NCBI RefSeq assembly: GCF_001618685.1
Contig: NZ_CP014342.1
Span: 1,550,001-1,614,000 of the forward strand
Origin: Geobacillus subterraneus
GTDB lineage: Bacteria; Bacillota; Bacilli; Bacillales; Anoxybacillaceae
Length of the DNA stretch: 64,000 nucleotides
Direction of reading: 5' to 3'
Below, in pieces: positions 1 to 64,000 of the stretch. The notes below the pieces were generated by a model. That model searched no databases and was not told the DNA's origin. It saw only the letters and a list, made by a program, of their open reading frames with translations. Both the position numbers and the translations under genes were made by a program. How positions within the stretch are numbered: position 1 is the first letter of the stretch; every line of letters starts with the position of its first letter.

Positions 1-102
1 AAGAAGAACATAGTTTTCGCTGCCGCCGACAGCCGTCTTCGTTGATTTTTCTGCTTGAAGTATAGTATGCTGATAGCACAGCAACGATCAGAGGGAGGAG
101 TG

Positions 103-546
103 ATGGCCATGTCGATGGCGTACGAAGAATATATGCGTCAGCTCGTGCAGCCGATGCGTGATGAGCTCGTCCGCGCTGGCTTCCGCGAACTGCGCACGAG
201 CGAGGAAGTGGAACAGTTTATGGAGAAAGCGGAAGGAACGACCTTTGTCTTTGTCAACTCGGTGTGCGGATGCGCTGCTGGGTTGGCGCGCCCGGCGGCG
301 ACGCAGGCGGTGCTGCGGAGCGAGAAAAAACCGGATCATTTAGTCACGGTGTTTGCCGGCCAAGATAAAGAGGCGACAGCGAAAATGCGCGAGTATTTTG
401 TCGGCTATCCGCCGTCCTCGCCGTCGATGGCGCTTGTAAAGGGAAAAGAAGTCGTTCATTTCATTCCGCGCGAAGACATCGAGTTTCATTCGATGGAAGA
501 GGTCATGGAAAACGTGTTAGCCGCATTTGACAAACATTGCGGCTGA
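103..546 (+). CDS. brxA: Bacilliredoxin BrxA (YphP family)
   Basis: Thiol-disulfide exchange protein that removes bacillithiol from S-bacillithiolated proteins in the cytoplasm. The 147-residue product closely resembles B. subtilis YphP/BrxA over its whole length: it begins MSMAYEEYMRQLV, has the active-site CGC motif inside NSVCGCAAGLARP, and the conserved stretch FAGQDKEATAKMREYF. The ATG at 103 is chosen because GGGAGGAG lies 5 bases upstream. The reading frame is open further upstream to 55 but lacks a ribosome site there. It stands alone, ahead of a small spore-protein gene. Confidence 0.93.
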   Translation: MAMSMAYEEYMRQLVQPMRDELVRAGFRELRTSEEVEQFMEKAEGTTFVFVNSVCGCAAGLARPAATQAVLRSEKKPDHLVTVFAGQDKEATAKMREYFVGYPPSSPSMALVKGKEVVHFIPREDIEFHSMEEVMENVLAAFDKHCG

Positions 547-702
547 TCGATACGCACTCTGTCATCGCGAGCTGTCCGCCCGGCGGCTTGGCACCGCTGC
601 TTTTTCAGCCTGGGCGGGCAAGAGGTTGCCTTTTCGAAATGTCCGAATGGGTTCGCATACAACAGCGCGCCGGCGGGAACGATAAAGGCGGAGGTGATCG
701 GC

Positions 703-834
703 GTGCCGAAGCGGAAAAAAGACCGTTCGAAAACGGGCGTCAGCGCCCCGAATGTGAGAGGGCAAGGGACGACGGAAACGGAGACCGGTGCGTTCGCGCT
801 TGACTCCGCCCGCAAAAAAACGAAAATTGATTAA
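703..834 (+). CDS. sspL: Small acid-soluble spore protein, SspL-like
   Basis: A 43-residue basic, Gly/Thr-rich protein starting with GTG, preceded by GGAGGTGAT. It begins MPKRKKDRSKTGVSAPNVRG, continues with a QGTTETE stretch and ends in a lysine-rich tail. Length (43 against 42 residues) and the KKD...TGV...QG pattern recall B. subtilis SspL, a minor spore-core protein. Resemblance is partial, so the exact family is inference. It is followed immediately by a strong terminator, so it is probably monocistronic; a sporulation promoter was not identified. Confidence 0.6.
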   Translation: MPKRKKDRSKTGVSAPNVRGQGTTETETGAFALDSARKKTKID

Positions 835-835
835 A

Positions 836-863
836 AAGGAGCTCCTTGTGCGGAGCTCCTTTT
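836..863 (+). terminator. Rho-independent terminator after sspL-like gene
   Basis: A perfect inverted repeat AAGGAGCTCC / GGAGCTCCTT separated by six bases begins two bases after the sspL-like stop codon and is followed by a short T-run. Confidence 0.85.
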
Positions 864-875
864 CCTTCATCGCCG

Positions 876-950
876 TTAGGCGTTGGCGATGCAGCTGTAA
901 ATAAAATAAAGCAACGTAATGAGGCTGGCCGCAAAAAAGATGGTCGTCAT
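876..950 (-). CDS. Candidate 24-residue single-pass membrane peptide
   Basis: Minus-strand ORF beginning MTTIFFAASLITLLYFIYSC and ending IANA. Nearly the whole product is one hydrophobic helix. AAAGGCGGG lies about 10 bases upstream of the ATG. The gene converges on the sspL-like gene and shares its terminator hairpin, and its upstream side faces the aminotransferase promoter region. No family was recognised; such short hydrophobic proteins are common in Bacillaceae. It could be chance, but the ribosome site, the ending at a terminator and the clean hydrophobic profile favour a real gene. Confidence 0.4.
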   Translation of the reverse strand: MTTIFFAASLITLLYFIYSCIANA

Positions 951-1081
951 GTTCGTTTTCCCGCCTTTCTGTCTATATTTTCCCCTTGAACATATGGTAC
1001 ACTATTCATATAACCATAGTATATACCAATAAAAGCAAGAAGGAAAAGCGGTTTTTGCCTTGGCAAGGGAGAGGAAGGACA

Positions 1082-2266
1082 ATGAAAAAAGCGAAACGAA
1101 TGAACGCGTTCTCCGCGTCCATTTTTGCCGAACTGGCAGCGTACCGCCAACAGCGGCGCCATCTTCATGACGAATGGATCGACTTAAGCGTCGGCAGCCC
1201 GGATTTGCCGCCGGCGCTGTTTGTGCGCGAGGCGATCGCTCGCTACGCCGGGGAGCCAAACGCCTACGGATATACATTAAAAGGCATTCGCGACTTTCAC
1301 GAGGCGGTCGCCGATTACTACCGGACGGCGCACGGGGTTGTGTTGAATCCAGAGACGGAAGTGACGTATGTCATCGGGTCGCAAGACGGCCTTGTCCATT
1401 TGCCGATGGTGTTTGCTGACCCGGGCGATGTCATTTTGGTGCCGGACCCTGGATATCCGGCGTACGCTGCTGGTGTGGCCATGGCCGAAGCGGTGCCGTA
1501 TTTTATGCCATTGAAGGAAGAAAACGGCTTTTTGCCTGATTTGCATGCCATTCCAGAGGGGATCGCCAAACGGGCGGCGATCATGTTTCTTAACTTTCCG
1601 GGGAATCCGGTGCCCGCCGTTGCGACCGAATCGTTTTATCGCGACGTGGTCGAGTTTGCGAAGCGGTACGACGTGCTTGTCGTCTCCGATTTTGCTTATG
1701 GCGAGCTGTATTACGACGGAAACAAACCAGTGAGCTTTCTTTCCATCCCCGGGGCGAAAGACGTCGGGGTGGAAATCAACTCGCTGTCCAAAAGCTATCA
1801 CATGGCCGGCTGCCGAATCGGCTATTTGTGCGGCAATGCCGACGTGATTCGCGCGTTTGCCGAGTTTAAATCCAATTTGGACTACGGCATTTTTTGGCCG
1901 ATTCAAAAGGCGGCTGCGGAAGCGCTTCGTTATGGTGCTGATTTTTGTGCGGAAAGCCGCGCCATCTATCAAGCGCGCCGCGATGCGTTCATTAACGGAT
2001 TGACGGAGATCGGCTGGGAAGTGGACCGTCCGCCAGCGGGCATGTTTGTTTGGGCGAAAGTCCCGGACGGCTGGACATCGCTCTCGTTTGCGAAGACGCT
2101 GATTGACCGTGCCGGGGTTGTGGTGACGCCCGGACATGCGTTTGGGCCGAGCGGCGAAGGCTATGTACGTATTGCCCTCGTCCAGCCGAAAGATGTGCTA
2201 TGCCGTGCCGTCGAGAAACTGCGGGCGAGCGGCTTGTTCGAGCGGCTGGCCGCCGACCGACGATAA
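1082..2266 (+). CDS. PLP-dependent class I/II aminotransferase (LL-DAP aminotransferase-like)
   Basis: A fold-type I aminotransferase of 394 residues. The PLP-binding lysine is K237 in the motif NSLSKSYHMAG; other family marks are VGSPDLPP near the N-terminus, the cofactor-loop segment YVIGSQDGL, and NFPGNPVP around residue 180. The overall pattern resembles the LL-diaminopimelate/alanine aminotransferase branch, but the substrate cannot be fixed from sequence. ATG 1082 follows AGGAAGG; the open frame extends to 986 without a better start. The next gene, ypjP, begins 16 bases downstream and may be cotranscribed. Confidence 0.85.
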   Translation: MKKAKRMNAFSASIFAELAAYRQQRRHLHDEWIDLSVGSPDLPPALFVREAIARYAGEPNAYGYTLKGIRDFHEAVADYYRTAHGVVLNPETEVTYVIGSQDGLVHLPMVFADPGDVILVPDPGYPAYAAGVAMAEAVPYFMPLKEENGFLPDLHAIPEGIAKRAAIMFLNFPGNPVPAVATESFYRDVVEFAKRYDVLVVSDFAYGELYYDGNKPVSFLSIPGAKDVGVEINSLSKSYHMAGCRIGYLCGNADVIRAFAEFKSNLDYGIFWPIQKAAAEALRYGADFCAESRAIYQARRDAFINGLTEIGWEVDRPPAGMFVWAKVPDGWTSLSFAKTLIDRAGVVVTPGHAFGPSGEGYVRIALVQPKDVLCRAVEKLRASGLFERLAADRR

Positions 2267-2281
2267 CGGAGGTGGGACGCG

Positions 2282-2866
2282 ATGAAGCTGCCGGCATGGC
2301 TTCGGAAAACGCTTGTTGCCGCGATCACCGTTTGTACGTTTGGTCTTGTGACACCGCCCGCGTCGCTTCTTGCGGCCGAGGAGCCGCCAGCTGACGATGC
2401 GCCATCTTCCGATTGGCAACATAATGCTGCAAGTTCGGCGGCGGAGGCGGCTTCGCTCACCCGCGCCCAATTTGTCGAGCAGACGGTGGAAAAAGCGATG
2501 GTTCAGTCGCATGAAAAGTTTGGCCGCAAAATCGCTCCCGTGATTGAGGATGAGTTTCGCGCCGTCATTTTGCCGCGCATTGAGGAAGTGATCGCCGAGC
2601 TCGCCGGGCGCTATCCAGAAGAAGAGCTTCGCTATTTAGCCGTATCAGAAAATCCGTCTGGCGGGCAAGGCGAACGCATTTTCCATATTTACCGCGCCGA
2701 TACGGGAGAAGATGTCATTCGCTTCCACGTCCGCCGTGAACATCCGCCGCAAGACGGGTATTGGTTCCAATTTCATTACCATACGCGCGATGACGGATTT
2801 CAAGCCCATTATGAATTAGGAAAAATTTATTGGTCAAAAAATACGCCGCCGAACTGGCGGACGTAG
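2282..2866 (+). CDS. ypjP: YpjP-like secreted protein of unknown function
   Basis: A 194-residue protein matching B. subtilis YpjP in its signature segments: RKTLVAAITVCTFGLVTPP at the N-terminus (a signal peptide or membrane anchor), KFGRKIAPVIEDEF near the middle, and the C-terminal GEDVIRFHVRREHPPQDGYW and NTPPNW blocks. The function of the family is not known. The start codon follows GGAGGTG. It lies between the aminotransferase and a secreted protease, upstream of thyA-dfrA as in B. subtilis. Confidence 0.85.
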   Translation: MKLPAWLRKTLVAAITVCTFGLVTPPASLLAAEEPPADDAPSSDWQHNAASSAAEAASLTRAQFVEQTVEKAMVQSHEKFGRKIAPVIEDEFRAVILPRIEEVIAELAGRYPEEELRYLAVSENPSGGQGERIFHIYRADTGEDVIRFHVRREHPPQDGYWFQFHYHTRDDGFQAHYELGKIYWSKNTPPNWRT

Positions 2867-2963
2867 CAGGCCGCGGTTCTTTCCTTATTTTGCGCGTTTT
2901 TCCCCGCTTCTTCGTATGTTATCATTTAATAGAATACGAGATTGAAAGAAGCGGGGGACAACG

Positions 2964-3668
2964 ATGAAACGGTTACTGATTAGTTTGCTGGCGGCGCTGT
3001 TCGCCGTTCCGCTTCTGTCGCTTTCGCCGTACCCGGCCGCGCACGGTGTGCTGCTTGAAGAAAGCGGCCTTGATGTTCAGTCGGTCCCATCGTATGATGT
3101 GCTTAGCCGCATCGTCATCGTTCCGGAGGCGGACTTTTCGCCTGAGGAAGCCAATGAGACGATTCGGACGCTTGCTCGTATTGACCGCGGCATTTTAGAG
3201 CGGGCGGCGAACCACCATATTTATATTCAATTGTTGACAGGCCCGATTACCGATGAACCGGCCGCCCGCCATTTGCGCGGGAAAACGCCGCGCGGCTATG
3301 CGCCGGGGTCAAAAACGTGGGATGAGGTGCCGGGCCTTGGCGGGTCACATTTAGTGCTCGTCCGCCTCGGCCATAGTGAAAAAGGAAAAGGGCACGGCTC
3401 GGTCAACTTAGAGCTGCATGAATTTGCCCATTCGTTAGATCACATCGTCTTTGAGCGCATTCACGAAACGGACGAATTTCAAGCGATTTGGCGCGAGGAA
3501 GCGCCGCGGCTGTTTCCTGGCGAATCTTATTTTTTAACGTATCCGGAAGAGTATTTTGCTGAATCGTTCGCCTATTATTATGCAAGCGACGAGACGCGGG
3601 AAACGCTGCGGACGGCGGCGCCGGACACATACGCCTTCATCCGCCGGCTGGCGGAGCGAGCCTCATAA
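2964..3668 (+). CDS. Secreted zinc metalloprotease, PPEP / anthrax lethal factor-like (M34-type)
   Basis: A 234-residue secreted zincin. The first ~27 residues form a signal peptide ([20 protein letters not shown]). The zinc site is HEFAH at residues 152-156, with a likely third ligand in [10 protein letters not shown] near residue 200. Size, the HExxH placement and the aromatic C-terminal helix fit Pro-Pro endopeptidases (about 220 residues, ATLF-like domain), which cleave between prolines in surface adhesins. Function by family is an inference: substrate preference cannot be read, and no PPxP-rich substrate gene is adjacent. It has its own terminator overlapping the stop codon. Confidence 0.75.
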
Positions 3669-3684
3669 GAAGGCTCTTTTTTTT
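3658..3684 (+). terminator. Rho-independent terminator of protease gene
   Basis: GAGCCT and AGGCTC form a stem around the gene's stop codon, followed by eight consecutive T bases. Confidence 0.85.
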
Positions 3685-3733
3685 CGTGATGAGAGCGGCG
3701 CTTTATGATATGATAAAGCGTGAGGTGAGGACA

Positions 3734-4528
3734 TTGCGGCAATATTTGCAGCTATTGGAGGATATTTTGGAAAACGGCGTCGAAAAGGAGGACCGGACCG
3801 GTGTCGGCACGCTGTCGGTGTTCGGCCGCCAGCTGCGGTTTAATTTACAGGACGGATTCCCGCTCGTGACGACGAAAAAGTTACATATCCGCTCGATCAT
3901 TTATGAACTGCTTTGGTTTTTAAAAGGAGACACGAATGTCCGCTATTTGCAGGAAAACGGCGTGACGATTTGGGATGAGTGGGCCGACGAAAACGGTGAT
4001 CTTGGGCCTGTGTACGGGGCGCAATGGCGGTCATGGAAAGGGGCGGACGGGAAAACGGTCGACCAAATCGCCTGGGTCGTTGAGGAGATCAAGAAAAATC
4101 CGAACTCGCGCCGGCTGCTTGTGAGCGCCTGGAATGTGGCGGAGTTAGACGAGATGAAGCTGCCGCCGTGCCATTATGCGTTTCAGTTTTATGTGGCGGG
4201 CGGCCGGTTGTCGTGCATGTGGCAGCAGCGCTCCGTCGATACGTTCTTAGGCTTGCCGTTTAATATCGCCAGCTACGCGCTGTTGACGCATATGATCGCC
4301 GAGCAGTGCGGGCTTGATGTCGGCGAGCTGATTTTCACCGGCGGGGATGTCCATTTGTATAAAAACCATGTTGAGCAGGCCAAACTGCAGCTGACGCGCG
4401 AGCCGCGCCCGCTGCCAAAGCTCGTGATCAAACGGAAGCCGCCATCCATTTTTGACTATGAATACGACGATTTTGACATCGTCGGCTATGATCCTCATCC
4501 GGCGATTAAAGCGCCGGTGGCGGTGTAA
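3734..4528 (+). CDS. thyA: Thymidylate synthase
   Basis: Converts dUMP to dTMP using methylene-tetrahydrofolate. The product is 264 residues, the classic ThyA length, if translation starts at the TTG at 3734 (frame [12 protein letters not shown]), which is preceded by GAGGTGAGG; the upstream ATG at 3686 would add 16 non-conserved residues. The nucleophile is C146 in LPPCHY, with DRTGVGT near the N-terminus, [20 protein letters not shown] for dUMP binding and GDVHLYKNH. It is followed 13 bases later by dfrA, which regenerates the folate it oxidises. Confidence 0.95.
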
Positions 4529-4541
4529 AGGAGCGGAAGCG

Positions 4542-5036
4542 ATGATCTCGCACATTGTGGCGATGGACGAAAATCGGGTGATCGGCAAAGACAACCGGCT
4601 GCCGTGGCATTTGCCGGCCGATTTAGCGTATTTCAAACAGGTAACGATGGGGCATGCCATCGTGATGGGGCGCAAAACGTTTGAAGCGATCGGCCGGCCG
4701 CTTCCCGGCCGGGAAAACGTCGTCGTGACGCGCAACCATCAGTTTCGCCCGGAAGGCTGCCTCGTGCTCCACTCCCTTGAGGAAGTCAAGCAATGGATCG
4801 CGGCGCGCGGTGATGAAGTGTTTGTCATCGGTGGAGCCGAGCTGTTTGAAGCGACGATGCCGATCGCCGATCGGCTGTACGTGACGAACATTTTCGCTTC
4901 GTTCCCCGGCGATACGTTTTACCCGCCCATTTCCGAAAAAGAGTGGAAAATCGTCTCCTATACGCCGGGAATCAAAGATGAAAAAAATCCGTATGAGCAC
5001 GCCTTTCTCATTTATGAGCGGAAAAAAGCGGAATGA
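4542..5036 (+). CDS. dfrA: Dihydrofolate reductase
   Basis: NADPH-dependent reduction of dihydrofolate, regenerating the cofactor consumed by ThyA. The 164-residue protein shows MISHIVAMDENRVIGKDNRLPW with the substrate-site segment LPWHLPADLAYFK, the NADPH motifs GRKTFEAIGRPLPGR and VIGGAELF, and a C-terminal beta strand. ATG 4542 follows AAAGGAG. It is coupled with thyA 13 bases upstream and ends at a hairpin terminator. Confidence 0.95.
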   Translation: MISHIVAMDENRVIGKDNRLPWHLPADLAYFKQVTMGHAIVMGRKTFEAIGRPLPGRENVVVTRNHQFRPEGCLVLHSLEEVKQWIAARGDEVFVIGGAELFEATMPIADRLYVTNIFASFPGDTFYPPISEKEWKIVSYTPGIKDEKNPYEHAFLIYERKKAE

Positions 5037-5064
5037 GTGCGGGGGCCGGTGAGCGGGAAAACAG

Positions 5065-5099
5065 GGCGCGTGTTGCCAAACGGCAAGGCGCGCCTTTTT
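5065..5099 (+). terminator. Terminator of thyA-dfrA
   Basis: GGCGCG...TTGCC-aaac-GGCAA...CGCGCC forms an interrupted stem followed by five T bases, 28 bases after the dfrA stop. Confidence 0.75.
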
Positions 5100-5164
5100 G
5101 CATAGAAGCGGGGCGAAAAAGGAACGATAACCATATACAACAATGTTGGAAATGGAGGAAGACG

Positions 5165-5608
5165 ATGAGGCATATCGTTCCGTTTATCGTCAAGCTTGCC
5201 GCTTGGAGCGTCGTTTTATTTTCGATGTTTACAATTTTTAATGCTCCGCTTTCTTTGATTTCAGTCATGACGATCATAACGGCGCTCGTTTCCTACGTCG
5301 TCGGCGATTTGTTTGTGTTGCCGCGCGTTGGAAACTTTGTCGCCGCCGCCCTTGATGTGCCGCTCTCCTTTTTGCTTGTATGGCCTGTGAGCTTTGCGTT
5401 GTTTGCCCCGACAGTCAATATGGCGTACGCCGCCTTTTTCAGCTCGCTCGCCATCGGCGCGGTCGAGGCGTTTTTCCATTTGTATATGGAAAACCATGTG
5501 CTCGAGGAGGCAGGGCGGGAAGAGGCGTATCGCTGGTATGATGAGGGAAGGTGGGCAACGGAGTTCGCCGAGGAACAGGAGTTCAAAAAAGAGGACGACC
5601 GGACGTAA
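5165..5608 (+). CDS. YndM-like membrane protein (DUF2512)
   Basis: A 147-residue integral membrane protein with about four hydrophobic segments in the first ~110 residues (for example AAWSVVLFSMFTIF and FLLVWPVSFALFAP) and an acidic, charged C-terminal tail (EEAYRWYDEGRWATEFAEE). This layout matches the DUF2512/YndM family, whose function is unknown. ATG 5165 follows TGGAGG. The frame is open upstream into dfrA, but that part lacks a start signal. It is followed by its own terminator. Confidence 0.75.
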   Translation: MRHIVPFIVKLAAWSVVLFSMFTIFNAPLSLISVMTIITALVSYVVGDLFVLPRVGNFVAAALDVPLSFLLVWPVSFALFAPTVNMAYAAFFSSLAIGAVEAFFHLYMENHVLEEAGREEAYRWYDEGRWATEFAEEQEFKKEDDRT

Positions 5609-5622
5609 CGCCGGTCGTTTTC
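5596..5622 (+). terminator. Terminator of YndM-like gene
   Basis: CGACCGG / CCGGTCG stem overlapping the stop codon, then TTTTC. Confidence 0.8.
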
Positions 5623-5674
5623 TTATAAAGAACAAAAAACTTTTCGAAAATTCCCTTTTCTTTTTGCGGATTTG

Positions 5675-5683
5675 TGATATAAT
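5675..5683 (+). promoter_or_regulatory. Extended -10 promoter of ilvA
   Basis: TGATATAAT provides a TG-extended perfect -10 box 43 bases before the ilvA start. The -35 region is poor, as is common for extended -10 promoters. No T-box or attenuator was recognised. Confidence 0.5.
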
Positions 5684-5725
5684 CTACAAATCAAAGACAA
5701 CTTAGAAAAGAAAGGGAACGAGAAT

Positions 5726-6997
5726 ATGGAACAACAACTAAAACGGAAACAAGGGGCGGTGTACGTCGAGGACATTTTGATCGCGTATCATACGCTAAAA
5801 GACGTTGTTTTCCATACGCCGCTGCAAAAAAACCCGCTTTTGTCCGAGCGCTACGGGTGCAACGTCTACTTGAAGCGCGAAGACTTGCAAGTCGTGCGTT
5901 CATTTAAGTTGCGCGGAGCGTACAACCGGATGAAGCATTTAACCGATGAGGAGCGAAGCAGCGGGATCGTATGCGCCAGCGCCGGCAACCATGCCCAAGG
6001 GGTTGCCTATTCATGCCGGGCGCTCGGGGTGCACGGAAAAATTTATATGCCGGCGACAACGCCTCGGCAAAAAGTGTCGCAAGTGCAGCTGTTTGGCAAA
6101 GACATGGTCGAGATCGTCCTTGTCGGCGACACGTTTGACGACTCATACAACGAAGCAGTGAAATGCGCGGAAGCCGAAGGGCGCACGTTTATCCACCCGT
6201 TTGATGACGAATACGTCATCGCCGGGCAAGGAACCATCGGTGTTGAGGTGTTAAACGACTGTGACGAACCGATCGACTTTTTGTTCGCCAGCATCGGCGG
6301 CGGAGGACTGATGGCCGGGCTGGGGACATATGTGAAAAGCATCTCGCCGGCGACCAAAGTGGTCGGCGTCGAGCCGGCCGGCGCTCCGTCGATGAAAGCG
6401 GCGCTTGAACAAGGTCATGTCGTGACGCTTGGGGAGATTGACAAGTTCGTCGACGGCGCCGCGGTCAAAACGGTCGGGGAAAAAACGTTTGCCCTATGCC
6501 GGGAAGTGCTCGACGATATCGTTGTCGTTCCAGAAGGAAAAGTATGCACAACGATTTTAGAACTGTACAACGAAAACGCCATCGTCGCCGAACCGGCGGG
6601 AGCGCTCCCGATTGCCGCCCTTGAGTTTTACAAAGAGCAAATCCGCGGCAAAACGGTTGTTTGCGTCGTGAGCGGCGGCAACAACGACATCGACCGGATG
6701 CAGGAAATTAAAGAGCGCTCGATGATTTATGAAGGGTTACAGCACTATTTCATCGTCAACTTCCCGCAGCGGGCCGGAGCGCTGCGCGAGTTTTTAGATG
6801 AGGTGCTCGGTCCGACCGATGACATCACTCGGTTTGAATATACGAAGAAAAACAATAAAGAAAGCGGACCGGCGCTCGTCGGCATCGAGCTAAAACGGCG
6901 CGAAGACTATGCGCCGCTCATTGAACGGATGAAGAAAAAAGGGTTTCCGTTCCAAGAAGTGAATAAAGATCCGAACTTATTCCATTTGCTGATTTGA
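5726..6997 (+). CDS. ilvA: Threonine dehydratase (biosynthetic)
   Basis: PLP enzyme that deaminates threonine to 2-oxobutanoate, the first step to isoleucine. It is 423 residues, like B. subtilis IlvA (422). The PLP lysine is K61 in SFKLRGAYN; the glycine-rich phosphate loop is ASIGGGGLMAGL and there is a VSGGNNDI motif. The C-terminal ~85 residues (QHYFIVNFPQRAGALREFL onward) form a single ACT-like regulatory domain for feedback by branched-chain amino acids. Start ATG 5726 follows AAAGGGAACG. The ypmP-S genes follow, as in B. subtilis. Confidence 0.95.
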   Translation: MEQQLKRKQGAVYVEDILIAYHTLKDVVFHTPLQKNPLLSERYGCNVYLKREDLQVVRSFKLRGAYNRMKHLTDEERSSGIVCASAGNHAQGVAYSCRALGVHGKIYMPATTPRQKVSQVQLFGKDMVEIVLVGDTFDDSYNEAVKCAEAEGRTFIHPFDDEYVIAGQGTIGVEVLNDCDEPIDFLFASIGGGGLMAGLGTYVKSISPATKVVGVEPAGAPSMKAALEQGHVVTLGEIDKFVDGAAVKTVGEKTFALCREVLDDIVVVPEGKVCTTILELYNENAIVAEPAGALPIAALEFYKEQIRGKTVVCVVSGGNNDIDRMQEIKERSMIYEGLQHYFIVNFPQRAGALREFLDEVLGPTDDITRFEYTKKNNKESGPALVGIELKRREDYAPLIERMKKKGFPFQEVNKDPNLFHLLI

Positions 6998-7105
6998 ACA
7001 AAAAAGCGCGAAAAAAGTCGGAAAGATTTCGCTGTATTCCGACATACTTTTTCACCGGATTGGTGTATAATATAAGTAAATCGGTGAAAAAAGAGGATTG
7101 ATATT

Positions 7106-7357
7106 TTGCTATTCAAAAGCCTCGAGTTTCAAAACGCGTATGGGCAGAAAGTGAAGATTATCGAAATTCCTGTATTGGAGGAAGAGAACACGTACCGATT
7201 TATGATCCAGCTTCGCTTGGAGGCGTTTATTGCCAAAGTGTACCGATCAAGGACCAACCGTTCTGTTTACTCGTTCCGCGAACATTTGAAGAAAGTGCTG
7301 AAATGGCCGGTATATGAACAAATCTTTAAAGAAACAGTGTTGAAACATAACGCGTAA
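7106..7357 (+). CDS. ypmP: YpmP-like protein (DUF2535)
   Basis: An 83-residue protein starting at TTG 7106 (AGAGG 9 bases upstream) with MLFKSLEFQNAYGQKV at the N-terminus. Size, start sequence and position directly after ilvA match B. subtilis YpmP, a DUF2535 protein of unknown function. It is basic and probably cytoplasmic. A TATAAT at 7066-7071 suggests its own promoter. It ends at a strong hairpin terminator. Confidence 0.75.
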   Translation: MLFKSLEFQNAYGQKVKIIEIPVLEEENTYRFMIQLRLEAFIAKVYRSRTNRSVYSFREHLKKVLKWPVYEQIFKETVLKHNA

Positions 7358-7362
7358 CGATG

Positions 7363-7398
7363 GTTGTTTTGCCCATTGCGGCAAAACAACTTTTTTTT
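7363..7398 (+). terminator. Terminator of ypmP
   Basis: Eleven-base-pair perfect stem GTTGTTTTGCC / GGCAAAACAAC with a six-base loop, followed by eight T bases. Confidence 0.9.
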
Positions 7399-7531
7399 GG
7401 TGGGATTTTGGCCGGTTTCATTATATAATGGAAACGAGATGGCGCCGGGCATAAGAGTGAATAAAAAACAGCCGGACAGAGAGGAAAGGCAGTTTGAATG
7501 CAAAACAATGAAGAAGAAGGATGAGCGATCA

Positions 7532-8104
7532 ATGTGGAAACGGATCATGATGATCATCGCAGTTTGTTTGCTTGCCGCGTGCGGAAAAACGATCCCGGAT
7601 GCAAAAAACTGGCCGGTTGCCGATTTTACGTTCGTCGATCAATCCGGTGAACCGTTCGGACTTCGCGATTTGAAGGGAAAAGTATGGGTGGCCGACTTTA
7701 TTTTTACGAACTGTGAAACGGTTTGCCCGCCGATGACCGCCCATATGGCCAAATTGAAGGAGAAGGCGGAAGAAAAAGGGCTGGACGTCGAATTTGTTTC
7801 GTTCAGCGTCGACCCGGAAGTTGACACACCGGAAAAATTGACCGCCTATGCGAAACAGTTTACGGACGACCTAGCAAACTGGCATTTGCTGACCGGATAC
7901 AGTCCGGCTGAAATTAGCGAGCTGGCGCAAAAAAGCTTTAAAACGATCGTGCAAAAGCCGGTCAACGACGATCAAGTCATCCATGGCACAAGCTTTTATC
8001 TAGTCGGCCCGGACGGCAAGGTCGTCCAAACGTACAACGGTGTGCAAGATGTGCCGTACGACACGATTTTAGAGCATATTGAGATTTTGCAATCGTCGCG
8101 ATAA
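7532..8104 (+). CDS. ypmQ: Sco-family copper chaperone lipoprotein (YpmQ)
   Basis: Thioredoxin-fold copper protein needed for assembling the CuA centre of cytochrome c oxidase, anchored outside the membrane. The 190-residue product starts with a lipoprotein signal ending LLAAC and carries the copper ligands C61 and C65 in NCETVCPP and H151 in VIHGTSFYL, the classic Sco set. The ATG at 7532 is preferred over the in-frame ATG at 7508 because it places the signal peptide at the very N-terminus and has AAGGATGAG upstream. Confidence 0.92.
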   Translation: MWKRIMMIIAVCLLAACGKTIPDAKNWPVADFTFVDQSGEPFGLRDLKGKVWVADFIFTNCETVCPPMTAHMAKLKEKAEEKGLDVEFVSFSVDPEVDTPEKLTAYAKQFTDDLANWHLLTGYSPAEISELAQKSFKTIVQKPVNDDQVIHGTSFYLVGPDGKVVQTYNGVQDVPYDTILEHIEILQSSR

Positions 8105-8140
8105 GGCAAAAACGGCCGCAACCGTTTTGCCTTCTTTTCG
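8103..8140 (+). terminator. Terminator of ypmQ
   Basis: AAGGCAAAAACGG and CCGTTTTGCCTT form a stem with one bulged base and a short loop, followed by CTTTT. Confidence 0.8.
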
Positions 8141-8177
8141 TCTTTTCCCCTGTTGCGTCAAAAGGCAGGTGTCAAAC

Positions 8178-8951
8178 ATGAAACGATGGGGATGGCTAAT
8201 CGCGGTGGGTTTGTTTCTTGCCGGCTGCACCGCTTTTTCAACCGGCGGGAAGCCGGAGCGTCCGCATGAAGCCGCTGTCACACCGTCAGAGGCCAAGCCG
8301 CTGCCAAAAGACATTCATCTCGTCGCCTTAGGCGACTCGTTGACGGAAGGGGTTGGGGACGGTGAAGGAAAAGGGGGGTATGTCGGCCGCCTTGTCCCGC
8401 TCCTTGCGGCAGAAGATCGAGTGCGGACGGTAACGGTGGCGAATTTCGGCAAGCGCGGCCGGCGTCTCGCTGAACTCGAGCCCGTCGTTGCCGCCCATCA
8501 AGGGGAGATTGGGCGGGCGGATTTGATTTTGTTGACGATCGGCGGCAACGATGTAATGAATGTCGTCCGCTCGCATTTTTTTGACTTGTCATATGAGCGG
8601 TTTGCCAAAGAGAGCAAGGCGTTTGCTGACCGGCTCGACCATCTGTTGATTTCACTGCGCATCGCCAACCCGGATGCGGTCATCGTGCTTGTCGGCTTAT
8701 ACAATCCGTTTTCAACGACGCTGCCGAACATTCCAGAAATCGATGACGTCATTGCCGATTGGAACAAGACAAGCGCGGCGGTGCTTTCCCGTTACGACCG
8801 GACGATCTTCGTTGATATTCAAGATATCTTCGCCGATCGTGATGAGCTGCTCCACCGCGATGAATTTCATCCGAACGCCGCGGGGTATGAACAGATTGCT
8901 GTGCGCGTGTACTACGCGTTGAACGAGCGAAAAGCGTGGTGGGTGAACTGA
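8178..8951 (+). CDS. ypmR: SGNH/GDSL-family lipoprotein esterase (YpmR)
   Basis: A 257-residue extracellular lipoprotein (lipobox LAGC in the first 20 residues) with the SGNH hydrolase blocks: ALGDSLTEG with nucleophile S54, the oxyanion glycine region, TIGGNDVMN, and the catalytic D-x-x-H in DEFHPNAAGY near the C-terminus. It probably hydrolyses an ester at the cell surface; the substrate is unknown. The start ATG follows AGGCAGGTG. It is followed 37 bases later by ypmS, as in B. subtilis. Confidence 0.88.
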   Translation: MKRWGWLIAVGLFLAGCTAFSTGGKPERPHEAAVTPSEAKPLPKDIHLVALGDSLTEGVGDGEGKGGYVGRLVPLLAAEDRVRTVTVANFGKRGRRLAELEPVVAAHQGEIGRADLILLTIGGNDVMNVVRSHFFDLSYERFAKESKAFADRLDHLLISLRIANPDAVIVLVGLYNPFSTTLPNIPEIDDVIADWNKTSAAVLSRYDRTIFVDIQDIFADRDELLHRDEFHPNAAGYEQIAVRVYYALNERKAWWVN

Positions 8952-8988
8952 TGGAAGAAAAACAGGTGAGAATAAGGAGCATGTCGTA

Positions 8989-9561
8989 ATGAATTGGAAA
9001 CGAGCGTTTTGGCTATTAGCGGTCGTCAACGCCGCTATCCTCATTCTTGCAGTTGTTTGGCTGTTTCAGCCGTCTCCGCCGGTCAAACGGCCGGTGCGCC
9101 CGCACGTAGAAGGGGCCTCATTTACCGTGTACTCGAAAAAAGCGCATTTGAACGCCGTCATTAATGATTATTTGGCGGAAAAAACGAAAGACCATCCGCT
9201 GCAATACAATGTTTGGCTTGCCGACCGCGTCTTCGTCTCGAGCGAAATCCCGATGTTCGGCCGCAATGTGGAGCTGGTCGTCTCGTTTATGCCCAAAGTA
9301 GTAAAGGGCGGGAATGTTGAGCTTATAGAACCGGCGATCTCGCTTGGCGATTGGAAACTGCCGGTGACGTACGTGCTTCGCTATTTGCAAAAGCACGCTC
9401 CATTACCGGATGAAGTGGTCATTGACCCAGAACGGGCCCGCGTCTATGTGGCGCTCGATGACATTCGCTTTGGCAACGGTTACCAAGTGGCGGCAAAAAA
9501 AATTGACCTAGCTGCTGACGAGATCGTGTTTACGTTAACGATTCCGACCCGGCAGCGATGA
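8989..9561 (+). CDS. ypmS: YpmS-like membrane-anchored protein (DUF2140)
   Basis: A 190-residue protein with one N-terminal membrane helix (AFWLLAVVNAAILILAVVWLF) and an extracellular beta-rich domain. The DUF2140/YpmS pattern is seen in SFTVYSKKAHLNAVINDYL and the later segment IPMFGRNVELVVSFMPKV. The function is unknown; its place after the ypmR esterase suggests cell-surface work. It ends the block of co-oriented genes and is followed by a strong terminator. Confidence 0.8.
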   Translation: MNWKRAFWLLAVVNAAILILAVVWLFQPSPPVKRPVRPHVEGASFTVYSKKAHLNAVINDYLAEKTKDHPLQYNVWLADRVFVSSEIPMFGRNVELVVSFMPKVVKGGNVELIEPAISLGDWKLPVTYVLRYLQKHAPLPDEVVIDPERARVYVALDDIRFGNGYQVAAKKIDLAADEIVFTLTIPTRQR

Positions 9562-9570
9562 CGTAAATGA

Positions 9571-9618
9571 GAGGCTGTTTCAAAAGGTTGCAGTCACCTT
9601 TTGAGACAGCCCCTTTTC
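9571..9618. terminator. Long hairpin terminator, probably bidirectional
   Basis: GGCTGT-TTCAAAAGGT and ACCTTTTGA-ACAGCC pair around a seven-base loop, followed by CCCCTTTT. It sits between ypmS and the convergent methyltransferase gene. It belongs to a group of similar hairpins in this window. Confidence 0.8.
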
Positions 9619-9699
9619 CCCTTCAAGACAGGTTAGTCTATGCCGTTCGTTTTCGCATCGTTTTGAGAGAAGTCTTCCGCCTCAGGCGAAGCGGGCGGT

Positions 9700-11067
9700 T
9701 CATAAACGGCGCAGCCCTTTCGGGTAAAAGTTTTTCACCGTTCCTTTCACTTCTTTCCCCCAAGCGAACGGATGACCGTCGACGGCAACAAGCAGCCAGC
9801 CGCGGTCGCCGCCGGTCGGAAGCGTCTCCCCGCGCCAATATTGAGTGATTTCGCGGCTCGTGCTTGATAGATCAAGCACATGGTTCACTTCGTCTGTCTT
9901 CAGCGCCAAGGCGAGAGCGTGGTTCGGCTCAAACCGCTCTTTTTTCACCTCGCCAAGATGGAGGCCAGCGCGGATGACTTTCAGGCCTGACCAATCAGGG
10001 CATCGCTCCGGCAGCATGGCTAAATGAGAACCAAAAGAGACGATCGTTCCGTGCCGTTCTATTCGCAGCGCCGTCTGTTCGAATTGGCGGTACAGACGGA
10101 CCGCCGCTTTTGGTGCGTTCGCCTTTCCCCATCGCCCGTTCCATAGCGGGGTCGGCCGCTGTTTTTGCAGTTTGGCGATAAAATGCCCTTCGCCTTTGAT
10201 GCGGTGCGGCCAAAGGCGGACCGCATGTTCGAGCTCAGCCCGGTTTGTTTTCGTCCACTCGGGCCGCCCGGGCTCCATGCCGCCGGTTTTCGCAATCGGC
10301 ATCATCCGCAAATCGTCATACGTCTCAAGCAGCCACTCGATGGTCTGCTCGTTTTCTTCCGGAGAGAACGTGCACGTTGAGTAGACGAGAATGCCTCCTT
10401 CTTTTAGCATCGCATAGGCGCTTTGCAAAATGCGCCGCTGCCGGGCGGCGCACTCTTCTACGTACGCCTGACTCCAAAACGAAGCCGCTTCTTCTTCTTT
10501 GCGAAACATCCCTTCGCCCGAGCACGGGGCGTCGACTAAAATTTTGTCAAAAAAGCCAGGGAACCGCTCAGCGAGCGCTTCCGGCGTCTCGTTGACAACC
10601 ACCGTATTGGTCAAGCCGAGCCGTTCGACATTTTCCGCGAGTGCTTTGACCCGTTTCGGGTGAATTTCGTTGGCGACAAGGAGCCCTTTGTTTTCCATCA
10701 TGGCGCCAAGCTGGGTCGTTTTCCCGCCGGGAGCGGCGCATAAGTCAAGCACCGTCTCCCCAGGCGCGGGACGGAGCGCTTCGGCGACCGCCATCGCGCT
10801 CGGTTCCTGAATGTAGTACAGTCCGGCCGCATGGTACGGATGTTTTCCCGGCTGCTCGTCCGGGCCGTAATAAAACCCGGTTGGGCAAAACGGCACCGGG
10901 GTGAGGGAAAATGGCGCCGTTTTCGCCCATGAATCCGGGTTGATTTTCAACGGATTGGCACGCAAGCCGTTGGCTTTTTCTTCTTTATAGACGGCCAAAA
11001 ACTCGTCTGCCTCGTCTTGCAGCAACAGGTTCATTTTTTCCACAAATCGTTCCGGCAACATCGACAC
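9700..11067 (-). CDS. rsmF: RsmF-like 16S rRNA m5C methyltransferase (NOL1/NOP2/sun family)
   Basis: SAM-dependent RNA cytosine-C5 methyltransferase of 455 residues. The SAM site is LDLCAAPGGKTTQLG; the two family cysteines are in DAPCSGEGMF and STCTFSPEENE. The C-terminal ~150 residues resemble the PUA-like extension of RsmF-type enzymes (ending GTVKNFYPKGLRR). Modification of 16S rRNA is inferred from the family. The GTG at 11067 follows AAAGGAG with 6-base spacing. plsY lies just upstream on the same strand. Confidence 0.85.
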   Translation of the reverse strand: MSMLPERFVEKMNLLLQDEADEFLAVYKEEKANGLRANPLKINPDSWAKTAPFSLTPVPFCPTGFYYGPDEQPGKHPYHAAGLYYIQEPSAMAVAEALRPAPGETVLDLCAAPGGKTTQLGAMMENKGLLVANEIHPKRVKALAENVERLGLTNTVVVNETPEALAERFPGFFDKILVDAPCSGEGMFRKEEEAASFWSQAYVEECAARQRRILQSAYAMLKEGGILVYSTCTFSPEENEQTIEWLLETYDDLRMMPIAKTGGMEPGRPEWTKTNRAELEHAVRLWPHRIKGEGHFIAKLQKQRPTPLWNGRWGKANAPKAAVRLYRQFEQTALRIERHGTIVSFGSHLAMLPERCPDWSGLKVIRAGLHLGEVKKERFEPNHALALALKTDEVNHVLDLSSTSREITQYWRGETLPTGGDRGWLLVAVDGHPFAWGKEVKGTVKNFYPKGLRRL

Positions 11068-11109
11068 TGCTGGCTCCTTTCTGCATATGCCCCGCGCGGC
11101 TAGGCGGCA

Positions 11110-11703
11110 CTAGGAGCGGCCACCCGGCCATTTGATTTTCGGTTCCGTTTTGTTCCAAATCCGTTTTATATTGGCGCGATGGCGGTAAACGATAAATGAG
11201 GCAAGCAGCCAGACGGCTGCCGTCAATGGAATATCATCCGTAAACAAAATAGTGTAAACGGCTGCGTACAGCGCCGTGGCCATCGATGAGAGCGAAACGT
11301 ATCTCGAAAGGGCAAGGACAACAAGAAAAATAGCGATCAGCGTTAAAAAAAACAGCGGGGAATAAAATAGCACTACTCCGGCTGAGGTCGCCACCGCCTT
11401 GCCGCCGCGAAATTTGGCAAATACCGGATACATATGGCCGACCACAGCGACCGCTCCGGCCGCGAGCGGGTGAACAGGGACAGAAAAAAACATCGGCAAG
11501 CTCGCCGCCAACGTTCCTTTCAACATATCGCCCAAAATGACGATCGTTCCCGCTTTCGCCCCGAGCACGCGGAACGTGTTCGTTCCCCCAAGATTGCCGC
11601 TCCCGTGTTCGCGAATGTCGATCCCGTAGCCGACTTTCCCGACGAGGAGGGCAAATGGGATCGAACCGAGAAGATAAGCGATAAGCAAAATCAGTGCAGT
11701 CAT
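11110..11703 (-). CDS. plsY: Acyl-phosphate glycerol-3-phosphate acyltransferase
   Basis: Integral membrane enzyme that transfers acyl from acyl-phosphate to glycerol-3-phosphate, starting phospholipid synthesis. About 197 residues with several membrane segments and all PlsY motifs: [33 protein letters not shown] and a C-terminal HRANIKR. The ATG at 11703 has AAAGGG upstream; a GTG 12 bases earlier overlaps that site. In B. subtilis plsY lies next to parE; here it is 17 kb away. Confidence 0.93.
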
Positions 11704-11889
11704 TTCATTAAACACCCTTTACTGAACAAGTTTGTGCATGTTTCTATTTTATCATGCATGCGAAAAAACGGTAGACAGGAATTTTGCATTTCGAAGCGGC
11801 AACCGGTAAACTAAAAAGCGGATGGAAACGAACGGCCGGACGTTGGTTGTTCGTTCCGCAGCTAAAGCAAAAAGAGAGGGGCGACGACG

Positions 11890-12315
11890 ATGAAAACGAC
11901 CGTCACGTGGAATGGAAACATGTCGTTTAGCGGCCAAAGCGCTTCCGGTGTGACGATCCCGATGGATGCCGCGAAGGACGTCGGCGGCAACGATTCAGGC
12001 GCTCGGCCGATGGAGTTGTTGCTTCACGGGTTGGCGGGCTGCACCGGCATCGACATCATGTTGATCTTGCGAAAAATGCGCCTTGATGTCCGTGCGTTCT
12101 CGATGGAAGTGGAAGGGACGCGGGCTGAAGACCACCCGAAGCGGTTTACGAACATTCATATCCATTACGCCCTTGAAGGCGATTTGCCGGAAGAAAAAGT
12201 CATCCGCGCCATTCGGCTGTCAAAAGAAAAGTATTGTTCCGTCTCCCATTCATTAAACGCCGCCATTACGGCGAGCTATTCGATTAACGGCGTTCGCGGG
12301 AAGGAGACGATCTAA
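11890..12315 (+). CDS. OsmC/Ohr-family protein
   Basis: A 141-residue OsmC-fold protein, a family of thiol-dependent hydroperoxide reductases. The two redox cysteines are seen in LAGCTGIDIM and KYCSVSHSL; the N-terminal strand MKTTVTWNGNMSFSG and the helix PMELLLHGLAGCTG are typical of the OsmC/YhfA branch. The substrate is unknown. ATG 11890 follows GAGAGGGG. The gene is divergent from plsY. Confidence 0.85.
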   Translation: MKTTVTWNGNMSFSGQSASGVTIPMDAAKDVGGNDSGARPMELLLHGLAGCTGIDIMLILRKMRLDVRAFSMEVEGTRAEDHPKRFTNIHIHYALEGDLPEEKVIRAIRLSKEKYCSVSHSLNAAITASYSINGVRGKETI

Positions 12316-12423
12316 ACAGGAGGCGGTTTGGCCGTTTTGCGCGTTAGCGCGAAGACGGTCTGACCCGTCGCGCCGGCTTATATGGTGAAAGGGATTGAAC
12401 GGCTTATCCCTGTGAGTTTGAAA

Positions 12424-12463
12424 AAAGGTGTTTCGCTAAGTTAGGCGAAGCACCTTTTCTTTA
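12424..12463. terminator. Bidirectional terminator between osmC-like gene and aldehyde dehydrogenase remnant
   Basis: AAAAAAGGTG-TTTCGC and GCGAAG-CACCTTTTC form a stem with T-runs on both strands. Confidence 0.8.
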
Positions 12464-12468
12464 TTAGC

Positions 12469-13346
12469 TTAGAACGGATAGCGGCGATAGACCGTTTGGA
12501 TGGACACCCATTTCGTGATCGTAAATTCATCGACCACCCACGGATTGCCAAAGCGGCCGACGCCGCTCGCCTTTGTGCCGCCGAATGGCACGGTCGGGCT
12601 GTCGTTGACCGTTTGGTCGTTAATGTGTGTCATTCCGCTTTCAATGCGAAGGGCAAGCTGCTCGCCTTCGGTCACATCCTCGGTGAAAATAGCCGAACTT
12701 AGTCCGTATTCTGTATCGTTGGCCATCGCAATCGCTTCTTCGTCGGAGCGGGCTTTCATGATGGTCGCGATCGGTGCGAACAGCTCCGTTTGTGCCAGTT
12801 TGCTTCGGTTGTCGACATCAATAAAGACAGTCGGTGTCAACACGTTGCCGACCCGCCTTCCCTCGAGCGCTACTGCGGAAAATTAAACGGTGAAATCGAT
12901 GTGATTACGCCGAGCGGCAAGCGGTACACGCGGTTGATTTTTCCTTCGATTTCCGACGGCAACTCTTTCACTTTGGTCAATTCATCAACCATCTGGACGG
13001 CCTCTTCGACAAGTCCAATCGACAAATCAAGTTCCACATTGGCTTTAATCATGCTTCCACCTGTTTCGCGGGCAATGAGGTCGACGATTTCGCTGCGGTG
13101 GGCGCGCAAGTAATCCGCCGCTTTGCGAAGCACTGCTTTTTTCGTTGCTGCCGGCGTTTTCGCCCATTCCTTTTGCGCCTGTTCGGCCGTCAAAAAAGCG
13201 TCGGCCAATTGCTCCTTCGTCGCTAGGCGAATAGAGGCGATGAGCGAGCCGTCAAACGGATTGATATTGTCATATGTGCGGCCGCTTTTCCCTTCCGTCC
13301 ATTCGCCGTTGATAAAACTTCGGTTCCATTGTTCAAACGATGTCAT
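12469..13346 (-). pseudogene. Aldehyde dehydrogenase with internal deletion and frameshift
   Basis: The 5' part (13346 down to about 12870) encodes the N-terminal ~158 residues of an NAD(P)-dependent aldehyde dehydrogenase up to VITSISPFNFP, and the 3' part (to 12469) encodes the C-terminal ~125 residues from ALEGRRVGN through FTITKWVSIQ. A normal enzyme has about 480-490 residues, so roughly 200 residues are missing, including the catalytic Cys and Glu. At the junction near 12862-12875 the frame also changes and a TAG appears. The ribosome site GGAGGTG is intact. It cannot make active enzyme. Confidence 0.9.
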
Positions 13347-13531
13347 TGCATTCACCTCCACCGTATATTGTTCGACGTTTTCTTAGCGCTATACCCGGCC
13401 TGTGAAAATTTTCTATTTTTCCAATTTACAAAGACTTTACAAAAACAAATCCTTTTGTCCCTATTATTCTACTTATTCAAAAGATATAATCGGGAGGTGA
13501 AGGGAATTTCCATAGGGAAGGAGAGGAAACG

Positions 13532-15151
13532 ATGAAGCGTTCGGAACGATGGGGAAAACGGATGTTGTCGGCATTGGCGGCAGCTGCTGTATTGGCCGCA
13601 ACGCCGGTTGGGGCGGCAGGAGCGGAAAAGGGCGCCGTAGAGCCTGCCTCGGCGCACCGTTATATTGAGGTGCAGCTCCTCGGCATAAACGACTTTCACG
13701 GCCAGCTCAACGTGACGAGAAAAGTCGGCGGGCGGGAAGTCGGGCGGGCGGATTATTTGGCCGCTTATTTGAAGCAGCGGGAGGCAGAAAACAAAAACAC
13801 GCTGCTCGTCCACGCCGGTGATGCGGTCGGCGCCAGTCCGCCGGTATCGGCGCTGCTGCAGGATGAACCGACGATCGAAGTGCTGAACAAACTCGGCTTT
13901 GATGTCGGTACGCTTGGCAACCACGAGTTTGACGAAGGGGTAGCGGAAATGCTGCGCCTGATCCATGGCGGGGATCATCCGGTGACCGGTGATTTCGCCG
14001 GGGCGGATTTTCCGTACGTGAGCGCCAACGTCGTTGACAAAGAAACGAAACAACCGATTCTTCCGCCGTACGTCATTCAGCGGGTCAATGGCATGCCAAT
14101 CGGGTTCATCGGGGTGACATTGACAGATACGCCATCGATCGTGACACCGAGCGGCGTCGCGGGAGTCAAGTTCATCGATGAAGCAACAGCGATTAACAAA
14201 GCGGTCCGGGAACTGAAGAAAAAAGGGGTGCAAACGATCGTCGTTCTCGCCCATAACCCAGGCGTATCCAATCCGGATGGGACAAACGCAAGCGGGGAAA
14301 TTGTCGATATCGCCAACAACATCGACGATGAAGTCGATGTCATCTTCGCCGGTCATAACCATGCCTATTTAAATGCAGTGGTGGACGGCAAACTGCTCGT
14401 TCAATCGTATTCGTACGGCACGGCGTTTTCTGATGTCGATTTGAAAATCGACCCGCGTACGAAAGACGTCGTCGCCAAAAAAGCGGAGATCGTGACGACC
14501 TATCATGACGGCATCACTCCGGACCCGGAAATCCGTGCCCTCGTCGAAAAATATGAAGCGAAAGTGGCGCCGCTTGTCAATCAAGTCGTCGGCACAGCAG
14601 CCGAAACGATCAACGATGAACAAAACGAAAGCGGCGAGTCGGCCTTGGGCAATTTGATCGCCGATGCCCAGCGGGCGACGATGAACACCGATTTTGCCTT
14701 TATGAATCCGGGCGGCATCCGCGCGGATATCGAACAAGGCGAGGTAACGTGGGGAGAGTTGTACAGCGTTCAGCCGTTCAACAACCAGCTCGTGAAAATG
14801 ACGCTCACCGGCGCGCAAATCCGCCAGCTTTTGAACCAGCAATGGCAGCCGGCACAAACGCGCATGCTGCAAATTTCCGGCCTCCGCTATACATGGGACG
14901 ACCGCAAGCCGGCGGGGAAAAAAGTCGTCGATATTCAGCTTCCTGACGGCACACCGCTGAACCCGGACGGCGAGTACACGGTGACGGTCAACAGCTTCCT
15001 GGCTGATGGCGGCGATGGGTTCACGGTGCTGACGCAAGGGACAAACCGCGAAGTAGGGCCGGTCGATTTGGATGCTCTCGTCTCGTACATTCGCGGCCTT
15101 GAGCAGCCGTTCTCGGCGCGGATTGAGGGGCGGATTAACCGCCTTCCGTAA
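13532..15151 (+). CDS. Secreted 5'-nucleotidase / cyclic phosphodiesterase-family metallophosphatase
   Basis: A 539-residue exported enzyme with a signal peptide (MLSALAAAAVLAATPVGAAGA). The N-terminal calcineurin-like metallophosphatase domain (~45-300) carries the metal motifs LLGINDFHGQL, HAGDAVGAS, TLGNHEFDEG and FAGHNHAYL; the C-terminal 5'-nucleotidase domain (~340-530) includes ALGNLIADAQR, NPGGIRADI and NSFLADGGDGF. It probably dephosphorylates nucleotides outside the cell. No C-terminal anchor is seen. It follows a GATATAAT promoter-like box and a GGAAGGAGAGG ribosome site. Confidence 0.9.
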   Translation: MKRSERWGKRMLSALAAAAVLAATPVGAAGAEKGAVEPASAHRYIEVQLLGINDFHGQLNVTRKVGGREVGRADYLAAYLKQREAENKNTLLVHAGDAVGASPPVSALLQDEPTIEVLNKLGFDVGTLGNHEFDEGVAEMLRLIHGGDHPVTGDFAGADFPYVSANVVDKETKQPILPPYVIQRVNGMPIGFIGVTLTDTPSIVTPSGVAGVKFIDEATAINKAVRELKKKGVQTIVVLAHNPGVSNPDGTNASGEIVDIANNIDDEVDVIFAGHNHAYLNAVVDGKLLVQSYSYGTAFSDVDLKIDPRTKDVVAKKAEIVTTYHDGITPDPEIRALVEKYEAKVAPLVNQVVGTAAETINDEQNESGESALGNLIADAQRATMNTDFAFMNPGGIRADIEQGEVTWGELYSVQPFNNQLVKMTLTGAQIRQLLNQQWQPAQTRMLQISGLRYTWDDRKPAGKKVVDIQLPDGTPLNPDGEYTVTVNSFLADGGDGFTVLTQGTNREVGPVDLDALVSYIRGLEQPFSARIEGRINRLP

Positions 15152-15189
15152 CACGTGTTGACTAAAGGCGAACGGTCGCCAAGCGAATG

Positions 15190-15226
15190 AAGAAGGTGTC
15201 CCCCAAAGGCCCGGGGACACCTTTTC
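15190..15226. terminator. Terminator between nucleotidase and pepT
   Basis: GGTGTCCCC and GGGGACACC stem with a nine-base loop followed by TTTTCTT; it can serve both convergent genes. Confidence 0.8.
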
Positions 15227-15305
15227 TTCGCTACAAATGGCGGGGTTGCTGCCGCTTGTGCTCGGACGACCGAAAACAGATCGTTCTAGCGAGCGTTTCT
15301 ACAGC

Positions 15306-16541
15306 TTAAGATGCTTTTTGCTCGAATAGCTTGATGATCTCGACGATCACTTCGGCCGCTTTCACCATATTGTCGGCGGAAATGTACTCGTAGCGGCCGT
15401 GGAAGTTTTCGCCGCCAGCGAAAATGTTCGGCGTCGGCAGTCCCATATAGGACAGCTGTGACCCGTCTGTGCCGCCGCGGATCGGTTTCACCTTCGGCTC
15501 GATGCCCAAGTTCGTCATCGCTTCATGGGCGATGTCGACGATATGGCGCACCGGTTCGATTTTTTCGCGCATGTTGTAATATTGGTCATTGAGTTCAATA
15601 GAAATTCGGTTGCTGCCGTATTTTTGCGCAAGCGAGGAAGCGATGTCTTTCATGTTCGTCTTGCGCGCTTCAAATGACTCGCGGTCAAAATCGCGGATAA
15701 TGTAATGAAGCTTCGTTTCCTCCACGTTGCCTTGGAAGGAAAGCAAGTGGTAAAACCCTTCATATCCTTCTGTATGTTCAGGCGCTTCGTTCGCTGGCAG
15801 CTGTTGCTGGAACTCCATGGCGATTTTGATCGAGTTGATCATTTTTCCTTTCGCCGTACCCGGATGGACGTTTTTGCCTTTGATCGTGATTTTTGCTTCC
15901 GCCGCGTTGAAACTTTCGTATTCCAATTCGCCGAGCGGCCCGCCATCGACCGTGTAGGCAAATTGGGCGCCGAATTTGGCGACGTCAAACTTGTGCGGCC
16001 CGCGGCCGATTTCTTCATCCGGTGTAAAGGCGACGCGCACTTTGCCGTGTTTGATGTCCGGGTGTTGAATGAGGTAGTGCATCGCCGTCATAATTTCTGC
16101 GATCCCTGCTTTATCGTCGGCGCCCAATAGCGTCGTCCCGTCCGTCGTAATGAGCGTATGCCCTTTGTAGTGGGCAAGCTCCGGGAAATCGTTTGGCGAC
16201 AAAATGATGCCTTGTTCTTTGTTTAACACGATGTCGCCGCCGTCGTACGAGTCAATCAATTGCGGGTTGACGTTGGCCCCGGTAAATTCCGGCGCAGTGT
16301 CCATATGAGCCAAAAAACCGATCACTGGCACGTTTTTGTCCGTATTGGCCGGCAACGTCGCCATCACGTAGCCGTTTTCGTCGACCGTCACTTCTTCCAT
16401 CCCGATCGCTTTCAGTTCCTCGACTAACATGTTCGCCAACTCCCATTGTCCTTGAGTCGACGGGCACGTATCGCTTTCTGGATCGGATTGAGTGTTGACT
16501 TTGACGTATCGGGTGAAGCGTTCAATGAGTTCTTGTTTCAA
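15306..16541 (-). CDS. pepT: Peptidase T (tripeptidase)
   Basis: Zinc aminotripeptidase of the M20 family, releasing N-terminal residues from tripeptides in the cytosol. About 411 residues and very close to B. subtilis Pep[14 protein letters not shown] (zinc His), [30 protein letters not shown], and [26 protein letters not shown] in pieces. Translation probably starts at TTG 16541 (LKQELIERF), 7 bases after AGGGGG; another TTG at 16547 touches the ribosome site. Confidence 0.93.
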
Positions 16542-16732
16542 GGTCAATCCCCCTTTTTATGTACAAATTTGAACAACAGATCAACCATTCCTCCGTTCGA
16601 GAGGAAACGCAGGCGGTGTTTTCCATTTCATTCTATCACACGTAGCCTAAACGGTAAAAAAGAAGGCACAGCTTTGCGAGGACAGCCGGGGAGCGCAAGG
16701 CGAGGGCATTCCCCGTTTATCGGCGCATTCGA

Positions 16733-16766
16733 CACAAAAAGCGGTTCACTGTTAGAAGAACCGCTT
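16733..16766 (-). terminator. Terminator of 39-residue gene
   Basis: AAGCGGTTC and GAACCGCTT form a stem read on the minus strand, followed by TTTTTG, just downstream of the small gene at 16796-16915. Confidence 0.75.
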
Positions 16767-16795
16767 CCGTGTTTTTGTCTCCGGCCTTTCACATG

Positions 16796-16915
16796 TCACA
16801 TTTTTGGCGCACGCTGCTTGTTTTTTTCGCTTTCTGCCTGTTTTCGGGCGGCAAGACTCCCCGGTGTGGCTTTCGTTTCAAGATTGTTCAAGCTTTCTTT
16901 TGTTTTGTTGTCCAT
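16796..16915 (-). CDS. Small hydrophilic protein, 39 residues
   Basis: A short lysine- and glutamine-rich protein (MDNKTKESLNNLETKATPGS, then an AARKQAESEKNKQ stretch). A perfect AAGGAGG lies 9 bases upstream of the ATG and a rho-independent terminator follows the stop, so this is very likely a real single-gene unit. The family was not recognised. Composition (no hydrophobic segment, high Lys/Asn/Gln) recalls small spore or intrinsically disordered proteins of Bacillaceae, but that is only a guess. Confidence 0.6.
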   Translation of the reverse strand: MDNKTKESLNNLETKATPGSLAARKQAESEKNKQRAPKM

Positions 16916-17143
16916 CGTCTTTGACCTCCTTGCCATATTTATGAAGTGGATATCGGGACGAATCATTGGTATGATCCGCCATTTTCCGACTATAGTGTTT
17001 GCTCGTTTCCCGCTATTATGCGCAAAAGCCGATGGGCTGCATATGTCAATGTGCGGTATAATGAGAAGGGCGGGTCAACCTTGCGAAAGCCGCACTTGGC
17101 CGTCCAGAACGGACAAAGTAGACGGAAAGGGGGAGGGCAAACG

Positions 17144-18364
17144 ATGTCATTTAGTTACGTATCCCATCTTTATTGCCCGAAATGCGAACATACATATGAT
17201 GTCGATCACGTGCATCAGCTTTGCGAATGCGGTTCGCCGCTTTTGGTCGCCTATGATCTGGAGGCGATGCGCCAAGAAGTGGTGAGGGAAGCGCTCAAGG
17301 AACGCGAACCGAGCTTATGGCGGTATCATGAGCTATTGCCGGTGAAACGCCCTGAACATATCGTCTCTTTAGGGGAAGGAATGACGCCGCTCGTGCCGAT
17401 GCCGCGCCTTGGCCGGAACATCGGCATTGACTCGCTCTATATGAAAGACGAAGGAGTCATTCCGACAGGAACGTTTAAAGCGCGTGGAGCGGCGGTCGGC
17501 GTTTCTAAGGCAAAAGAATTAGGGGTCAAACAGCTTGCCATGCCGACAAACGGCAACGCAGGGGCGGCGTGGTCGCTTTATGCCTCTCGGGCGGGCATTC
17601 GCGCGACGGTGGTCATGCCGGTCGATGCGCCGGAATTGACGCGCAAAGAATGCGCCATCGCAGGAGCGGAATTGTATTTCGTCAACGGTTTGATCAGCGA
17701 TGCCGGGCAAATCGTGGCGAAAGCGATCCGCGAATGCGGCTGGTACGATGCTTCTACATTAAAAGAACCGTACCGGATTGAAGGAAAGAAAACGATGGGG
17801 CTTGAGATCGCCGAGCAGTTCTCCTGGCAGCTTCCGGATGTCATTTTGTACCCGACTGGAGGCGGCGTCGGGCTCATCGGCATTTACAAGGCAATCAAAG
17901 AACTGCAGGCGCTTGGCTGGGTGAGCGGCAAGATGCCGCGTCTTGTCGCCGTGCAAGCCGAGCATTGCGCGCCGATCGTGAAGGCGTGGAACGAGAAAAA
18001 GCGCGAATCGGAGTTTTGGCCGAATTCCCATACGGTGGCGTTTGGCATTAACGTCCCGAAAGCGCTCGGCGATTTCCTTGTGCTTGAGGCGGTGTATGAA
18101 ACGGACGGCTGCGCCATTGCGATCAGCGATAAGGACATTTTGGCGGAACAGCGGGCGGTGGCGAATTTGGAAGGGGCGTTCATTTGTCCGGAAGGGGCGG
18201 CGGCGTTCGCGGCGGCCCGCAAGCTGCGCGGGAGCGGCTGGATTCGCGACGGGGAGACGGTCGTCGTACTCAACACGGGGACGGGATTGAAATACGCCGA
18301 TTTGATTCAAGTCGCCCCGCCGGTGCTCGAGCGGGGGGATGAGCTGCCAAGGAGCGGACGATAA
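17144..18364 (+). CDS. thrC: Threonine synthase
   Basis: PLP enzyme converting O-phosphohomoserine to threonine. 406 residues with an N-terminal zinc-ribbon-like segment (CPKC...CECG in the first ~35 residues) seen in one threonine synthase branch. The PLP lysine is K112 in TGTFKARGAA; the phosphate-binding loop is YPTGGGVGLIG. A TATAAT at 17057-17062 could be its -10 box. The ribosome site is AAAGGGGGAGGG. There are no hom or thrB genes nearby. It is similar to cystathionine synthase-like paralogs, so the role is likely but not certain. Confidence 0.85.
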   Translation: MSFSYVSHLYCPKCEHTYDVDHVHQLCECGSPLLVAYDLEAMRQEVVREALKEREPSLWRYHELLPVKRPEHIVSLGEGMTPLVPMPRLGRNIGIDSLYMKDEGVIPTGTFKARGAAVGVSKAKELGVKQLAMPTNGNAGAAWSLYASRAGIRATVVMPVDAPELTRKECAIAGAELYFVNGLISDAGQIVAKAIRECGWYDASTLKEPYRIEGKKTMGLEIAEQFSWQLPDVILYPTGGGVGLIGIYKAIKELQALGWVSGKMPRLVAVQAEHCAPIVKAWNEKKRESEFWPNSHTVAFGINVPKALGDFLVLEAVYETDGCAIAISDKDILAEQRAVANLEGAFICPEGAAAFAAARKLRGSGWIRDGETVVVLNTGTGLKYADLIQVAPPVLERGDELPRSGR

Positions 18365-18380
18365 CGGAAATATGGCACTG

Positions 18381-18420
18381 AAAAACGAGGGTTCTTGACC
18401 AAAGAGCCCTCGTTTTTGTT
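18381..18420. terminator. Bidirectional terminator between thrC and YuiH-like gene
   Basis: AAAAACGAGGG-TTCTT and AAAGA-CCCTCGTTTTTG form a stem with A/T runs on both sides. Confidence 0.85.
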
Positions 18421-18458
18421 TAGTCCGTTCAGAAAAGCAGTAAGGCGATGCCGAGTGG

Positions 18459-19076
18459 TTACCAAAAGCGGAATCGCGCCGTCGATTCGGCGAACCGTTC
18501 TTCTTTAAACGGATTGGCGGTCATCGAATACCCGCGTTCTTCCCAATAGCCCGGTTCGTCTTCTTTCATAAAGCGGATGCCTGACGCCCATTTCGCTCCT
18601 TTCCATAAGTAAAATGTTGCTGGTGGAATAAAGCGGAGCGGGTAGCCGTGTTTGGGCGAAATGTCTTGCCAATCGTGATGGTTGTCTTTCCACCGATAGA
18701 CAAACAGCGCATCGTCGCTCATTAACGCGTCAAGCGGCAAGTTCGCGGAATAGCCAAACCGGTCGCCGTTTAAGTAGCCGTAAATTTTCACGTACTTCAC
18801 ATCGGGCTCTAATTCGACAAAGCGCAAAAATTCGCGGAAGGCAATGCCTTCAAACGTCGTATCAAATTTCGACCATGTCGTGACGCAATGCATATCGACG
18901 GTGGAAATCGTTTTGGACAGCGCCATCACTTCTTGATAGGAGAAGGAGACCTCCTTTTTGACCTCGCCGAACAATCGAAATTCCCATGTCGCCTCATCAA
19001 ATTTGTACACGTCCCCTTCATGCAAAATCGGCCATTTTTCCGTCTCAAACTGGCCGGGAGGAAGTTGTTTTGTCAT
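18459..19076 (-). CDS. YuiH-like sulfite-oxidase-fold molybdopterin oxidoreductase
   Basis: A 205-residue protein with the single oxidoreductase molybdopterin-binding domain of sulfite-oxidase/MsrP-type enzymes. The molybdenum-ligand cysteine is in TVDMHCVTTWSKFD; other marks are FVELEPDVKYVKI and PLRFIPPATFYLWKGAKW. There is no twin-arginine signal, so it is probably cytoplasmic, as B. subtilis YuiH appears to be. The substrate is unknown. ATG 19076 follows AAAGGAG by 8 bases; the GTG at 19085 overlaps that site. Confidence 0.8.
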   Translation of the reverse strand: MTKQLPPGQFETEKWPILHEGDVYKFDEATWEFRLFGEVKKEVSFSYQEVMALSKTISTVDMHCVTTWSKFDTTFEGIAFREFLRFVELEPDVKYVKIYGYLNGDRFGYSANLPLDALMSDDALFVYRWKDNHHDWQDISPKHGYPLRFIPPATFYLWKGAKWASGIRFMKEDEPGYWEERGYSMTANPFKEERFAESTARFRFW

Positions 19077-19292
19077 GGTGTGCACTCCTTTGGAATGAAT
19101 GTTTTCTTGTATTTAATGATACGAAAGGAAAGGGAGAGGATGCAACGAGAGAAAGGGAAGAAGCGGAACTCGAAACAACATCCCCATGTGATCAAACGAT
19201 CGTTCATTCGCCCGCAAGAATAATTTTTTCCTTTCATGCACACCGTATCCAATAGGACCTTCATCATGGAAAATGGAAGAGATAGGAGCGTG

Positions 19293-20969
19293 ATGCCGAT
19301 GGCCGTACAAAGCGAACGGCGATGGATCCTTTTTGCGCTTGGCGTCATCGCCCTTTATGTGTCCCCGCTGTTTATCCTTGGCGAGAATGCGCACATTCGC
19401 GTTCACGATAATTTGGATTCCAACATCGCCTGGTATAAAGTGCTCGCTGAAAGCGGGCAAATCACCGGGCCGCTTGATGCGAACATTCCGCAAATCGCTA
19501 ACGGCGAATTGTCGAGAAACGCCCTTGGCTCGGAGTTGACCGGCATCGTCTGGCTACATGCTCTGTTTCCCACGATGACCGCCTATGCGCTCAGCCAGAC
19601 GATCACAAGGGTGGTGGCGTTTTTAGGCATGTATTTGTTGTTGAAAACGCATTTCCTGCCTGAGCCGCGGTGGATGGCTGTTCGCATCGGCGTGGCGCTC
19701 GCCTTTGCGCTGACGCTGTTTTGGCCGTCAGGGATGTTAAGCACGCTCGGCATGCCGCTTGCGCTTTGGGCGTTTTTGAACATCCGGAAGGGAGAGCGGT
19801 CGTGGAAAAATTACGCCGTGCTGACGCTTCTTCCGTTTTATTCGAGTTTTGTGCTCGGTTTCTTTTTCTTTCTTGCCGCTATGGGCGCGCTTTGGCTTTT
19901 GGATGTGCTGCGCGGAAAGGGGTGGAACATCCATTTTTTCCTTTCCATCGCGTATATGACGCTGCTTTATTTGCTGGTCGAGTACCGGCTTGCGTACTCA
20001 TTTTTATGGGAGGATGAGCCGACGAGCCGGGATGAGTACTTCCACGCGCGCCTGACGTTTTGGCATTGTGTCCGTTTAACATGGAAAAACTTTCTTCTCG
20101 GCCATCATCACGTCATGACCGAGCACACGTTTTTTATTTTACCGGTCTGGTTCATCGCGTTGTTCCTCATTTACGCTAACCAACGATGGAAAGAGGAACG
20201 GGTGTTTCTTTTCTTGTTTGGGCTGAATTTCGCGCTGTCGGCATGGTACGCCTTTTGGTTTTATAAAGGGTGGCTGCCGCTGACCGAGCGATTTCATTTT
20301 TTAGATACGTTTAACTTCGCCCGCTTCCATTTTTTGCGTCCGCTCATCATTTATGTGCAGTTTGCGCTGGCGTTGAAAATCATGTGGCAATCGAGCGAAA
20401 AGGGGAAAACGTGGGCGAAACGGTTGTTAGCGGCGCAAATCATTCTTGTGTTTTTGATTAACGAGGAACTCGTCTTCCGTTATGAACCGACGGTGAAACA
20501 ATTTTATGCGGAAGAACAGTTTCAACAAATCAAACAATACATCGGGCTTCCCGTATCCGAGTACCGCGTCGTCAGCATCGGCCTTCATCCGGCCATCGCC
20601 CAATACAACGGGTTTTACACGCTTGATACGTACAACAACTTTTACCCGTTGTCATACAAATACGAGTTCCGCAAAATCATTGAACGTGAACTGGCGAAAA
20701 GTAAAACGATCCGCACGTATTTTGATGAGTGGGGCGGGCGCTGCTACATCTTTACGTCAGAACTCGGGAAACGGTATATGTTTACAAAACAGTCGAAAAA
20801 ACGGCTGAAAAACTTGCAGTTAAATACGAGGCAGTTAAAAAAAATGGGCGGTCGCTATCTTTTCTCGGCTGTTCCGATTGACAATGCGGCTGAAAACAGG
20901 CTTGTACTCGAAAAAGTATTCACTTCCGATGAATCGGCATGGACGATTTATTTGTATAAAGTACAATAG
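19293..20969 (+). CDS. Large membrane protein, DUF6044 (YkoS-like)
   Basis: A 558-residue protein with around ten hydrophobic segments in the first ~400 residues and a soluble C-terminal domain. Early motifs (YVSPLFILGENAHIRVHDNL, DSN) and overall layout resemble the DUF6044 family that includes B. subtilis YkoS, and more distantly polytopic glycosyltransferase-C proteins; the function is unknown. The ATG at 19293 (AGGAG upstream) is preferred to 19266. It faces the YjdF-like gene across a short intergenic gap. Confidence 0.7.
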   Translation: MPMAVQSERRWILFALGVIALYVSPLFILGENAHIRVHDNLDSNIAWYKVLAESGQITGPLDANIPQIANGELSRNALGSELTGIVWLHALFPTMTAYALSQTITRVVAFLGMYLLLKTHFLPEPRWMAVRIGVALAFALTLFWPSGMLSTLGMPLALWAFLNIRKGERSWKNYAVLTLLPFYSSFVLGFFFFLAAMGALWLLDVLRGKGWNIHFFLSIAYMTLLYLLVEYRLAYSFLWEDEPTSRDEYFHARLTFWHCVRLTWKNFLLGHHHVMTEHTFFILPVWFIALFLIYANQRWKEERVFLFLFGLNFALSAWYAFWFYKGWLPLTERFHFLDTFNFARFHFLRPLIIYVQFALALKIMWQSSEKGKTWAKRLLAAQIILVFLINEELVFRYEPTVKQFYAEEQFQQIKQYIGLPVSEYRVVSIGLHPAIAQYNGFYTLDTYNNFYPLSYKYEFRKIIERELAKSKTIRTYFDEWGGRCYIFTSELGKRYMFTKQSKKRLKNLQLNTRQLKKMGGRYLFSAVPIDNAAENRLVLEKVFTSDESAWTIYLYKVQ

Positions 20970-21027
20970 AAAGAAAACAAAACACAGCGGCTTCCTATTG
21001 GAAGCGGGAGCCGCTGTGTTACGGAGC

Positions 21028-21661
21028 TTAGCCGCGAGGTTGATCGAGCCGTGCAAGCTGCCTGTCGTGCCACCTTGAGAGCAGCCATAGGGCAATCAGC
21101 GTCCCGATCAATGTACATAACATATCCCATTGCGTGTCCCAAATATCGCCTTGCGTGCCCAAAAAAGTCTTTTGATGCCTTTCCTCCTTTGGAGATCATG
21201 GACACGAGCCATTCGATGATCTCATACAGGGCGGCGATGGCGAGCGACATGCTTGTGATGATCGTGAAAAGCCAAGCGCCGCGCGGCAACGGTGTTTTCC
21301 TCAGTAAAATTTCCCGGAGGACGATCGCAAATGTCCCTTTGAGGAAATGACCAAACCGGTCGTAATGGTTGCGTTCGAAATGGAACGCCTCTTTGATCCA
21401 GTTGAAAAAGGGAACTTTGGAGTAAATGTAATGGCCGCCGATCAACATGATGATCGCCAACATGGCGACGATGACATACGACATCGTTGTCAGCCGAAAG
21501 CGTTGGTAAAGGGCGGTCACGATCACAAGCCCAATGAGCGCCGGAGTGACCTCGAGCGCCCATACCGCATAACTGGTCGGGCGAATGGCCGACCAGACGA
21601 ACACGGCGGCGACAATCAGCAATAACAATCCATGAACGCGGGTTTGTCTTGCCTGCTCCAC
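21028..21661 (-). pseudogene. YjdF-like (DUF2238) membrane protein, frameshifted in a homopolymer
   Basis: Starts at GTG 21661 after AAGGAGG and reads VEQARQTRVHGLLLLIVAAV and about five further membrane helices, including the FERNHYDRFGHF and ALYEIIEWL motifs of the DUF2238 family. At the run of six A bases (plus strand 21161-21166) the frame is lost after GGKASKDF; removing one base restores a natural end (LGTQGDIWDTQWDML...LDQPRG) stopping at 21028, giving 210 residues. Either a true frameshift, a sequencing error or polymerase slippage at the run. The late residues, containing the conserved GDIWDTQWDM, are otherwise replaced. Confidence 0.85.
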
Positions 21662-22010
21662 TTGTTTTCCTCCTTGGAACAGCGAGATTTGTCTATGGTC
21701 ATTATTCGGAAAAACACGGATTTTATACAAATCATTTTTCGAGAGTCGGTGATTGAAGGGAGAACGCCGCTTCATGGCACTATTTCTCAAATAGAAAAAC
21801 CTTGCAGCATCAGTTCTTCCTTTCACACGTTCGCTCATCGATCAAGAGAAACAGTTGGTTTTCACCGGCCTTTTCGAGCGCCTGATGAAAACGGCGGAGT
21901 TTTCAAACGGTGATCAGGACTAGAAAGAAAGGGAGAAGAGGCCAGCGAGGTAAGACAGGAGGTTCGGGTAGGGAAACATTCCTAATTTTCGACGAGAACA
22001 CGAATGTATA

Positions 22011-22039
22011 TTCGCATTTGCTTCATTCAATGGTATAAT
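22011..22039 (+). promoter_or_regulatory. Promoter of the type I toxin mRNA
   Basis: TTCGCA, 17-base spacer, perfect TATAAT. Transcription would start near 22046, giving an untranslated leader of about 60 bases before the toxin ORF. Confidence 0.65.
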
Positions 22040-22104
22040 GAAACATGCACAGCTATATGCAGGGTGGGCAGTGGCCACTCCCCGAATGAAAGGGGGTGGT
22101 GCTG

Positions 22105-22194
22105 ATGGTGACGATTGCCGATGCGCTGACGCTCATGATTGCGTTTGCGTCGCTCGTCGTTGCGGTGATCGCCGTCGCAAAAGACAAAAAGTAA
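22105..22194 (+). CDS. Holin-like type I toxin peptide, 29 residues
   Basis: Short hydrophobic peptide beginning MVTIADALTLMIAFASLVVA, followed by IAVAKDKK. One membrane helix with a charged C-terminus is the signature of the putative holin-like toxin family (TxpA/BsrG-type peptides of Bacillaceae), which damage the membrane. AAAGGGGGTGG precedes the ATG. The mRNA 5' segment GCAGGGTGGG (near 22059) is complementary to CCCACCCTGC just after the stop, the kind of long-range pairing that hides type I toxin messages. An antisense RNA overlaps its 3' end. Confidence 0.75.
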   Translation: MVTIADALTLMIAFASLVVAVIAVAKDKK

Positions 22195-22323
22195 CCCACC
22201 CTGCTAGGCCGAGGCGAGGGTAGGTTACGATGCCCGAGGCTTGGGCCACTGCGCTTCTTGCAGCGGCTGTGCATGCAGGGCATTGGTGGCCGCCAGTGCC
22301 CTGCTTTATTGTACGTTTCCGTT
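22183..22323 (-). ncRNA. Candidate antitoxin antisense RNA (RatA/SR4-like arrangement)
   Basis: The minus strand has its own promoter (TTGTCA, 18 bases, TATAAT at 22359-22330) and its own terminator: AACCTACCCT and AGGGTGGGTT pair (one G-U) and are followed by ACTTTTTGTCTTTT near 22183. The predicted RNA of about 140 bases overlaps the toxin stop codon and 3' untranslated region, as in txpA/ratA and bsrG/SR4. The exact ends are inferred. Confidence 0.65.
22277..22306 (+). terminator. Terminator of the toxin mRNA
   Basis: AGGGCATTGG / CCAGTGCCCT, a ten-pair stem with one wobble, followed by GCTTTATT. It lies within the region covered by the antisense RNA. Confidence 0.65.
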
Positions 22324-22329
22324 TCTTTT

Positions 22330-22359
22330 ATTATACGCGTACAAAGTAGGTGATGACAA
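22330..22359 (-). promoter_or_regulatory. Promoter of the antitoxin RNA
   Basis: Read on the minus strand: TTGTCA (22359-22354), 18-base spacer, TATAAT (22335-22330). The minus strand holds no protein gene directly downstream. Confidence 0.65.
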
Positions 22360-22488
22360 GAACTTTCCAAAAAGAGACGGCGAATATCGAAAAGAGGAAA
22401 AATGGTGTTGACTCTTTCGATTTTTTATAGTAAATTTCATATTGTCGTTCTGATGCTCAAAGCATGAAAGAAAAAAGAGCAAAAAAGC

Positions 22489-22516
22489 TTGACAAATATT
22501 TTGATTGGTTTATAAT
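22489..22516 (+). promoter_or_regulatory. Promoter of the 5S rRNA-tRNA operon
   Basis: Perfect TTGACA and TATAAT with a 16-base spacer, about 17 bases before the 5S gene: a strong housekeeping promoter driving a unit without 16S or 23S. Confidence 0.8.
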
Positions 22517-22533
22517 AAATATCGTCGCCATTG

Positions 22534-22650
22534 CCTAGTGGTGATAGCGGAGAGGAAACACTCGTTCCCATCCCGAACACGGAAGTTAAGCTCTCCAGCG
22601 CCGATGGTAGTTGGGGCCAGCGCCCCTGCAAGAGTAGGTCGCTGCTAGGC
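22534..22650 (+). rRNA. rrf: 5S ribosomal RNA
   Basis: 117 bases beginning CCTAGTGGTGATAGCGGAG and ending CGCTGCTAGGC, with complementary ends (CCTAG...CTAGG) and the typical CCCGAACACGGAAGTTAAGC loop. No 16S or 23S lies upstream: the sequence goes straight from a promoter into the 5S gene, then into tRNAs. Confidence 0.95.
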
Positions 22651-22659
22651 ATAGAAGAT

Positions 22660-22734
22660 GGAGTATTAGCTCAGCGGGAGAGCACCACGTTGACAGCGTG
22701 GGGGTCACTGGTTCGATCCCAGTATACTCCACCA
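22660..22734 (+). tRNA. tRNA-Val (GAC)
   Basis: Acceptor GGAGTAT pairs with ATACTCC, anticodon loop TTGACAG gives GAC, T-loop GTTCGATCC. The 3' CCA is encoded. Confidence 0.95.
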
Positions 22735-22738
22735 TGAT

Positions 22739-22810
22739 GGGGCGTTAGTTCAGGGGGAGAACGCTTCGCTGGCAGCGAAGAGGTCAGGGGTTCAAATCCC
22801 CTACGCTCCA
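22739..22810 (+). tRNA. tRNA-Ala (GGC)
   Basis: Acceptor GGGGCGT pairs with ACGCTCC, anticodon stem CTTCG/CGAAG with loop CTGGCAG, giving GGC. CCA is not encoded. Confidence 0.93.
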
Positions 22811-22818
22811 TTGATCAT

Positions 22819-22901
<83 letters not shown>

Positions 22902-22918
22902 TCGCTCCAAACAGTTAC

Positions 22919-23011
22919 GGAGGAGTACCCAAGTCTGGCTGAAGGGGTCGGTTTCGAAAACCGATAGGGGTGTCACAGCCCGCGGGGGTTCGAATCCCTC
23001 CTCCTCCGCCA
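22919..23011 (+). tRNA. tRNA-Ser (CGA)
   Basis: Acceptor GGAGGAG pairs with CTCCTCC, anticodon loop TTCGAAA gives CGA, long variable arm, encoded CCA. Confidence 0.94.
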
Positions 23012-23029
23012 TATAAAGTCGGAATTTCA

Positions 23030-23350
23030 TATTATGCCGACTTAGCTCAATTGGTAGAGACGAGCATCCGCTTCATCGAATCAGCTGCGAGTTGCCTCGA
23101 CGCATCCATCTTCCATGGAATAAGCGAGTAGAGGAAGAGGCACAGAGCTCAATAGCGAGCCAGTTTCCTGATCTGTATTATGCCGACTTAGCTCAATTGG
23201 TAGAGACGAGCATCCGCTTCATCGAATCAGCTGCGAGTTGCCTCGACGCATCCATCTTCCATGAATAAGCGAGTAGAGGAAGAGGCACAGAGCTCAATAG
23301 CGAGCCAGTTTCCTGATCTGTATTATGCCGACTTAGCTCAATTGGTAGAG
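23030..23350 (+). repeat. Tandem ~145-bp repeat carrying tRNA-Thr 5' fragments
   Basis: Two nearly identical units (23030-23175, 146 bp; 23176-23320, 145 bp; one base differs) each begin TATTATGCCGACTTAGCTC and carry the first ~25 bases of tRNA-Thr (through GGTAGAG, starting at 23036 and 23182), followed by ~115 bp unrelated to a tRNA. The beginning of a third unit (23321-23350) is the 5' part of the intact tRNA-Thr. The fragments cannot fold into a tRNA. The origin is unknown; it looks like a duplication anchored in the tRNA. Confidence 0.85.
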
Positions 23351-23399
23351 CAACTGAATCGTAATCAGTAGGTTGCGGGTTCAAGTCCTGCAGTCGGCA
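23327..23399 (+). tRNA. tRNA-Thr (CGT)
   Basis: Acceptor GCCGACT pairs with AGTCGGC, anticodon stem ACTGA/TCAGT with loop ATCGTAA, giving CGT. Two truncated 5' copies precede it in a tandem repeat. Confidence 0.94.
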
Positions 23400-23410
23400 T
23401 CATTGATCAC

Positions 23411-23492
23411 GGAGGGGTAGCGAAGTGGCTAAACGCGGCGGACTGTAAATCCGCTCCCTTTGGGTTCGGCGGTTCGAATCCGTCCCCCTCCA
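23411..23492 (+). tRNA. tRNA-Tyr (GTA)
   Basis: Acceptor GGAGGGG pairs with CCCCTCC, anticodon stem GCGGA/TCCGC with loop CTGTAAA, long variable arm as in bacterial tRNA-Tyr. Confidence 0.94.
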
Positions 23493-23512
23493 TTTGTTTA
23501 TTTCCTATAAGC

Positions 23513-23586
23513 GGGCCTATAGCTCAGCTGGTCAGAGCGCACGCCTGATAAGCGTGAGGTCGGTGGTTCAAGTCCACTTAGGCCCA
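23513..23586 (+). tRNA. tRNA-Ile (GAT)
   Basis: Acceptor GGGCCTA pairs with TAGGCCC, anticodon stem CACGC/GCGTG with loop CTGATAA, giving GAT. Last gene of the tRNA operon. Confidence 0.95.
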
Positions 23587-23599
23587 TCTCTTATGTTGG

Positions 23600-23627
23600 A
23601 CGGCAAGAGTCATTCTTGCCGTTTTTG
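23600..23627 (+). terminator. Terminator of the 5S-tRNA operon
   Basis: ACGGCAAGA / TCTTGCCGT stem, then TTTTTG, 13 bases after tRNA-Ile. Confidence 0.9.
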
Positions 23628-23846
23628 TATGATGGCTGACGGTGCAATGTGCTCCGTTTCTCATCCTGAACTGAGAAGTTCTTCGTTTCCACATGTGAGT
23701 AGCCGGCTTTCATTTTGTAGTAACAAGACATCGTTCATGCCTGCTATCCGGCGACGTAAGGGGGCTGACCCAAAAGGTCGTCTACCTTTAAGATAGGAAC
23801 AACATATAGTGTGGCAGAAACAGTCAGTACGTATATATAGCGGTGA
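23628..23846. other. Gene-free gap with half of a broken hairpin
   Basis: No gene was seen. GGGGCTGACCCAAAAGGT near 23760 looks like the left arm of a large hairpin of the type found elsewhere in the window, with only ACCTTT of the right arm left, suggesting a deletion. Confidence 0.4.
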
Positions 23847-23886
23847 AAGAGGGTGTCCCGAAAGGATCGGGACACCCTCTTTTCTT
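23847..23886. terminator. Strong bidirectional terminator
   Basis: GAGGGTGTCCCG / CGGGACACCCTC stem with a seven-base loop, AAA on one side and TTTTC on the other, downstream of the minus-strand MBL gene. Confidence 0.8.
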
Positions 23887-23939
23887 GTTTGAACATCATT
23901 GCAAAGGTTGCCTTTGACATGGAACGGTCGTTCGGTTGC

Positions 23940-24788
23940 CTACTGGACATACTTCCCATAGTCCGGGACAGCGATGCGGTCAAAATCACGGGCGAGTTTT
24001 GTCAGTCCTTCGCGCAGCTCTTCGCCGGAGACAGGGGCGCCGTGCCCGGTGATGGCAACTGACGGAAGGAGCGCCGCTAACTTGCGCACTGACTCGCGGG
24101 CAGCGTCCCAATCGATGGTATAATAGCGCGGCGGGCCGCTAATCTCTGTTTGCTGGATCAATACTTTATACAGCGAGTCTTGACGGACGGTGACGAACGC
24201 GTCGCCGGCGATTAAGGCGGCATCGCGCGGCCGGAATAAGGAAATATGGCCTGGGGTGTGTCCCGGTGTGTGGATCCAGCGGAACTCCGGCAAGTGCGGG
24301 ACGGTGCCGTCCGCAGGGAGCGGCTGGACGCGGTTGCCTAACTGAATCGGCTCGTTCGGAAAAAACGGTGAGATTTTGGCGATGAAGCCACCCTCGACGG
24401 AAGCGTCCGGCTCAGGGTAGCGGACTTTCCCAGTCAAATACGGGAGTTCGGCCGAGTGGGCATACACCGGGACGTTCCAATGTTCTACGAGCTCGACAAT
24501 CGCCCCGACGTGGTCAAAATGGCCGTGGGTTAAAATAATGGCTTGCGGACGGCTGCCTTCTCCAAACCGTTGTTCCACAACAGAAATAATGTCATCCGCC
24601 GATCCCGGCATGCCAGCGTCGATCAAGACGAACGCGCGGTCGTCCGGGCGGCCGACAAGACAAATGTTCACGATTTGGATCGTATGGCAGTACAAATCGG
24701 GAAGCACGCTGACGCCGACACCGCTTGCTGCCGATGTCGCGGGAATGAAACGGTAGTCTTCTCCATAGTGCAGCTGTTCATCAGTCAT
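23940..24788 (-). CDS. MBL-fold metallohydrolase
   Basis: A 282-residue metallo-beta-lactamase-fold hydrolase. Zinc motifs: THGHFDHVG, HTPGHTPGHIS, the bridging Asp in AGDAF, and the late His in VAITGHGAP. This set fits the glyoxalase II-like/YflN-type group; the substrate is unknown. ATG 24788 follows GGAGGGG; an upstream extension to 24842 lacks a signal. Monocistronic between two terminator-bounded regions. Confidence 0.85.
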   Translation of the reverse strand: MTDEQLHYGEDYRFIPATSAASGVGVSVLPDLYCHTIQIVNICLVGRPDDRAFVLIDAGMPGSADDIISVVEQRFGEGSRPQAIILTHGHFDHVGAIVELVEHWNVPVYAHSAELPYLTGKVRYPEPDASVEGGFIAKISPFFPNEPIQLGNRVQPLPADGTVPHLPEFRWIHTPGHTPGHISLFRPRDAALIAGDAFVTVRQDSLYKVLIQQTEISGPPRYYTIDWDAARESVRKLAALLPSVAITGHGAPVSGEELREGLTKLARDFDRIAVPDYGKYVQ

Positions 24789-24955
24789 CGAGATCCCCTC
24801 CTGCGAATGATCGTCCAACGATAGCATGCCGCACCATGGCATGACGTATACAAAACAGTGCCAGATCCATCAAGGAAATCCACTGTCTAACTCGACAAGG
24901 ATCACCAAAGAATGGTACGATAGGGAAAAACGAATGGATAAAGGAGGCAAAGCGG

Positions 24956-25255
24956 ATGAGCATTTTGAAAAAGGGGTTGGCGTTTGGGCTTGGACTAGCC
25001 ATTGCCAGTAAAGAACAAGCGGAAAAATTGATCGATGAGTTGGTCAAAAAAGGAGAGCTGTCGCTCGATGAATCGAAAGAAGTGATCGACCAATGGAAGC
25101 AGCAAACCGAAGCGCGGAAAGCGGAAGTGCAGCGGCTTGTGCGTGAGCAAATCAAACAAGTGATTGACAAGCTTGATTTAGCGACGAAGGAAGATGTGCG
25201 GCAGCTCGAGGAACGGATCCGCCGCCTCGAAGAAAAGGAACAAAGCGGGCAGTAA
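24956..25255 (+). CDS. Phasin-family-like coiled-coil protein
   Basis: A 99-residue, mostly helical protein: a short glycine-rich hydrophobic N-terminus (KKGLAFGLGLAIASKEQAEK) followed by a heptad-like coiled coil to the end (KEDVRQLEERIRRLEEKE). This is the pattern of small phasin-related proteins (PHA granule surface family). In many Bacillaceae such a gene stands just before a UbiB/AarF kinase, as here (51-base gap), so a linked role is likely. AAAGGAGG precedes the ATG. Confidence 0.65.
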   Translation: MSILKKGLAFGLGLAIASKEQAEKLIDELVKKGELSLDESKEVIDQWKQQTEARKAEVQRLVREQIKQVIDKLDLATKEDVRQLEERIRRLEEKEQSGQ

Positions 25256-25306
25256 ACTGTTACCGGCTGTCCGCTTGCTTTTGGCCGTTGTAAGGGAGAT
25301 GGTCGG

Positions 25307-26983
25307 ATGATCGGGAAGCGGATGCGCCATATTGGCCGATACCATGAAATTGCTGTCGCCTTGCTTCGGCACGGGTTCGGGATGATTGTTGACGAGCTCG
25401 GTTTTTCGTCCTTTCTTTCCTTGCCGCCGCGCGGGCGGGCAGAACAGGGGAAGCGGGAAGGAAAGACGGTTGGGGAACGTCTCCGCCTTGTGCTTGAGGA
25501 GCTCGGCCCGACATTTATTAAGCTCGGGCAAATTGCCAGCACGCGGCCGGATTTGATTCCTGAATCGATCATCCGTGAGCTCGAAAAGCTGCAAGACCAA
25601 GTTCCGCCGTTTTCGTTTTCCGAGGTCCGCCGGATTGTGGAAGCGGAGTTAGGCGGTTCCCTAGAGGAGCTTTTTCGGTCATTTGACGAAACTCCGCTGG
25701 CGGCTGCTTCGCTCGGGCAAGTACATCGGGCCGTTCTTCCTTCCGGACAAGCTGTTGTGGTGAAAGTGCAGCGCCCGCATATTGCGGTGCGGATTGAGAC
25801 GGATTTGGACATTTTGCAGGACTTAGCGATGCTCGCGGAACGGCGCTTAGATTGGGCGGCGTCTTATCGGCTATCTGAGATCGTTGATGAACTGGCCAAA
25901 TCGCTGCGGCAAGAGCTCGATTATACGGTCGAGGCGCGTCACGCCGAAACGTTTGCGAGTCAATTTGCCGGTGATCCATCGATGTATGTCCCCGGCGTTT
26001 TTTGGGAATATACAACGAAAACGGTATTGACGATGGAATATGTGGAGGGAATTAAGCTCGGGGAAATCGAGCGGCTGAAAGAGAGCGGCTATTCGTTAAA
26101 AGCACTGGCGGAACGCTTGACTGTCTCAATGTTGAAGCAAATGTTCGAACATGGTTTTTTCCATGGTGATCCTCATCCTGGCAATGTATTCGTTCTCCCC
26201 GGCGGAGTGCTGGCCTTCATTGATTTCGGCTTAATGGGACGTCTCCGCCCGCATGTCAAGCACCACCTTTCGTCGCTTGTCATCGCCTTGATGCGGCAAA
26301 ACACGGACGGGGTGTTGAACGCGATTTATGGCCTCGGCCTTGTTCCAGATGAGGTGGATGAAGGGAAACTGCGCGACGATATGGACGAGTTGCGCGAGAA
26401 GTATTATCGCGTTCCGCTTGGTGAGGTGAGCCTCGGCGAAGCGGTCGGAGATCTTCTGACGGTGGCGTTTCAGCATGGCATTCGCATTCCGAGCGACTTG
26501 ACGCTGTTAGGGAAAGCGTTGTTGACGGTCGAAGGAGTGGTGGAGACGCTGGATCCGCAGTTTCGTGTGATGGATGTTGCTGAACCGTTCGGAAAAAAAT
26601 TACTGAAAGAGCGGCTTCGGCCCGACCGCGTGGCAGAAACGGCGTGGAAGCGCGTGGCCGATTATGGCGAGTTGCTGCTTCGGCTGCCGGACAGTGTCAA
26701 GGAACTGACGAAGGTCATGCGGCGCGGCAAACTTCAGCTCGAGATGACAGCGTCAGACCTTGAGGCCCTTTTGCGTAAGCTCGATCAAATTAGCAACCGA
26801 CTGTCAATTAGCATCGTTCTTCTTTCGGTGAGCATCGTCATGGCTGGCATGATGATCGCGTCATCGCTAGGACGGCAGTCGATGATGTTATGGAAAATTC
26901 CGGTCATCGAAATCGGGTTTGGGATAGTGGCGATCATGTTTGGTTGGTTGCTTTATTCCATTTTCCGTTCAGGAAAGCTTTAG
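25307..26983 (+). CDS. UbiB/AarF (ABC1)-family atypical kinase
   Basis: A 558-residue ABC1 kinase-like protein. Family marks: the KxGQ motif in FIKLGQIASTRPDLIP (~70-90), the Ala-rich loop LAAASLGQVHRA, VVVKVQRP (ATP-site lysine), EYVEGIKL, HGFFHGDPHPGNVF (catalytic loop) and the metal-binding IDFGLMG. The last ~60 residues contain two membrane helices. UbiB relatives support isoprenoid quinone metabolism and lipid handling at the membrane; the role here is inferred. It is coupled to the phasin-like gene. Confidence 0.9.
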   Translation: MIGKRMRHIGRYHEIAVALLRHGFGMIVDELGFSSFLSLPPRGRAEQGKREGKTVGERLRLVLEELGPTFIKLGQIASTRPDLIPESIIRELEKLQDQVPPFSFSEVRRIVEAELGGSLEELFRSFDETPLAAASLGQVHRAVLPSGQAVVVKVQRPHIAVRIETDLDILQDLAMLAERRLDWAASYRLSEIVDELAKSLRQELDYTVEARHAETFASQFAGDPSMYVPGVFWEYTTKTVLTMEYVEGIKLGEIERLKESGYSLKALAERLTVSMLKQMFEHGFFHGDPHPGNVFVLPGGVLAFIDFGLMGRLRPHVKHHLSSLVIALMRQNTDGVLNAIYGLGLVPDEVDEGKLRDDMDELREKYYRVPLGEVSLGEAVGDLLTVAFQHGIRIPSDLTLLGKALLTVEGVVETLDPQFRVMDVAEPFGKKLLKERLRPDRVAETAWKRVADYGELLLRLPDSVKELTKVMRRGKLQLEMTASDLEALLRKLDQISNRLSISIVLLSVSIVMAGMMIASSLGRQSMMLWKIPVIEIGFGIVAIMFGWLLYSIFRSGKL

Positions 26984-27339
26984 CTCGGGTGTATGCCGTA
27001 TGGAACTTAATGTTTCGAAAGGGTCATTTATATTTGAGTGAAACGCGAGAAGGCGGTGGTGTAGTAGGAGCCACTGTTGATTATGATACGTTTTCCAATT
27101 AAGGGGAAATTTGCGCGATCCGCTTTCTTTTTTGGCGAAATGCGGCCAATTTGGGCGCGGCAGCCGTTTTTCACCGGCCTTCTAGGATGGGAAGAAGTGG
27201 ATGTGTATATGCAGTGGTGAAGTGGGCGTCTCACCGCTTTTTGAGACGCCCGCGTAAATGCGCGATTCCGTCTATGAGGGAGGGACGGAAGAATATCTAT
27301 CACTACACAAAAACCCTGCCGCTTTCGCTATCAGGGGAT
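26984..27339. other. Gene-free gap with inverted repeat
   Basis: No gene recognised. GGGCGTCTCA (27224-27233) and TGAGACGCCC (27242-27251) form a ten-pair stem without a T-run; it resembles other hairpins in the window read on the minus strand. Confidence 0.4.
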
Positions 27340-27909
27340 TCACGCAGGGCGGTGGTTTGCCTGGATGCGAACGAGAAAGCGGGTCGCTCCATAGGCAATG
27401 AATACGATAATTAAATCGATGAGGAAGAGATGGAACTCGCGCAACCCTCGGTGCAGTTCAAGCAAGCCAAGCCACTGTTCAAGTGAAGCGAGTCCGAAAG
27501 CAAATATTGCGCTCAACAATATCGTATATAAATAAAAATTTTTGTTGTGGTTCGTGCAATATTGGTAAAGCAGCAAAAAGCCGACTGGCAGCACCGACGC
27601 GGTAATGTTTAAGGCAAACGGCAAAAACGGTGTCAAAAAATAACGGGGCGACAAATACATGGCGTTTTCTAAGGCGATGTAAGCATAGGTCCATAAAACG
27701 TGGACAGTATAGCCAAAGAAAAAGATTTCGAAGATCCGTTTCCGATCGACGGTGAAAACCAGCAACACTAAAGGAGCGATGAGAAACGCGAAGATCAACC
27801 AAAACGGTCACGTTCCGACGCTGGAGTAATCGTTCCAATACGATTGGAGCAGCCTGTGCAACTGTTCACGTGTTTGGTCGATGTCTTTCCAATATGCTTG
27901 AGCGTTCAC
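27340..27909 (-). pseudogene. CBO0543-like membrane protein interrupted by a nonsense codon
   Basis: Starts at GTG 27909 after AAGGAGGGG and reads 33 residues (VNAQAYWKDIDQTREQLHRL...SSVGT) to an in-frame TGA at 27808-27810; the same frame then continues without interruption (PFWLIFAFLIAPLVLLV onward) through four or five membrane helices to 27340, total about 189 residues. One base change at the TGA (for example TGG, Trp) would restore a full-length protein of the CBO0543 type. Function unknown. The downstream TTG at 27798 has no ribosome site. Confidence 0.8.
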
Positions 27910-28211
27910 AAACAATCCCCTCCTTTGCCTGTCTTTGTTTATCATGTTGCATAATCGAACGGGATATGCAACAAACGTCTGTCTCAGGCGGCGTAAACGG
28001 TGGAAAAAGAGGAAAACGCTGTTTCAGGCGCTGTGATTTCGGGGAAGATAAAGGACAACTGTGTTTTCTGCCGGCTTGCCGCGGCTGTGCATAGAGGCGG
28101 TGTACGAAAGGCAGACGATTTTTCCGTATTTTCCATGAACTCGGCAGGATTTTCATCCCTAAGAGGCGAAACTAGTACAACGAAAAGAGGAACGAGGAAG
28201 GAGAGAACCCG
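27910..28211. other. Intergenic, nothing recognised
   Basis: Between the interrupted membrane gene and yneT no gene, RNA or strong hairpin was seen; the strands diverge here, so both promoters should lie in this stretch. Confidence 0.3.
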
Positions 28212-30727
<2,516 letters not shown>

Positions 30728-30787
30728 TGGCGGCTTGAGGCAAGCCGCCTTTTTGGCGTTGATGTTCGTTAGGAAAGGAGAATGACG

Positions 30788-33232
30788 ATGGCAGAACGAT
30801 TGTTGGAATTGCCTTTAGAAGATGTGCTTGGCGACCGCTTTGGCCGCTACAGCAAATACATTATCCAAGACCGGGCGCTGCCTGATGCGCGCGACGGGTT
30901 AAAGCCGGTGCAGCGCCGCATTTTATATGCCATGTATGTCGATGGCAATACGGCCGATAAGCCGTTTCGCAAAGCGGCGAAAACGGTCGGAAACGTGATC
31001 GGCAACTTCCATCCGCACGGCGATTCGTCCGTGTATGAGGCGATGGTGCGAATGAGCCAGGATTGGAAGCTGCGCAACGTGCTCATTGAAATGCACGGCA
31101 ACAACGGGAGCTTGGATGGCGACCCGCCGGCGGCGATGCGCTACACGGAAGCGCGTCTGTCGGCCATCGCCGCTGAGCTGCTTCGCGACATTGACAAGGA
31201 GACGGTCGCCTTTGTGCCGAACTTTGATGATACGACGGATGAACCGACTGTCCTGCCGGCGATGTTTCCGAACTTGCTCGTCAACGGTTCGACCGGCATC
31301 TCAGCCGGCTATGCGACGGACATTCCGCCGCATGCGCTCGGCGAGGTGATCGATGCCGTCCTGCTTCGGGTTGATCGGCCGGATTGCACCGTGGACGATC
31401 TAATGACTGTTCTTCCCGGCCCCGATTTTCCGACGGGGGGCATCATCCAAGGGAAAGACGGCATTCGCAAAGCATACGAGACCGGGCGCGGGAAAATCAT
31501 CATCCGCGCCAAGGCGGCGATCGAGCAGGCAAAAGGCGGCAAAAGGCATATTGTGATTACCGAGTTGCCTTACGAGGTGAACAAAGCGAACTTAGTGAAA
31601 AAGATCGATGAGCTGCGCCTGGACAAAAAGCTCGACGGCATCGCCGACGTCCGCGACGAAACGGACCGGAACGGGCTGTCGATCGTGATTGAACTGAAAA
31701 AAGATGCCGATGCTGAAGCGATTCTCAACTATTTATACAAAAACACCGACTTGCAAGTGCCATACAGCTTCAATATGGTGGCGATTCACGAGCGCCGGCC
31801 GAAGCTGATGAGCTTGCCGGAACTGCTTGATGCGTACATCGCCCACCGGAAGGACGTTGTTACGAACCGTTCGCATTTTGAACTGAAAAAAGCGAATGAG
31901 CGGAAACATATCGTGGACGGCTTAATTAAGGCGCTTTCCATTTTAGACGAGGTAATTGCGACGATTCGCGCCTCAAGCGACAAGCGGGACGCCAAAGACC
32001 GGCTGATCGCCAACTACGGATTTACCGAGGCGCAGGCGGAGGCGATCGTGACGCTTCAGTTGTACCGGCTGACGAATACGGACATTGCCGCACTCCGGCA
32101 AGAGGCGGAAGGGCTCGACAAAACGATCGCCGAGCTGACCGCGATTCTCGCTGACGAGAAAAAGCTTCTTGCGGTTATTAAAAAAGAGTTAAAGGCGATG
32201 AAAAAACAATACGCCGACGAACGGAGAACGGTGATTGAAGAAGAAATTGAGGAGCTGAAAGTCAACGTCGAAGCGCTCATTCCGGCGGAAGACGTCATCG
32301 TGACGGTGACGAAAGAAGGATATGTGAAACGGACGAGCTACCGTTCCTACAGTGCGTCCAACGGCCAGGACATCGGGATGAAAGAGACCGACCGTCTGCT
32401 CGCCCAGTTGGAGATGAATACAACTGATGTGCTTTTGTTGTTCACCCGGCGCGGCTATTATTTGTATTGCCCGGTGCACACGCTGCCGGACATTCGCTGG
32501 AAAGACGTTGGCCAGCATATTTCGAGCCTCATTCCGCTCGAGCGCGATGATGAACTTGTTGCGGCCGTTCCGGTTTCCTCTTTTGAAACGAATGAGCAGC
32601 TTGTCTTTGTGACAAGGCATGGCATGGTGAAGCGAACGGAGCTTTCCCAATACCAAGTGCAGCGCTATACACGCCCGCTTGTGGCGGTCAATCTGAAAGA
32701 CGATGATGGTGTGATTGCCGTCTATGCGACTGACGGCCGGGGCCTCGTTTGGCTGGCGACGCATGATGGCTATGCGCTCTTGTTTGCCGAAGAGGAGATG
32801 AGCTTAGTCGGTGTGCGTGCCGCCGGGGTGAAAGGCATTCAACTCAAAGAAGGTGATTTTGTCGCCGCCGCCTGCCCGATTCGTCCCGAAGATAACGGTT
32901 CTCTCGTTGTTGTGACGCAGCGCGGTGCCGTGAAAAAAATGGCTGTTAGCGAGTTCGAGCCGACGTCGCGCGCCAAGCGCGGAGCGATGATCGTGCGCGA
33001 AGTGAAATCCAACCCGCACCGCATCGTCGGGGCAGTCAAGGCTAGTGACGGTGAAGAAAGGATTGGGCTGCGGACGGAAAAAGGGGTCACCGAGACGGTC
33101 GATGCAGCTTCGCTCCGACCGACCGACCGTTATGGTACCGGTTCCTTCCTCATTGACACCGACGAAGCCGGGGCGGTGGTCGACGTTTGGAAAGAGCCGG
33201 CGAAGTTGTTCGGAAAAGGGGAAGAAGAATGA
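30788..33232 (+). CDS. parC: DNA topoisomerase IV subunit A
   Basis: DNA-cleaving subunit of topoisomerase IV, 814 residues. The active-site tyrosine lies in [11 protein letters not shown]; other marks are [22 protein letters not shown], the quinolone-region [16 protein letters not shown], and a C-terminal beta-pinwheel with repeated [12 protein letters not shown]-like blades. The ATG at 30788 has AAAGGAG at a suitable 9-base distance; the ATG at 30782 is too close. It begins about 60 bases after parE, and its stop overlaps the start of the PilZ gene. Confidence 0.95.
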
Positions 33233-33576
33233 GGTTTAAACGTCAAGAACCGTTTCGCTATCAGTTAGGACAACCGCTGTCAGCTGAACTGATCGCCTCC
33301 GATGGCCAACATAGCGTGTTGATTCATGACATCAGTCCGCATGGCATGAAGTTGGAAGCGAAAAAACGTCTTCCGTTTTCTCGAGAAGGTTCCGAAGTGG
33401 AAGTGTCGTTTGCGGTAGGCGGGGGTTCCTTGACAGTTGGCGGCCGGCTTGTGTGGGAACGGCCGTTTGCCCGCATCTATTATTACGGTATCCGCCTCCA
33501 TGTAACCAAGCAAGAAGAAGAGCGGTTGATCGAGGCCATCAAACAGCATGCGGCCGAGAGCCGGCGGATGCAATGA
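33229..33576 (+). CDS. PilZ-domain protein
   Basis: A 115-residue single PilZ domain. The second c-di-GMP motif is clear: [11 protein letters not shown] (D-x-S-x-x-G). The first arginine motif is irregular: arginines lie in [12 protein letters not shown] with four rather than three residues between them, so ligand binding is plausible but not certain. Its ATG overlaps the parC stop (ATGA), implying translational coupling; the ribosome site GGGGAAGAAG lies inside parC. Confidence 0.75.
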
Positions 33577-33656
33577 ACAAAAGCGGCATGTCAAATCAAG
33601 TCGTTCCACCCTTGTAAGGAATCACGATCATTGGAGGTTAAGACATATTATTCAAG

Positions 33657-33698
33657 GGGGCTGATCCCAAAATGTGTTCGTATTTCGGGATCAGCCCC
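33657..33698. repeat. Perfect hairpin after the parE-parC-pilZ unit
   Basis: GGGGCTGATCCC and GGGATCAGCCCC form a twelve-pair stem around an 18-base loop, no T-run. It could stop transcription inefficiently or be a repeat remnant. Confidence 0.6.
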
Positions 33699-33770
33699 AA
33701 GTTCATTGAAAATCATCGTGTTTTCCCCAATACTTTAAAAAGGGTTTTTCCACATCCGCGATTCGTTCCT

Positions 33771-34478
33771 TCACCAAAACTTCCACCATTTGTTCGCCCG
33801 GGTGCGGGCGGCGACGGCGCTTGTCGCTGTTTGGCGGAAGGAAAGGACGAGTTCGCGGAACGCTTTCTCCCGCTCTAAAATGCGCTGTTCGAGCTGCTTT
33901 CGTTCTTCTTCCTGCCTTGCCTTTTCCTCGTGGCAAAACGCGACGACCGTTTCCAAATGTTCATGCAGCTGTTCGGTTTTTTGCTGCCAAGCTTCTTTAT
34001 AATCGCGAAGTGAGCGGTGTACGGTCTCGGCGGCGGCCGCCGTTTGCTCCCCGATATCGTCAAGCTTCCCTTTGACTTCATCCATCGCTTGCCGCACGAC
34101 AGCAACTGTTTCCTGCTTTAAGGCGGTGACGATGTCGTCTCTCATGCGGGCAGCCAGCTGCTCGGCTATGTATGGGGCGCCATGGCGCAGCAAGCGGGGA
34201 ACATCGATAATTTCTCCTTCCATGACCGCCGCTTCCGGGGGAGCGGACGGCTCGTTCGCCTGTTTCAATTCCGCGGCGATCTCGTGCGGACGGCGGCCGC
34301 TAGCGAGCAGCGTCTGGATATGGCGGAACTGGTTGATAAGCTCTTCAGTGTAAATGCGCGCTCCTTGGGAGGTGCGCGGGATGGTAATCCATTCAGCAAA
34401 TTGTTTTTCCCATTGTTTCAAGTCGCGGGACGTGACCCCGATTTTTTTCGCTGCTTCGCGGAGCGTATATGTTTTCAT
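33771..34478 (-). CDS. MerR-type HTH coiled-coil protein (DUF3967/RacA-like)
   Basis: A 235-residue protein. Residues 1-70 form a MerR-like winged helix (TLREAAKKIGVTSRDLKQWE...GARIYTEELINQFRHIQ); the middle and C-terminal parts are a long, charged helix (for example RQEEERKQLEQRILEREKAF) and the protein ends in an aromatic, basic tail NKWWKFW. This is the layout of DUF3967-type proteins and recalls RacA, which anchors the chromosome; the aromatic tail could bind membrane. Function not known. GAGGGGAACACC precedes the ATG. Confidence 0.65.
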   Translation of the reverse strand: MKTYTLREAAKKIGVTSRDLKQWEKQFAEWITIPRTSQGARIYTEELINQFRHIQTLLASGRRPHEIAAELKQANEPSAPPEAAVMEGEIIDVPRLLRHGAPYIAEQLAARMRDDIVTALKQETVAVVRQAMDEVKGKLDDIGEQTAAAAETVHRSLRDYKEAWQQKTEQLHEHLETVVAFCHEEKARQEEERKQLEQRILEREKAFRELVLSFRQTATSAVAARTRANKWWKFW

Positions 34479-34642
34479 GGTGTTCCCCTCATCCTTTCTT
34501 TCCTCGTTTATGATCGCTATCTTTTTATTTTCCCACTCAGCCGTTTATTTTCCTGCTGTTTGACAAAACATAACAAAAGAAGTGGGAGTTAGCAAAAAAC
34601 AAACATTCTTTGTCGAACTGTGTAAATATTTGCCGAAAGACG

Positions 34643-34693
34643 TTGACATACTTGTATATACAGGGTAAAATAAAGTCAGGTTGTATATACAAG
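34643..34693 (+). promoter_or_regulatory. tre promoter with two TreR operators
   Basis: TTGACA (34643-34648), 17-base spacer, TAAAAT (34666-34671). One palindrome CTTGTATATACAGG lies inside the spacer and a second, TTGTATATACAAG, at 34681-34693 just past the start of transcription. These match the B. subtilis TreR operator (TTGTATATACAA), so TreR should block both polymerase binding and clearance until trehalose-6-phosphate is present. Confidence 0.85.
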
Positions 34694-34712
34694 TTTTTTT
34701 GTAACCGATTGC

Positions 34713-34726
34713 TGAAAGCGATTTAA
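34713..34726 (+). promoter_or_regulatory. Candidate cre (CcpA) site
   Basis: TGAAAGCGATTTAA differs from the catabolite-responsive consensus at one position near its end. It lies downstream of the tre promoter, where CcpA would act as a roadblock. Confidence 0.45.
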
Positions 34727-34765
34727 CGCAATCGAAAGCGGGAGAAAGAAAAGGAGGCATTCATC

Positions 34766-36181
34766 ATGGGGGCATATGCACAAGCAGCTGCACAAATCGT
34801 TGAGGCCGTCGGCGGCAAAGAGAACATCGTCGCCGCTACGCATTGTGTGACACGGCTTCGGTTTGCGCTCAAAGATGAAGGAAAAGTTGATAAAGATGCG
34901 CTTGAACGCATCGATGTCGTGAAAGGGTCGTTTTCGGCCAACGGCCAGTTTCAAGTCGTCATCGGCCAAGGGCTCGTGGATAAAGTGTATAACGAGCTTG
35001 TCGAGCTGACCGGCATCGGCCGGGCGACAAAGCAGGAAATTAAGGATGCGGCGGAAGCGAAGCTCAACCCGCTGCAGCGCGCCATTAAGACGCTCGCTGA
35101 CATTTTTATCCCGATTTTGCCGGCGATCGTCACAGCCGGTTTGTTAATGGGGATCAACAACGTTTTGACCGGTCCAGGCATTTTTTATGAAGGAAAATCG
35201 TTTGTCGACGTGCATCAAGAATGGGCCGATCTGGCGAACATGATCAACTTGATCGCCAATACGGCGTTCGTCTTCCTGCCTGGTTTGATCGGCTGGTCGG
35301 CAGTGACAAAATTCGGCGGCAGCCCGCTGTTGGGAATTATCCTTGGCTTGATGCTCGTTCACCCGGATTTGCTGAACGCCTGGGGCTGGGGCGCGGCGAA
35401 ACAAGAGGGGGAAATCCCGGTTTGGCATTTATTCGGGCTTGATGTGCAAAAAGTCGGCTATCAAGGACAAGTGTTGCCTGTGTTAGTGGCTTCGTACGTA
35501 TTGGCGAAGATCGAGCTGTTTTTGCGCAAGCGCATCCCGGATGCGTTCCAACTGCTGCTTGTCGCGCCGCTTGCTCTGCTTGTTACAGGTTTCTTGGCGT
35601 TTATCGCCATCGGGCCGATCACGTTTACGATCGGGAACGCGATTACGAACGTGTTTGTCGGGATTTTTGACAACGTTCCGGCCATTGGCGGCTTGCTGTA
35701 TGGGGCGCTGTATGCGCCGCTTGTCGTCACCGGGATGCACCATACGTTCTTGCCGGTTGACTTGCAGCTGATCGCCAGCACAGGCGGTACGTTCCTATGG
35801 CCGATTTTGGTCATGTCGAACATCGCCCAAGGCTCTGCGGCATTAGCGATGATGTTCGTCGCCAAAGACGAAAAGCTGCGCGGATTGTCGTTCACGTCAG
35901 CTGTTTCAGCGTATCTCGGCATAACCGAGCCGGCGATGTTCGGGGTTAACTTGCGTTTCCGCTTCCCGTTTATTGCCGCGATGACAGGGGCCGCGATCGC
36001 CGGCATGTTCATCACGATCAATAAGGTGATTGCTCCGTCAATTGGTGTTGGCGGTCTGCCGGGCTTCTTGTCGATTGTGCCGCAAAAATGGATCCCGTTC
36101 TTTATCGGGATGGCGATTGCTATTGTGGTGCCGTTTGTGCTGACGTTTGTTTTCGGCAAAGTGCGCAAAGCAGCACGCTAA
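34766..36181 (+). CDS. treP: Trehalose PTS permease EIIBC
   Basis: Phosphoenolpyruvate-dependent uptake of trehalose as trehalose-6-phosphate. 471 residues: an N-terminal EIIB domain with phospho-acceptor C27 in ATHCVTRLRFAL, then the EIIC membrane domain (~105-470) with about ten helices and GMHHTFLPVDLQL near the substrate site. No EIIA is fused, so EIIA-glucose must supply the phosphate. First gene of treP-treA-treR, under TreR operators; AAAGGAGG precedes the ATG. Confidence 0.93.
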   Translation: MGAYAQAAAQIVEAVGGKENIVAATHCVTRLRFALKDEGKVDKDALERIDVVKGSFSANGQFQVVIGQGLVDKVYNELVELTGIGRATKQEIKDAAEAKLNPLQRAIKTLADIFIPILPAIVTAGLLMGINNVLTGPGIFYEGKSFVDVHQEWADLANMINLIANTAFVFLPGLIGWSAVTKFGGSPLLGIILGLMLVHPDLLNAWGWGAAKQEGEIPVWHLFGLDVQKVGYQGQVLPVLVASYVLAKIELFLRKRIPDAFQLLLVAPLALLVTGFLAFIAIGPITFTIGNAITNVFVGIFDNVPAIGGLLYGALYAPLVVTGMHHTFLPVDLQLIASTGGTFLWPILVMSNIAQGSAALAMMFVAKDEKLRGLSFTSAVSAYLGITEPAMFGVNLRFRFPFIAAMTGAAIAGMFITINKVIAPSIGVGGLPGFLSIVPQKWIPFFIGMAIAIVVPFVLTFVFGKVRKAAR

Positions 36182-36221
36182 TCGCTCGCCTTCATCGGGG
36201 GAAAGGAACGATGCATTCGCT

Positions 36222-36260
36222 GGCATACCGTTGGCCGCTGACGCCAATGGTATGCTTTTC
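36222..36260 (+). terminator. Hairpin between treP and treA (attenuating terminator)
   Basis: GGCATACCGTTGG and CCAATGGTATGC form a 12-pair stem with one bulge followed by TTTTC. It may lower treA-treR expression relative to treP. Confidence 0.55.
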
Positions 36261-36296
36261 ATTCATTGTTGAAGCCAACAAACGAGGTGAAGAGAC

Positions 36297-37988
36297 GTGT
36301 CAACAACACCATGGTGGAAAAAGGCGGTTGTCTATCAAATTTATCCGAAGAGCTTCCGCGATACGAATGGGGACGGCATCGGCGACTTGCCGGGCATCAT
36401 CGAAAAGCTTGATTATTTGAAAGAACTAGGCGTCGATGTCATTTGGCTGACGCCCATTTACGCTTCGCCCCAGCGCGACAACGGCTATGACATTAGCGAT
36501 TATTTCGCCATTCATCACGCATACGGAACGATGGGCGATTTTGACCGTTTGCTTAAGGAAGTGCATGCGCGCGGCATGAAGCTTGTCATGGATATGGTCG
36601 TCAACCATACGTCAACCGACCATGAATGGTTTAAGCAGGCGAGCGCATCGAAAACGAATCCGTATCGCCATTTTTACATTTGGCGCGACCCGAAGCCGGA
36701 CGGCAGCGCGCCGAACAACTGGCAGTCGAAATTCGGCGGCTCAGCGTGGCAATACGATGAACAAACCGGGCAATATTATTTGCATTTGTTCGATGTGACG
36801 CAAGCCGATTTGAACTGGGAAAACGAAGAACTACGCCGCCGCATTTATGACATGATGCATTTTTGGCTGAAAAAAGGGGTGGACGGCTTTCGGTTGGATG
36901 TTATCAACTTGCTGTCCAAAGACCAGCGTTTTCCAGACGATGACGGCTCGATTCCGCCGGGGGACGGACGCCGCTTTTATACGGACGGCCCGCGCATTCA
37001 CGAATTTTTGCAAGAGATGAATCGGGAAGTGTTTTCTAAATATGACGTCATGACGGTCGGGGAAATGTCGTCAACGACGATCGATCATTGCATTCGTTAC
37101 ACGAACCCGGAAAATCGCGAGCTGAACATGACGTTTAATTTCCATCACTTGAAAGTCGATTACCCGAACGGGGAAAAATGGGCGGTCGCTCCATTTGATT
37201 TTCTCGCGTTAAAACGCATTTTGTCGGAATGGCAAGTACGGATGCACGAAGGAGGGGGATGGAATGCGCTCTTTTGGTGCAACCACGACCAACCACGCGT
37301 CGTGTCGCGCTATGGCGATGACGGGACGTATTGGAAAGAGTCAGCGAAAATGCTGGCGACGACGATTCATCTCATGCAAGGAACGCCATACATTTACCAA
37401 GGCGAAGAAATCGGGATGACCGATCCGAAATTCACCGATATTCGTGACTACCGCGACGTGGAGTCGCTTAACATGTACCGGATCTTGCAAGAACAAGGCA
37501 AAAGCGAGCAGGAAGTGCTCGAGATTTTGCAGCGGAAGTCGCGCGACAATTCGCGCACACCGATGCAATGGGACGACAGCCCGCACGCCGGTTTTACATC
37601 CGGCACACCGTGGATTCGCGTCGCCGACAACTACCGGCGCATCAACGTGAAACAGGCGCTTGCCGACCGTGATTCCATTTTTTATCACTATAAGCGGCTG
37701 ATTGAGCTGCGCAAGCAGTATGACATTATTACGACCGGCCGCTACGAGCTGCTCCTTGCCGACGATCCGCATCTTTTCGCCTATATGCGCCACGGCGATG
37801 GGGAGAAGCTGCTTGTCGTCAACAACTTTTATCCGGTGGAGACAACGTTTGCGCTGCCGGAAGAAGCAGGAGCGAATGACTATACGGGCGAATTGCTGCT
37901 CGCCAATTACCCGGATGCACCGGCTGATTTCCGCCGCATGGTGCTGCGCCCGTATGAATCGGTCGTTTATCTTCTCCGCCGTCCATGA
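36297..37988 (+). CDS. treA: Phospho-alpha-(1,1)-glucosidase (trehalose-6-phosphate hydrolase)
   Basis: GH13 enzyme splitting trehalose-6-phosphate into glucose and glucose-6-phosphate in the cytosol. 563 residues. GH13 regions: YQIYPKSFRDTNGDGIGDL, DMVVNHTSTDHEW, the nucleophile region GFRLDVINLL, the acid/base TVGEMSS and FWCNHDQPR. Starts with GTG 36297 after GAGGTG. It follows treP and precedes treR by about 20 bases. Confidence 0.94.
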   Translation: MSTTPWWKKAVVYQIYPKSFRDTNGDGIGDLPGIIEKLDYLKELGVDVIWLTPIYASPQRDNGYDISDYFAIHHAYGTMGDFDRLLKEVHARGMKLVMDMVVNHTSTDHEWFKQASASKTNPYRHFYIWRDPKPDGSAPNNWQSKFGGSAWQYDEQTGQYYLHLFDVTQADLNWENEELRRRIYDMMHFWLKKGVDGFRLDVINLLSKDQRFPDDDGSIPPGDGRRFYTDGPRIHEFLQEMNREVFSKYDVMTVGEMSSTTIDHCIRYTNPENRELNMTFNFHHLKVDYPNGEKWAVAPFDFLALKRILSEWQVRMHEGGGWNALFWCNHDQPRVVSRYGDDGTYWKESAKMLATTIHLMQGTPYIYQGEEIGMTDPKFTDIRDYRDVESLNMYRILQEQGKSEQEVLEILQRKSRDNSRTPMQWDDSPHAGFTSGTPWIRVADNYRRINVKQALADRDSIFYHYKRLIELRKQYDIITTGRYELLLADDPHLFAYMRHGDGEKLLVVNNFYPVETTFALPEEAGANDYTGELLLANYPDAPADFRRMVLRPYESVVYLLRRP

Positions 37989-38010
37989 TACAATACAGAC
38001 GGTGATGATT

Positions 38011-38724
38011 ATGCATGAAAACAAATATTTAGCCATTTATCACGATCTCGTTTCCCGCATCCGCCGCGGGGAATGGAAGGCGTATGACAAGCTGCCGTCG
38101 GAAAACGAGCTGGCTGTCCGGTATAAGACATCGCGCGAGACGATTCGCAAAGCGCTCAATTTATTGTCCGAGCACGGATATATCCAAAAAATGAAAGGAA
38201 AAGGATCGATCGTGCTCGATGTCGGCAAATACGACTTTCCGGTCTCCGGATTGGTCAGCTTTAAGGAGCTGGCGCAAACGATGAAGCAGCCGGTGCGGAC
38301 GATCGTCCATGAACTGGCGGTCATTAAACCGGATGGCGAGCTCAGGCAGCAGCTGCGCGCCTCAAGCAAGGACGAGGTGTGGAAGGTCGTGCGCGTCCGC
38401 GAAATCGGCGGGGAGCGGATCATTTTGGATAAAGACTTTTTCTTAAAAAAGCATGTGCCGCTGTTGACGGAAGAGATTTGCGAAGACTCGATTTATGAAT
38501 ACTTGGAAACAAAGCTGCATTTGCCGATCAGCTTTGCGAAAAAAGAAATGTCGGTCGACGAGGCGACGGAGGAAGACCGCCGCTATTTGGATCTCAATGG
38601 CGATGACCGTGTCGTCGTCGTCAAAAACTATGTCTATTTAAGCGACGCCACCTTGTTTCAATATACAGAATCGCGACACCGGCTTGACAAGTTTCGGTTT
38701 GTCGATTTCGCGCGCCGGAAATGA
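38011..38724 (+). CDS. treR: Trehalose operon repressor (GntR family)
   Basis: A 237-residue GntR/HutC-type repressor released by trehalose-6-phosphate. The winged helix (~1-70: LPSENELAVRYKTSRETIRKAL) is followed by a UTRA effector domain (PVSGLVSFKELAQT...FQYTESRHRLDKFRFVDFARR), nearly identical in style to B. subtilis TreR. ATG 38011 aligns with that protein's start and has GGTGAT upstream; ATG 38005 is possible. It likely binds the two palindromes at 34651 and 34681. Confidence 0.92.
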   Translation: MHENKYLAIYHDLVSRIRRGEWKAYDKLPSENELAVRYKTSRETIRKALNLLSEHGYIQKMKGKGSIVLDVGKYDFPVSGLVSFKELAQTMKQPVRTIVHELAVIKPDGELRQQLRASSKDEVWKVVRVREIGGERIILDKDFFLKKHVPLLTEEICEDSIYEYLETKLHLPISFAKKEMSVDEATEEDRRYLDLNGDDRVVVVKNYVYLSDATLFQYTESRHRLDKFRFVDFARRK

Positions 38725-38779
38725 CAGCGCCCAGCCGTGCGTTCCCCGACCTAGGATGGCGGCCCACATTTTTGATGCC

Positions 38780-38808
38780 ACGCTGCGTCTTATGACGCGG
38801 CTTTTTTG
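38780..38808 (+). terminator. Terminator of the tre operon
   Basis: GCTGCGTC / GACGCGGC stem around TTAT, followed by six T bases. Confidence 0.8.
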
Positions 38809-38826
38809 TTCCCCCAACCGATTAAT

Positions 38827-38855
38827 ACCAAAATAAAACTATGTTCTAAATAACC
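38827..38855 (+). promoter_or_regulatory. Replication terminator (Ter-like) site 1
   Basis: Contains ACTATGTTCTAAAT preceded by AAATAAA. This matches the B. subtilis Ter B-site core (CTATGTACYAAAT) at all but one position; the A-side half keeps only part of the consensus. The rtp gene is in the same window. If the B side is the blocking face, this site would stop forks moving toward lower coordinates. Confidence 0.65.
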
Positions 38856-38926
38856 ATTGATAATCATAAACAACTTACGTTATGGCTATCCTTGTTAACA
38901 ACGGCATCGGAAAGGGGGACGCCGAC

Positions 38927-40339
38927 GTGGAAGGAACATGGTGGTCGCTATTGCCGTTTCTTCTTATCATTCCACTCGCTGTTTGGCTGAAAGAAATTTT
39001 GCCTGGCTTGGTGGTCGGTCTGCTTGTCGGGGCGCTCTGTCTTGAACGGTCGGTCATCGGTGCGATCGAGCGGGCTGTTTCCGCTATTCTTCATTCGCTC
39101 AATGATGTTGAACATATAAAAGTGGCAGCGTTTTTATATTTGTTTGGGTCGCTCGTCGGCATGATGCAAATTACCGGCGGGATTAAAGGATTTGTCGAGA
39201 GGCTTTCCGGGCGCATCCATACGAAGCGCGGACTGCTTTTATTTGTTTGGCTGACGGTGCCGGTGACGTTTTTTATGCCGATGTTCCGCATCATGCTGCT
39301 TGGGCCGGTGATGAAAGCAGTGCTTCGCCAGTTCCGCATCGACCGCCGCCGCATGGCGTACATCATCGATGTCTCGACCGAGCCGATCATCGTGCTCTTG
39401 CCGGCGGCAACGGCGTTTGTCGGCTTTATGACTTCGGTCGTGGCGGCAGCGCTGGCGCAAAACGATATTCGTGAATCGGCATATGACATCTTTTTGCGCA
39501 GCTTGCCGTACAACTTGTTTGCCATCATCACCCTTATTGTCGGGCTGTTGACGACGATGATGAACATTCGCATTGGCAACCCGCGGGCGAAAAAAGGGGA
39601 AGGGGAAACGAATGAACTGCACGGCCTTGGGCTGCGCAAAGAACTGGCGCTGATCGCCGGCGATCCGCTTCATCTTTTTGTCCCGTTGGCGCTGCTGCTT
39701 GGGCTGACGTTTGCCTTTTTTGTCTATGACGGCCGGCAACGCGGGGCGCGCGATTGGCTCGGGGCGTTTTCCGAAGCCGATGCGACGTGGGCGATGCTTT
39801 TGGCGCTGTTCGTGACGATCCTGTTGTCGATGGTGTTTTATTTGTGGCGCAGGCAGTCGCTTTCCGAGCTGATTTATCACTTTTTTGCCGGGGGCAACGA
39901 ACTCATGGCGCCGATCGGCATGCTCATTCTCGTTTGGGCTGTATCGGCGGTGGCGGGCGAGCTCGGGTTTACAACGTACGTAGCATCGACGTTCGGCACA
40001 TGGCTCCCGGGGCCGTTCGTGCCGGCAGCGGTGTTTTTAGCCGGGTCGTTTCTCTCCTATTTTATCGGATCATCATGGGGGACGTGGGGCATTTTTATGC
40101 CGCTTGGCGTCACGCTCGCCCATGCGACCGGAGCGCCGCTTGAGATGACCGTCGGCGCGGTGTTTGCGAGCGGAACGTTCGGCGCGTTCGCTTCGCCGCT
40201 TGGCGATACAACGATTACGACCGCGGCAATTATGGATATGGATTTAATGGGCTATGCGAAATACAAGCTGCGCATCTCCCTAATTTGCGCTGGGCTGTCG
40301 CTGGCCGGGTACGTATTTTTGCCGCTTTGGGCCGGTTAG
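38927..40339 (+). CDS. NhaC-family Na+/H+ antiporter
   Basis: A 470-residue transporter with around eleven hydrophobic segments. NhaC-family character: LPFLLIIPLAVWLKEILPG at the start, two related halves (LYLFGSLVGMMQITGGIKGF; LVWAVSAVAGELGFTTYV), and the conserved SYFIGSSWGTWGIFMPLG and SPLGDTTITTAAIMDMDL near the end. It probably exchanges sodium for protons; amino-acid exchange is also known in the family. GTG 38927 follows GGAAAGGGGG; the ATG at 38882 would add 15 residues. The gene lies exactly between two Ter-like sites. Confidence 0.8.
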   Translation: MEGTWWSLLPFLLIIPLAVWLKEILPGLVVGLLVGALCLERSVIGAIERAVSAILHSLNDVEHIKVAAFLYLFGSLVGMMQITGGIKGFVERLSGRIHTKRGLLLFVWLTVPVTFFMPMFRIMLLGPVMKAVLRQFRIDRRRMAYIIDVSTEPIIVLLPAATAFVGFMTSVVAAALAQNDIRESAYDIFLRSLPYNLFAIITLIVGLLTTMMNIRIGNPRAKKGEGETNELHGLGLRKELALIAGDPLHLFVPLALLLGLTFAFFVYDGRQRGARDWLGAFSEADATWAMLLALFVTILLSMVFYLWRRQSLSELIYHFFAGGNELMAPIGMLILVWAVSAVAGELGFTTYVASTFGTWLPGPFVPAAVFLAGSFLSYFIGSSWGTWGIFMPLGVTLAHATGAPLEMTVGAVFASGTFGAFASPLGDTTITTAAIMDMDLMGYAKYKLRISLICAGLSLAGYVFLPLWAG

Positions 40340-40379
40340 AAGGATCGCTGTCCCATCCGGCCTTTTCTTTATCTTTATT

Positions 40380-40408
40380 ATAAAAATAAAACTATGTTCT
40401 AAATAATC
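40380..40408 (+). promoter_or_regulatory. Replication terminator (Ter-like) site 2
   Basis: Shares a 24-base identical block with site 1, in the same orientation, including ACTATGTTCTAAAT and then AATCA, slightly closer to the Ter consensus end (NTTC). It lies 41 bases after the antiporter stop. Confidence 0.65.
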
Positions 40409-40462
40409 ATCAAACAAAACAGTTGCATCTATAAGGAAATCAAGCTATGATAAAAACAACAT

Positions 40463-40585
40463 ACTGACTAGTCGGTAGCAAAGCGTCAGGCGATGCTTAA
40501 GGCATCAGACGCTTGACCCCACCAAAGAAAGCCTAAAGCTGAACTCGCCCTTGACCGGCTCTCTCAAAAGTGAGAGTCAAGGGCG
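40463..40585 (+). other. Structured leader or mobile-element remnant before the thioesterase gene
   Basis: Three nested signals: an imperfect palindrome ACTGACTAGTCGGT (40463-40476); a hairpin AAGCGTC...GATGC / GCATC...GACGCTT (40481-40514); and a second hairpin CGCCCTTGAC...CTCTC / GAGAG...GTCAAGGGCG (40546-40585). None is followed by T bases. It could be a cis-acting RNA, a TetR-type operator region or an IS200/IS605-like end; none was identified. Confidence 0.45.
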
Positions 40586-40617
40586 GCAGGGACAAAACGA
40601 AGGGGAGAGGGAGAAGC

Positions 40618-41064
40618 ATGAAAACACATACGATCACCGTCAATCCGCGTTTTTGCGAAACCGATGCGCTCGGCCATTTGAGCAATATTAGCTATTTTAT
40701 TTATTTAGAGGAGGCGCGCACCCGTCTATTTGATGAATTGAGCTACGGAGGGCGGACGGGCGATTGGCACTTCATTTTGGCGTCCGCGAAATGCGATTTT
40801 GTCAACCAAGGGTTTTTTGGCCGGCGGCTTCGCGTAGAGACGAACGTCTCCCGCATCGGCCACAAAAGCTTTCAATGCATTCACCGCATCATGGAAGAAG
40901 AGACCGGCAAACTGATCGCAATTGGAGAAGCAGCGGTCGTCTACTTCAATTTTCATACGCAGGCGAGCGAACCGCTTCCTGACGACTTGCGGGCGTTGCT
41001 TGCGCAATACCTCGTCTCGGCTGCTGAGGAGGCGGATTCGTCTCTGCGGTGCGAAAAACAATGA
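40618..41064 (+). CDS. Hotdog-fold acyl-CoA thioesterase (4HBT family)
   Basis: A 148-residue single hotdog domain. The start HTITVNPRFCETDALGHLSNISYF has the 4-hydroxybenzoyl-CoA thioesterase pattern with the catalytic Asp in ETDALGHLSN. It probably hydrolyses an acyl-CoA in the cytosol; the substrate is unknown. ATG 40618 follows GGGGAGAGGGAG. The long hairpins upstream may control it. An acyl-CoA dehydrogenase gene lies 2 kb downstream. Confidence 0.85.
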   Translation: MKTHTITVNPRFCETDALGHLSNISYFIYLEEARTRLFDELSYGGRTGDWHFILASAKCDFVNQGFFGRRLRVETNVSRIGHKSFQCIHRIMEEETGKLIAIGEAAVVYFNFHTQASEPLPDDLRALLAQYLVSAAEEADSSLRCEKQ

Positions 41065-41082
41065 CAACATTTGAATTGCATC

Positions 41083-41109
41083 ATCCGCCAACAAGGCGGA
41101 TTTTTTTTC
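41083..41109 (+). terminator. Terminator of thioesterase gene
   Basis: ATCCGCC / GGCGGAT stem around five bases, followed by eight T bases. Confidence 0.9.
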
Positions 41110-41191
41110 GCTCTCGTTCGTTTTCTCCGGACCGAATCGCCCAATGGCTACATATGGTATGAGTAGGTGGCTGGAAAAAGGAGGAATACCC

Positions 41192-42691
41192 ATGACGATT
41201 CGTGCGACAATTGGGAGCACAACATATACGCACGGCGGCGAGCTCGAGGCATATTTCCAGCCGTTTCGCGACGGAACCATCGGCCGGTTTCACCCGTTTT
41301 CCACACCGTTTGGTGAACAACGGCTCATTTACGCTGACTGGCCGGCGAGCGGACGGCTGTACCGACCGATTGAAGAAAAAATGGTTCGCGAGCTTGGCCC
41401 GTTTGTCGGCAACACGCATACAGAGTCAAATGTGACCGGAACGAAAATGACGCTTGCGTATCAATATGCAAAAGAAATCATTAAACAGCACGTTCACGCG
41501 GGAAAAGGCGATGTGCTGATCATGCAAGGGGCGGGCATGACGAGCGCCGTCAACAAACTGCAGCGCCTGCTTGGCTTGCGTGTGCCGGAACGATGGAAAC
41601 CGCGCTTGGCGCTCACCAATGACGAACGCCCGGTCGTTTTTGTCACCCATATGGAGCACCATTCAAATTTATTGTCATGGGCCGAAACGATCGCCGAGGT
41701 CGTAACGGTTCGGCCAACTGCTAACGGCGGAGTTGACCTTGATCATTTGCGCGAGCTGCTTGACCGCTACCGCCAGCGGCCACAAAAAATCGGCGCATTC
41801 ACCGCCTGCTCGAATGTAACCGGTCTTGAGACGCCATACCACGAATTAGCCAAACTTATGCATGAGTACGGCGGGCTTTGTTTCGTCGATTTTGCCGCCT
41901 CTGCTCCATACGTCCGCATCGATATGCATCCAGACGATCCGATGGAAAAGCTTGATGGGATTTACTTTTCCCCCCATAAGTTTCTCGGCGGTCCAGGAAG
42001 CGCCGGCGTGCTTGTGTTTGACGGACGCCTTTACCGCCAGCACGCGCCGGACCATCCGGGCGGCGGGACGGTGTATTGGACTGACCCATGGGGGCATTAT
42101 GAGTACGTGGAGGCGATTGAAGAGCGGGAGGACGGAGGAACGCCGCCGTTTTGGCAAACGATCAAAGCCGCGCTCGCCATTCAGCTGAAAGAACAGATGA
42201 ATGTCGCGAAGATGCGCGCTCGGGAAAAAGAACTCGTCTCACTCTTGCTGCCGGCGCTGCAGGACATCCCTGGCGTTCATGTGCTCGAAGGACACCGAAG
42301 CGACAGGCTCGGCATTGTTTCGTTTGTGATCGAAGAGCTTCATTATCATCTTGTCGTCAAGCTGCTCAACGACCGCTTTGGCATTCAGGCGCGCGGCGGC
42401 TGCTCATGCGCCGGGCCGTACGGCCATTATTTGCTTGGCATTGACAAACAACAGTCGGCTGCCTTGCTTAAGGAAGTCAAAAGCGGCAATGCCTTTGCCA
42501 AACCAGGATGGGTGCGCCTATCGCTCCATCCGACGATGACGAACGAAGAAGTGTACATGATCATTCACGCGGTGCGGCAAATCGCTCGTCATGGCCAGCG
42601 TTGGCAGGAGGAATACGAATATGACGCGGCGAAAAATGAGTTTGTCCATCGCGGCGATGATCGGTATATCCGGCATTTTTTCCTCTTTTGA
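41192..42691 (+). CDS. Class V aminotransferase (cysteine desulfurase-like)
   Basis: A 499-residue PLP protein of the SufS/Csd-like fold: the lysine is K263 in YFSPHKFLGGPGSAG, with THMEHHSNLLSW, FTACSNVTGLETP, VDFAASAPYVRID and a late ARGGCSCAGPYGHYLLG carrying cysteines at the place of the desulfurase loop. It is ~90 residues longer than SufS, with extra N- and C-terminal sequence. It may desulfurate cysteine or act on another amino substrate; this cannot be decided. AAGGAGG precedes ATG 41192. Confidence 0.8.
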   Translation: MTIRATIGSTTYTHGGELEAYFQPFRDGTIGRFHPFSTPFGEQRLIYADWPASGRLYRPIEEKMVRELGPFVGNTHTESNVTGTKMTLAYQYAKEIIKQHVHAGKGDVLIMQGAGMTSAVNKLQRLLGLRVPERWKPRLALTNDERPVVFVTHMEHHSNLLSWAETIAEVVTVRPTANGGVDLDHLRELLDRYRQRPQKIGAFTACSNVTGLETPYHELAKLMHEYGGLCFVDFAASAPYVRIDMHPDDPMEKLDGIYFSPHKFLGGPGSAGVLVFDGRLYRQHAPDHPGGGTVYWTDPWGHYEYVEAIEEREDGGTPPFWQTIKAALAIQLKEQMNVAKMRAREKELVSLLLPALQDIPGVHVLEGHRSDRLGIVSFVIEELHYHLVVKLLNDRFGIQARGGCSCAGPYGHYLLGIDKQQSAALLKEVKSGNAFAKPGWVRLSLHPTMTNEEVYMIIHAVRQIARHGQRWQEEYEYDAAKNEFVHRGDDRYIRHFFLF

Positions 42692-43065
42692 ACGTTGTTT
42701 TTGTTCCTTACACTGGCCGTCTGAAAGCGAAGACGGTTATTTTTTATTGTCGCTGATTAGTGAGTCTATTATTGTAGTAATCCCCTATGTTGTTTTTTAT
42801 TTTCTCTTCGATGTGCTTGTAATCAATAATACGAATTTTGCAAAAATTGATTTCAAGTGTTATTATATCCATTCCGTAAGGAGGATTGTGAGCCCCTTTA
42901 ATCTCTACTATTGGAAATTCTTTATTACAACTTATAATTTTATGAGCGGAGGGCTTGTTCAGATGTGATTAGGCATCGGTGGCAGGCATTGAAGCGTTTT
43001 TGTTTCTACCTTTCACCAAAATCGGTACAATGAAATCATCTCAACAACAAAAGAAGGGGAGAACG
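42692..43065. other. AT-rich gap between aminotransferase and acyl-CoA dehydrogenase
   Basis: Starts with a terminator (42716-42748: CCGTCT / AGACGG then T-rich). The following ~220 bases are much more AT-rich than the flanks. A 26-codon ORF (GTG 42888 to TGA 42968) has AAGGAGG only three bases upstream and was not recognised. No other gene seen. Confidence 0.45.
42716..42748 (+). terminator. Terminator of class V aminotransferase gene
   Basis: GCCGTCT-gaaagcga-AGACGGT stem followed by TATTTTTTATT. Confidence 0.75.
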
Positions 43066-44241
43066 ATGAACGAATTGTACCATTTGCTCGTGCGAAACGA
43101 GCGGGAACGGAAACTGTACGAACGAGCGCGGCATCTTGCTGAACGGTTTGCATCACGGGCGGCAAATTATGACGAACGGGCGGAGTTCCCGTTTGCCGAT
43201 TTTGCTGATTTACAGGAAGCCGGGTTTCTTTCTCTTACGATCCCCGCCGAATACGGAGGCCAAGGGGCGTCGCTTTATGAATGGGTGCTTGTGCAAGAAG
43301 TGCTCGCCCAAGGCAGCGGCGCCACCGCCTTGTCGTTCGGATGGCATGCGAGCATTTTGATGCGTCTGTTTTTGCTCCGGCGCTGGCCGGAATCAACGCT
43401 CGCCCGATTGGCCGAAGAAGTCGTCCAACACCACGCGCTCATTAACAGCGCCCATTCCGAACGGGCGACCGGCAGCCCTGCGCGCGGCGGAAAACCGGAA
43501 ACAAAGGCCGTTCTCCGCCATGGCCGCTTTGTGCTCCGGGGGCGCAAAGCGTTTGCCTCGTTAGCCCCGGCGTTGGATTACGTGTTGATTTCGGCCACCA
43601 TCGAAGACAGCGGCGACGTCGGCGAATTTCTTGTGCCGATGGACGCCGCGGGCGTCCGCATTGAGCCGACGTGGAACACGCTCGGCATGCGGGCGACGCG
43701 CAGCGATGACCTCGTCCTTGAGGACGTGGAAGTGGAAACGGATGCGCTCGTGGAAACGCTCGGGAAGCCAAATGAAACCGCACCGGCGCAAGGATGGCTG
43801 CTGCACGTTCCGGCTTGTTACTTAGGCATCGCCATTGCCGCACGCAATGAAGCGCTCCGCTTTGCGCAAACGTACCAGCCGAATACATTATCGCGTCCAA
43901 TTGCCACAACGCCTGAAGTGCAGCGGAAAATCGCCGACATGGAATGGCGGCTCATCCATGCGCGTCATTTTCTCTATGCGGTCGCGGACCTATGGGATCG
44001 CTATCCGGAAAAACGAACCGAGATGAAAGAGGAGCTCGCCGCCGCCAAGCTGGTCGCCACGAATACCGCACTTGAGGTCGTCGATGGAGCCATGCGCATC
44101 GTTGGCGGGCAAAGCTTGTTCGCTGACAGTCCGCTCGGGCGTTATTACCGCGATGTCCGCGCCGGGCTGCACAATCCGCCTGCCGATGACTTGACGCTCG
44201 CATGGCTGGCCAAACGGGCGCTATCTGATAACGAACAATAA
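43066..44241 (+). CDS. Acyl-CoA dehydrogenase family protein
   Basis: FAD flavoenzyme of 391 residues with the ACAD fold: N-terminal helices (FADFADLQEAGFLSLTIPAEYGGQG), middle beta domain (GRKAFASLAPALDYVLISATIED, TWNTLGMRATRSDDLVLEDVEV) and C-terminal helical domain with MRIVGGQSLF. The usual catalytic glutamate is not evident at the expected place, and the segment after ITSALSER-like differs, so it may be a non-canonical member such as an acyl-CoA oxidase-like or monooxygenase-like enzyme. AAGGGGAG precedes the ATG at 43066. Confidence 0.8.
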   Translation: MNELYHLLVRNERERKLYERARHLAERFASRAANYDERAEFPFADFADLQEAGFLSLTIPAEYGGQGASLYEWVLVQEVLAQGSGATALSFGWHASILMRLFLLRRWPESTLARLAEEVVQHHALINSAHSERATGSPARGGKPETKAVLRHGRFVLRGRKAFASLAPALDYVLISATIEDSGDVGEFLVPMDAAGVRIEPTWNTLGMRATRSDDLVLEDVEVETDALVETLGKPNETAPAQGWLLHVPACYLGIAIAARNEALRFAQTYQPNTLSRPIATTPEVQRKIADMEWRLIHARHFLYAVADLWDRYPEKRTEMKEELAAAKLVATNTALEVVDGAMRIVGGQSLFADSPLGRYYRDVRAGLHNPPADDLTLAWLAKRALSDNEQ

Positions 44242-44296
44242 AAGGGGCTCTTCTATCAAGAAAGGAGCGCATCTCCGAAGACGTGGCAAGAAACAA

Positions 44297-44332
44297 AAAA
44301 GCTGTCCTTCACACATGAGGACAGCTTTCTTA
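44297..44332. terminator. Bidirectional terminator between acyl-CoA dehydrogenase and speE
   Basis: AAAAGCTGTCCT / AGGACAGCTTTC stem around eight bases between convergent genes. Confidence 0.85.
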
Positions 44333-44337
44333 TCGAA

Positions 44338-45213
44338 TTACTTCGCCTCAAGCGCCGAACGCAAAAATTCCGGCAAGGCAAAACATTGGCGAAAGACGGC
44401 GTCATTAACGTATTTCGTGTCGTTTGGAATCGCCGTTTGCGCCGGGAAATCAAGCGGCCGTTTCGAGCCGATCGTAAAGCTCCACAGCCCGCCCGGGTAC
44501 GTCGGCACGACCGCCGTGTACACGAGCACGTGCGGGAACAGTTCACGAATGTTGCGGTAGGTGCGTGTTAAAATATCCAAATGGAAAATCGGAGATTGGC
44601 TTTGGCACACCATGAGCCCGTCCTCTTTTAATGCGCGATGCACATTGGCGTAAAACTCCGGCGAAAACAGCGCTTCAGCCGGGCCGACCGGATCGGAGGA
44701 GTCGATCATCACGACGTCGTATGCGTCTTCTTTTCCTTGTACAAACGCGACGCCGTCGCCGTAAATAAACTGCACCCGCGGGTCGGATAAGTTGCCGGAG
44801 ACGGCCGGCAAATGTTCTTTGCACGCCCGGACGACCTTTTCGTCGATTTCCACCATGTCGATGGTCTCCAAGCGGGCGTACTTAGCCGCTTCACGGGCCG
44901 CTCCACAGTCGCCGCCGCCGATGATGAGCGCTCGTTTGGCGTCCGGGTGGAACTGCAGCGGCACGTGTGTGATCATTTCGTTATAAATATGACCATCGAT
45001 CGAGGTCGTTTGCACGACGCCGTCAAGAACAAGCATGCGGCCGAAATCATACGAATCCAAAATCATGACATGCTGGTACTCGGACGGCTCGGCAAAGATC
45101 ACCTCTTTGATGCGGTAGCTGATTTTTAAATTGTCGCGGTCATCTTCGGTGAGCCAGAGCTCCCCGTTGTCCCAATGTAAATAAGGTGGTAAGGCGTTTC
45201 CTTGGTGTTTCAT
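44338..45213 (-). CDS. speE: Spermidine synthase
   Basis: Aminopropyltransferase making spermidine from putrescine and decarboxylated SAM. 291 residues, with EYQHVMILDSYDFGRMLVLDG, the SAM-site IIGGGDCGAAREAAKY, the acidic VEIDEKVV and the catalytic VVMIDSSDPVGPAEALF. AAAGGAGG precedes ATG 45213. No speB lies beside it. It ends at a terminator shared with the acyl-CoA dehydrogenase gene. Confidence 0.9.
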   Translation of the reverse strand: MKHQGNALPPYLHWDNGELWLTEDDRDNLKISYRIKEVIFAEPSEYQHVMILDSYDFGRMLVLDGVVQTTSIDGHIYNEMITHVPLQFHPDAKRALIIGGGDCGAAREAAKYARLETIDMVEIDEKVVRACKEHLPAVSGNLSDPRVQFIYGDGVAFVQGKEDAYDVVMIDSSDPVGPAEALFSPEFYANVHRALKEDGLMVCQSQSPIFHLDILTRTYRNIRELFPHVLVYTAVVPTYPGGLWSFTIGSKRPLDFPAQTAIPNDTKYVNDAVFRQCFALPEFLRSALEAK

Positions 45214-45294
45214 TGTTACCTCCTTTAGTCTTGCGGATTTTCTCACACCTTTCTAATCTTAATATATTATGCGAAATGTGGCAAACAAAGGGGA

Positions 45295-45444
45295 TTAGCG
45301 GCCGGTGCCGGATGTGTTCATCCCGCCACCCATATTGGACGACTGGTTACGTTTTTCCGGCCGCTCGTCGTTACTGCCGCAGCCGGCGCAAAGGCTGATC
45401 GCCAACGCGCCAATGGCGGCTAGTGACACCCATCGTTTTCGCAT
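45295..45444 (-). CDS. Small lipoprotein-like protein, 49 residues
   Basis: Begins MRKRWVSLAAIGALAISLCAG; the signal ends LCAGC, an imperfect lipobox with Cys at -3. The mature ~30 residues are Gly/Asn/Ser/Met-rich (MGGGMNTSG). GGAGGAGGAAAAG precedes ATG 45444. No family recognised. It follows the deleted FAD oxidoreductase gene on the same strand. Confidence 0.55.
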   Translation of the reverse strand: MRKRWVSLAAIGALAISLCAGCGSNDERPEKRNQSSNMGGGMNTSGTGR

Positions 45445-45466
45445 CTTTTCCTCCTCCTTTCGTGTT

Positions 45467-45935
45467 TCATCCTCCGCCGAAGCGGCGGGCGACGACTGCT
45501 GCCGCCCGCTGTCCGGACAAGACCGCCCCTTCCATCGTCGCAAAGTATGGCTGGCGCGTATAGTCTCCCGCTAGCGTCAAACCGGGTACATCGGTTTGCT
45601 GCCTCGGGCGCAAGTGGTCATAGCCGGGAGCGAGCGAATGAAAATCTTCCGGGTGGGAAATGATCCGGCTTTGCCTTATATGTCCGCTAAGCGGCAAGCC
45701 GATTGTGCTGGCGTCTGCATAGACTTGGGAAAGAATCGCTTCCCCGCTCGCCTTGATCCATCGCTCTGGGTCGCCGATAATGATCGACAAACGCCCCGGC
45801 ACATGACGAAATGTCGTCCGCGACTGCTCCGTCGCGTTCAAGCACAAGCACGCGATGGCGGCGGCGGACGAGCTCCCAGGCGCAGGCAAGACCGGCCAGT
45901 CCAGAGCCGATAACAATCACTTCGTACCGTCTCAT
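45467..45935 (-). pseudogene. FAD-dependent amine-oxidase-type oxidoreductase with internal deletion
   Basis: The 5' part (from ATG 45935) encodes an N-terminal FAD Rossmann motif YEVIVIGSGLAGLACAWELVRR; the frame then breaks near 45805-45825 and continues, in another frame, into the C-terminal FAD domain (DVPGLTLAGDYTRQPYFATMEGAVLSGQRAA) down to 45467. About 150 residues remain of a protein normally above 400, resembling phytoene desaturase/protoporphyrinogen oxidase-like enzymes. The middle is lost, so it is inactive. Confidence 0.88.
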
Positions 45936-45992
45936 CGTTCTGTCTCCCTTCTCTGCGGCGATGCTTGCTTATAGTGTGCCTGTCAACAGACA

Positions 45993-46030
45993 AAATAACA
46001 CTCCCCGCCATTCGGACGGAGAGTGTTTAT
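45993..46030 (-). terminator. Terminator of nsrR
   Basis: Read on the minus strand, AACACTCTCC and GGGGAGTGTT pair and TATTTTG follows, overlapping the nsrR stop. Confidence 0.65.
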
Positions 46031-46473
46031 CGATTGCGCCGCTCCCCAAGCAAAATGCGGAGCGACGTCCGGTTTTCCAGCAAATCGGCAAGCGTATACG
46101 CATCGAGCACGCGCAAAAACGCCTCTAGCGCTTCGCGAAGGGCGAAACGAAGGCGGCAGGCAGGCGTCAAGACGCACTCATTGCCGTGGGCGGCAAAGCA
46201 CTCGACAAGCGACAAATTGTCTTCCGTCTCACGGACGACCGCCCCGATGACGATCTCCTCAGGCCGTTTTGCTAGGCGGATTCCGCCGTTGCGCCCGCGG
46301 ATCGTTTCGATGTAGCCAAGCTTGCCGAGCTCATGGACAATTTTGCTTAAATGATGCTCAGACAGCGAAAACGCAGTGGAAATTTCCTTAATGTTCGTTT
46401 TTTCTCCTTCCTCAAGCGTCCCTAAAAACAAGAGGACGCGCAACGCGTATTCCGTGTAGTTGGTTAACTGCAT
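46027..46473 (-). CDS. nsrR: Nitric-oxide-sensing repressor NsrR (Rrf2 family)
   Basis: A ~148-residue Rrf2 protein with an N-terminal winged helix (LTNYTEYALRVLLFLGTLEEG, FSLSEHHLSKIVHELGKLG) and three cysteines in CFAAHGNECVLTPACRL that bind a 4Fe-4S cluster reacting with nitric oxide. ATG 46473 fits the normal N-terminus (MQLTNYT); an earlier ATG at 46500 is possible. Divergent from hmp, with NsrR-type palindromes in between. Confidence 0.9.
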   Translation of the reverse strand: MQLTNYTEYALRVLLFLGTLEEGEKTNIKEISTAFSLSEHHLSKIVHELGKLGYIETIRGRNGGIRLAKRPEEIVIGAVVRETEDNLSLVECFAAHGNECVLTPACRLRFALREALEAFLRVLDAYTLADLLENRTSLRILLGERRNR

Positions 46474-46560
46474 CTTCGTCCACAACCTTTTATGCAACAT
46501 GATCGAATTTTATTGTACCATACCCGCTTCGCACGGGGAATTGTGAACAATTTGTTAAAG

Positions 46561-46625
46561 ATGTATTTGAAATATTGCTTTTTGTTGCCGTCCATGTTTG
46601 AATAAAAGATGTATTTGAAATACAT
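46561..46625 (+). promoter_or_regulatory. Two NsrR operator sites upstream of hmp
   Basis: ATGTATTTGAAATACAT (46609-46625) is a near-perfect palindrome and ATGTATTTGAAATATT (46561-46576) is a weaker copy. Both match the NsrR consensus of AT-rich half-sites. The proximal one lies 21 bases before the hmp start. Confidence 0.85.
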
Positions 46626-46646
46626 GTTTTGTGAGGGGATGGAACA

Positions 46647-47882
46647 ATGACTACGATCACAACTTTACATCCGAAAACGATCGAAATCGTCAAATCGACC
46701 GTGCCGGTATTAGAGAAGCACGGGGAACAGATTACGAAACGGTTTTATGAACTCATGTTTTCCAATCATCCGGAGCTGCTGAATGTGTTTAACCATGCCA
46801 ACCAAAAACAAGGGCGGCAGCAACGCGCTTTGGCTTCAGCGGTATATGCAGCGGCGCGCTATATCGATCAACTCGACGCCATTTTGCCGGTCGTGCGGCA
46901 AATCGGCCATAAACACCGGAGCTTAGGCATCCAGCCGGAACAATATCCGATCGTCGGAAAACATTTGTTGCTCGCGATCAAAGACGTGCTTGGCGACGCC
47001 GCCACGGATGAAGTCATTGCCGCGTGGGCGGAAGCATACGAAGCCATTGCCGCTGTTTTCATCCAAGTCGAGAAGGAACTCTACGAGGAAGCAGCGGCCA
47101 AACACGGCGGCTGGCGCGGATTTCGCCGTTTTGTCGTCGCCAAAAAAGTGAAAGAAAGCGACGTCATTACGTCGTTTTATTTCCAACCGGAAGACGGGGG
47201 TGCCATCAGCGATTACTTGCCAGGCCAATATGTGAGCGTCAAACTGTCGATTCCAGGCGAAACGTACACGCACATCCGTCAGTACAGCTTATCAGATGCC
47301 CCTGGAAAAGGGTATTACCGCATCAGCGTCAAACGGGAAGGAGCGACGGCTGAAAAACCGGCTGGCATTGTGTCAAACTACTTGCATGACCATATCCAAG
47401 AAGGCGATGTGCTTGAAGTAAGCGCCCCGGCCGGCGACTTTACGCTTGATCTCACCAAAGAAACGCCGGTCGTCTTTATCAGCGGCGGCGTCGGCATCAC
47501 TCCGCTTTTGAGCATGGCAAGTACGCTGGCCATCCGGCAGCCCAACCGCCAAGCGACTTTCCTTCAAGCGGCTCTCAATGGCCGCGTGCAAGCGTTCGAT
47601 CAAGAGTTGCAAGCTTTAGCGGAAAATCCCGCATTTTCATATCACATTTGTTACGAGTTCCCGTCCGACGAAGACCGGAAACACCCACATTTTCGCAAAG
47701 AAGGGCGGATCGATTTGGAATGGATGCAAACGGTCATTCCATCTAAAGATGCTGACTTTTACTTCTGTGGCCCGGTGCCGTTTATGAAAACCGTCTATCG
47801 CGCGCTGAAACAATGGGGCGTGCCGGAGGAGCGCATCCATTACGAATTTTTCGGCCCGGCCGGCGATTTGACCAAAGACTGA
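46647..47882 (+). CDS. hmp: Flavohemoglobin (nitric oxide dioxygenase)
   Basis: Oxidises nitric oxide to nitrate. 411 residues: globin domain (~1-140, with HAN..QGRQQRAL and IGHKHRSLGIQPEQYPIVG heme-pocket helices), FAD-binding ferredoxin-reductase domain (~150-260, HIRQYSLSDAPG) and NAD domain (~265-411, VFISGGVGITPLLSMAST, YFCGPVPFM). Regulated by NsrR from the divergent gene through palindromes upstream; ends at a terminator. Confidence 0.95.
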   Translation: MTTITTLHPKTIEIVKSTVPVLEKHGEQITKRFYELMFSNHPELLNVFNHANQKQGRQQRALASAVYAAARYIDQLDAILPVVRQIGHKHRSLGIQPEQYPIVGKHLLLAIKDVLGDAATDEVIAAWAEAYEAIAAVFIQVEKELYEEAAAKHGGWRGFRRFVVAKKVKESDVITSFYFQPEDGGAISDYLPGQYVSVKLSIPGETYTHIRQYSLSDAPGKGYYRISVKREGATAEKPAGIVSNYLHDHIQEGDVLEVSAPAGDFTLDLTKETPVVFISGGVGITPLLSMASTLAIRQPNRQATFLQAALNGRVQAFDQELQALAENPAFSYHICYEFPSDEDRKHPHFRKEGRIDLEWMQTVIPSKDADFYFCGPVPFMKTVYRALKQWGVPEERIHYEFFGPAGDLTKD

Positions 47883-47899
47883 TCAAAGACCATCCGTGG

Positions 47900-47936
47900 A
47901 AAAGGCATCTCCTTGTGAGGGAGGTGCCTTTTGTTA
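47900..47936 (+). terminator. Terminator of hmp
   Basis: AAAAGGCA-CTCC and GGAG-TGCCTTTTG stem with a short loop, then TTA. Confidence 0.8.
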
Positions 47937-48026
47937 TGGCGGACATTCACATTTCCCTGTTGGCAAGCCCGCCAATTTTTTGTATGATGGAAACTAAATA
48001 ACGGCAAGAAAAGGGAGAGACAACGG

Positions 48027-48929
48027 ATGAGCACATTTCGCCAACATCGCTGGCAATCGTTTTTGCAAGGCTATGAACACCGCGCCCGGCTGCTCATTTC
48101 CTGTCCGGACCGTCCCGGCATCGTTGCAGCGGTCACCTCATTTCTTTATGAGCATGGGGCAAATATCGTCGAATCAAGCCAATACTCAACCGATCCGGAA
48201 GGCGGAACGTTTTTCCTCCGTTTGGAGTTTGACTGCCTGAACGTCGCCGATCGGAAGGAAACGATCGAAGCGGCGTTTGCCCCAATTGCCGAGGAATTCG
48301 GCATGACGTGGCAGCTTCGGCTGCATAATGACATTCGGCGAATCGCCATTTTTGTCTCGAAAGCGGAACATTGTTTGCTTGAGCTGCTTTGGCAATGGCA
48401 GGCGGGCGAACTGATTGCCGATATCGCCCTTGTCATCAGCAATCATCCCGACTTGCGCGACGTGGTCGAGCCGCTTGGGATCCCGTATGTACATATTCCG
48501 GTGACGAAAGAAACAAAAGCCGACGCAGAAGCCGAACAAATCCGCCTGCTTCGCGACTATCGGATCGATACGATTGTGCTCGCCCGCTACATGCAAATTT
48601 TATCGCCGGCGTTTGTCGCTGAATTTCCGGGGCGAATCATCAACATTCACCACTCATTTTTGCCGGCGTTTATCGGCGCGCGGCCGTACGAGCGGGCCTA
48701 TGAGCGCGGCGTCAAGCTGATCGGCGCCACGTCCCATTACGTCACCGATGATTTAGACGAAGGGCCGATCATTGAACAGGACGTCGCCCGCGTTGATCAC
48801 CGCCATCATCCCGACGATTTGAAGCGGATCGGCCGCCTAATTGAAAAAACGGTGCTCGCACGGGCGCTCAGATGGCATTTGGAAGACCGGGTCATCATTC
48901 ACGGCAACAAAACGATCGTGTTCTATTGA
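48027..48929 (+). CDS. purU: Formyltetrahydrofolate deformylase
   Basis: Hydrolyses 10-formyl-THF to formate and THF, balancing one-carbon pools. 300 residues: an N-terminal ACT domain (~18-100, LISCPDRPGIVAAVTSFLY) and a formyltransferase-type catalytic domain with NIHHSFLPAFIGARPYERA, SHYVTDDLDEGPIIEQD. AAGGGAGAG precedes the ATG. A GC-rich hairpin without T-run follows (48936-48961). Its neighbour is rtp. Confidence 0.93.
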   Translation: MSTFRQHRWQSFLQGYEHRARLLISCPDRPGIVAAVTSFLYEHGANIVESSQYSTDPEGGTFFLRLEFDCLNVADRKETIEAAFAPIAEEFGMTWQLRLHNDIRRIAIFVSKAEHCLLELLWQWQAGELIADIALVISNHPDLRDVVEPLGIPYVHIPVTKETKADAEAEQIRLLRDYRIDTIVLARYMQILSPAFVAEFPGRIINIHHSFLPAFIGARPYERAYERGVKLIGATSHYVTDDLDEGPIIEQDVARVDHRHHPDDLKRIGRLIEKTVLARALRWHLEDRVIIHGNKTIVFY

Positions 48930-49044
48930 AAGCGGGCGGGGGAGGAGGTTTCCTCTCCCGCATGGTATCATGAAAAGAAAGCGGAATTAAGCAGGAATTC
49001 GCGCTCAGTGAGGCGAATGAAACATCTGAAGGGAGGACAAGATC

Positions 49045-49419
49045 ATGGGAGAGAAACGGACGCCCAGCGGTTTTCTGTTAAAACAACGTGCGTTTTTAAA
49101 ATTGTATTTGATCACCTTAACGGAACAGGAGCGGCTGTACGGACTGAAGCTGCTTGACGTACTGCGCCAAGAGTTTAAGCCGTTCGGCTACCGGCCGAAC
49201 CATTCGGAAGTGTACAAGGCGCTTCACGATTTGATCGAAGACGGCATTTTAAAGCAAGTGAAGCAGAAAAAAGAAGGGATGAAGTACCAGGAAGTCGTGT
49301 ATTACCGGTTCGCCGACGGAGGACAGGAAAAAGCAAAACTGTACAAACGCCAGCTAAAAGCGGAGCTTGACCGATGCGCGGCGCTCATTCGCAAAGCCAT
49401 TGAGGACAACTACAGCTAG
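49045..49419 (+). CDS. rtp: Replication termination protein
   Basis: DNA-binding dimer that binds Ter sites and blocks replication forks from one side. The 124-residue product matches B. subtilis RTP across its length: SGFLLKQRAFLKLYLITLTEQ, YGLKLLDVLRQEFK, PNHSEVYKALHDLIEDGILKQ (winged helix recognition) and LKAELDRCAALIRKA (dimer coiled coil). GGGAGGAC precedes the ATG. No Ter site was found over its own promoter, unlike B. subtilis; the two Ter-like sites are ~9-10 kb away. Confidence 0.95.
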   Translation: MGEKRTPSGFLLKQRAFLKLYLITLTEQERLYGLKLLDVLRQEFKPFGYRPNHSEVYKALHDLIEDGILKQVKQKKEGMKYQEVVYYRFADGGQEKAKLYKRQLKAELDRCAALIRKAIEDNYS

Positions 49420-49547
49420 GAGCGCCCTTGTTTTTTCTTTTATATTATTTACATAATATAATTATGGTTTATTTCGTTTGTTTTGCGTCCTGACAGGTGA
49501 TTTAGTAGAATGAAGAGGGAAGATGGCAACAGAGAGGAAGGCATCCA

Positions 49548-50423
49548 ATGATGACATGGCCCTTAGTTGTAACAAAAGAAATGGAAAAACGAAAAGAGCA
49601 GTTCCGCCACGATCCGGATCGGGCGTTGATTGGGTCCGGCGGGTATACGGCCGAAGACGAGGCCATTATCCATGATGCGGCAGTCGCGCTTGCGCTTGGA
49701 AAAAACGTGCTCTTAAAAGGCCCAACCGGGTCAGGCAAAACGCGGCTTGCTGAAACATTGTCCGCACTGTTCGGGCAGCCCATGCATAGCATCAACTGTT
49801 CTGTCGACCTAGACGCCGAAGCGCTGCTCGGGTTTAAGACGATTGTGCACCGCAGCGGCCAGGCGGTGATCGATTACGTTCCCGGCCCGGTCATTCAAGC
49901 GATGACAAACGGCCATTTATTATATATTGATGAAATCAACATGGCCAAACCAGAAACGCTCCCGATTTTAAACAGTGTGCTTGATTATCGGCGTCGGCTC
50001 ACCAACCCGCTCACTGGCGAGGTCGTGCAGGCGAAGCCGACGTTTGGCGTCATCGCGGCGATCAATGAAGGCTACATCGGCACCGTGCCGCTCAATGAAG
50101 CGTTAAAAAACCGGTTTGTCGTCATCGATGTGCCATACGTGCAAGGAGCGACGTTAAAATCAGTGTTGTTGGCGCAAACTACATTAACGGACGAAACGTT
50201 GATTGATCGTTTCGTTAGTCTGTCAGCCGATTTGCTTACACAAGTGCGAAACGGACAAATTGCCGAAGAAGCCGCCTCGGTGCGCGCCTTGCTCGATGCG
50301 TGCGATTTGGCGGCGCATATGCCTCCATTGCGCGCAATTGAACGAAGCATTATCGATAAGCTCGATGACGAGCGGGAACGGGCAGCGGTGCGCAACATCG
50401 CTGAAACATGGTTTGACGAGTAG
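49548..50423 (+). CDS. MoxR/NorQ-type AAA+ ATPase (YojN-like)
   Basis: A ~291-residue AAA+ ATPase of the MoxR/CbbQ/NorQ group: Walker [17 protein letters not shown], Walker [14 protein letters not shown], sensor VIAAINE, Arg finger region [11 protein letters not shown]. Such ATPases pair with a VWA-domain protein and remodel or metallate partner enzymes. The VWA gene follows 10 bases downstream, as with B. subtilis yojN-yojO. AGAGGAAGG precedes the ATG. The target enzyme is not evident. Confidence 0.88.
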
Positions 50424-50433
50424 GGGGCGGCAC

Positions 50434-52344
50434 ATGGAACGGTTTATGATGTTCAACGACCAGCCGATCGATTCGTTTTTGGTCATGGAGCTTTCCGATC
50501 TCGCCCAAACGCTTGCCCGCGACCGCGGCTGGACGGTGGAGTTTGCCGCTCATTCCGGCGTTCATCTAGCGAAGCAGACGATATATGTGAGCCAATTTTG
50601 GGGTGTCTACCCGTCGCCGGACAAAGAGCAGGCGATGAAAAGCGATGTGGTCTTGCGAATGATCGGCACGCGCCGGCATACCGATGCGGGTGCCGTCCGC
50701 GCCTTCCGGCAAACGGCGGAGGCGCAGCCGCTGTCTAAACTGTCCAAACAATTGTTTTCCTTTGCTGAAGATCTCCGTTTGGAAGCGGTGTGTGAGCGGG
50801 AGCGGCCAGGTTTGAAGCGATGGTTTCGCGCGCGCCGCCGCCTATACCGCCGCTATTTCACCCAGCAATGGCAAGCAAACCGAACGCGGTGCGCCTTGGC
50901 TGATCAATTTTTAGCGGCCATGTATTTGCGGCTGACCGCGGATTCGCCGCTTGATGATGTCCCGCTTGTTCCGATGGCAGATGAGGCGAGACAAGCGCGC
51001 CTTGAAGCGCTATGGCCGCAATTTTATGACGTCTCATCGACGGCGGAAACAGCCCGCTGGACGCTGACGATTGTTGCGCTGATGGAGAGCGTGCTGCCCG
51101 ATGATATGGTGAACACCTATACGTCGCTGCCGATTGTCGACGACGGGGAAGACGAACGGAAGATGACGATTCACGACTTAAAGCGAACCGATCCGTTGGA
51201 AAACCGCGACACATCGAACGATTCCTCAAACGGTGACGTGTACCGGCAAGTGATGCCGACTTGGCACCGGGAAACGAGCCGAACGGGCGGAAATTTTCTC
51301 CGTTTCGAGCTTGAGCGCGGCACCCGCACCGGAATGCTTGGCGACGGGGCGCGGCCGGGGGATGACAGCGACCAGGCGCTCGCCATCGTTCAAGGAACGT
51401 CCCGACCGACGAATCGAAATGAATATGGCCTCGAAGCGCACGCCTCCTTTGACGATCATCCCCGCACCAGAAGCGGCGCTCCGTATGGCGAGGCGAACCG
51501 TCAAGCCGAGCTCGTGCTTCTTCCTTCCCCACCGCCAAGCCCGCTCCATCTCGAGCAGTACCGCGCCAAGCAGGCGGCGGTGGCGCCGTACCGGAAACGG
51601 CTCGTGCGCGTGATGGAGCAATGGCTTGAGCATCAGCGCAGCGCTTGGCGCACAAACTTGCCCGCCGGGCGGCTGCGCAAACAGCTGGTGCCGTTTTTCA
51701 CCGATGAGCGGCCGCGCTTGTTTTACAAAAAAGGCGAGCCAGCGCGGCGGTTTGATGCAGTATTTGGATTGCTTGTCGACTGCTCCGCCTCGATGCACGA
51801 CAAAATGGAAGAGACGAAAACCGGTCTTGTCCTTTGCCATGAGGCACTGAAAACGTTGCGGGTGCCGCATGCCATTGTTGGATTTTGGGAAGATGCGAAC
51901 GAAGCAACCGCCTCTTGGCAACCCAACTACATGCAAACGGCTGTATCGTTTCGCCGATCATTGGGGCCATCAAGCGGCCCGGCAATCATGCAGCTTGAGC
52001 CGCACGAAGACAACCGCGACGGATTGGCCATCCGCTGGATGACGGAACAGCTCCTTGGCCGTCCGGAAGCGCAAAAAGTGTTGCTCGTGTTCTCCGATGG
52101 CGAGCCGGCCGCATACGGCTACGAACAAAACGGCATCATCGATACGCATGAAGCGGTCGCCGACGCGCGCCGTCGCGGCATCGAGGTCGTCAACCTCTTT
52201 TTAGGGCGCGGCGCCGATGACGAATCGACGCGGCGGACGATCGAAAACATTTACGGTCGTTTCCGCGTCTTCGTGCCGCATGTCAGTGAACTGACGGACC
52301 GGCTGCTTCCGCTTTTGAAAATGTGGCTGCAAAGAAGCTTGTGA
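50434..52344 (+). CDS. VWA-domain protein, NorD/CbbO-like (YojO-like)
   Basis: A 636-residue partner of the ATPase just upstream. A helical N-terminal part (~1-220) precedes an acidic/polar linker and a C-terminal von Willebrand A domain (~440-636) whose MIDAS begins GLLVDCSASMHDKME (D-x-S-x-S) and continues KVLLVFSDGEPAA. NorD/CbbO-type proteins deliver or remodel metallo-enzyme substrates. The start ATG 50434 follows AGGGGGCGG. Confidence 0.88.
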   Translation: MERFMMFNDQPIDSFLVMELSDLAQTLARDRGWTVEFAAHSGVHLAKQTIYVSQFWGVYPSPDKEQAMKSDVVLRMIGTRRHTDAGAVRAFRQTAEAQPLSKLSKQLFSFAEDLRLEAVCERERPGLKRWFRARRRLYRRYFTQQWQANRTRCALADQFLAAMYLRLTADSPLDDVPLVPMADEARQARLEALWPQFYDVSSTAETARWTLTIVALMESVLPDDMVNTYTSLPIVDDGEDERKMTIHDLKRTDPLENRDTSNDSSNGDVYRQVMPTWHRETSRTGGNFLRFELERGTRTGMLGDGARPGDDSDQALAIVQGTSRPTNRNEYGLEAHASFDDHPRTRSGAPYGEANRQAELVLLPSPPPSPLHLEQYRAKQAAVAPYRKRLVRVMEQWLEHQRSAWRTNLPAGRLRKQLVPFFTDERPRLFYKKGEPARRFDAVFGLLVDCSASMHDKMEETKTGLVLCHEALKTLRVPHAIVGFWEDANEATASWQPNYMQTAVSFRRSLGPSSGPAIMQLEPHEDNRDGLAIRWMTEQLLGRPEAQKVLLVFSDGEPAAYGYEQNGIIDTHEAVADARRRGIEVVNLFLGRGADDESTRRTIENIYGRFRVFVPHVSELTDRLLPLLKMWLQRSL

Positions 52345-52362
52345 TAAAAAGGATGGGAAGCG

Positions 52363-53604
52363 ATGATCAAATTATTTACCGACAGCGATTTAGACGGCAT
52401 CGGCTGCGGGTTGCTCGCAAAGCTGGCGTTTACGGAAGTCAACATTTCGTTTTGTTCCTACCGGAATCTAGATGAGCGGGTCGCTCAGTTTCTGCAAAGT
52501 GAAGAAGCAGAGAGCGCTATGCTGTTTATCACCGACTTGGCCGTCGGCAAGGACGTCGAAGAGCAGCTTGCCGAACGGGCGAAGCGTGGCGGCCATGTGC
52601 AAGTCGTCGACCACCACGTAACAGCGCTTCATTTCAACAACTACCCGTGGGGCTGGGTCGTACCGACCGATGACAACGGCAAAAAAACGTGCGCGACCTC
52701 GCTCTTTTACGATTACCTCGTCCGTGAAGGAAAACTGACACAAAGCGACTCGCTAGCAACATTTGTCGAGCTCGTCCGCCAATATGATACATGGGAATGG
52801 GAAGAAAATGGAAATCTACAGGCGAAGCGGCTTAATGATTTATTGACGATTTTAGGACTCGACGGCTTTTGGGAGACGATGAGCGAACGGCTTTCCTCCG
52901 GCGAACCGTTCACCTTGACCGAAACGGAAGAGTTGCTTTTGGATATGGAGGAAAAGAAAATTCAGCGCTACATCCGGCAAAAACAAAAGCAGCTCGTCCA
53001 ACGCTCACTCGGCGACTATTGCATCGGTGTTGTATTCGCTGAACGGCATTTGTCGGAACTTGGCAACGCCTTATCAAAACGATACCCGCACCTTGACTTG
53101 ATCGCGATGGTCAATATGGGGACGAAACATATCGGTTTTCGCACCATTCACGATGATGTCAACGTCGCTGAATTCGCTCGGCAGTTTGGTGGCGGCGGCC
53201 ATCCGAAAGCGTCCGGTTGTTTTGTCGATGATGCGACATTCCCGCTCTTTGTCGTCGAGACGTTCCCGCTGTTGCCGGTTTACGGCGATGCGGAACAAAA
53301 CCAGCTGAACAAACGGGACGAAGCGGAAGGGGTGTTTTGGACGAACCATCACGGCCAATGGTGGTTGAGCCGCCGGACGGAACAAGGTTGGAGTTTGCAT
53401 GCCGATGGGGGGGAGGCCCGTACGTTTCCTGAAGAAGCCACGGGCGAACGCTGGCTGAAGCGGCAGTTTGCGGCAGGCCTTGCCCACGATGCCGCTGTGC
53501 TTGAATTTCTAAGCGCGCGGCTTGGGCGGGACAAAGACGCCATTCAGGCCGACTACCCGGCAGCCGTCAAACAATACAAGCAACAAACCGGCATTGGGGA
53601 TTGA
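52363..53604 (+). CDS. nrnB: DHH-family nanoRNase / oligoribonuclease NrnB
   Basis: Degrades very short RNAs (and pAp-like substrates). 413 residues, like B. subtilis NrnB/YngD: metal motifs DSDLDGIGCG near the N-terminus, FITDLAV, VVDHHVTAL (DHH) and the C-terminal DHHA1 GGGGHPKASGC. Residues YDTWEWE and KRLNDLL are shared with that protein. AAGGATGGG precedes the ATG. It lies 18 bases after the VWA gene, so it is possibly cotranscribed with the MoxR/VWA pair. Confidence 0.9.
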   Translation: MIKLFTDSDLDGIGCGLLAKLAFTEVNISFCSYRNLDERVAQFLQSEEAESAMLFITDLAVGKDVEEQLAERAKRGGHVQVVDHHVTALHFNNYPWGWVVPTDDNGKKTCATSLFYDYLVREGKLTQSDSLATFVELVRQYDTWEWEENGNLQAKRLNDLLTILGLDGFWETMSERLSSGEPFTLTETEELLLDMEEKKIQRYIRQKQKQLVQRSLGDYCIGVVFAERHLSELGNALSKRYPHLDLIAMVNMGTKHIGFRTIHDDVNVAEFARQFGGGGHPKASGCFVDDATFPLFVVETFPLLPVYGDAEQNQLNKRDEAEGVFWTNHHGQWWLSRRTEQGWSLHADGGEARTFPEEATGERWLKRQFAAGLAHDAAVLEFLSARLGRDKDAIQADYPAAVKQYKQQTGIGD

Positions 53605-53619
53605 TGCCGGTTTTCTTTG
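53586..53619 (+). terminator. Terminator of nrnB
   Basis: AACCGGCAT / ATGCCGGTT stem spanning the stop codon, then TTCTTTG. Confidence 0.75.
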
Positions 53620-53730
53620 TTGTAAATGCATCTCTTTTCAATGGCATGGATTTCCTCCATTTACCGTTTGTCCTCTTCGGTTGTTTCCTTTTTGAACCAT
53701 TGGGAACGGAACGGCCGGCAACGGCAACCC

Positions 53731-53764
53731 GCAGTTTCCGGAATGCCCCGGAAACTGCTTTTTC
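53731..53764. terminator. Hairpin terminator upstream of small gene
   Basis: GCAGTTTCCGG / CCGGAAACTGC stem with a short loop, followed by five T bases; no gene directly upstream except nrnB, so it may back up that terminator. Confidence 0.65.
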
Positions 53765-53864
53765 ACAGCAACGCGGTGCAGAAAATGTTAACATAATTGT
53801 AACAGTTTTTGTGTTTAGGAAAAACAGTCTTTAATTATAATATGTATATGGGGAGGTGAGGAGG

Positions 53865-54059
53865 ATGAAACAGTATGTCTTTTCCTTCTACACAGATCAA
53901 GGAAAGACGGTTTCGTGGGAAGAGACCATCTTGGCGTCCGGAATGATGGAAGCCTTTTCAAAAGCCCAACGGATGCTGATCAAATATAACCAGGAAAAAG
54001 GCGTGCCAGTTCGCATTCGGTATAAAGGTGTCCGCTATCGCCATACCGATATTGCATGA
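53865..54059 (+). CDS. Small basic protein, 64 residues
   Basis: MKQYVFSFYTDQGKTVSWEE at the start, helical middle (MMEAFSKAQRMLIKYNQEKG) and basic C-terminus. GGGAGGTGAGGAGG precedes ATG 53865, a strong site. It ends before a bidirectional terminator. No family recognised; probably cytoplasmic. Confidence 0.6.
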   Translation: MKQYVFSFYTDQGKTVSWEETILASGMMEAFSKAQRMLIKYNQEKGVPVRIRYKGVRYRHTDIA

Positions 54060-54123
54060 TACGGAAAGTTAGAAGAAAGGATGGGAACATGCTCTCCCTG
54101 CGACTATCGACACGCAGCGGATA

Positions 54124-54170
54124 ACGTGCAGTGTTTCTTGTAAGTGATTCAAGAAACCCTGCACGTTTTT
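54124..54170. terminator. Bidirectional terminator between small gene and sulfite-oxidase-like gene
   Basis: ACGTGCAG-TTTCTTG and CAAGAAA-CTGCACGT pair around a nine-base loop, followed by TTTTA. Confidence 0.85.
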
Positions 54171-54177
54171 ATGTTGG

Positions 54178-55233
54178 TCAGGTGATTTGCACCCGCACGC
54201 GCGAAATGGCGTGATAGCCGTATCCTTTCCGATTCCAAAGCGGATGCGGCGGTTGCGTTCGCCCCGCTGAATCAGTCGCCCGCACCAAAATTTCGTAGTC
54301 TCCTGGACGGTCGGCGTTCCATTCCCATTGCCAATGCACCCATGCATACGGTTCATGATCATCACGGCTTACTTTCGCTTCCCTCCACGTCCGTCCGCCA
54401 TCGAGGCTCACCTCGACACGGGTAATAACGCCCCGTCCTGTCCAAGCAATGCCTTCCACCTTTAGCGGACCGCGCCGATGAATCGAGCGATCGAGCGGAA
54501 ACTGAATGAGCGAATTGACGCGAATGGTCGTCACCGGCCGTTTGCCGTCATCCCGATCCGGATGAGGATAATACATATAGTCGATGGATTGAAACGGACC
54601 GGTAAACGGGTGATCGGTGACGATGATGTGCGCGAGCCATTTGACTGACGCCATTCCGTACCACCCGGGCACGATCAGGCGGAGCGGATATCCGCGCTGA
54701 AGCGAAAGCGGGGCGCCGTTGTACGCATACGCAATCATCGTATCCGGATGCAGCGCTTTGGCCAGCGGCAAGCTGCGCACATACGAAAATACGCCGTCCA
54801 TATCGGGGCGTAGTCCCTCATCTGCACCGACAAACACAACCTCGGCCGCTCCCGGCCGCACCCCAGCCCGCGCCAGCACTTCGCGAAGCGGCACGCCCGT
54901 CCAAGCCCCTTGGCTCAATGCGCCTCCTTCCCATTGCTCCCCAAATGGGGGAGGGGAGAACTTCGCCCGCTGGTTGCCTGCGCACTCGAGCACCGCTGTG
55001 ATCGTCTTGGCTGGCATCGCTTTCAACTCGGCAAGCGAAAGGGACAGCGGAAACGAAACAAGCCCGCGAACTGTCAAACGATCGGGAAGACGCAGCGGAT
55101 ACGGAAAATGATTGCGGCGAAACACATACCGTTCCGGTACGAAACGCAAACGGTGCAAAAACCAAATCGGCGACTCTTGATTTTCCGGCACAACGCTCCT
55201 TGTCAACAAATACGGACGAGCTCTCGTCATCAT
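54178..55233 (-). CDS. Sulfite-oxidase-like molybdopterin oxidoreductase
   Basis: A 351-residue protein with the sulfite oxidase molybdopterin domain (~25-230; Mo-ligand Cys in AVLECAGNQRAKFSPPPFG; later GYPLRLIVPGWYGMASVKWL) and the C-terminal Mo-co dimerization domain (~240-351; EGIAWTGRGVITRVEVSLDGG). No heme domain or export signal is visible, so it is probably cytoplasmic. The electron partner is unknown. ATG 55233 follows AAAGGAG. Unrelated in length to the smaller YuiH-like protein at 18.5 kb. Confidence 0.88.
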   Translation of the reverse strand: MMTRARPYLLTRSVVPENQESPIWFLHRLRFVPERYVFRRNHFPYPLRLPDRLTVRGLVSFPLSLSLAELKAMPAKTITAVLECAGNQRAKFSPPPFGEQWEGGALSQGAWTGVPLREVLARAGVRPGAAEVVFVGADEGLRPDMDGVFSYVRSLPLAKALHPDTMIAYAYNGAPLSLQRGYPLRLIVPGWYGMASVKWLAHIIVTDHPFTGPFQSIDYMYYPHPDRDDGKRPVTTIRVNSLIQFPLDRSIHRRGPLKVEGIAWTGRGVITRVEVSLDGGRTWREAKVSRDDHEPYAWVHWQWEWNADRPGDYEILVRATDSAGRTQPPHPLWNRKGYGYHAISRVRVQIT

Positions 55234-55580
<347 letters not shown>

Positions 55581-56486
55581 ATGTTGTTTCGACAAGCCAT
55601 TGATGAATTTGTGTTGTACTTGCAAATTGAAAAAAACTATTCACTTAACACCGTTGATGGTTATGCGTATGATTTGAGATGTTTCGAGAACTTCTTAATT
55701 CAACACGGTTATTCTGTACAACTTCATGACATTACAAAAACGCATGTTCGTCGCTTCATCCAGCATCAGATTACAAAAGAAAACGTCAAACCTAGAACGG
55801 TCTATCGGAGAATTTCTTGCTTGAAATCGTTCAGTAAATACTGTGTCAAAGAAAATCTAATCGACAGCGATTTTATGATCGGAATTGATACTCCTAAAAC
55901 GGATAGCAAATTACCGACTTATATGTCTTTGTCTGAACTACGAAAGCTGTTCCATTTTTTGGAGCAAGACAATAGCCGAATGGCGATGCGAAACCATCTT
56001 CTATTTAAACTGTTAGCCACTACGGGTATGCGAAGATCTGAAATTGTTGAACTAACTTGGGAACAAATTGATTTATCGAACAACACGATACGCATATATG
56101 GGAAAGGAAAAAAAGAGCGCTTACTCCCCCTTCATCCCATGGTTGTCCCTTTAATTAAGAGCTATATGGGAAGTTTAGAAGAATATCAGCTCCATCCTTC
56201 CCAACCGGTATTTTTAAATAAAAACGGTAAAAAACTGAATCCGCGTGGTTTACATAAGATATTTAAAGAAATCTTACAAAAAGCTGGTCTGCCACCTCAA
56301 CGGTTCTCACTCCATCATTTGCGGCATACGTTTGCTACCTTGTTGATACAAGAAAATAAAGAAAATGTTGATTTGCGTACCGTACAAGAACTACTCGGCC
56401 ATGAAAGTTTAGTCACGACGCAAGTATACACGCATGTTGACTTTGAGCAAAAGAAAAAAGCGATTGAAACATTTAACATATTTTAA
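55581..56486 (+). CDS. Tyrosine recombinase (XerC/XerD-like)
   Basis: A 301-residue site-specific recombinase. N-terminal SAM-like core-binding domain (~1-95), catalytic domain with R151 (ATTGMRRSEIVEL), H245/R248 (LHHLRHTFAT), H274 (LLGHESL) and nucleophile Y283 (TQVYTHVD). AT-rich codon use unlike the genes before 55.2 kb. Of XerC/XerD size, but its AT-rich setting suggests an element-borne enzyme rather than the chromosomal Xer pair. GGAGGTG precedes ATG 55581. It converges on a second recombinase across a terminator. Confidence 0.9.
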   Translation: MLFRQAIDEFVLYLQIEKNYSLNTVDGYAYDLRCFENFLIQHGYSVQLHDITKTHVRRFIQHQITKENVKPRTVYRRISCLKSFSKYCVKENLIDSDFMIGIDTPKTDSKLPTYMSLSELRKLFHFLEQDNSRMAMRNHLLFKLLATTGMRRSEIVELTWEQIDLSNNTIRIYGKGKKERLLPLHPMVVPLIKSYMGSLEEYQLHPSQPVFLNKNGKKLNPRGLHKIFKEILQKAGLPPQRFSLHHLRHTFATLLIQENKENVDLRTVQELLGHESLVTTQVYTHVDFEQKKKAIETFNIF

Positions 56487-56501
56487 AACCTGCTTAGTAC
56501 G

Positions 56502-56532
56502 GAAATAACTACCCTAGCCGGGTAGTTATTTC
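56502..56532. terminator. Bidirectional terminator between convergent recombinases
   Basis: GAAATAACTACCC / GGGTAGTTATTTC is a thirteen-pair perfect stem with A/T flanks. The 3' arm covers the last bases of the minus-strand integrase. Confidence 0.85.
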
Positions 56533-57980
56533 ATGTGAATATGAGTTGGCGGATACAAAGGCACTGGATGCGTGAGATCGTACGACATTGAGTGCATTCC
56601 ATGAGTTTGCTGATAAGGCATTGGAGCATGGGGAAAATACCCTTGCTGCGCCATAGCAATCTGATTATAAAGTTCTGGTGCTTGAAATGTAAAATAATCA
56701 GAATGATTATTCCCTGATTCTTTAAGTATTTTTTGCTGTAATGCAGCAAATGCATACTTTACGAGATGTTCTTTAAACAGATTGATGTAATTTTTGTTTT
56801 TCAATTGATTCGAATAAACTTTAGGAATTTCATCAAAAATTTCTTCTAAATCTAGAGTGATATTATAATTAGATTCAAGTTCCATAGTGGTTTCAAAAAG
56901 AGTTTCGATTATTACTTGGGCCGCTCGAATTTCTTTAATATACTTTGCATCGCTTAAAATATAATGCTGCAGAGCGCCAAGCTCATACCTGGAATGGCCA
57001 AGTAAAAACCTGATGGCATCATCTGAGACCCCCATTTCATGAAACAATGTAGAAAGAGTGTATCGTAATCCGTGCGGTGTGAAATACTTCTCTGTTTTAC
57101 GGATGATTTTGTTTCTTCTTCCCTTCTCTTTTGCATGATTATGATTTTCCTTATTCTCTGGTTGTTCATATTCTACTTTTATCCATCCCAAATGTTCACA
57201 TACTTTATCGATTATATAATTCATCTGCTTGTTAATGAGCGGCTTTCCTCTCAAGCCGTATAACAATGCATCATTTGGTTCCATGTGTTCAATATATTGG
57301 GTGAGTAATTTCATGAGCTTAGGTGGTAATGGAATAAAGAAGTCTTTGTTTTTGCTGTTTGGCGAATTGTCAGTGTGTTTATCCCCTTCCTCTAGATATT
57401 GGTCAAGAAGTTTATCTTCTTTTACTCGATCTTTTTTTGGATCGAACTCATAAACTAGACCGTTCATAGTAGTAGAGACTGAACGAACGGTTAGTTTTTC
57501 GAGCGATGTGACTCTGAGAGCAGTAAACATATCTATTAGGGTTGGAACTAATACATTAACACCTCTTTCTTGCAACTCAAACGCAGCTTTGTAAACTTGG
57601 TATAATTCGATGATATTTAATGCTCTCGAATGATGTTTTTGTTTATTAGAATCTGTGATTTTTAATGCTGCGAATGGATTTCCGTTAATAACTCCGAGCC
57701 GGTTATAATGCGTAAACATAGATTGCATCGTTGCCTGATGTTGTTTTATCGTTCTCGGACTATAGCCTTGTTTTCGTTGATCATTTTCCCATATCTTCAC
57801 AAATTCATAATCGATATTCTCAAGCACTGGATTTAACCCTTGGTTTAACATATATTCTGACATGTAAATTACATTTTTACGGTAGGTACGTCTAGTGTTT
57901 TTTGACCAAAACTGGCTTTTTTCATATTCATTAAAAGCCTCAATTAAAGTAGATTTAGCTGAAATATTTGTCTTGCTCAT
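56526..57980 (-). CDS. Large tyrosine recombinase/integrase
   Basis: A 484-residue phage-integrase-type recombinase. N-terminal core-binding domain (SKNTRRTYRKNVIYMSEYML, ~20-105), catalytic domain with R156 (FTALRVTSLEKL), H303/R306 (TPHGLRYTLS), H329 (LLGHSRYEL) and likely nucleophile Y340 (LQHYILSD). It then continues ~140 residues beyond the usual end, finishing in a Pro/His/Met/Tyr-rich tail (FPHAPMPYQQTHGMHSM...). GGAGGTAATAGATC precedes ATG 57980. Element-borne by composition. Confidence 0.85.
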   Translation of the reverse strand: MSKTNISAKSTLIEAFNEYEKSQFWSKNTRRTYRKNVIYMSEYMLNQGLNPVLENIDYEFVKIWENDQRKQGYSPRTIKQHQATMQSMFTHYNRLGVINGNPFAALKITDSNKQKHHSRALNIIELYQVYKAAFELQERGVNVLVPTLIDMFTALRVTSLEKLTVRSVSTTMNGLVYEFDPKKDRVKEDKLLDQYLEEGDKHTDNSPNSKNKDFFIPLPPKLMKLLTQYIEHMEPNDALLYGLRGKPLINKQMNYIIDKVCEHLGWIKVEYEQPENKENHNHAKEKGRRNKIIRKTEKYFTPHGLRYTLSTLFHEMGVSDDAIRFLLGHSRYELGALQHYILSDAKYIKEIRAAQVIIETLFETTMELESNYNITLDLEEIFDEIPKVYSNQLKNKNYINLFKEHLVKYAFAALQQKILKESGNNHSDYFTFQAPELYNQIAMAQQGYFPHAPMPYQQTHGMHSMSYDLTHPVPLYPPTHIHMK

Positions 57981-58023
57981 GATCTATTACCTCCGTATAA
58001 AAATAATTGAACTTAAAATACAA

Positions 58024-58098
58024 AAAACCCCAAGCCAAACACCGCTACTTCTTATGCGTGTATATACGCATAGGTAGCGCTGTAAAGCTTGGGGTTTT
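58024..58098. repeat. Nested palindrome upstream of the large integrase
   Basis: Three concentric inverted repeats: AAAACCCCAAGC / GCTTGGGGTTTT (58024-58098), CGCTAC / GTAGCG (58043-58079) and TATGCGT / ACGCATA (58053-58072). On the minus strand the outer stem is followed by TTTTTT, so it may terminate the gene at 58232-58720; its complexity also suits a recombination or replication site. Confidence 0.7.
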
Positions 58099-58231
58099 CC
58101 CTTGTCGTATATTAAGTTATTCATTTGTTTTGTATTTTATCAGATTATGATGAAAAGTCAACAATTATTTTGCAAAATATAATAATAAGAGCAAAGAATC
58201 TGCAATCATAAGTGACGATTATTACCAATCA

Positions 58232-58720
58232 TCAGCCATCCTTTTCTTTTAAATCAACCTTGTAATATTCCAACCCTCTTTGCAGCAAAACATTTACTAG
58301 TGCATTTATTTTAAATGATTTTTCTATACTTAGATTTTTTATTGTGTTATACATTTTTTCTGTTAAGAAAAAGGTCTTCTTCTCTTTTAACAACGAATGA
58401 TCTACTTTTAAGTAATCTTTGAACATTTTATATTCCAAATCGAAATTCTCTTCAACGTTTATTGGCGTTCGATTTTCTTGTTTCTTTTTTACAAAGGGTT
58501 TATCAACTAATAAAACGACGATTCTACTTTTTACATCTCTACTCAATGATTCTTCTGGTGCAATACCTTTATATTTATATTCATTTTCTTCTTGATCAAA
58601 TTCAATTGCTGCATTTGCCAGTTTTCTTTCTAAGTCTTTTTCATTTATTCCTGCCATAGCTGCAACTTCTGCAATTGATTTTCCGTTGTTTAACTGTTCT
58701 AATGCTTCTATTAATTTCAT
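58232..58720 (-). CDS. Putative plasmid-type DNA-binding protein, 162 residues
   Basis: No family recognised. The N-terminus looks like a helix-turn-helix (LEQLNNGKSIAEVAAMAGINEKDLERKL) and the C-terminus (KTFFLTEKMYNTIKNLSIEKSFKINALVNVLLQRGLEYY) is like a ribbon-helix-helix or partition-type DNA-binding module with acidic/basic linker. GGAGGTGATTTAA precedes the ATG, a strong ribosome site. AT-rich. Likely a regulator or partition protein of the inserted element. Confidence 0.6.
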   Translation of the reverse strand: MKLIEALEQLNNGKSIAEVAAMAGINEKDLERKLANAAIEFDQEENEYKYKGIAPEESLSRDVKSRIVVLLVDKPFVKKKQENRTPINVEENFDLEYKMFKDYLKVDHSLLKEKKTFFLTEKMYNTIKNLSIEKSFKINALVNVLLQRGLEYYKVDLKEKDG

Positions 58721-59096
58721 TTAAATCACCTCCGATTGTTTTAAACATTATAACTTCGCTTGTGCTAAATTTTAATAACTTTTGCAGAATATTTGTGGCA
58801 ATTTATAGCCATATAAATTCAGATGTGCTACGGATTCTGAAAAGAATGTATTCAAAATTTATCATGATATTTTGATCAATCTATACTTAATCGATGGCCT
58901 TATCAGCAGTTTTACAATGCCCGGTCGAACGATACAAATAAAAGATACGAATTAAAATACATCCGCCCCATCACTTATCGAAATAGTATTGGCCGTCATG
59001 CAACCTTTCTTTTATTGAACGATTTAAAAGTGCATTTTTTCCATTCGGCTCAAACGAAAAGCTAAAATATTTAACATTGAGCCACAGATTCATAGG

Positions 59097-59130
59097 GTTA
59101 ACTGGGTACATTAAAACCTACCCAGTTAAC
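59097..59130. repeat. Perfect twelve-base inverted repeat
   Basis: GTTAACTGGGTA and TACCCAGTTAAC with a ten-base loop, without T-run; possible protein-binding site in the AT-rich island. Confidence 0.6.
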
Positions 59131-59306
59131 TGTATGAACAACTTCATATACCTAATAGTTTAAAAATGGCTTCAGATCAAGTGTTCTAAAATTTAGAAGA
59201 ATGACCTATCCAGACGAGTATTACTATATCCCGACTCCTAATTTGACCCAAATTTTTTAATAAAATAAATTACATTTTTCGGATGGATATAACATTATTT
59301 GATAAT

Positions 59307-59335
59307 AAAAAAACCAGTATCAAATTGATACCGGT
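59307..59335 (-). terminator. Minus-strand terminator
   Basis: ACCGGTATCAA / TTGATACTGGT stem followed on the minus strand by seven T bases, downstream of repeat cluster A and the decayed gene. Confidence 0.65.
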
Positions 59336-59362
59336 TAATCATTCATCATAGTAATTTTTATT

Positions 59363-59520
59363 TTTTTACATATTTCCCGTACTAAATCAAATCTTTTTAC
59401 ATAAATCCCGTACCGAGAAAAATTCCGCACTGAGACCACAGTTTTTACTTAAATCCCGTACTGAGCTTTTACAAAATTCCCGTACCAAAATAATAGTTTT
59501 TACATAAATCCCATACCAAG
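59363..59520 (+). repeat. Iteron-like repeat cluster A (degenerate)
   Basis: Copies of TTTTTACA...ATCCCGTACC begin at 59363, 59394, 59442, 59467 and 59497, with a further partial copy near 59418. Same family as the long array at 60870, but more diverged. Confidence 0.75.
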
Positions 59521-59607
59521 CTAATGAAAACTATAGATTTCCGCAAATAAATACACTTTTTGTTCAAGCATTCATCATGTTTTAACTGTACACCCTACAG
59601 GATTTTT

Positions 59608-60082
59608 CATGCGTGTATGATCGTTTCACGTTTAAACGAAGGGTCTTCTATACCTGTACTTATATATTCAAAATCCCCATTAAATAAAAGATAGAGATCT
59701 ATTTCTATCCAATCATCAGATTCTCGCTTACCTAAAAGAATAAGTGACTGTTCTAATTCTTGCCTGTTCCATCTACAACATTAATTTGGTCTAATTCTAT
59801 TTGGATACGTTCCAGAACATTTGCTTTTACTATTGCCACCGGTATAGTGGCTTTTTGCGTTTCTGTACCCCCAAGTTCCAAAGCTAATTTATATAACGGA
59901 TAATCATTTTGTAATAGTTGAATATCTTCTGTTTCAACTTTCGGTTTTAATGCAAATCGGACTGATTGATCCGTTTTTGATAAAATCTGTTCTAAACATC
60001 GATAAGATGAGTCGTTACGTCTAACAGTGGCGAATGCGATGCAATCATGATGAAGAAGATGTAGATTTGATTCGATGGCCAT
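59608..60082 (-). pseudogene. Decayed unrecognised gene with -1 frameshift
   Basis: An ORF from 60082 (MAIESNLHLLHHDCIAFATV...) runs to a stop at 59753, but shifting one base near 59765 continues an open, acidic C-terminal segment (NRQELEQSLILLGKRESDDW...FKRETIIHA) to 59608, about 158 residues in all. No ribosome site precedes 60082, so the 5' end may be lost too. Family not recognised; it belongs to the AT-rich island. Confidence 0.5.
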
Positions 60083-60120
60083 GGGGATCTATTGTTCGGT
60101 ACCATGAAAAGAAACGAAAA

Positions 60121-60169
60121 AAAATGACCCCCGTTGAACTGCACTTCAACGGGAGTCATCTTTGTTTTC
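60121..60169. terminator. Bidirectional terminator
   Basis: ATGAC-CCCGTTGAA / TTCAACGGG-GTCAT stem with A and T flanks, between the 77-residue gene and the decayed gene. Confidence 0.85.
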
Positions 60170-60170
60170 T

Positions 60171-60404
60171 TTAGAACTTCATCATAATTTTCATATTCCC
60201 TCCGCTGTTGCTAACAAATCGATTATTCTCATCAAATGCAAGAGGTCCTATCGCTGGAAAAACAAACAGACTATCTCCCTCACGCATTCTTTCTTCATAA
60301 CGTATTCTGGCAATTGCCCATGCTTCCTCTAATGACAAAGCCCCCACGACATCCATTAATTCGTCTTTCTCTTTTGTTCTAAGAACGACATAATACTGAT
60401 TCAT
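60171..60404 (-). CDS. Small unrecognised protein, 77 residues
   Basis: MNQYYVVLRTKEKDELMDVV at the start, then GALSLEEAWAIARIRYEERMREGDS and an uncharged C-terminus with GGNMKIMMKF. GATGGAGGGATTATTT precedes ATG 60404, and a terminator follows. The frame is open 24 codons upstream without a ribosome site. No family recognised; single gene in the AT-rich island. Confidence 0.6.
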   Translation of the reverse strand: MNQYYVVLRTKEKDELMDVVGALSLEEAWAIARIRYEERMREGDSLFVFPAIGPLAFDENNRFVSNSGGNMKIMMKF

Positions 60405-61439
60405 AAATAATCCCTCCATCAAAAATGTTGATAAATAAAAAACATCGGCAAGAATGCCAACGACTGTTTTCGCCATACATCCTTACCGATGATTTTTCAC
60501 CATTTTTCTGGACCAAAAAGGCCTTCTGTTATATTAATTGTAAAAGGAAAGAAAAGTAAAAAACAAAATCGATTATCTATTATCATTCTATCTTACCCTT
60601 TGCCTTTTTTTAACCCATTTCATCGAATTTCTCCCTGTAAAATAACAAATCTGCTCGACAAAAGTGAAGACTGGGTAGATAACATAATGGCCACCTAGGT
60701 AGGGAATTCAATATAGAGGCAAGCAAAAGAAACTTAAAGTATATTTGTAGTAATGAAATGAAAAAGAAACGGGAAGAAGTACGAATACATCCAAGAGAAA
60801 AATTAATCGAATAATCAAATGACAATGTCCAGATGACAAACAGGAGCGAGAGGAATAGGTGGAAAGTAGTTTTTACATATTTTCCGTACCAGCCATCCCC
60901 TTCTTTTTACAAAAATCCCGTACCAGCAAAGCACTTTTTACAAAATTTCCGTACCAGCAAAGCACTTTTTACAAAAATCCCGTACCAGCAAGGACTTTTT
61001 ACAAAAATCCCGTACCAGCAAGGACTTTTTACAAAATTTCCGTACCAGCAAAGCACTTTTTACAAAAATCCCGTACCAGCAAGGACTTTTTACAAAATTT
61101 CCGTACCAGCAAAGCACTTTTTACAAAAATCCCGTACCAGCAAGGTACTTTTTACAAAAATCCCGTACCAGCAAGGCACTTTTTACAAAAATCCCGTACC
61201 AGCAAGGTACTTTTTACAAAAATCCCGTACCAGCAAGGCACTTTTTACAAAAATCCCGTACCGGCAAAGCACTTTTTACAAAATTTCCGTACCGAGAAGA
61301 GGTTTTTACATATTTTCCGTACCCCGAGTTCGACAGTCCATTTTAGGCAAGGACAATTTAGAAAAAGCCTTTTAAGTCTATACACTAGAAAAATACGTTG
61401 ATTTTCGTAGGCACACACTTCGTATGTCAAGGTTGATTA
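60405..61439. other. Non-coding stretch containing the iteron array
   Basis: No gene with a ribosome site was found. About 450 bases of AT-rich sequence precede the repeat array at 60870-61324. Open frames across the array only reflect its ~30-base periodicity. Confidence 0.6.
60870..61324 (+). repeat. Iteron-like array B, 15 copies, 30-31 bp period
   Basis: Copies begin at 60870, 60904, 60935, 60966, 60996, 61026, 61057, 61087, 61118, 61149, 61180, 61211, 61242, 61273 and 61303. Each has TTTTTACA, four to six A/T bases, TCCCGTACC (sometimes TTCCGTACC) and then AGCAAgGCAC-like filler that alternates between two forms. The constant period and strict direct orientation are typical of plasmid iterons or partition sites. 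No rep gene is adjacent. Confidence 0.9.
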
Positions 61440-62080
61440 TATTTTCCCCAAAATCGCCGGTTTAACATTCCCCAGAAAGATCTCATGGAACCCTTTGTTT
61501 TTCTTTTTTGGATCCTCTTTTCCTGTAATCGATAGCTTTCCCCTCTTTAGGTAATGGAATGACGCAGCAATCGATCTAACATCGCCCGAGTCTCCCACAA
61601 TTTCTTCCCATTCCCCAGAGCTTTTGTTGGGATATGCTCGTACCGCTGGGTGATCACTAGAAATAAGCAATGAGCGCTGTTCGGATCCAGTTTTAGGTAC
61701 CCCATTTCATCGATCATGAGAACAGTTGGCTTCACAAAGACAGGAAGCTTTTTCTCCAACTTTCTGACTGCCTCTTCTTAACTGAGTGACCAAATCACGG
61801 GCGGTAACAAAATACGTTTGATATCCTCTTGCTATTGCCTCCATTCCAATCGAAATCACCAGGTGTGTCTTTCCAATCCTTGGTGGGCAGAGAAAAAGGA
61901 TATTTTCTTTTCGGTCAATACACGACAACGTAAGCAGTTCTCGAATCCATCACTCATCCAACGAAGGTTGCGCGGTAAAAACGTATGGATCGTCTTGCGA
62001 TACGGCAGTTTGGACTTTGATGAGCGTTTGGATCGATCGTTCCTGTCTTTTGACAATTTCCGCCTCTAATAAGCGAATAA
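61440..62080 (-). pseudogene. Degraded IS21-family istB ATPase
   Basis: Pieces in several frames: ERSIQTLIKVQTAVSQ, a TGA within ...QPSLDE, then WIRELLTLSCIDRKENILFLCPPRIGKTHLVI (Walker A), YFVTARDLVTQLRR, a frameshift, KPTVLMIDEMGYLKLDP (Walker B), and further frameshifted C-terminal fragments to about 61440. This is the IstB helper ATPase of an IS21-type element. No istA transposase is seen. Confidence 0.85.
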
Positions 62081-62410
62081 GCGGAACAAAAACTCCGAAT
62101 ATGGCATATTAAGAGTAACTACGTATTCTACCATGGAGAATCATCGTTCCTCCGTGACAAGCAAATGGAATCGGTGACCATACTCGTGTATTCGTTCTTT
62201 CATGATCTTTCCCTTCTCAGGAATGCGTCATAACTCGTGATCATGAACCATTGCTCCTCTTATTGACATTATAGTTCTATTGTAAGTGAGGAATTTTATT
62301 CAGCTATATTGGGATTTTATCATCTGCTTTAACACATTATATATGGAACTGTAGATGAGTATTTTTCATTACAGTAATTTCCATTCCCTAAGAGACAAAC
62401 AGGGGACCCC
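62081..62410. other. IS debris, no gene
   Basis: Between the istB remnant and the DDE transposase nothing was recognised. Confidence 0.4.
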
Positions 62411-63412
62411 TTAGGCGACATGGAGCTGTTTTTTGATCACATCAATGGGAATATCTTGCTTTGCGGCGTCATAGATGAACTCGACGACGCTGTGCCCTTT
62501 CCGAGACCGAAGAAGCTCCAGGCCGGAAGAGATGTCTTGTTGAGATTCCGCGATGCTGTATACGCAGGCTAACAGCACCACGACCCAATACCGTTTCACC
62601 GCCCGAACGTGGCGAACACGGTACCCATCGAGCTTCAGCTGGTCTTTTGCCTGCCGGAAAAAGCATTCGATCGTCCAGCGCTGGGCATAGTAACGCAAGA
62701 TGTCTTCGTCACTCAGCTCCCGGTCGGTGCTCAATATGACATGGAGATGATCCGGCGTCATCGGTTGATCCGCCTTCCAAGCCAGCAGCACCACCGCGTC
62801 ATCAAGACCGTTGAGCGCGCCTTCGTAGCGGTAGACACGATAGCGCTCGTTCCCCACCGTGACGAGGCGGGTGTCGTTGGGCTCGATATAGCGGGCAAAC
62901 TCCTTCGCTTGGATGGCGATACCTTTCGGGTAGAGAATCCGGTTCGTCTTGAGCATGGCGATGACATGGAATCCTTGTTTCAGACAGGCTTCGATGAGCG
63001 CTTGGGACGGATACCATGAATCCATGAGCACATACACCGGCTGAGCCCGCTTCCTCTTGAGCGAGGAAAGCATCTCGATCGCCAGGTCGATTTTGCTTCT
63101 TCCCGATGTCTTGTCATACAGACGAAAGGCGAACGGAAACGCTTGCGTGAAGGTGTGCACCATCAGCCAAACAAGCGAATGCCCCCAGACCAATTGATGA
63201 TCGCTGTGAGAGAAATGCCAGTCACACCCTTGAATGGCGTGCGTTGCCCGTGACGAAGGCTTCGTTTTTTGGCAAATGGTATCATCAATCGAAAGGAACA
63301 GGGGTTGATTCGTCCGTTTGGCCAGGCGTTCGATCTGGCGAAGAACCCACTCCTGAAGCTTCTTGTAAATTATCACTTTATTTTGGAATAAAAGAAGCAT
63401 TTTTTTGCACAT
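62411..63412 (-). mobile_element. 5'-truncated DDE transposase (IS701/IS4-like)
   Basis: A 333-residue reading frame. From QIERLAKRTNQPLFLSIDDT (first catalytic Asp) through YVLMDSWYPSQAL (second Asp) to RYYAQRWTIECFFRQAKDQL (catalytic Glu, YREK-like), the RNaseH-type core is present and unbroken. The first ~20 residues (MCKKMLLLFQNKVIIYKKL) are AT-rich and do not match, and the helical N-terminal domain usual in this family is absent, so the 5' end has been cut off near 63350. It probably cannot transpose by itself. Confidence 0.75.
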
Positions 63413-63513
63413 TTCTTCAGAAAGCCCTCTCCCCTTTTCTGAAGGAATGTGCTAATTTTTTTGTGAATTGTTTCGGACGAAGATTGCCATTCGTTTCAAG
63501 GGGGGGAGGAAGT

Positions 63514-64000
63514 GTGATCCAGTTTCACGACTTTGGCATTGACATTCAAACGTATACGGATCGTGGGAAAGAGAACGATTTTCCTGATGTAAACCAATGT
63601 CCCCACTGTCTATCCCGCCGCCCCTTGCACCGTCACGGATATTACCAACGCTATGCGTTGACGGCAGAGGGGGAGTATCGCCTTTGGATCGCGCGGTACC
63701 GCTGCCAAGAATGCCGCAAAACCGTGAGTGTGCTGCCTTCGTTCCTCCTCCCGTATGTTCAATATACCCCATCCGTCATCTGGCAAGCGGTCAAAGCATG
63801 GCTCGAAACGCCAAGACGAGGAGCGAAGACCAAACAGGTTGGTTTTCCCACCAAGGGGGTCATTTTGTTTTATGTCCGACGATTTTTCCGGAATCTCCCC
63901 CGCTTGCATCACGTGGCGGCGAGGAGATGGGGGATCATCGGCCCTGTGGGGAACGCAAGAACCGAACGGGCGGTCTGGTGGATGCAGATCTTGGAGGGAC
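63514..64000 (+). CDS. DUF6431-type zinc-ribbon protein, runs off the window
   Basis: The gene starts at GTG 63514 after GGGGGGAGGAAG and is open to the end. At least 162 residues: two CxxC pairs (CPHC, CQEC) about 40 residues apart form a zinc ribbon, followed by a helical region (VIWQAVKAWLETPRRGAKT) and RRFFRNLPRLHH. This fits DUF6431, a protein class found with IS-type elements and resembling the N-terminal part of transposases. Its 3' end lies outside the window. Confidence 0.7.
   Translation, partial: MIQFHDFGIDIQTYTDRGKENDFPDVNQCPHCLSRRPLHRHGYYQRYALTAEGEYRLWIARYRCQECRKTVSVLPSFLLPYVQYTPSVIWQAVKAWLETPRRGAKTKQVGFPTKGVILFYVRRFFRNLPRLHHVAARRWGIIGPVGNARTERAVWWMQILEG

Follow-up and report, generated by a model that had tools for sequence, protein, structure and literature searches.

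Two tandem blocks flanking an antiporter gene in Geobacillus subterraneus are, we are confident, Ter sites recognized by the replication terminator protein (RTP); as such they would be the left-hand entrance, or mouth, to a replication fork trap of the RTP/Ter type around dif and rtp. The stretch analyzed (the window, 64,000 nucleotides) corresponds to positions 1,550,001-1,614,000 of a single 3,474,426-bp contig; coordinates are those of the window unless given as genome positions.

The identical block, AAAATAAAACTATGTTCTAAATAA, is 24 nt long and is found at 38830-38853 and 40383-40406, both on the + strand. The starts of the two copies are 1,553 bp apart, and identity is 89% across 36 nt. 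These coordinates bear out the preliminary description of a 24-base block occurring twice in the same orientation, about 1.55 kb apart, on either side of the antiporter gene. The core of the block, ACTATGTKCTAAAT, resembles the Ter sites found in fork traps of the RTP type. An exact 14-mer core, ACTATGTTCTAAAT, is located at 38838-38851 and 40391-40404 (both +), and the remaining seven matches to it in the window all carry three mismatches.

We take the right-hand part of the Ter consensus, and of each site, to be the B half, in line with the RTP structures. The consensus for Bacillus subtilis reported in PMC3317982 is the 29-nt sequence KMACTAANWNNWCTATGTACYAAATNTTC. Compared with it, the outer Ter-like site (38827-38855, +) and the inner one (40380-40408, +) show totals of seven and six mismatches, three and two of which fall in the B half, counted over its 17 nt, and four each in the A half; the two sites are the top two matches to this consensus in the window on either strand. 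The proposed agreement with the B. subtilis Ter core, with a single position differing, is borne out across the 14-mer (13 of 14 positions) but not across the 29-nt consensus. As a finder the strict consensus was rejected: it leaves six to seven mismatches even at the window's two best sites, both of which it would overlook.

Site anatomy was derived from 86 distinct exact sites, in which the core is invariant by choice save for position 8, where T (73%) or G (27%) is found. The flanks read WATAAA-core-AATCAA, with A/T bias only further to the left. The B half and most of the TCA end are kept, whereas the ACTAA block of the A half has been lost; this half is A/T-rich and G-poor, with A at position -5 in 90% of the 86 sites. 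Judged by its sequence, the A half-site is degenerate relative to that of B. subtilis, which bears on the part played by the A site in the polar arrest of forks.

The exact motif ACTATGTNCTAAAT occurs six times in the 3.47-Mb genome, and its reversed-pattern control not at all. The + copies are found at genome positions 366,096, 1,588,838 and 1,590,391, and the - copies at 1,686,473, 1,759,720 and 1,990,494, so that three + copies lie on one side of dif and three - copies on the other (trap polarity in 6/6). The latter three are opposite-facing copies of the kind that the preliminary description had proposed to seek beyond the window. The extended motif AAACTATGTKCTAAATAATCAA, with up to three mismatches, recovers the same six sites plus one at 1,253,301 (+), i.e., seven against no control matches. 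Given these genome counts and those of the reversed controls, the two-block repeat is not a product of chance. Three further matches with one core mismatch, at 1371535, 1759797 and 2527755, have the polarity of the trap, but matches of this quality are no commoner than chance allows (seven reversed-control matches) and were left uncounted.

A dif-like XerCD site (55371-55396, +; genome 1,605,371) is positioned between the + and - groups, inside the putative trap; a dif-like match with up to three mismatches was found in 13 of the 14 Geobacillus genomes. The dnaA gene is located at 3,229,110-3,229,316 (3.23 Mb), where GC skew switches sign, with values of -0.107 before the gene and +0.100 after it. 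From dnaA to 44 kb of the window the skew samples are positive, except for a near-zero value of -0.015 at 3.40 Mb; the skew hovers near zero over 44-56 kb, and every sample is negative from 56 kb round to dnaA. This second switch, near dif and between the two site groups, agrees with the fork trap that the preliminary description had proposed for this region. The antipode of dnaA, at 1,491,997, shows no switch, and the skew switch, dif and trap therefore cluster about 113 kb off the midpoint. By both dif and GC skew, the site groups are located at the real terminus, as is to be expected of a fork trap. Directly after dif there is an A/T-rich stretch (55371-63412) with two tyrosine-recombinase genes (55491-56486 and 56526-57980), a 31-bp unit repeated 12.7 times in tandem (60903-61293) and a DDE transposase (62411-63412); it is possibly an element inserted at dif.

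The rtp gene (49045-49419, +) specifies a protein of 124 amino acids, which the preliminary description had taken to supply the terminator protein. It matches PF02334 with 181 bits (cut-off 26.7) over profile positions 1-113 of 113, i.e., full-length, and B. subtilis RTP (1bm9) with E=8e-51; 87 of 121 residues are identical to the RTP of genome G176, the rtp promoter of which has B. subtilis-type sites. These three comparisons identify it as a genuine RTP. The protein also matches the PadR regulator family. RTP has been reported from only a subgroup of the Bacillales, according to the accessible text of PMC6549158. RTP homologues were additionally seen on 16 plasmid records from Bacillus, Paenibacillus, Priestia and Cytobacillus, with 42-72% identity among the 15 matches listed, and are mostly annotated as HTH regulators; in the two examined (L221, L222), no Ter core with up to two mismatches was found within about 4 kb of the homologue. 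An RTP homologue (40%) is also encoded by Brevibacillus phage Jenst; just upstream of it are two Ter-like copies in opposed orientation (two mismatches and one; L223:2841-2921), which recall the TerI/TerII layout.

The motif is present in 14/14 Geobacillus genomes and in 41/41 genomes of the family (nine genera), with 1-11 copies in each and the reversed motif in none; a PF02334 RTP is likewise found in 41/41. On the largest contigs of 16 complete or near-complete assemblies, 81/81 exact sites fit trap polarity, the reference point being dif in six and rtp in ten; four of the 81 belong to rtp promoters and so lie only some 0.3 kb away from rtp as reference point, while another (G012:634,962) is without the usual flanks and may be a chance match. 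Across 299 genomes of the order, by hand count, the motif is found in 35 of the 55 with an RTP of at least 120 bits (133 matches) and in 37 of the 244 others (43 matches). The exact motif is absent from 20 of the 55 RTP-bearing genomes. In the RTP-bearing families f40 (0/10) and f41 (0/4), which lack it, variant sites were instead found in the rtp promoters of five and two loci examined; the site therefore differs between families. Five loci of families f44, f3 and f14 had no site at the rtp promoter. Family f44 includes Priestia; four of its assemblies (G121, G201, G226, G294) contain 22 sites, and when these are read along the contig the strand switches between + and - once in each assembly, with rtp outside the innermost sites (e.g., G226, G121). 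Six loci of Priestia and its kin (L106, L107, L109-L112) likewise show Ter sites in pairs, with both members facing the same way and a spacing of 2.4-3.5 kb. Loci of named species appear to come largely from the same genomes as those with G handles and were not counted as independent.

No Ter site was found in the rtp promoter of the window (48930-49044), and the same is true for the other Geobacillus genomes (0/14 in all). The best promoter matches across the 14 comprise four with four mismatches (three if another core position is freed), three of which lie within the purU coding sequence, judged against the window. By comparison, 15/15 Anoxybacillus and Thermolongibacillus loci have a Ter with at most one mismatch 89-133 bp upstream of rtp, and two Parageobacillus-type genomes (g4) have one with two to three mismatches. 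In G176 and in named Bacillus relatives, sites of the published TerI/TerII type are present at the rtp promoter and have the register that was expected. In B. subtilis, rtp is autoregulated through the promoter Ter (PMC10331603, in the portion available), and from the 0/14 and 15/15 counts it seems that Geobacillus has lost this Ter-based autoregulation. A Ter in the rtp promoter is typical of B. subtilis and is not required for a trap.

The gene between the two window sites belongs to the Na_H_antiporter family (PF03553, 108 bits; ORF 38882-40339, +), with GTG 38927 as the likely start, since for 25 of 30 fetched orthologues the alignment begins at residue 7-17. Three NCBIfam models (NhaC, ArcD and Tet(35)) also matched the protein, each with a score far under its cut-off, and the label "NhaC-family" is appropriate at the Pfam level but not at that of the NCBIfam NhaC model. 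It is bordered by treC and treR on the left and by speE, purU and rtp on the right. The outer site is situated between the antiporter gene and an intrinsic terminator after treR (38782-38801, +; fold z -5.3), which was also returned by a strict terminator scan (total of 3, versus 3.2 in shuffles). A possible intrinsic terminator after the antiporter gene (40329-40363, +; -15.7 kcal/mol, z -1.9, followed by a T-rich stretch) is absent from the strict scan. Each window site thereby follows a terminator-like hairpin, the second of which is the weaker. A sigma-70 promoter scan near the sites was uninformative (0 found versus 1.5 in shuffles), and an Rfam scan of 36000-57000 gave nothing at gathering thresholds.

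Orthologues of the antiporter are found in 31/41 family genomes. In all 30 loci fetched, which represent seven genera, the gene is flanked on both sides by a site in its own orientation and with at most two mismatches; these account for 60 of the 62 matches in the 30 loci, where 20 shuffled cores averaged 3.6 matches and never gave more than 10. The upstream site lies 43-123 bp before the aligned antiporter start, and the downstream site, again with at most two mismatches, is within 365 bp in 29 loci and at 997 bp in one. In the 31st case (G027) the gene is split across two contig ends, each of which, by eye, is beside a site. The arrangement is thus common to seven genera and the tandem pair, as predicted from these motifs, is old; a transporter gene within such a pair is not the unusual feature it had been thought to be. 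Among the Geobacillus loci the outer site is perfect in 13/14 and the inner in 3/14, and in the other genera the figures are 13/16 and 15/16. In G033 a third tandem Ter (L119:2411-2424) is found between a PTS EIIBC-type gene and treC, giving a triple-barrier left mouth. Of 51 distinct sites, 49 are intergenic, despite ORFs covering 81% of those loci; the other two overlap doubtful-looking ORFs of 100 and 113 amino acids. Other tandem pairs enclose an Mn-catalase (L114; L115 alike) or an M42 peptidase (L108, L113), and that of L117 encloses no ORF of at least 90 amino acids, from which we surmise that the antiporter gene is probably a passenger between the sites.

This variety of enclosed genes weakens any explanation of the pair as the regulation of one gene. 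The strongest competing proposal is that the sites are operators, where RTP or another protein, bound around the antiporter gene, controls its transcription by repression or through a 1.5-kb loop. The constancy of both sites, with the upstream one so close to the gene start, would suit this, as would the better conservation of the promoter-side site in Geobacillus, the PadR match of RTP and the autoregulation of rtp in B. subtilis (PMC10331603). However, elsewhere the motif displays its chromosome-wide polarity with no antiporter adjoining it, and the pairs in other genera enclose other genes or none, so that we consider operators unlikely. A strand polarity switch at dif is also expected for motifs that organize the chromosome, and the sites might on that count be a polar oligomer unrelated to RTP, for example a translocase-guiding or XerCD-related motif. 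The low copy number in each family genome, the presence of the motif in the rtp promoter of several families, its alignment with the published RTP consensus and its rarity where a full RTP is missing (the 43 matches in 244 genomes, a hand count) make this very improbable. That the antiporter is a recent duplication or a mobile unit is scarcely credible: direct repeats do flank a single gene, and gene and sites are jointly missing at the one Anoxybacillus-type (g2, L118) and the one Thermolongibacillus (L116) locus examined, but these two loci miss neighboring genes too, the arrangement is conserved in seven genera, and in other genera the site flanks, by eye, share little beyond the motif consensus.

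The fork trap is therefore the favored explanation, and in Geobacillus it is very probably genuine; the opposed groups around dif, the skew switch and the genuine RTP all agree with the original suggestion that the sites are part of one. According to the accessible text of PMC13220808 and PMC5295017, two RTP dimers bind each Ter, forks that approach from the B side are stopped while those from the A side pass, and terI stops clockwise forks. By this polarity rule + sites would stop leftward forks and - sites rightward forks, so that a trap of about 96 kb (genome 1,590,391 to 1,686,473) could be entered but not left. RTP dimers would occupy the B half, CTATGTKCTAAATAATCA, and would have a lower affinity for the A half, which is A/T-rich; the complex would allow rightward forks through and halt leftward forks arriving at the B face. 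At the outer site, the B half faces right and would stop leftward-moving forks; the inner site has the same polarity and, from the map and the polarity rule, is the first encountered by a leftward fork past dif.

The distance from dnaA to the inner site is 1.639 Mb leftward versus 1.836 Mb rightward. Since the leftward arm is the shorter, and if equal fork speeds are assumed, the leftward fork would meet the inner site (40391) first and wait there while the other fork covers approximately 0.2 Mb. The outer site (38838) lies another 1.55 kb along the path of this fork and would act as a backup, which may be the reason for a double barrier; given equal fork speeds, the pair is probably the main barrier, with a backup behind it. 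The location of the sites in gaps after transcription terminators may keep RNA polymerase from sweeping RTP off, and the antiporter gene would be a passenger unit between two terminator-shielded gaps.

Several observations count against the trap. The poor match of the A half is one, given that binding to the A site is required for fork arrest in B. subtilis (PMC5295017, in the part available). Others are the lack of a promoter Ter in the 14 Geobacillus genomes, the 20 of 55 RTP-bearing genomes without the exact motif, and the position of rtp in family f44. It is also odd that the inner site, as a main barrier, is perfect in so few Geobacillus loci by comparison with the outer one. A more extensive proposal, which we offer tentatively and think rather doubtful as a whole, is that in this family the mouth of the trap is made of two barriers set close together, with a gene insulated by terminators between them; that in Geobacillus the antiporter pair is dominant and holds termination and dif about 113 kb off the midpoint; that rtp autoregulation has been lost and the A half has become an A/T-rich tract; and that the promoter-side site may let RTP control the antiporter.

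The RTP/Ter trap is an already known type, and the Geobacillus example very probably adds to it a site that has diverged, a double barrier that is conserved and the loss of the promoter site. Among the entries listed in the literature searches, where subscription journals are incompletely covered, none dealt with Geobacillus Ter sites in its title or abstract. Geobacillus skew and predicted ter points are treated in PMC4070872, the accessible part of which does not mention RTP, and the cited reviews of the fork trap, in their accessible parts, center on B. subtilis. For this family of thermophiles, all 41 examined genomes of which have RTP, the analysis provides a predicted map of Ter sites and a revised consensus, together with a double barrier that is conserved, and the uneven arms offer a clean test of whether the trap, rather than the midpoint, sets the point at which forks meet.

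With the B. subtilis RTP/Ter trap, the Geobacillus system shares an RTP orthologue, the core of the B half-site, the arrangement of sites in opposed groups about dif, the location of rtp inside the trap, and polarity. It differs in having T or G for A at core position 8, AATCAA for NTTC after the core, a degenerate A half-site, an rtp promoter without Ter, and a trap mouth consisting of a tandem pair 1.55 kb apart that encloses a gene. Like Tus/ter of Escherichia coli it would consist of polar protein roadblocks forming a trap, but the E. coli protein is unrelated and there is little similarity between the sites, as described in the available portions of PMC10331603 and PMC13220808.
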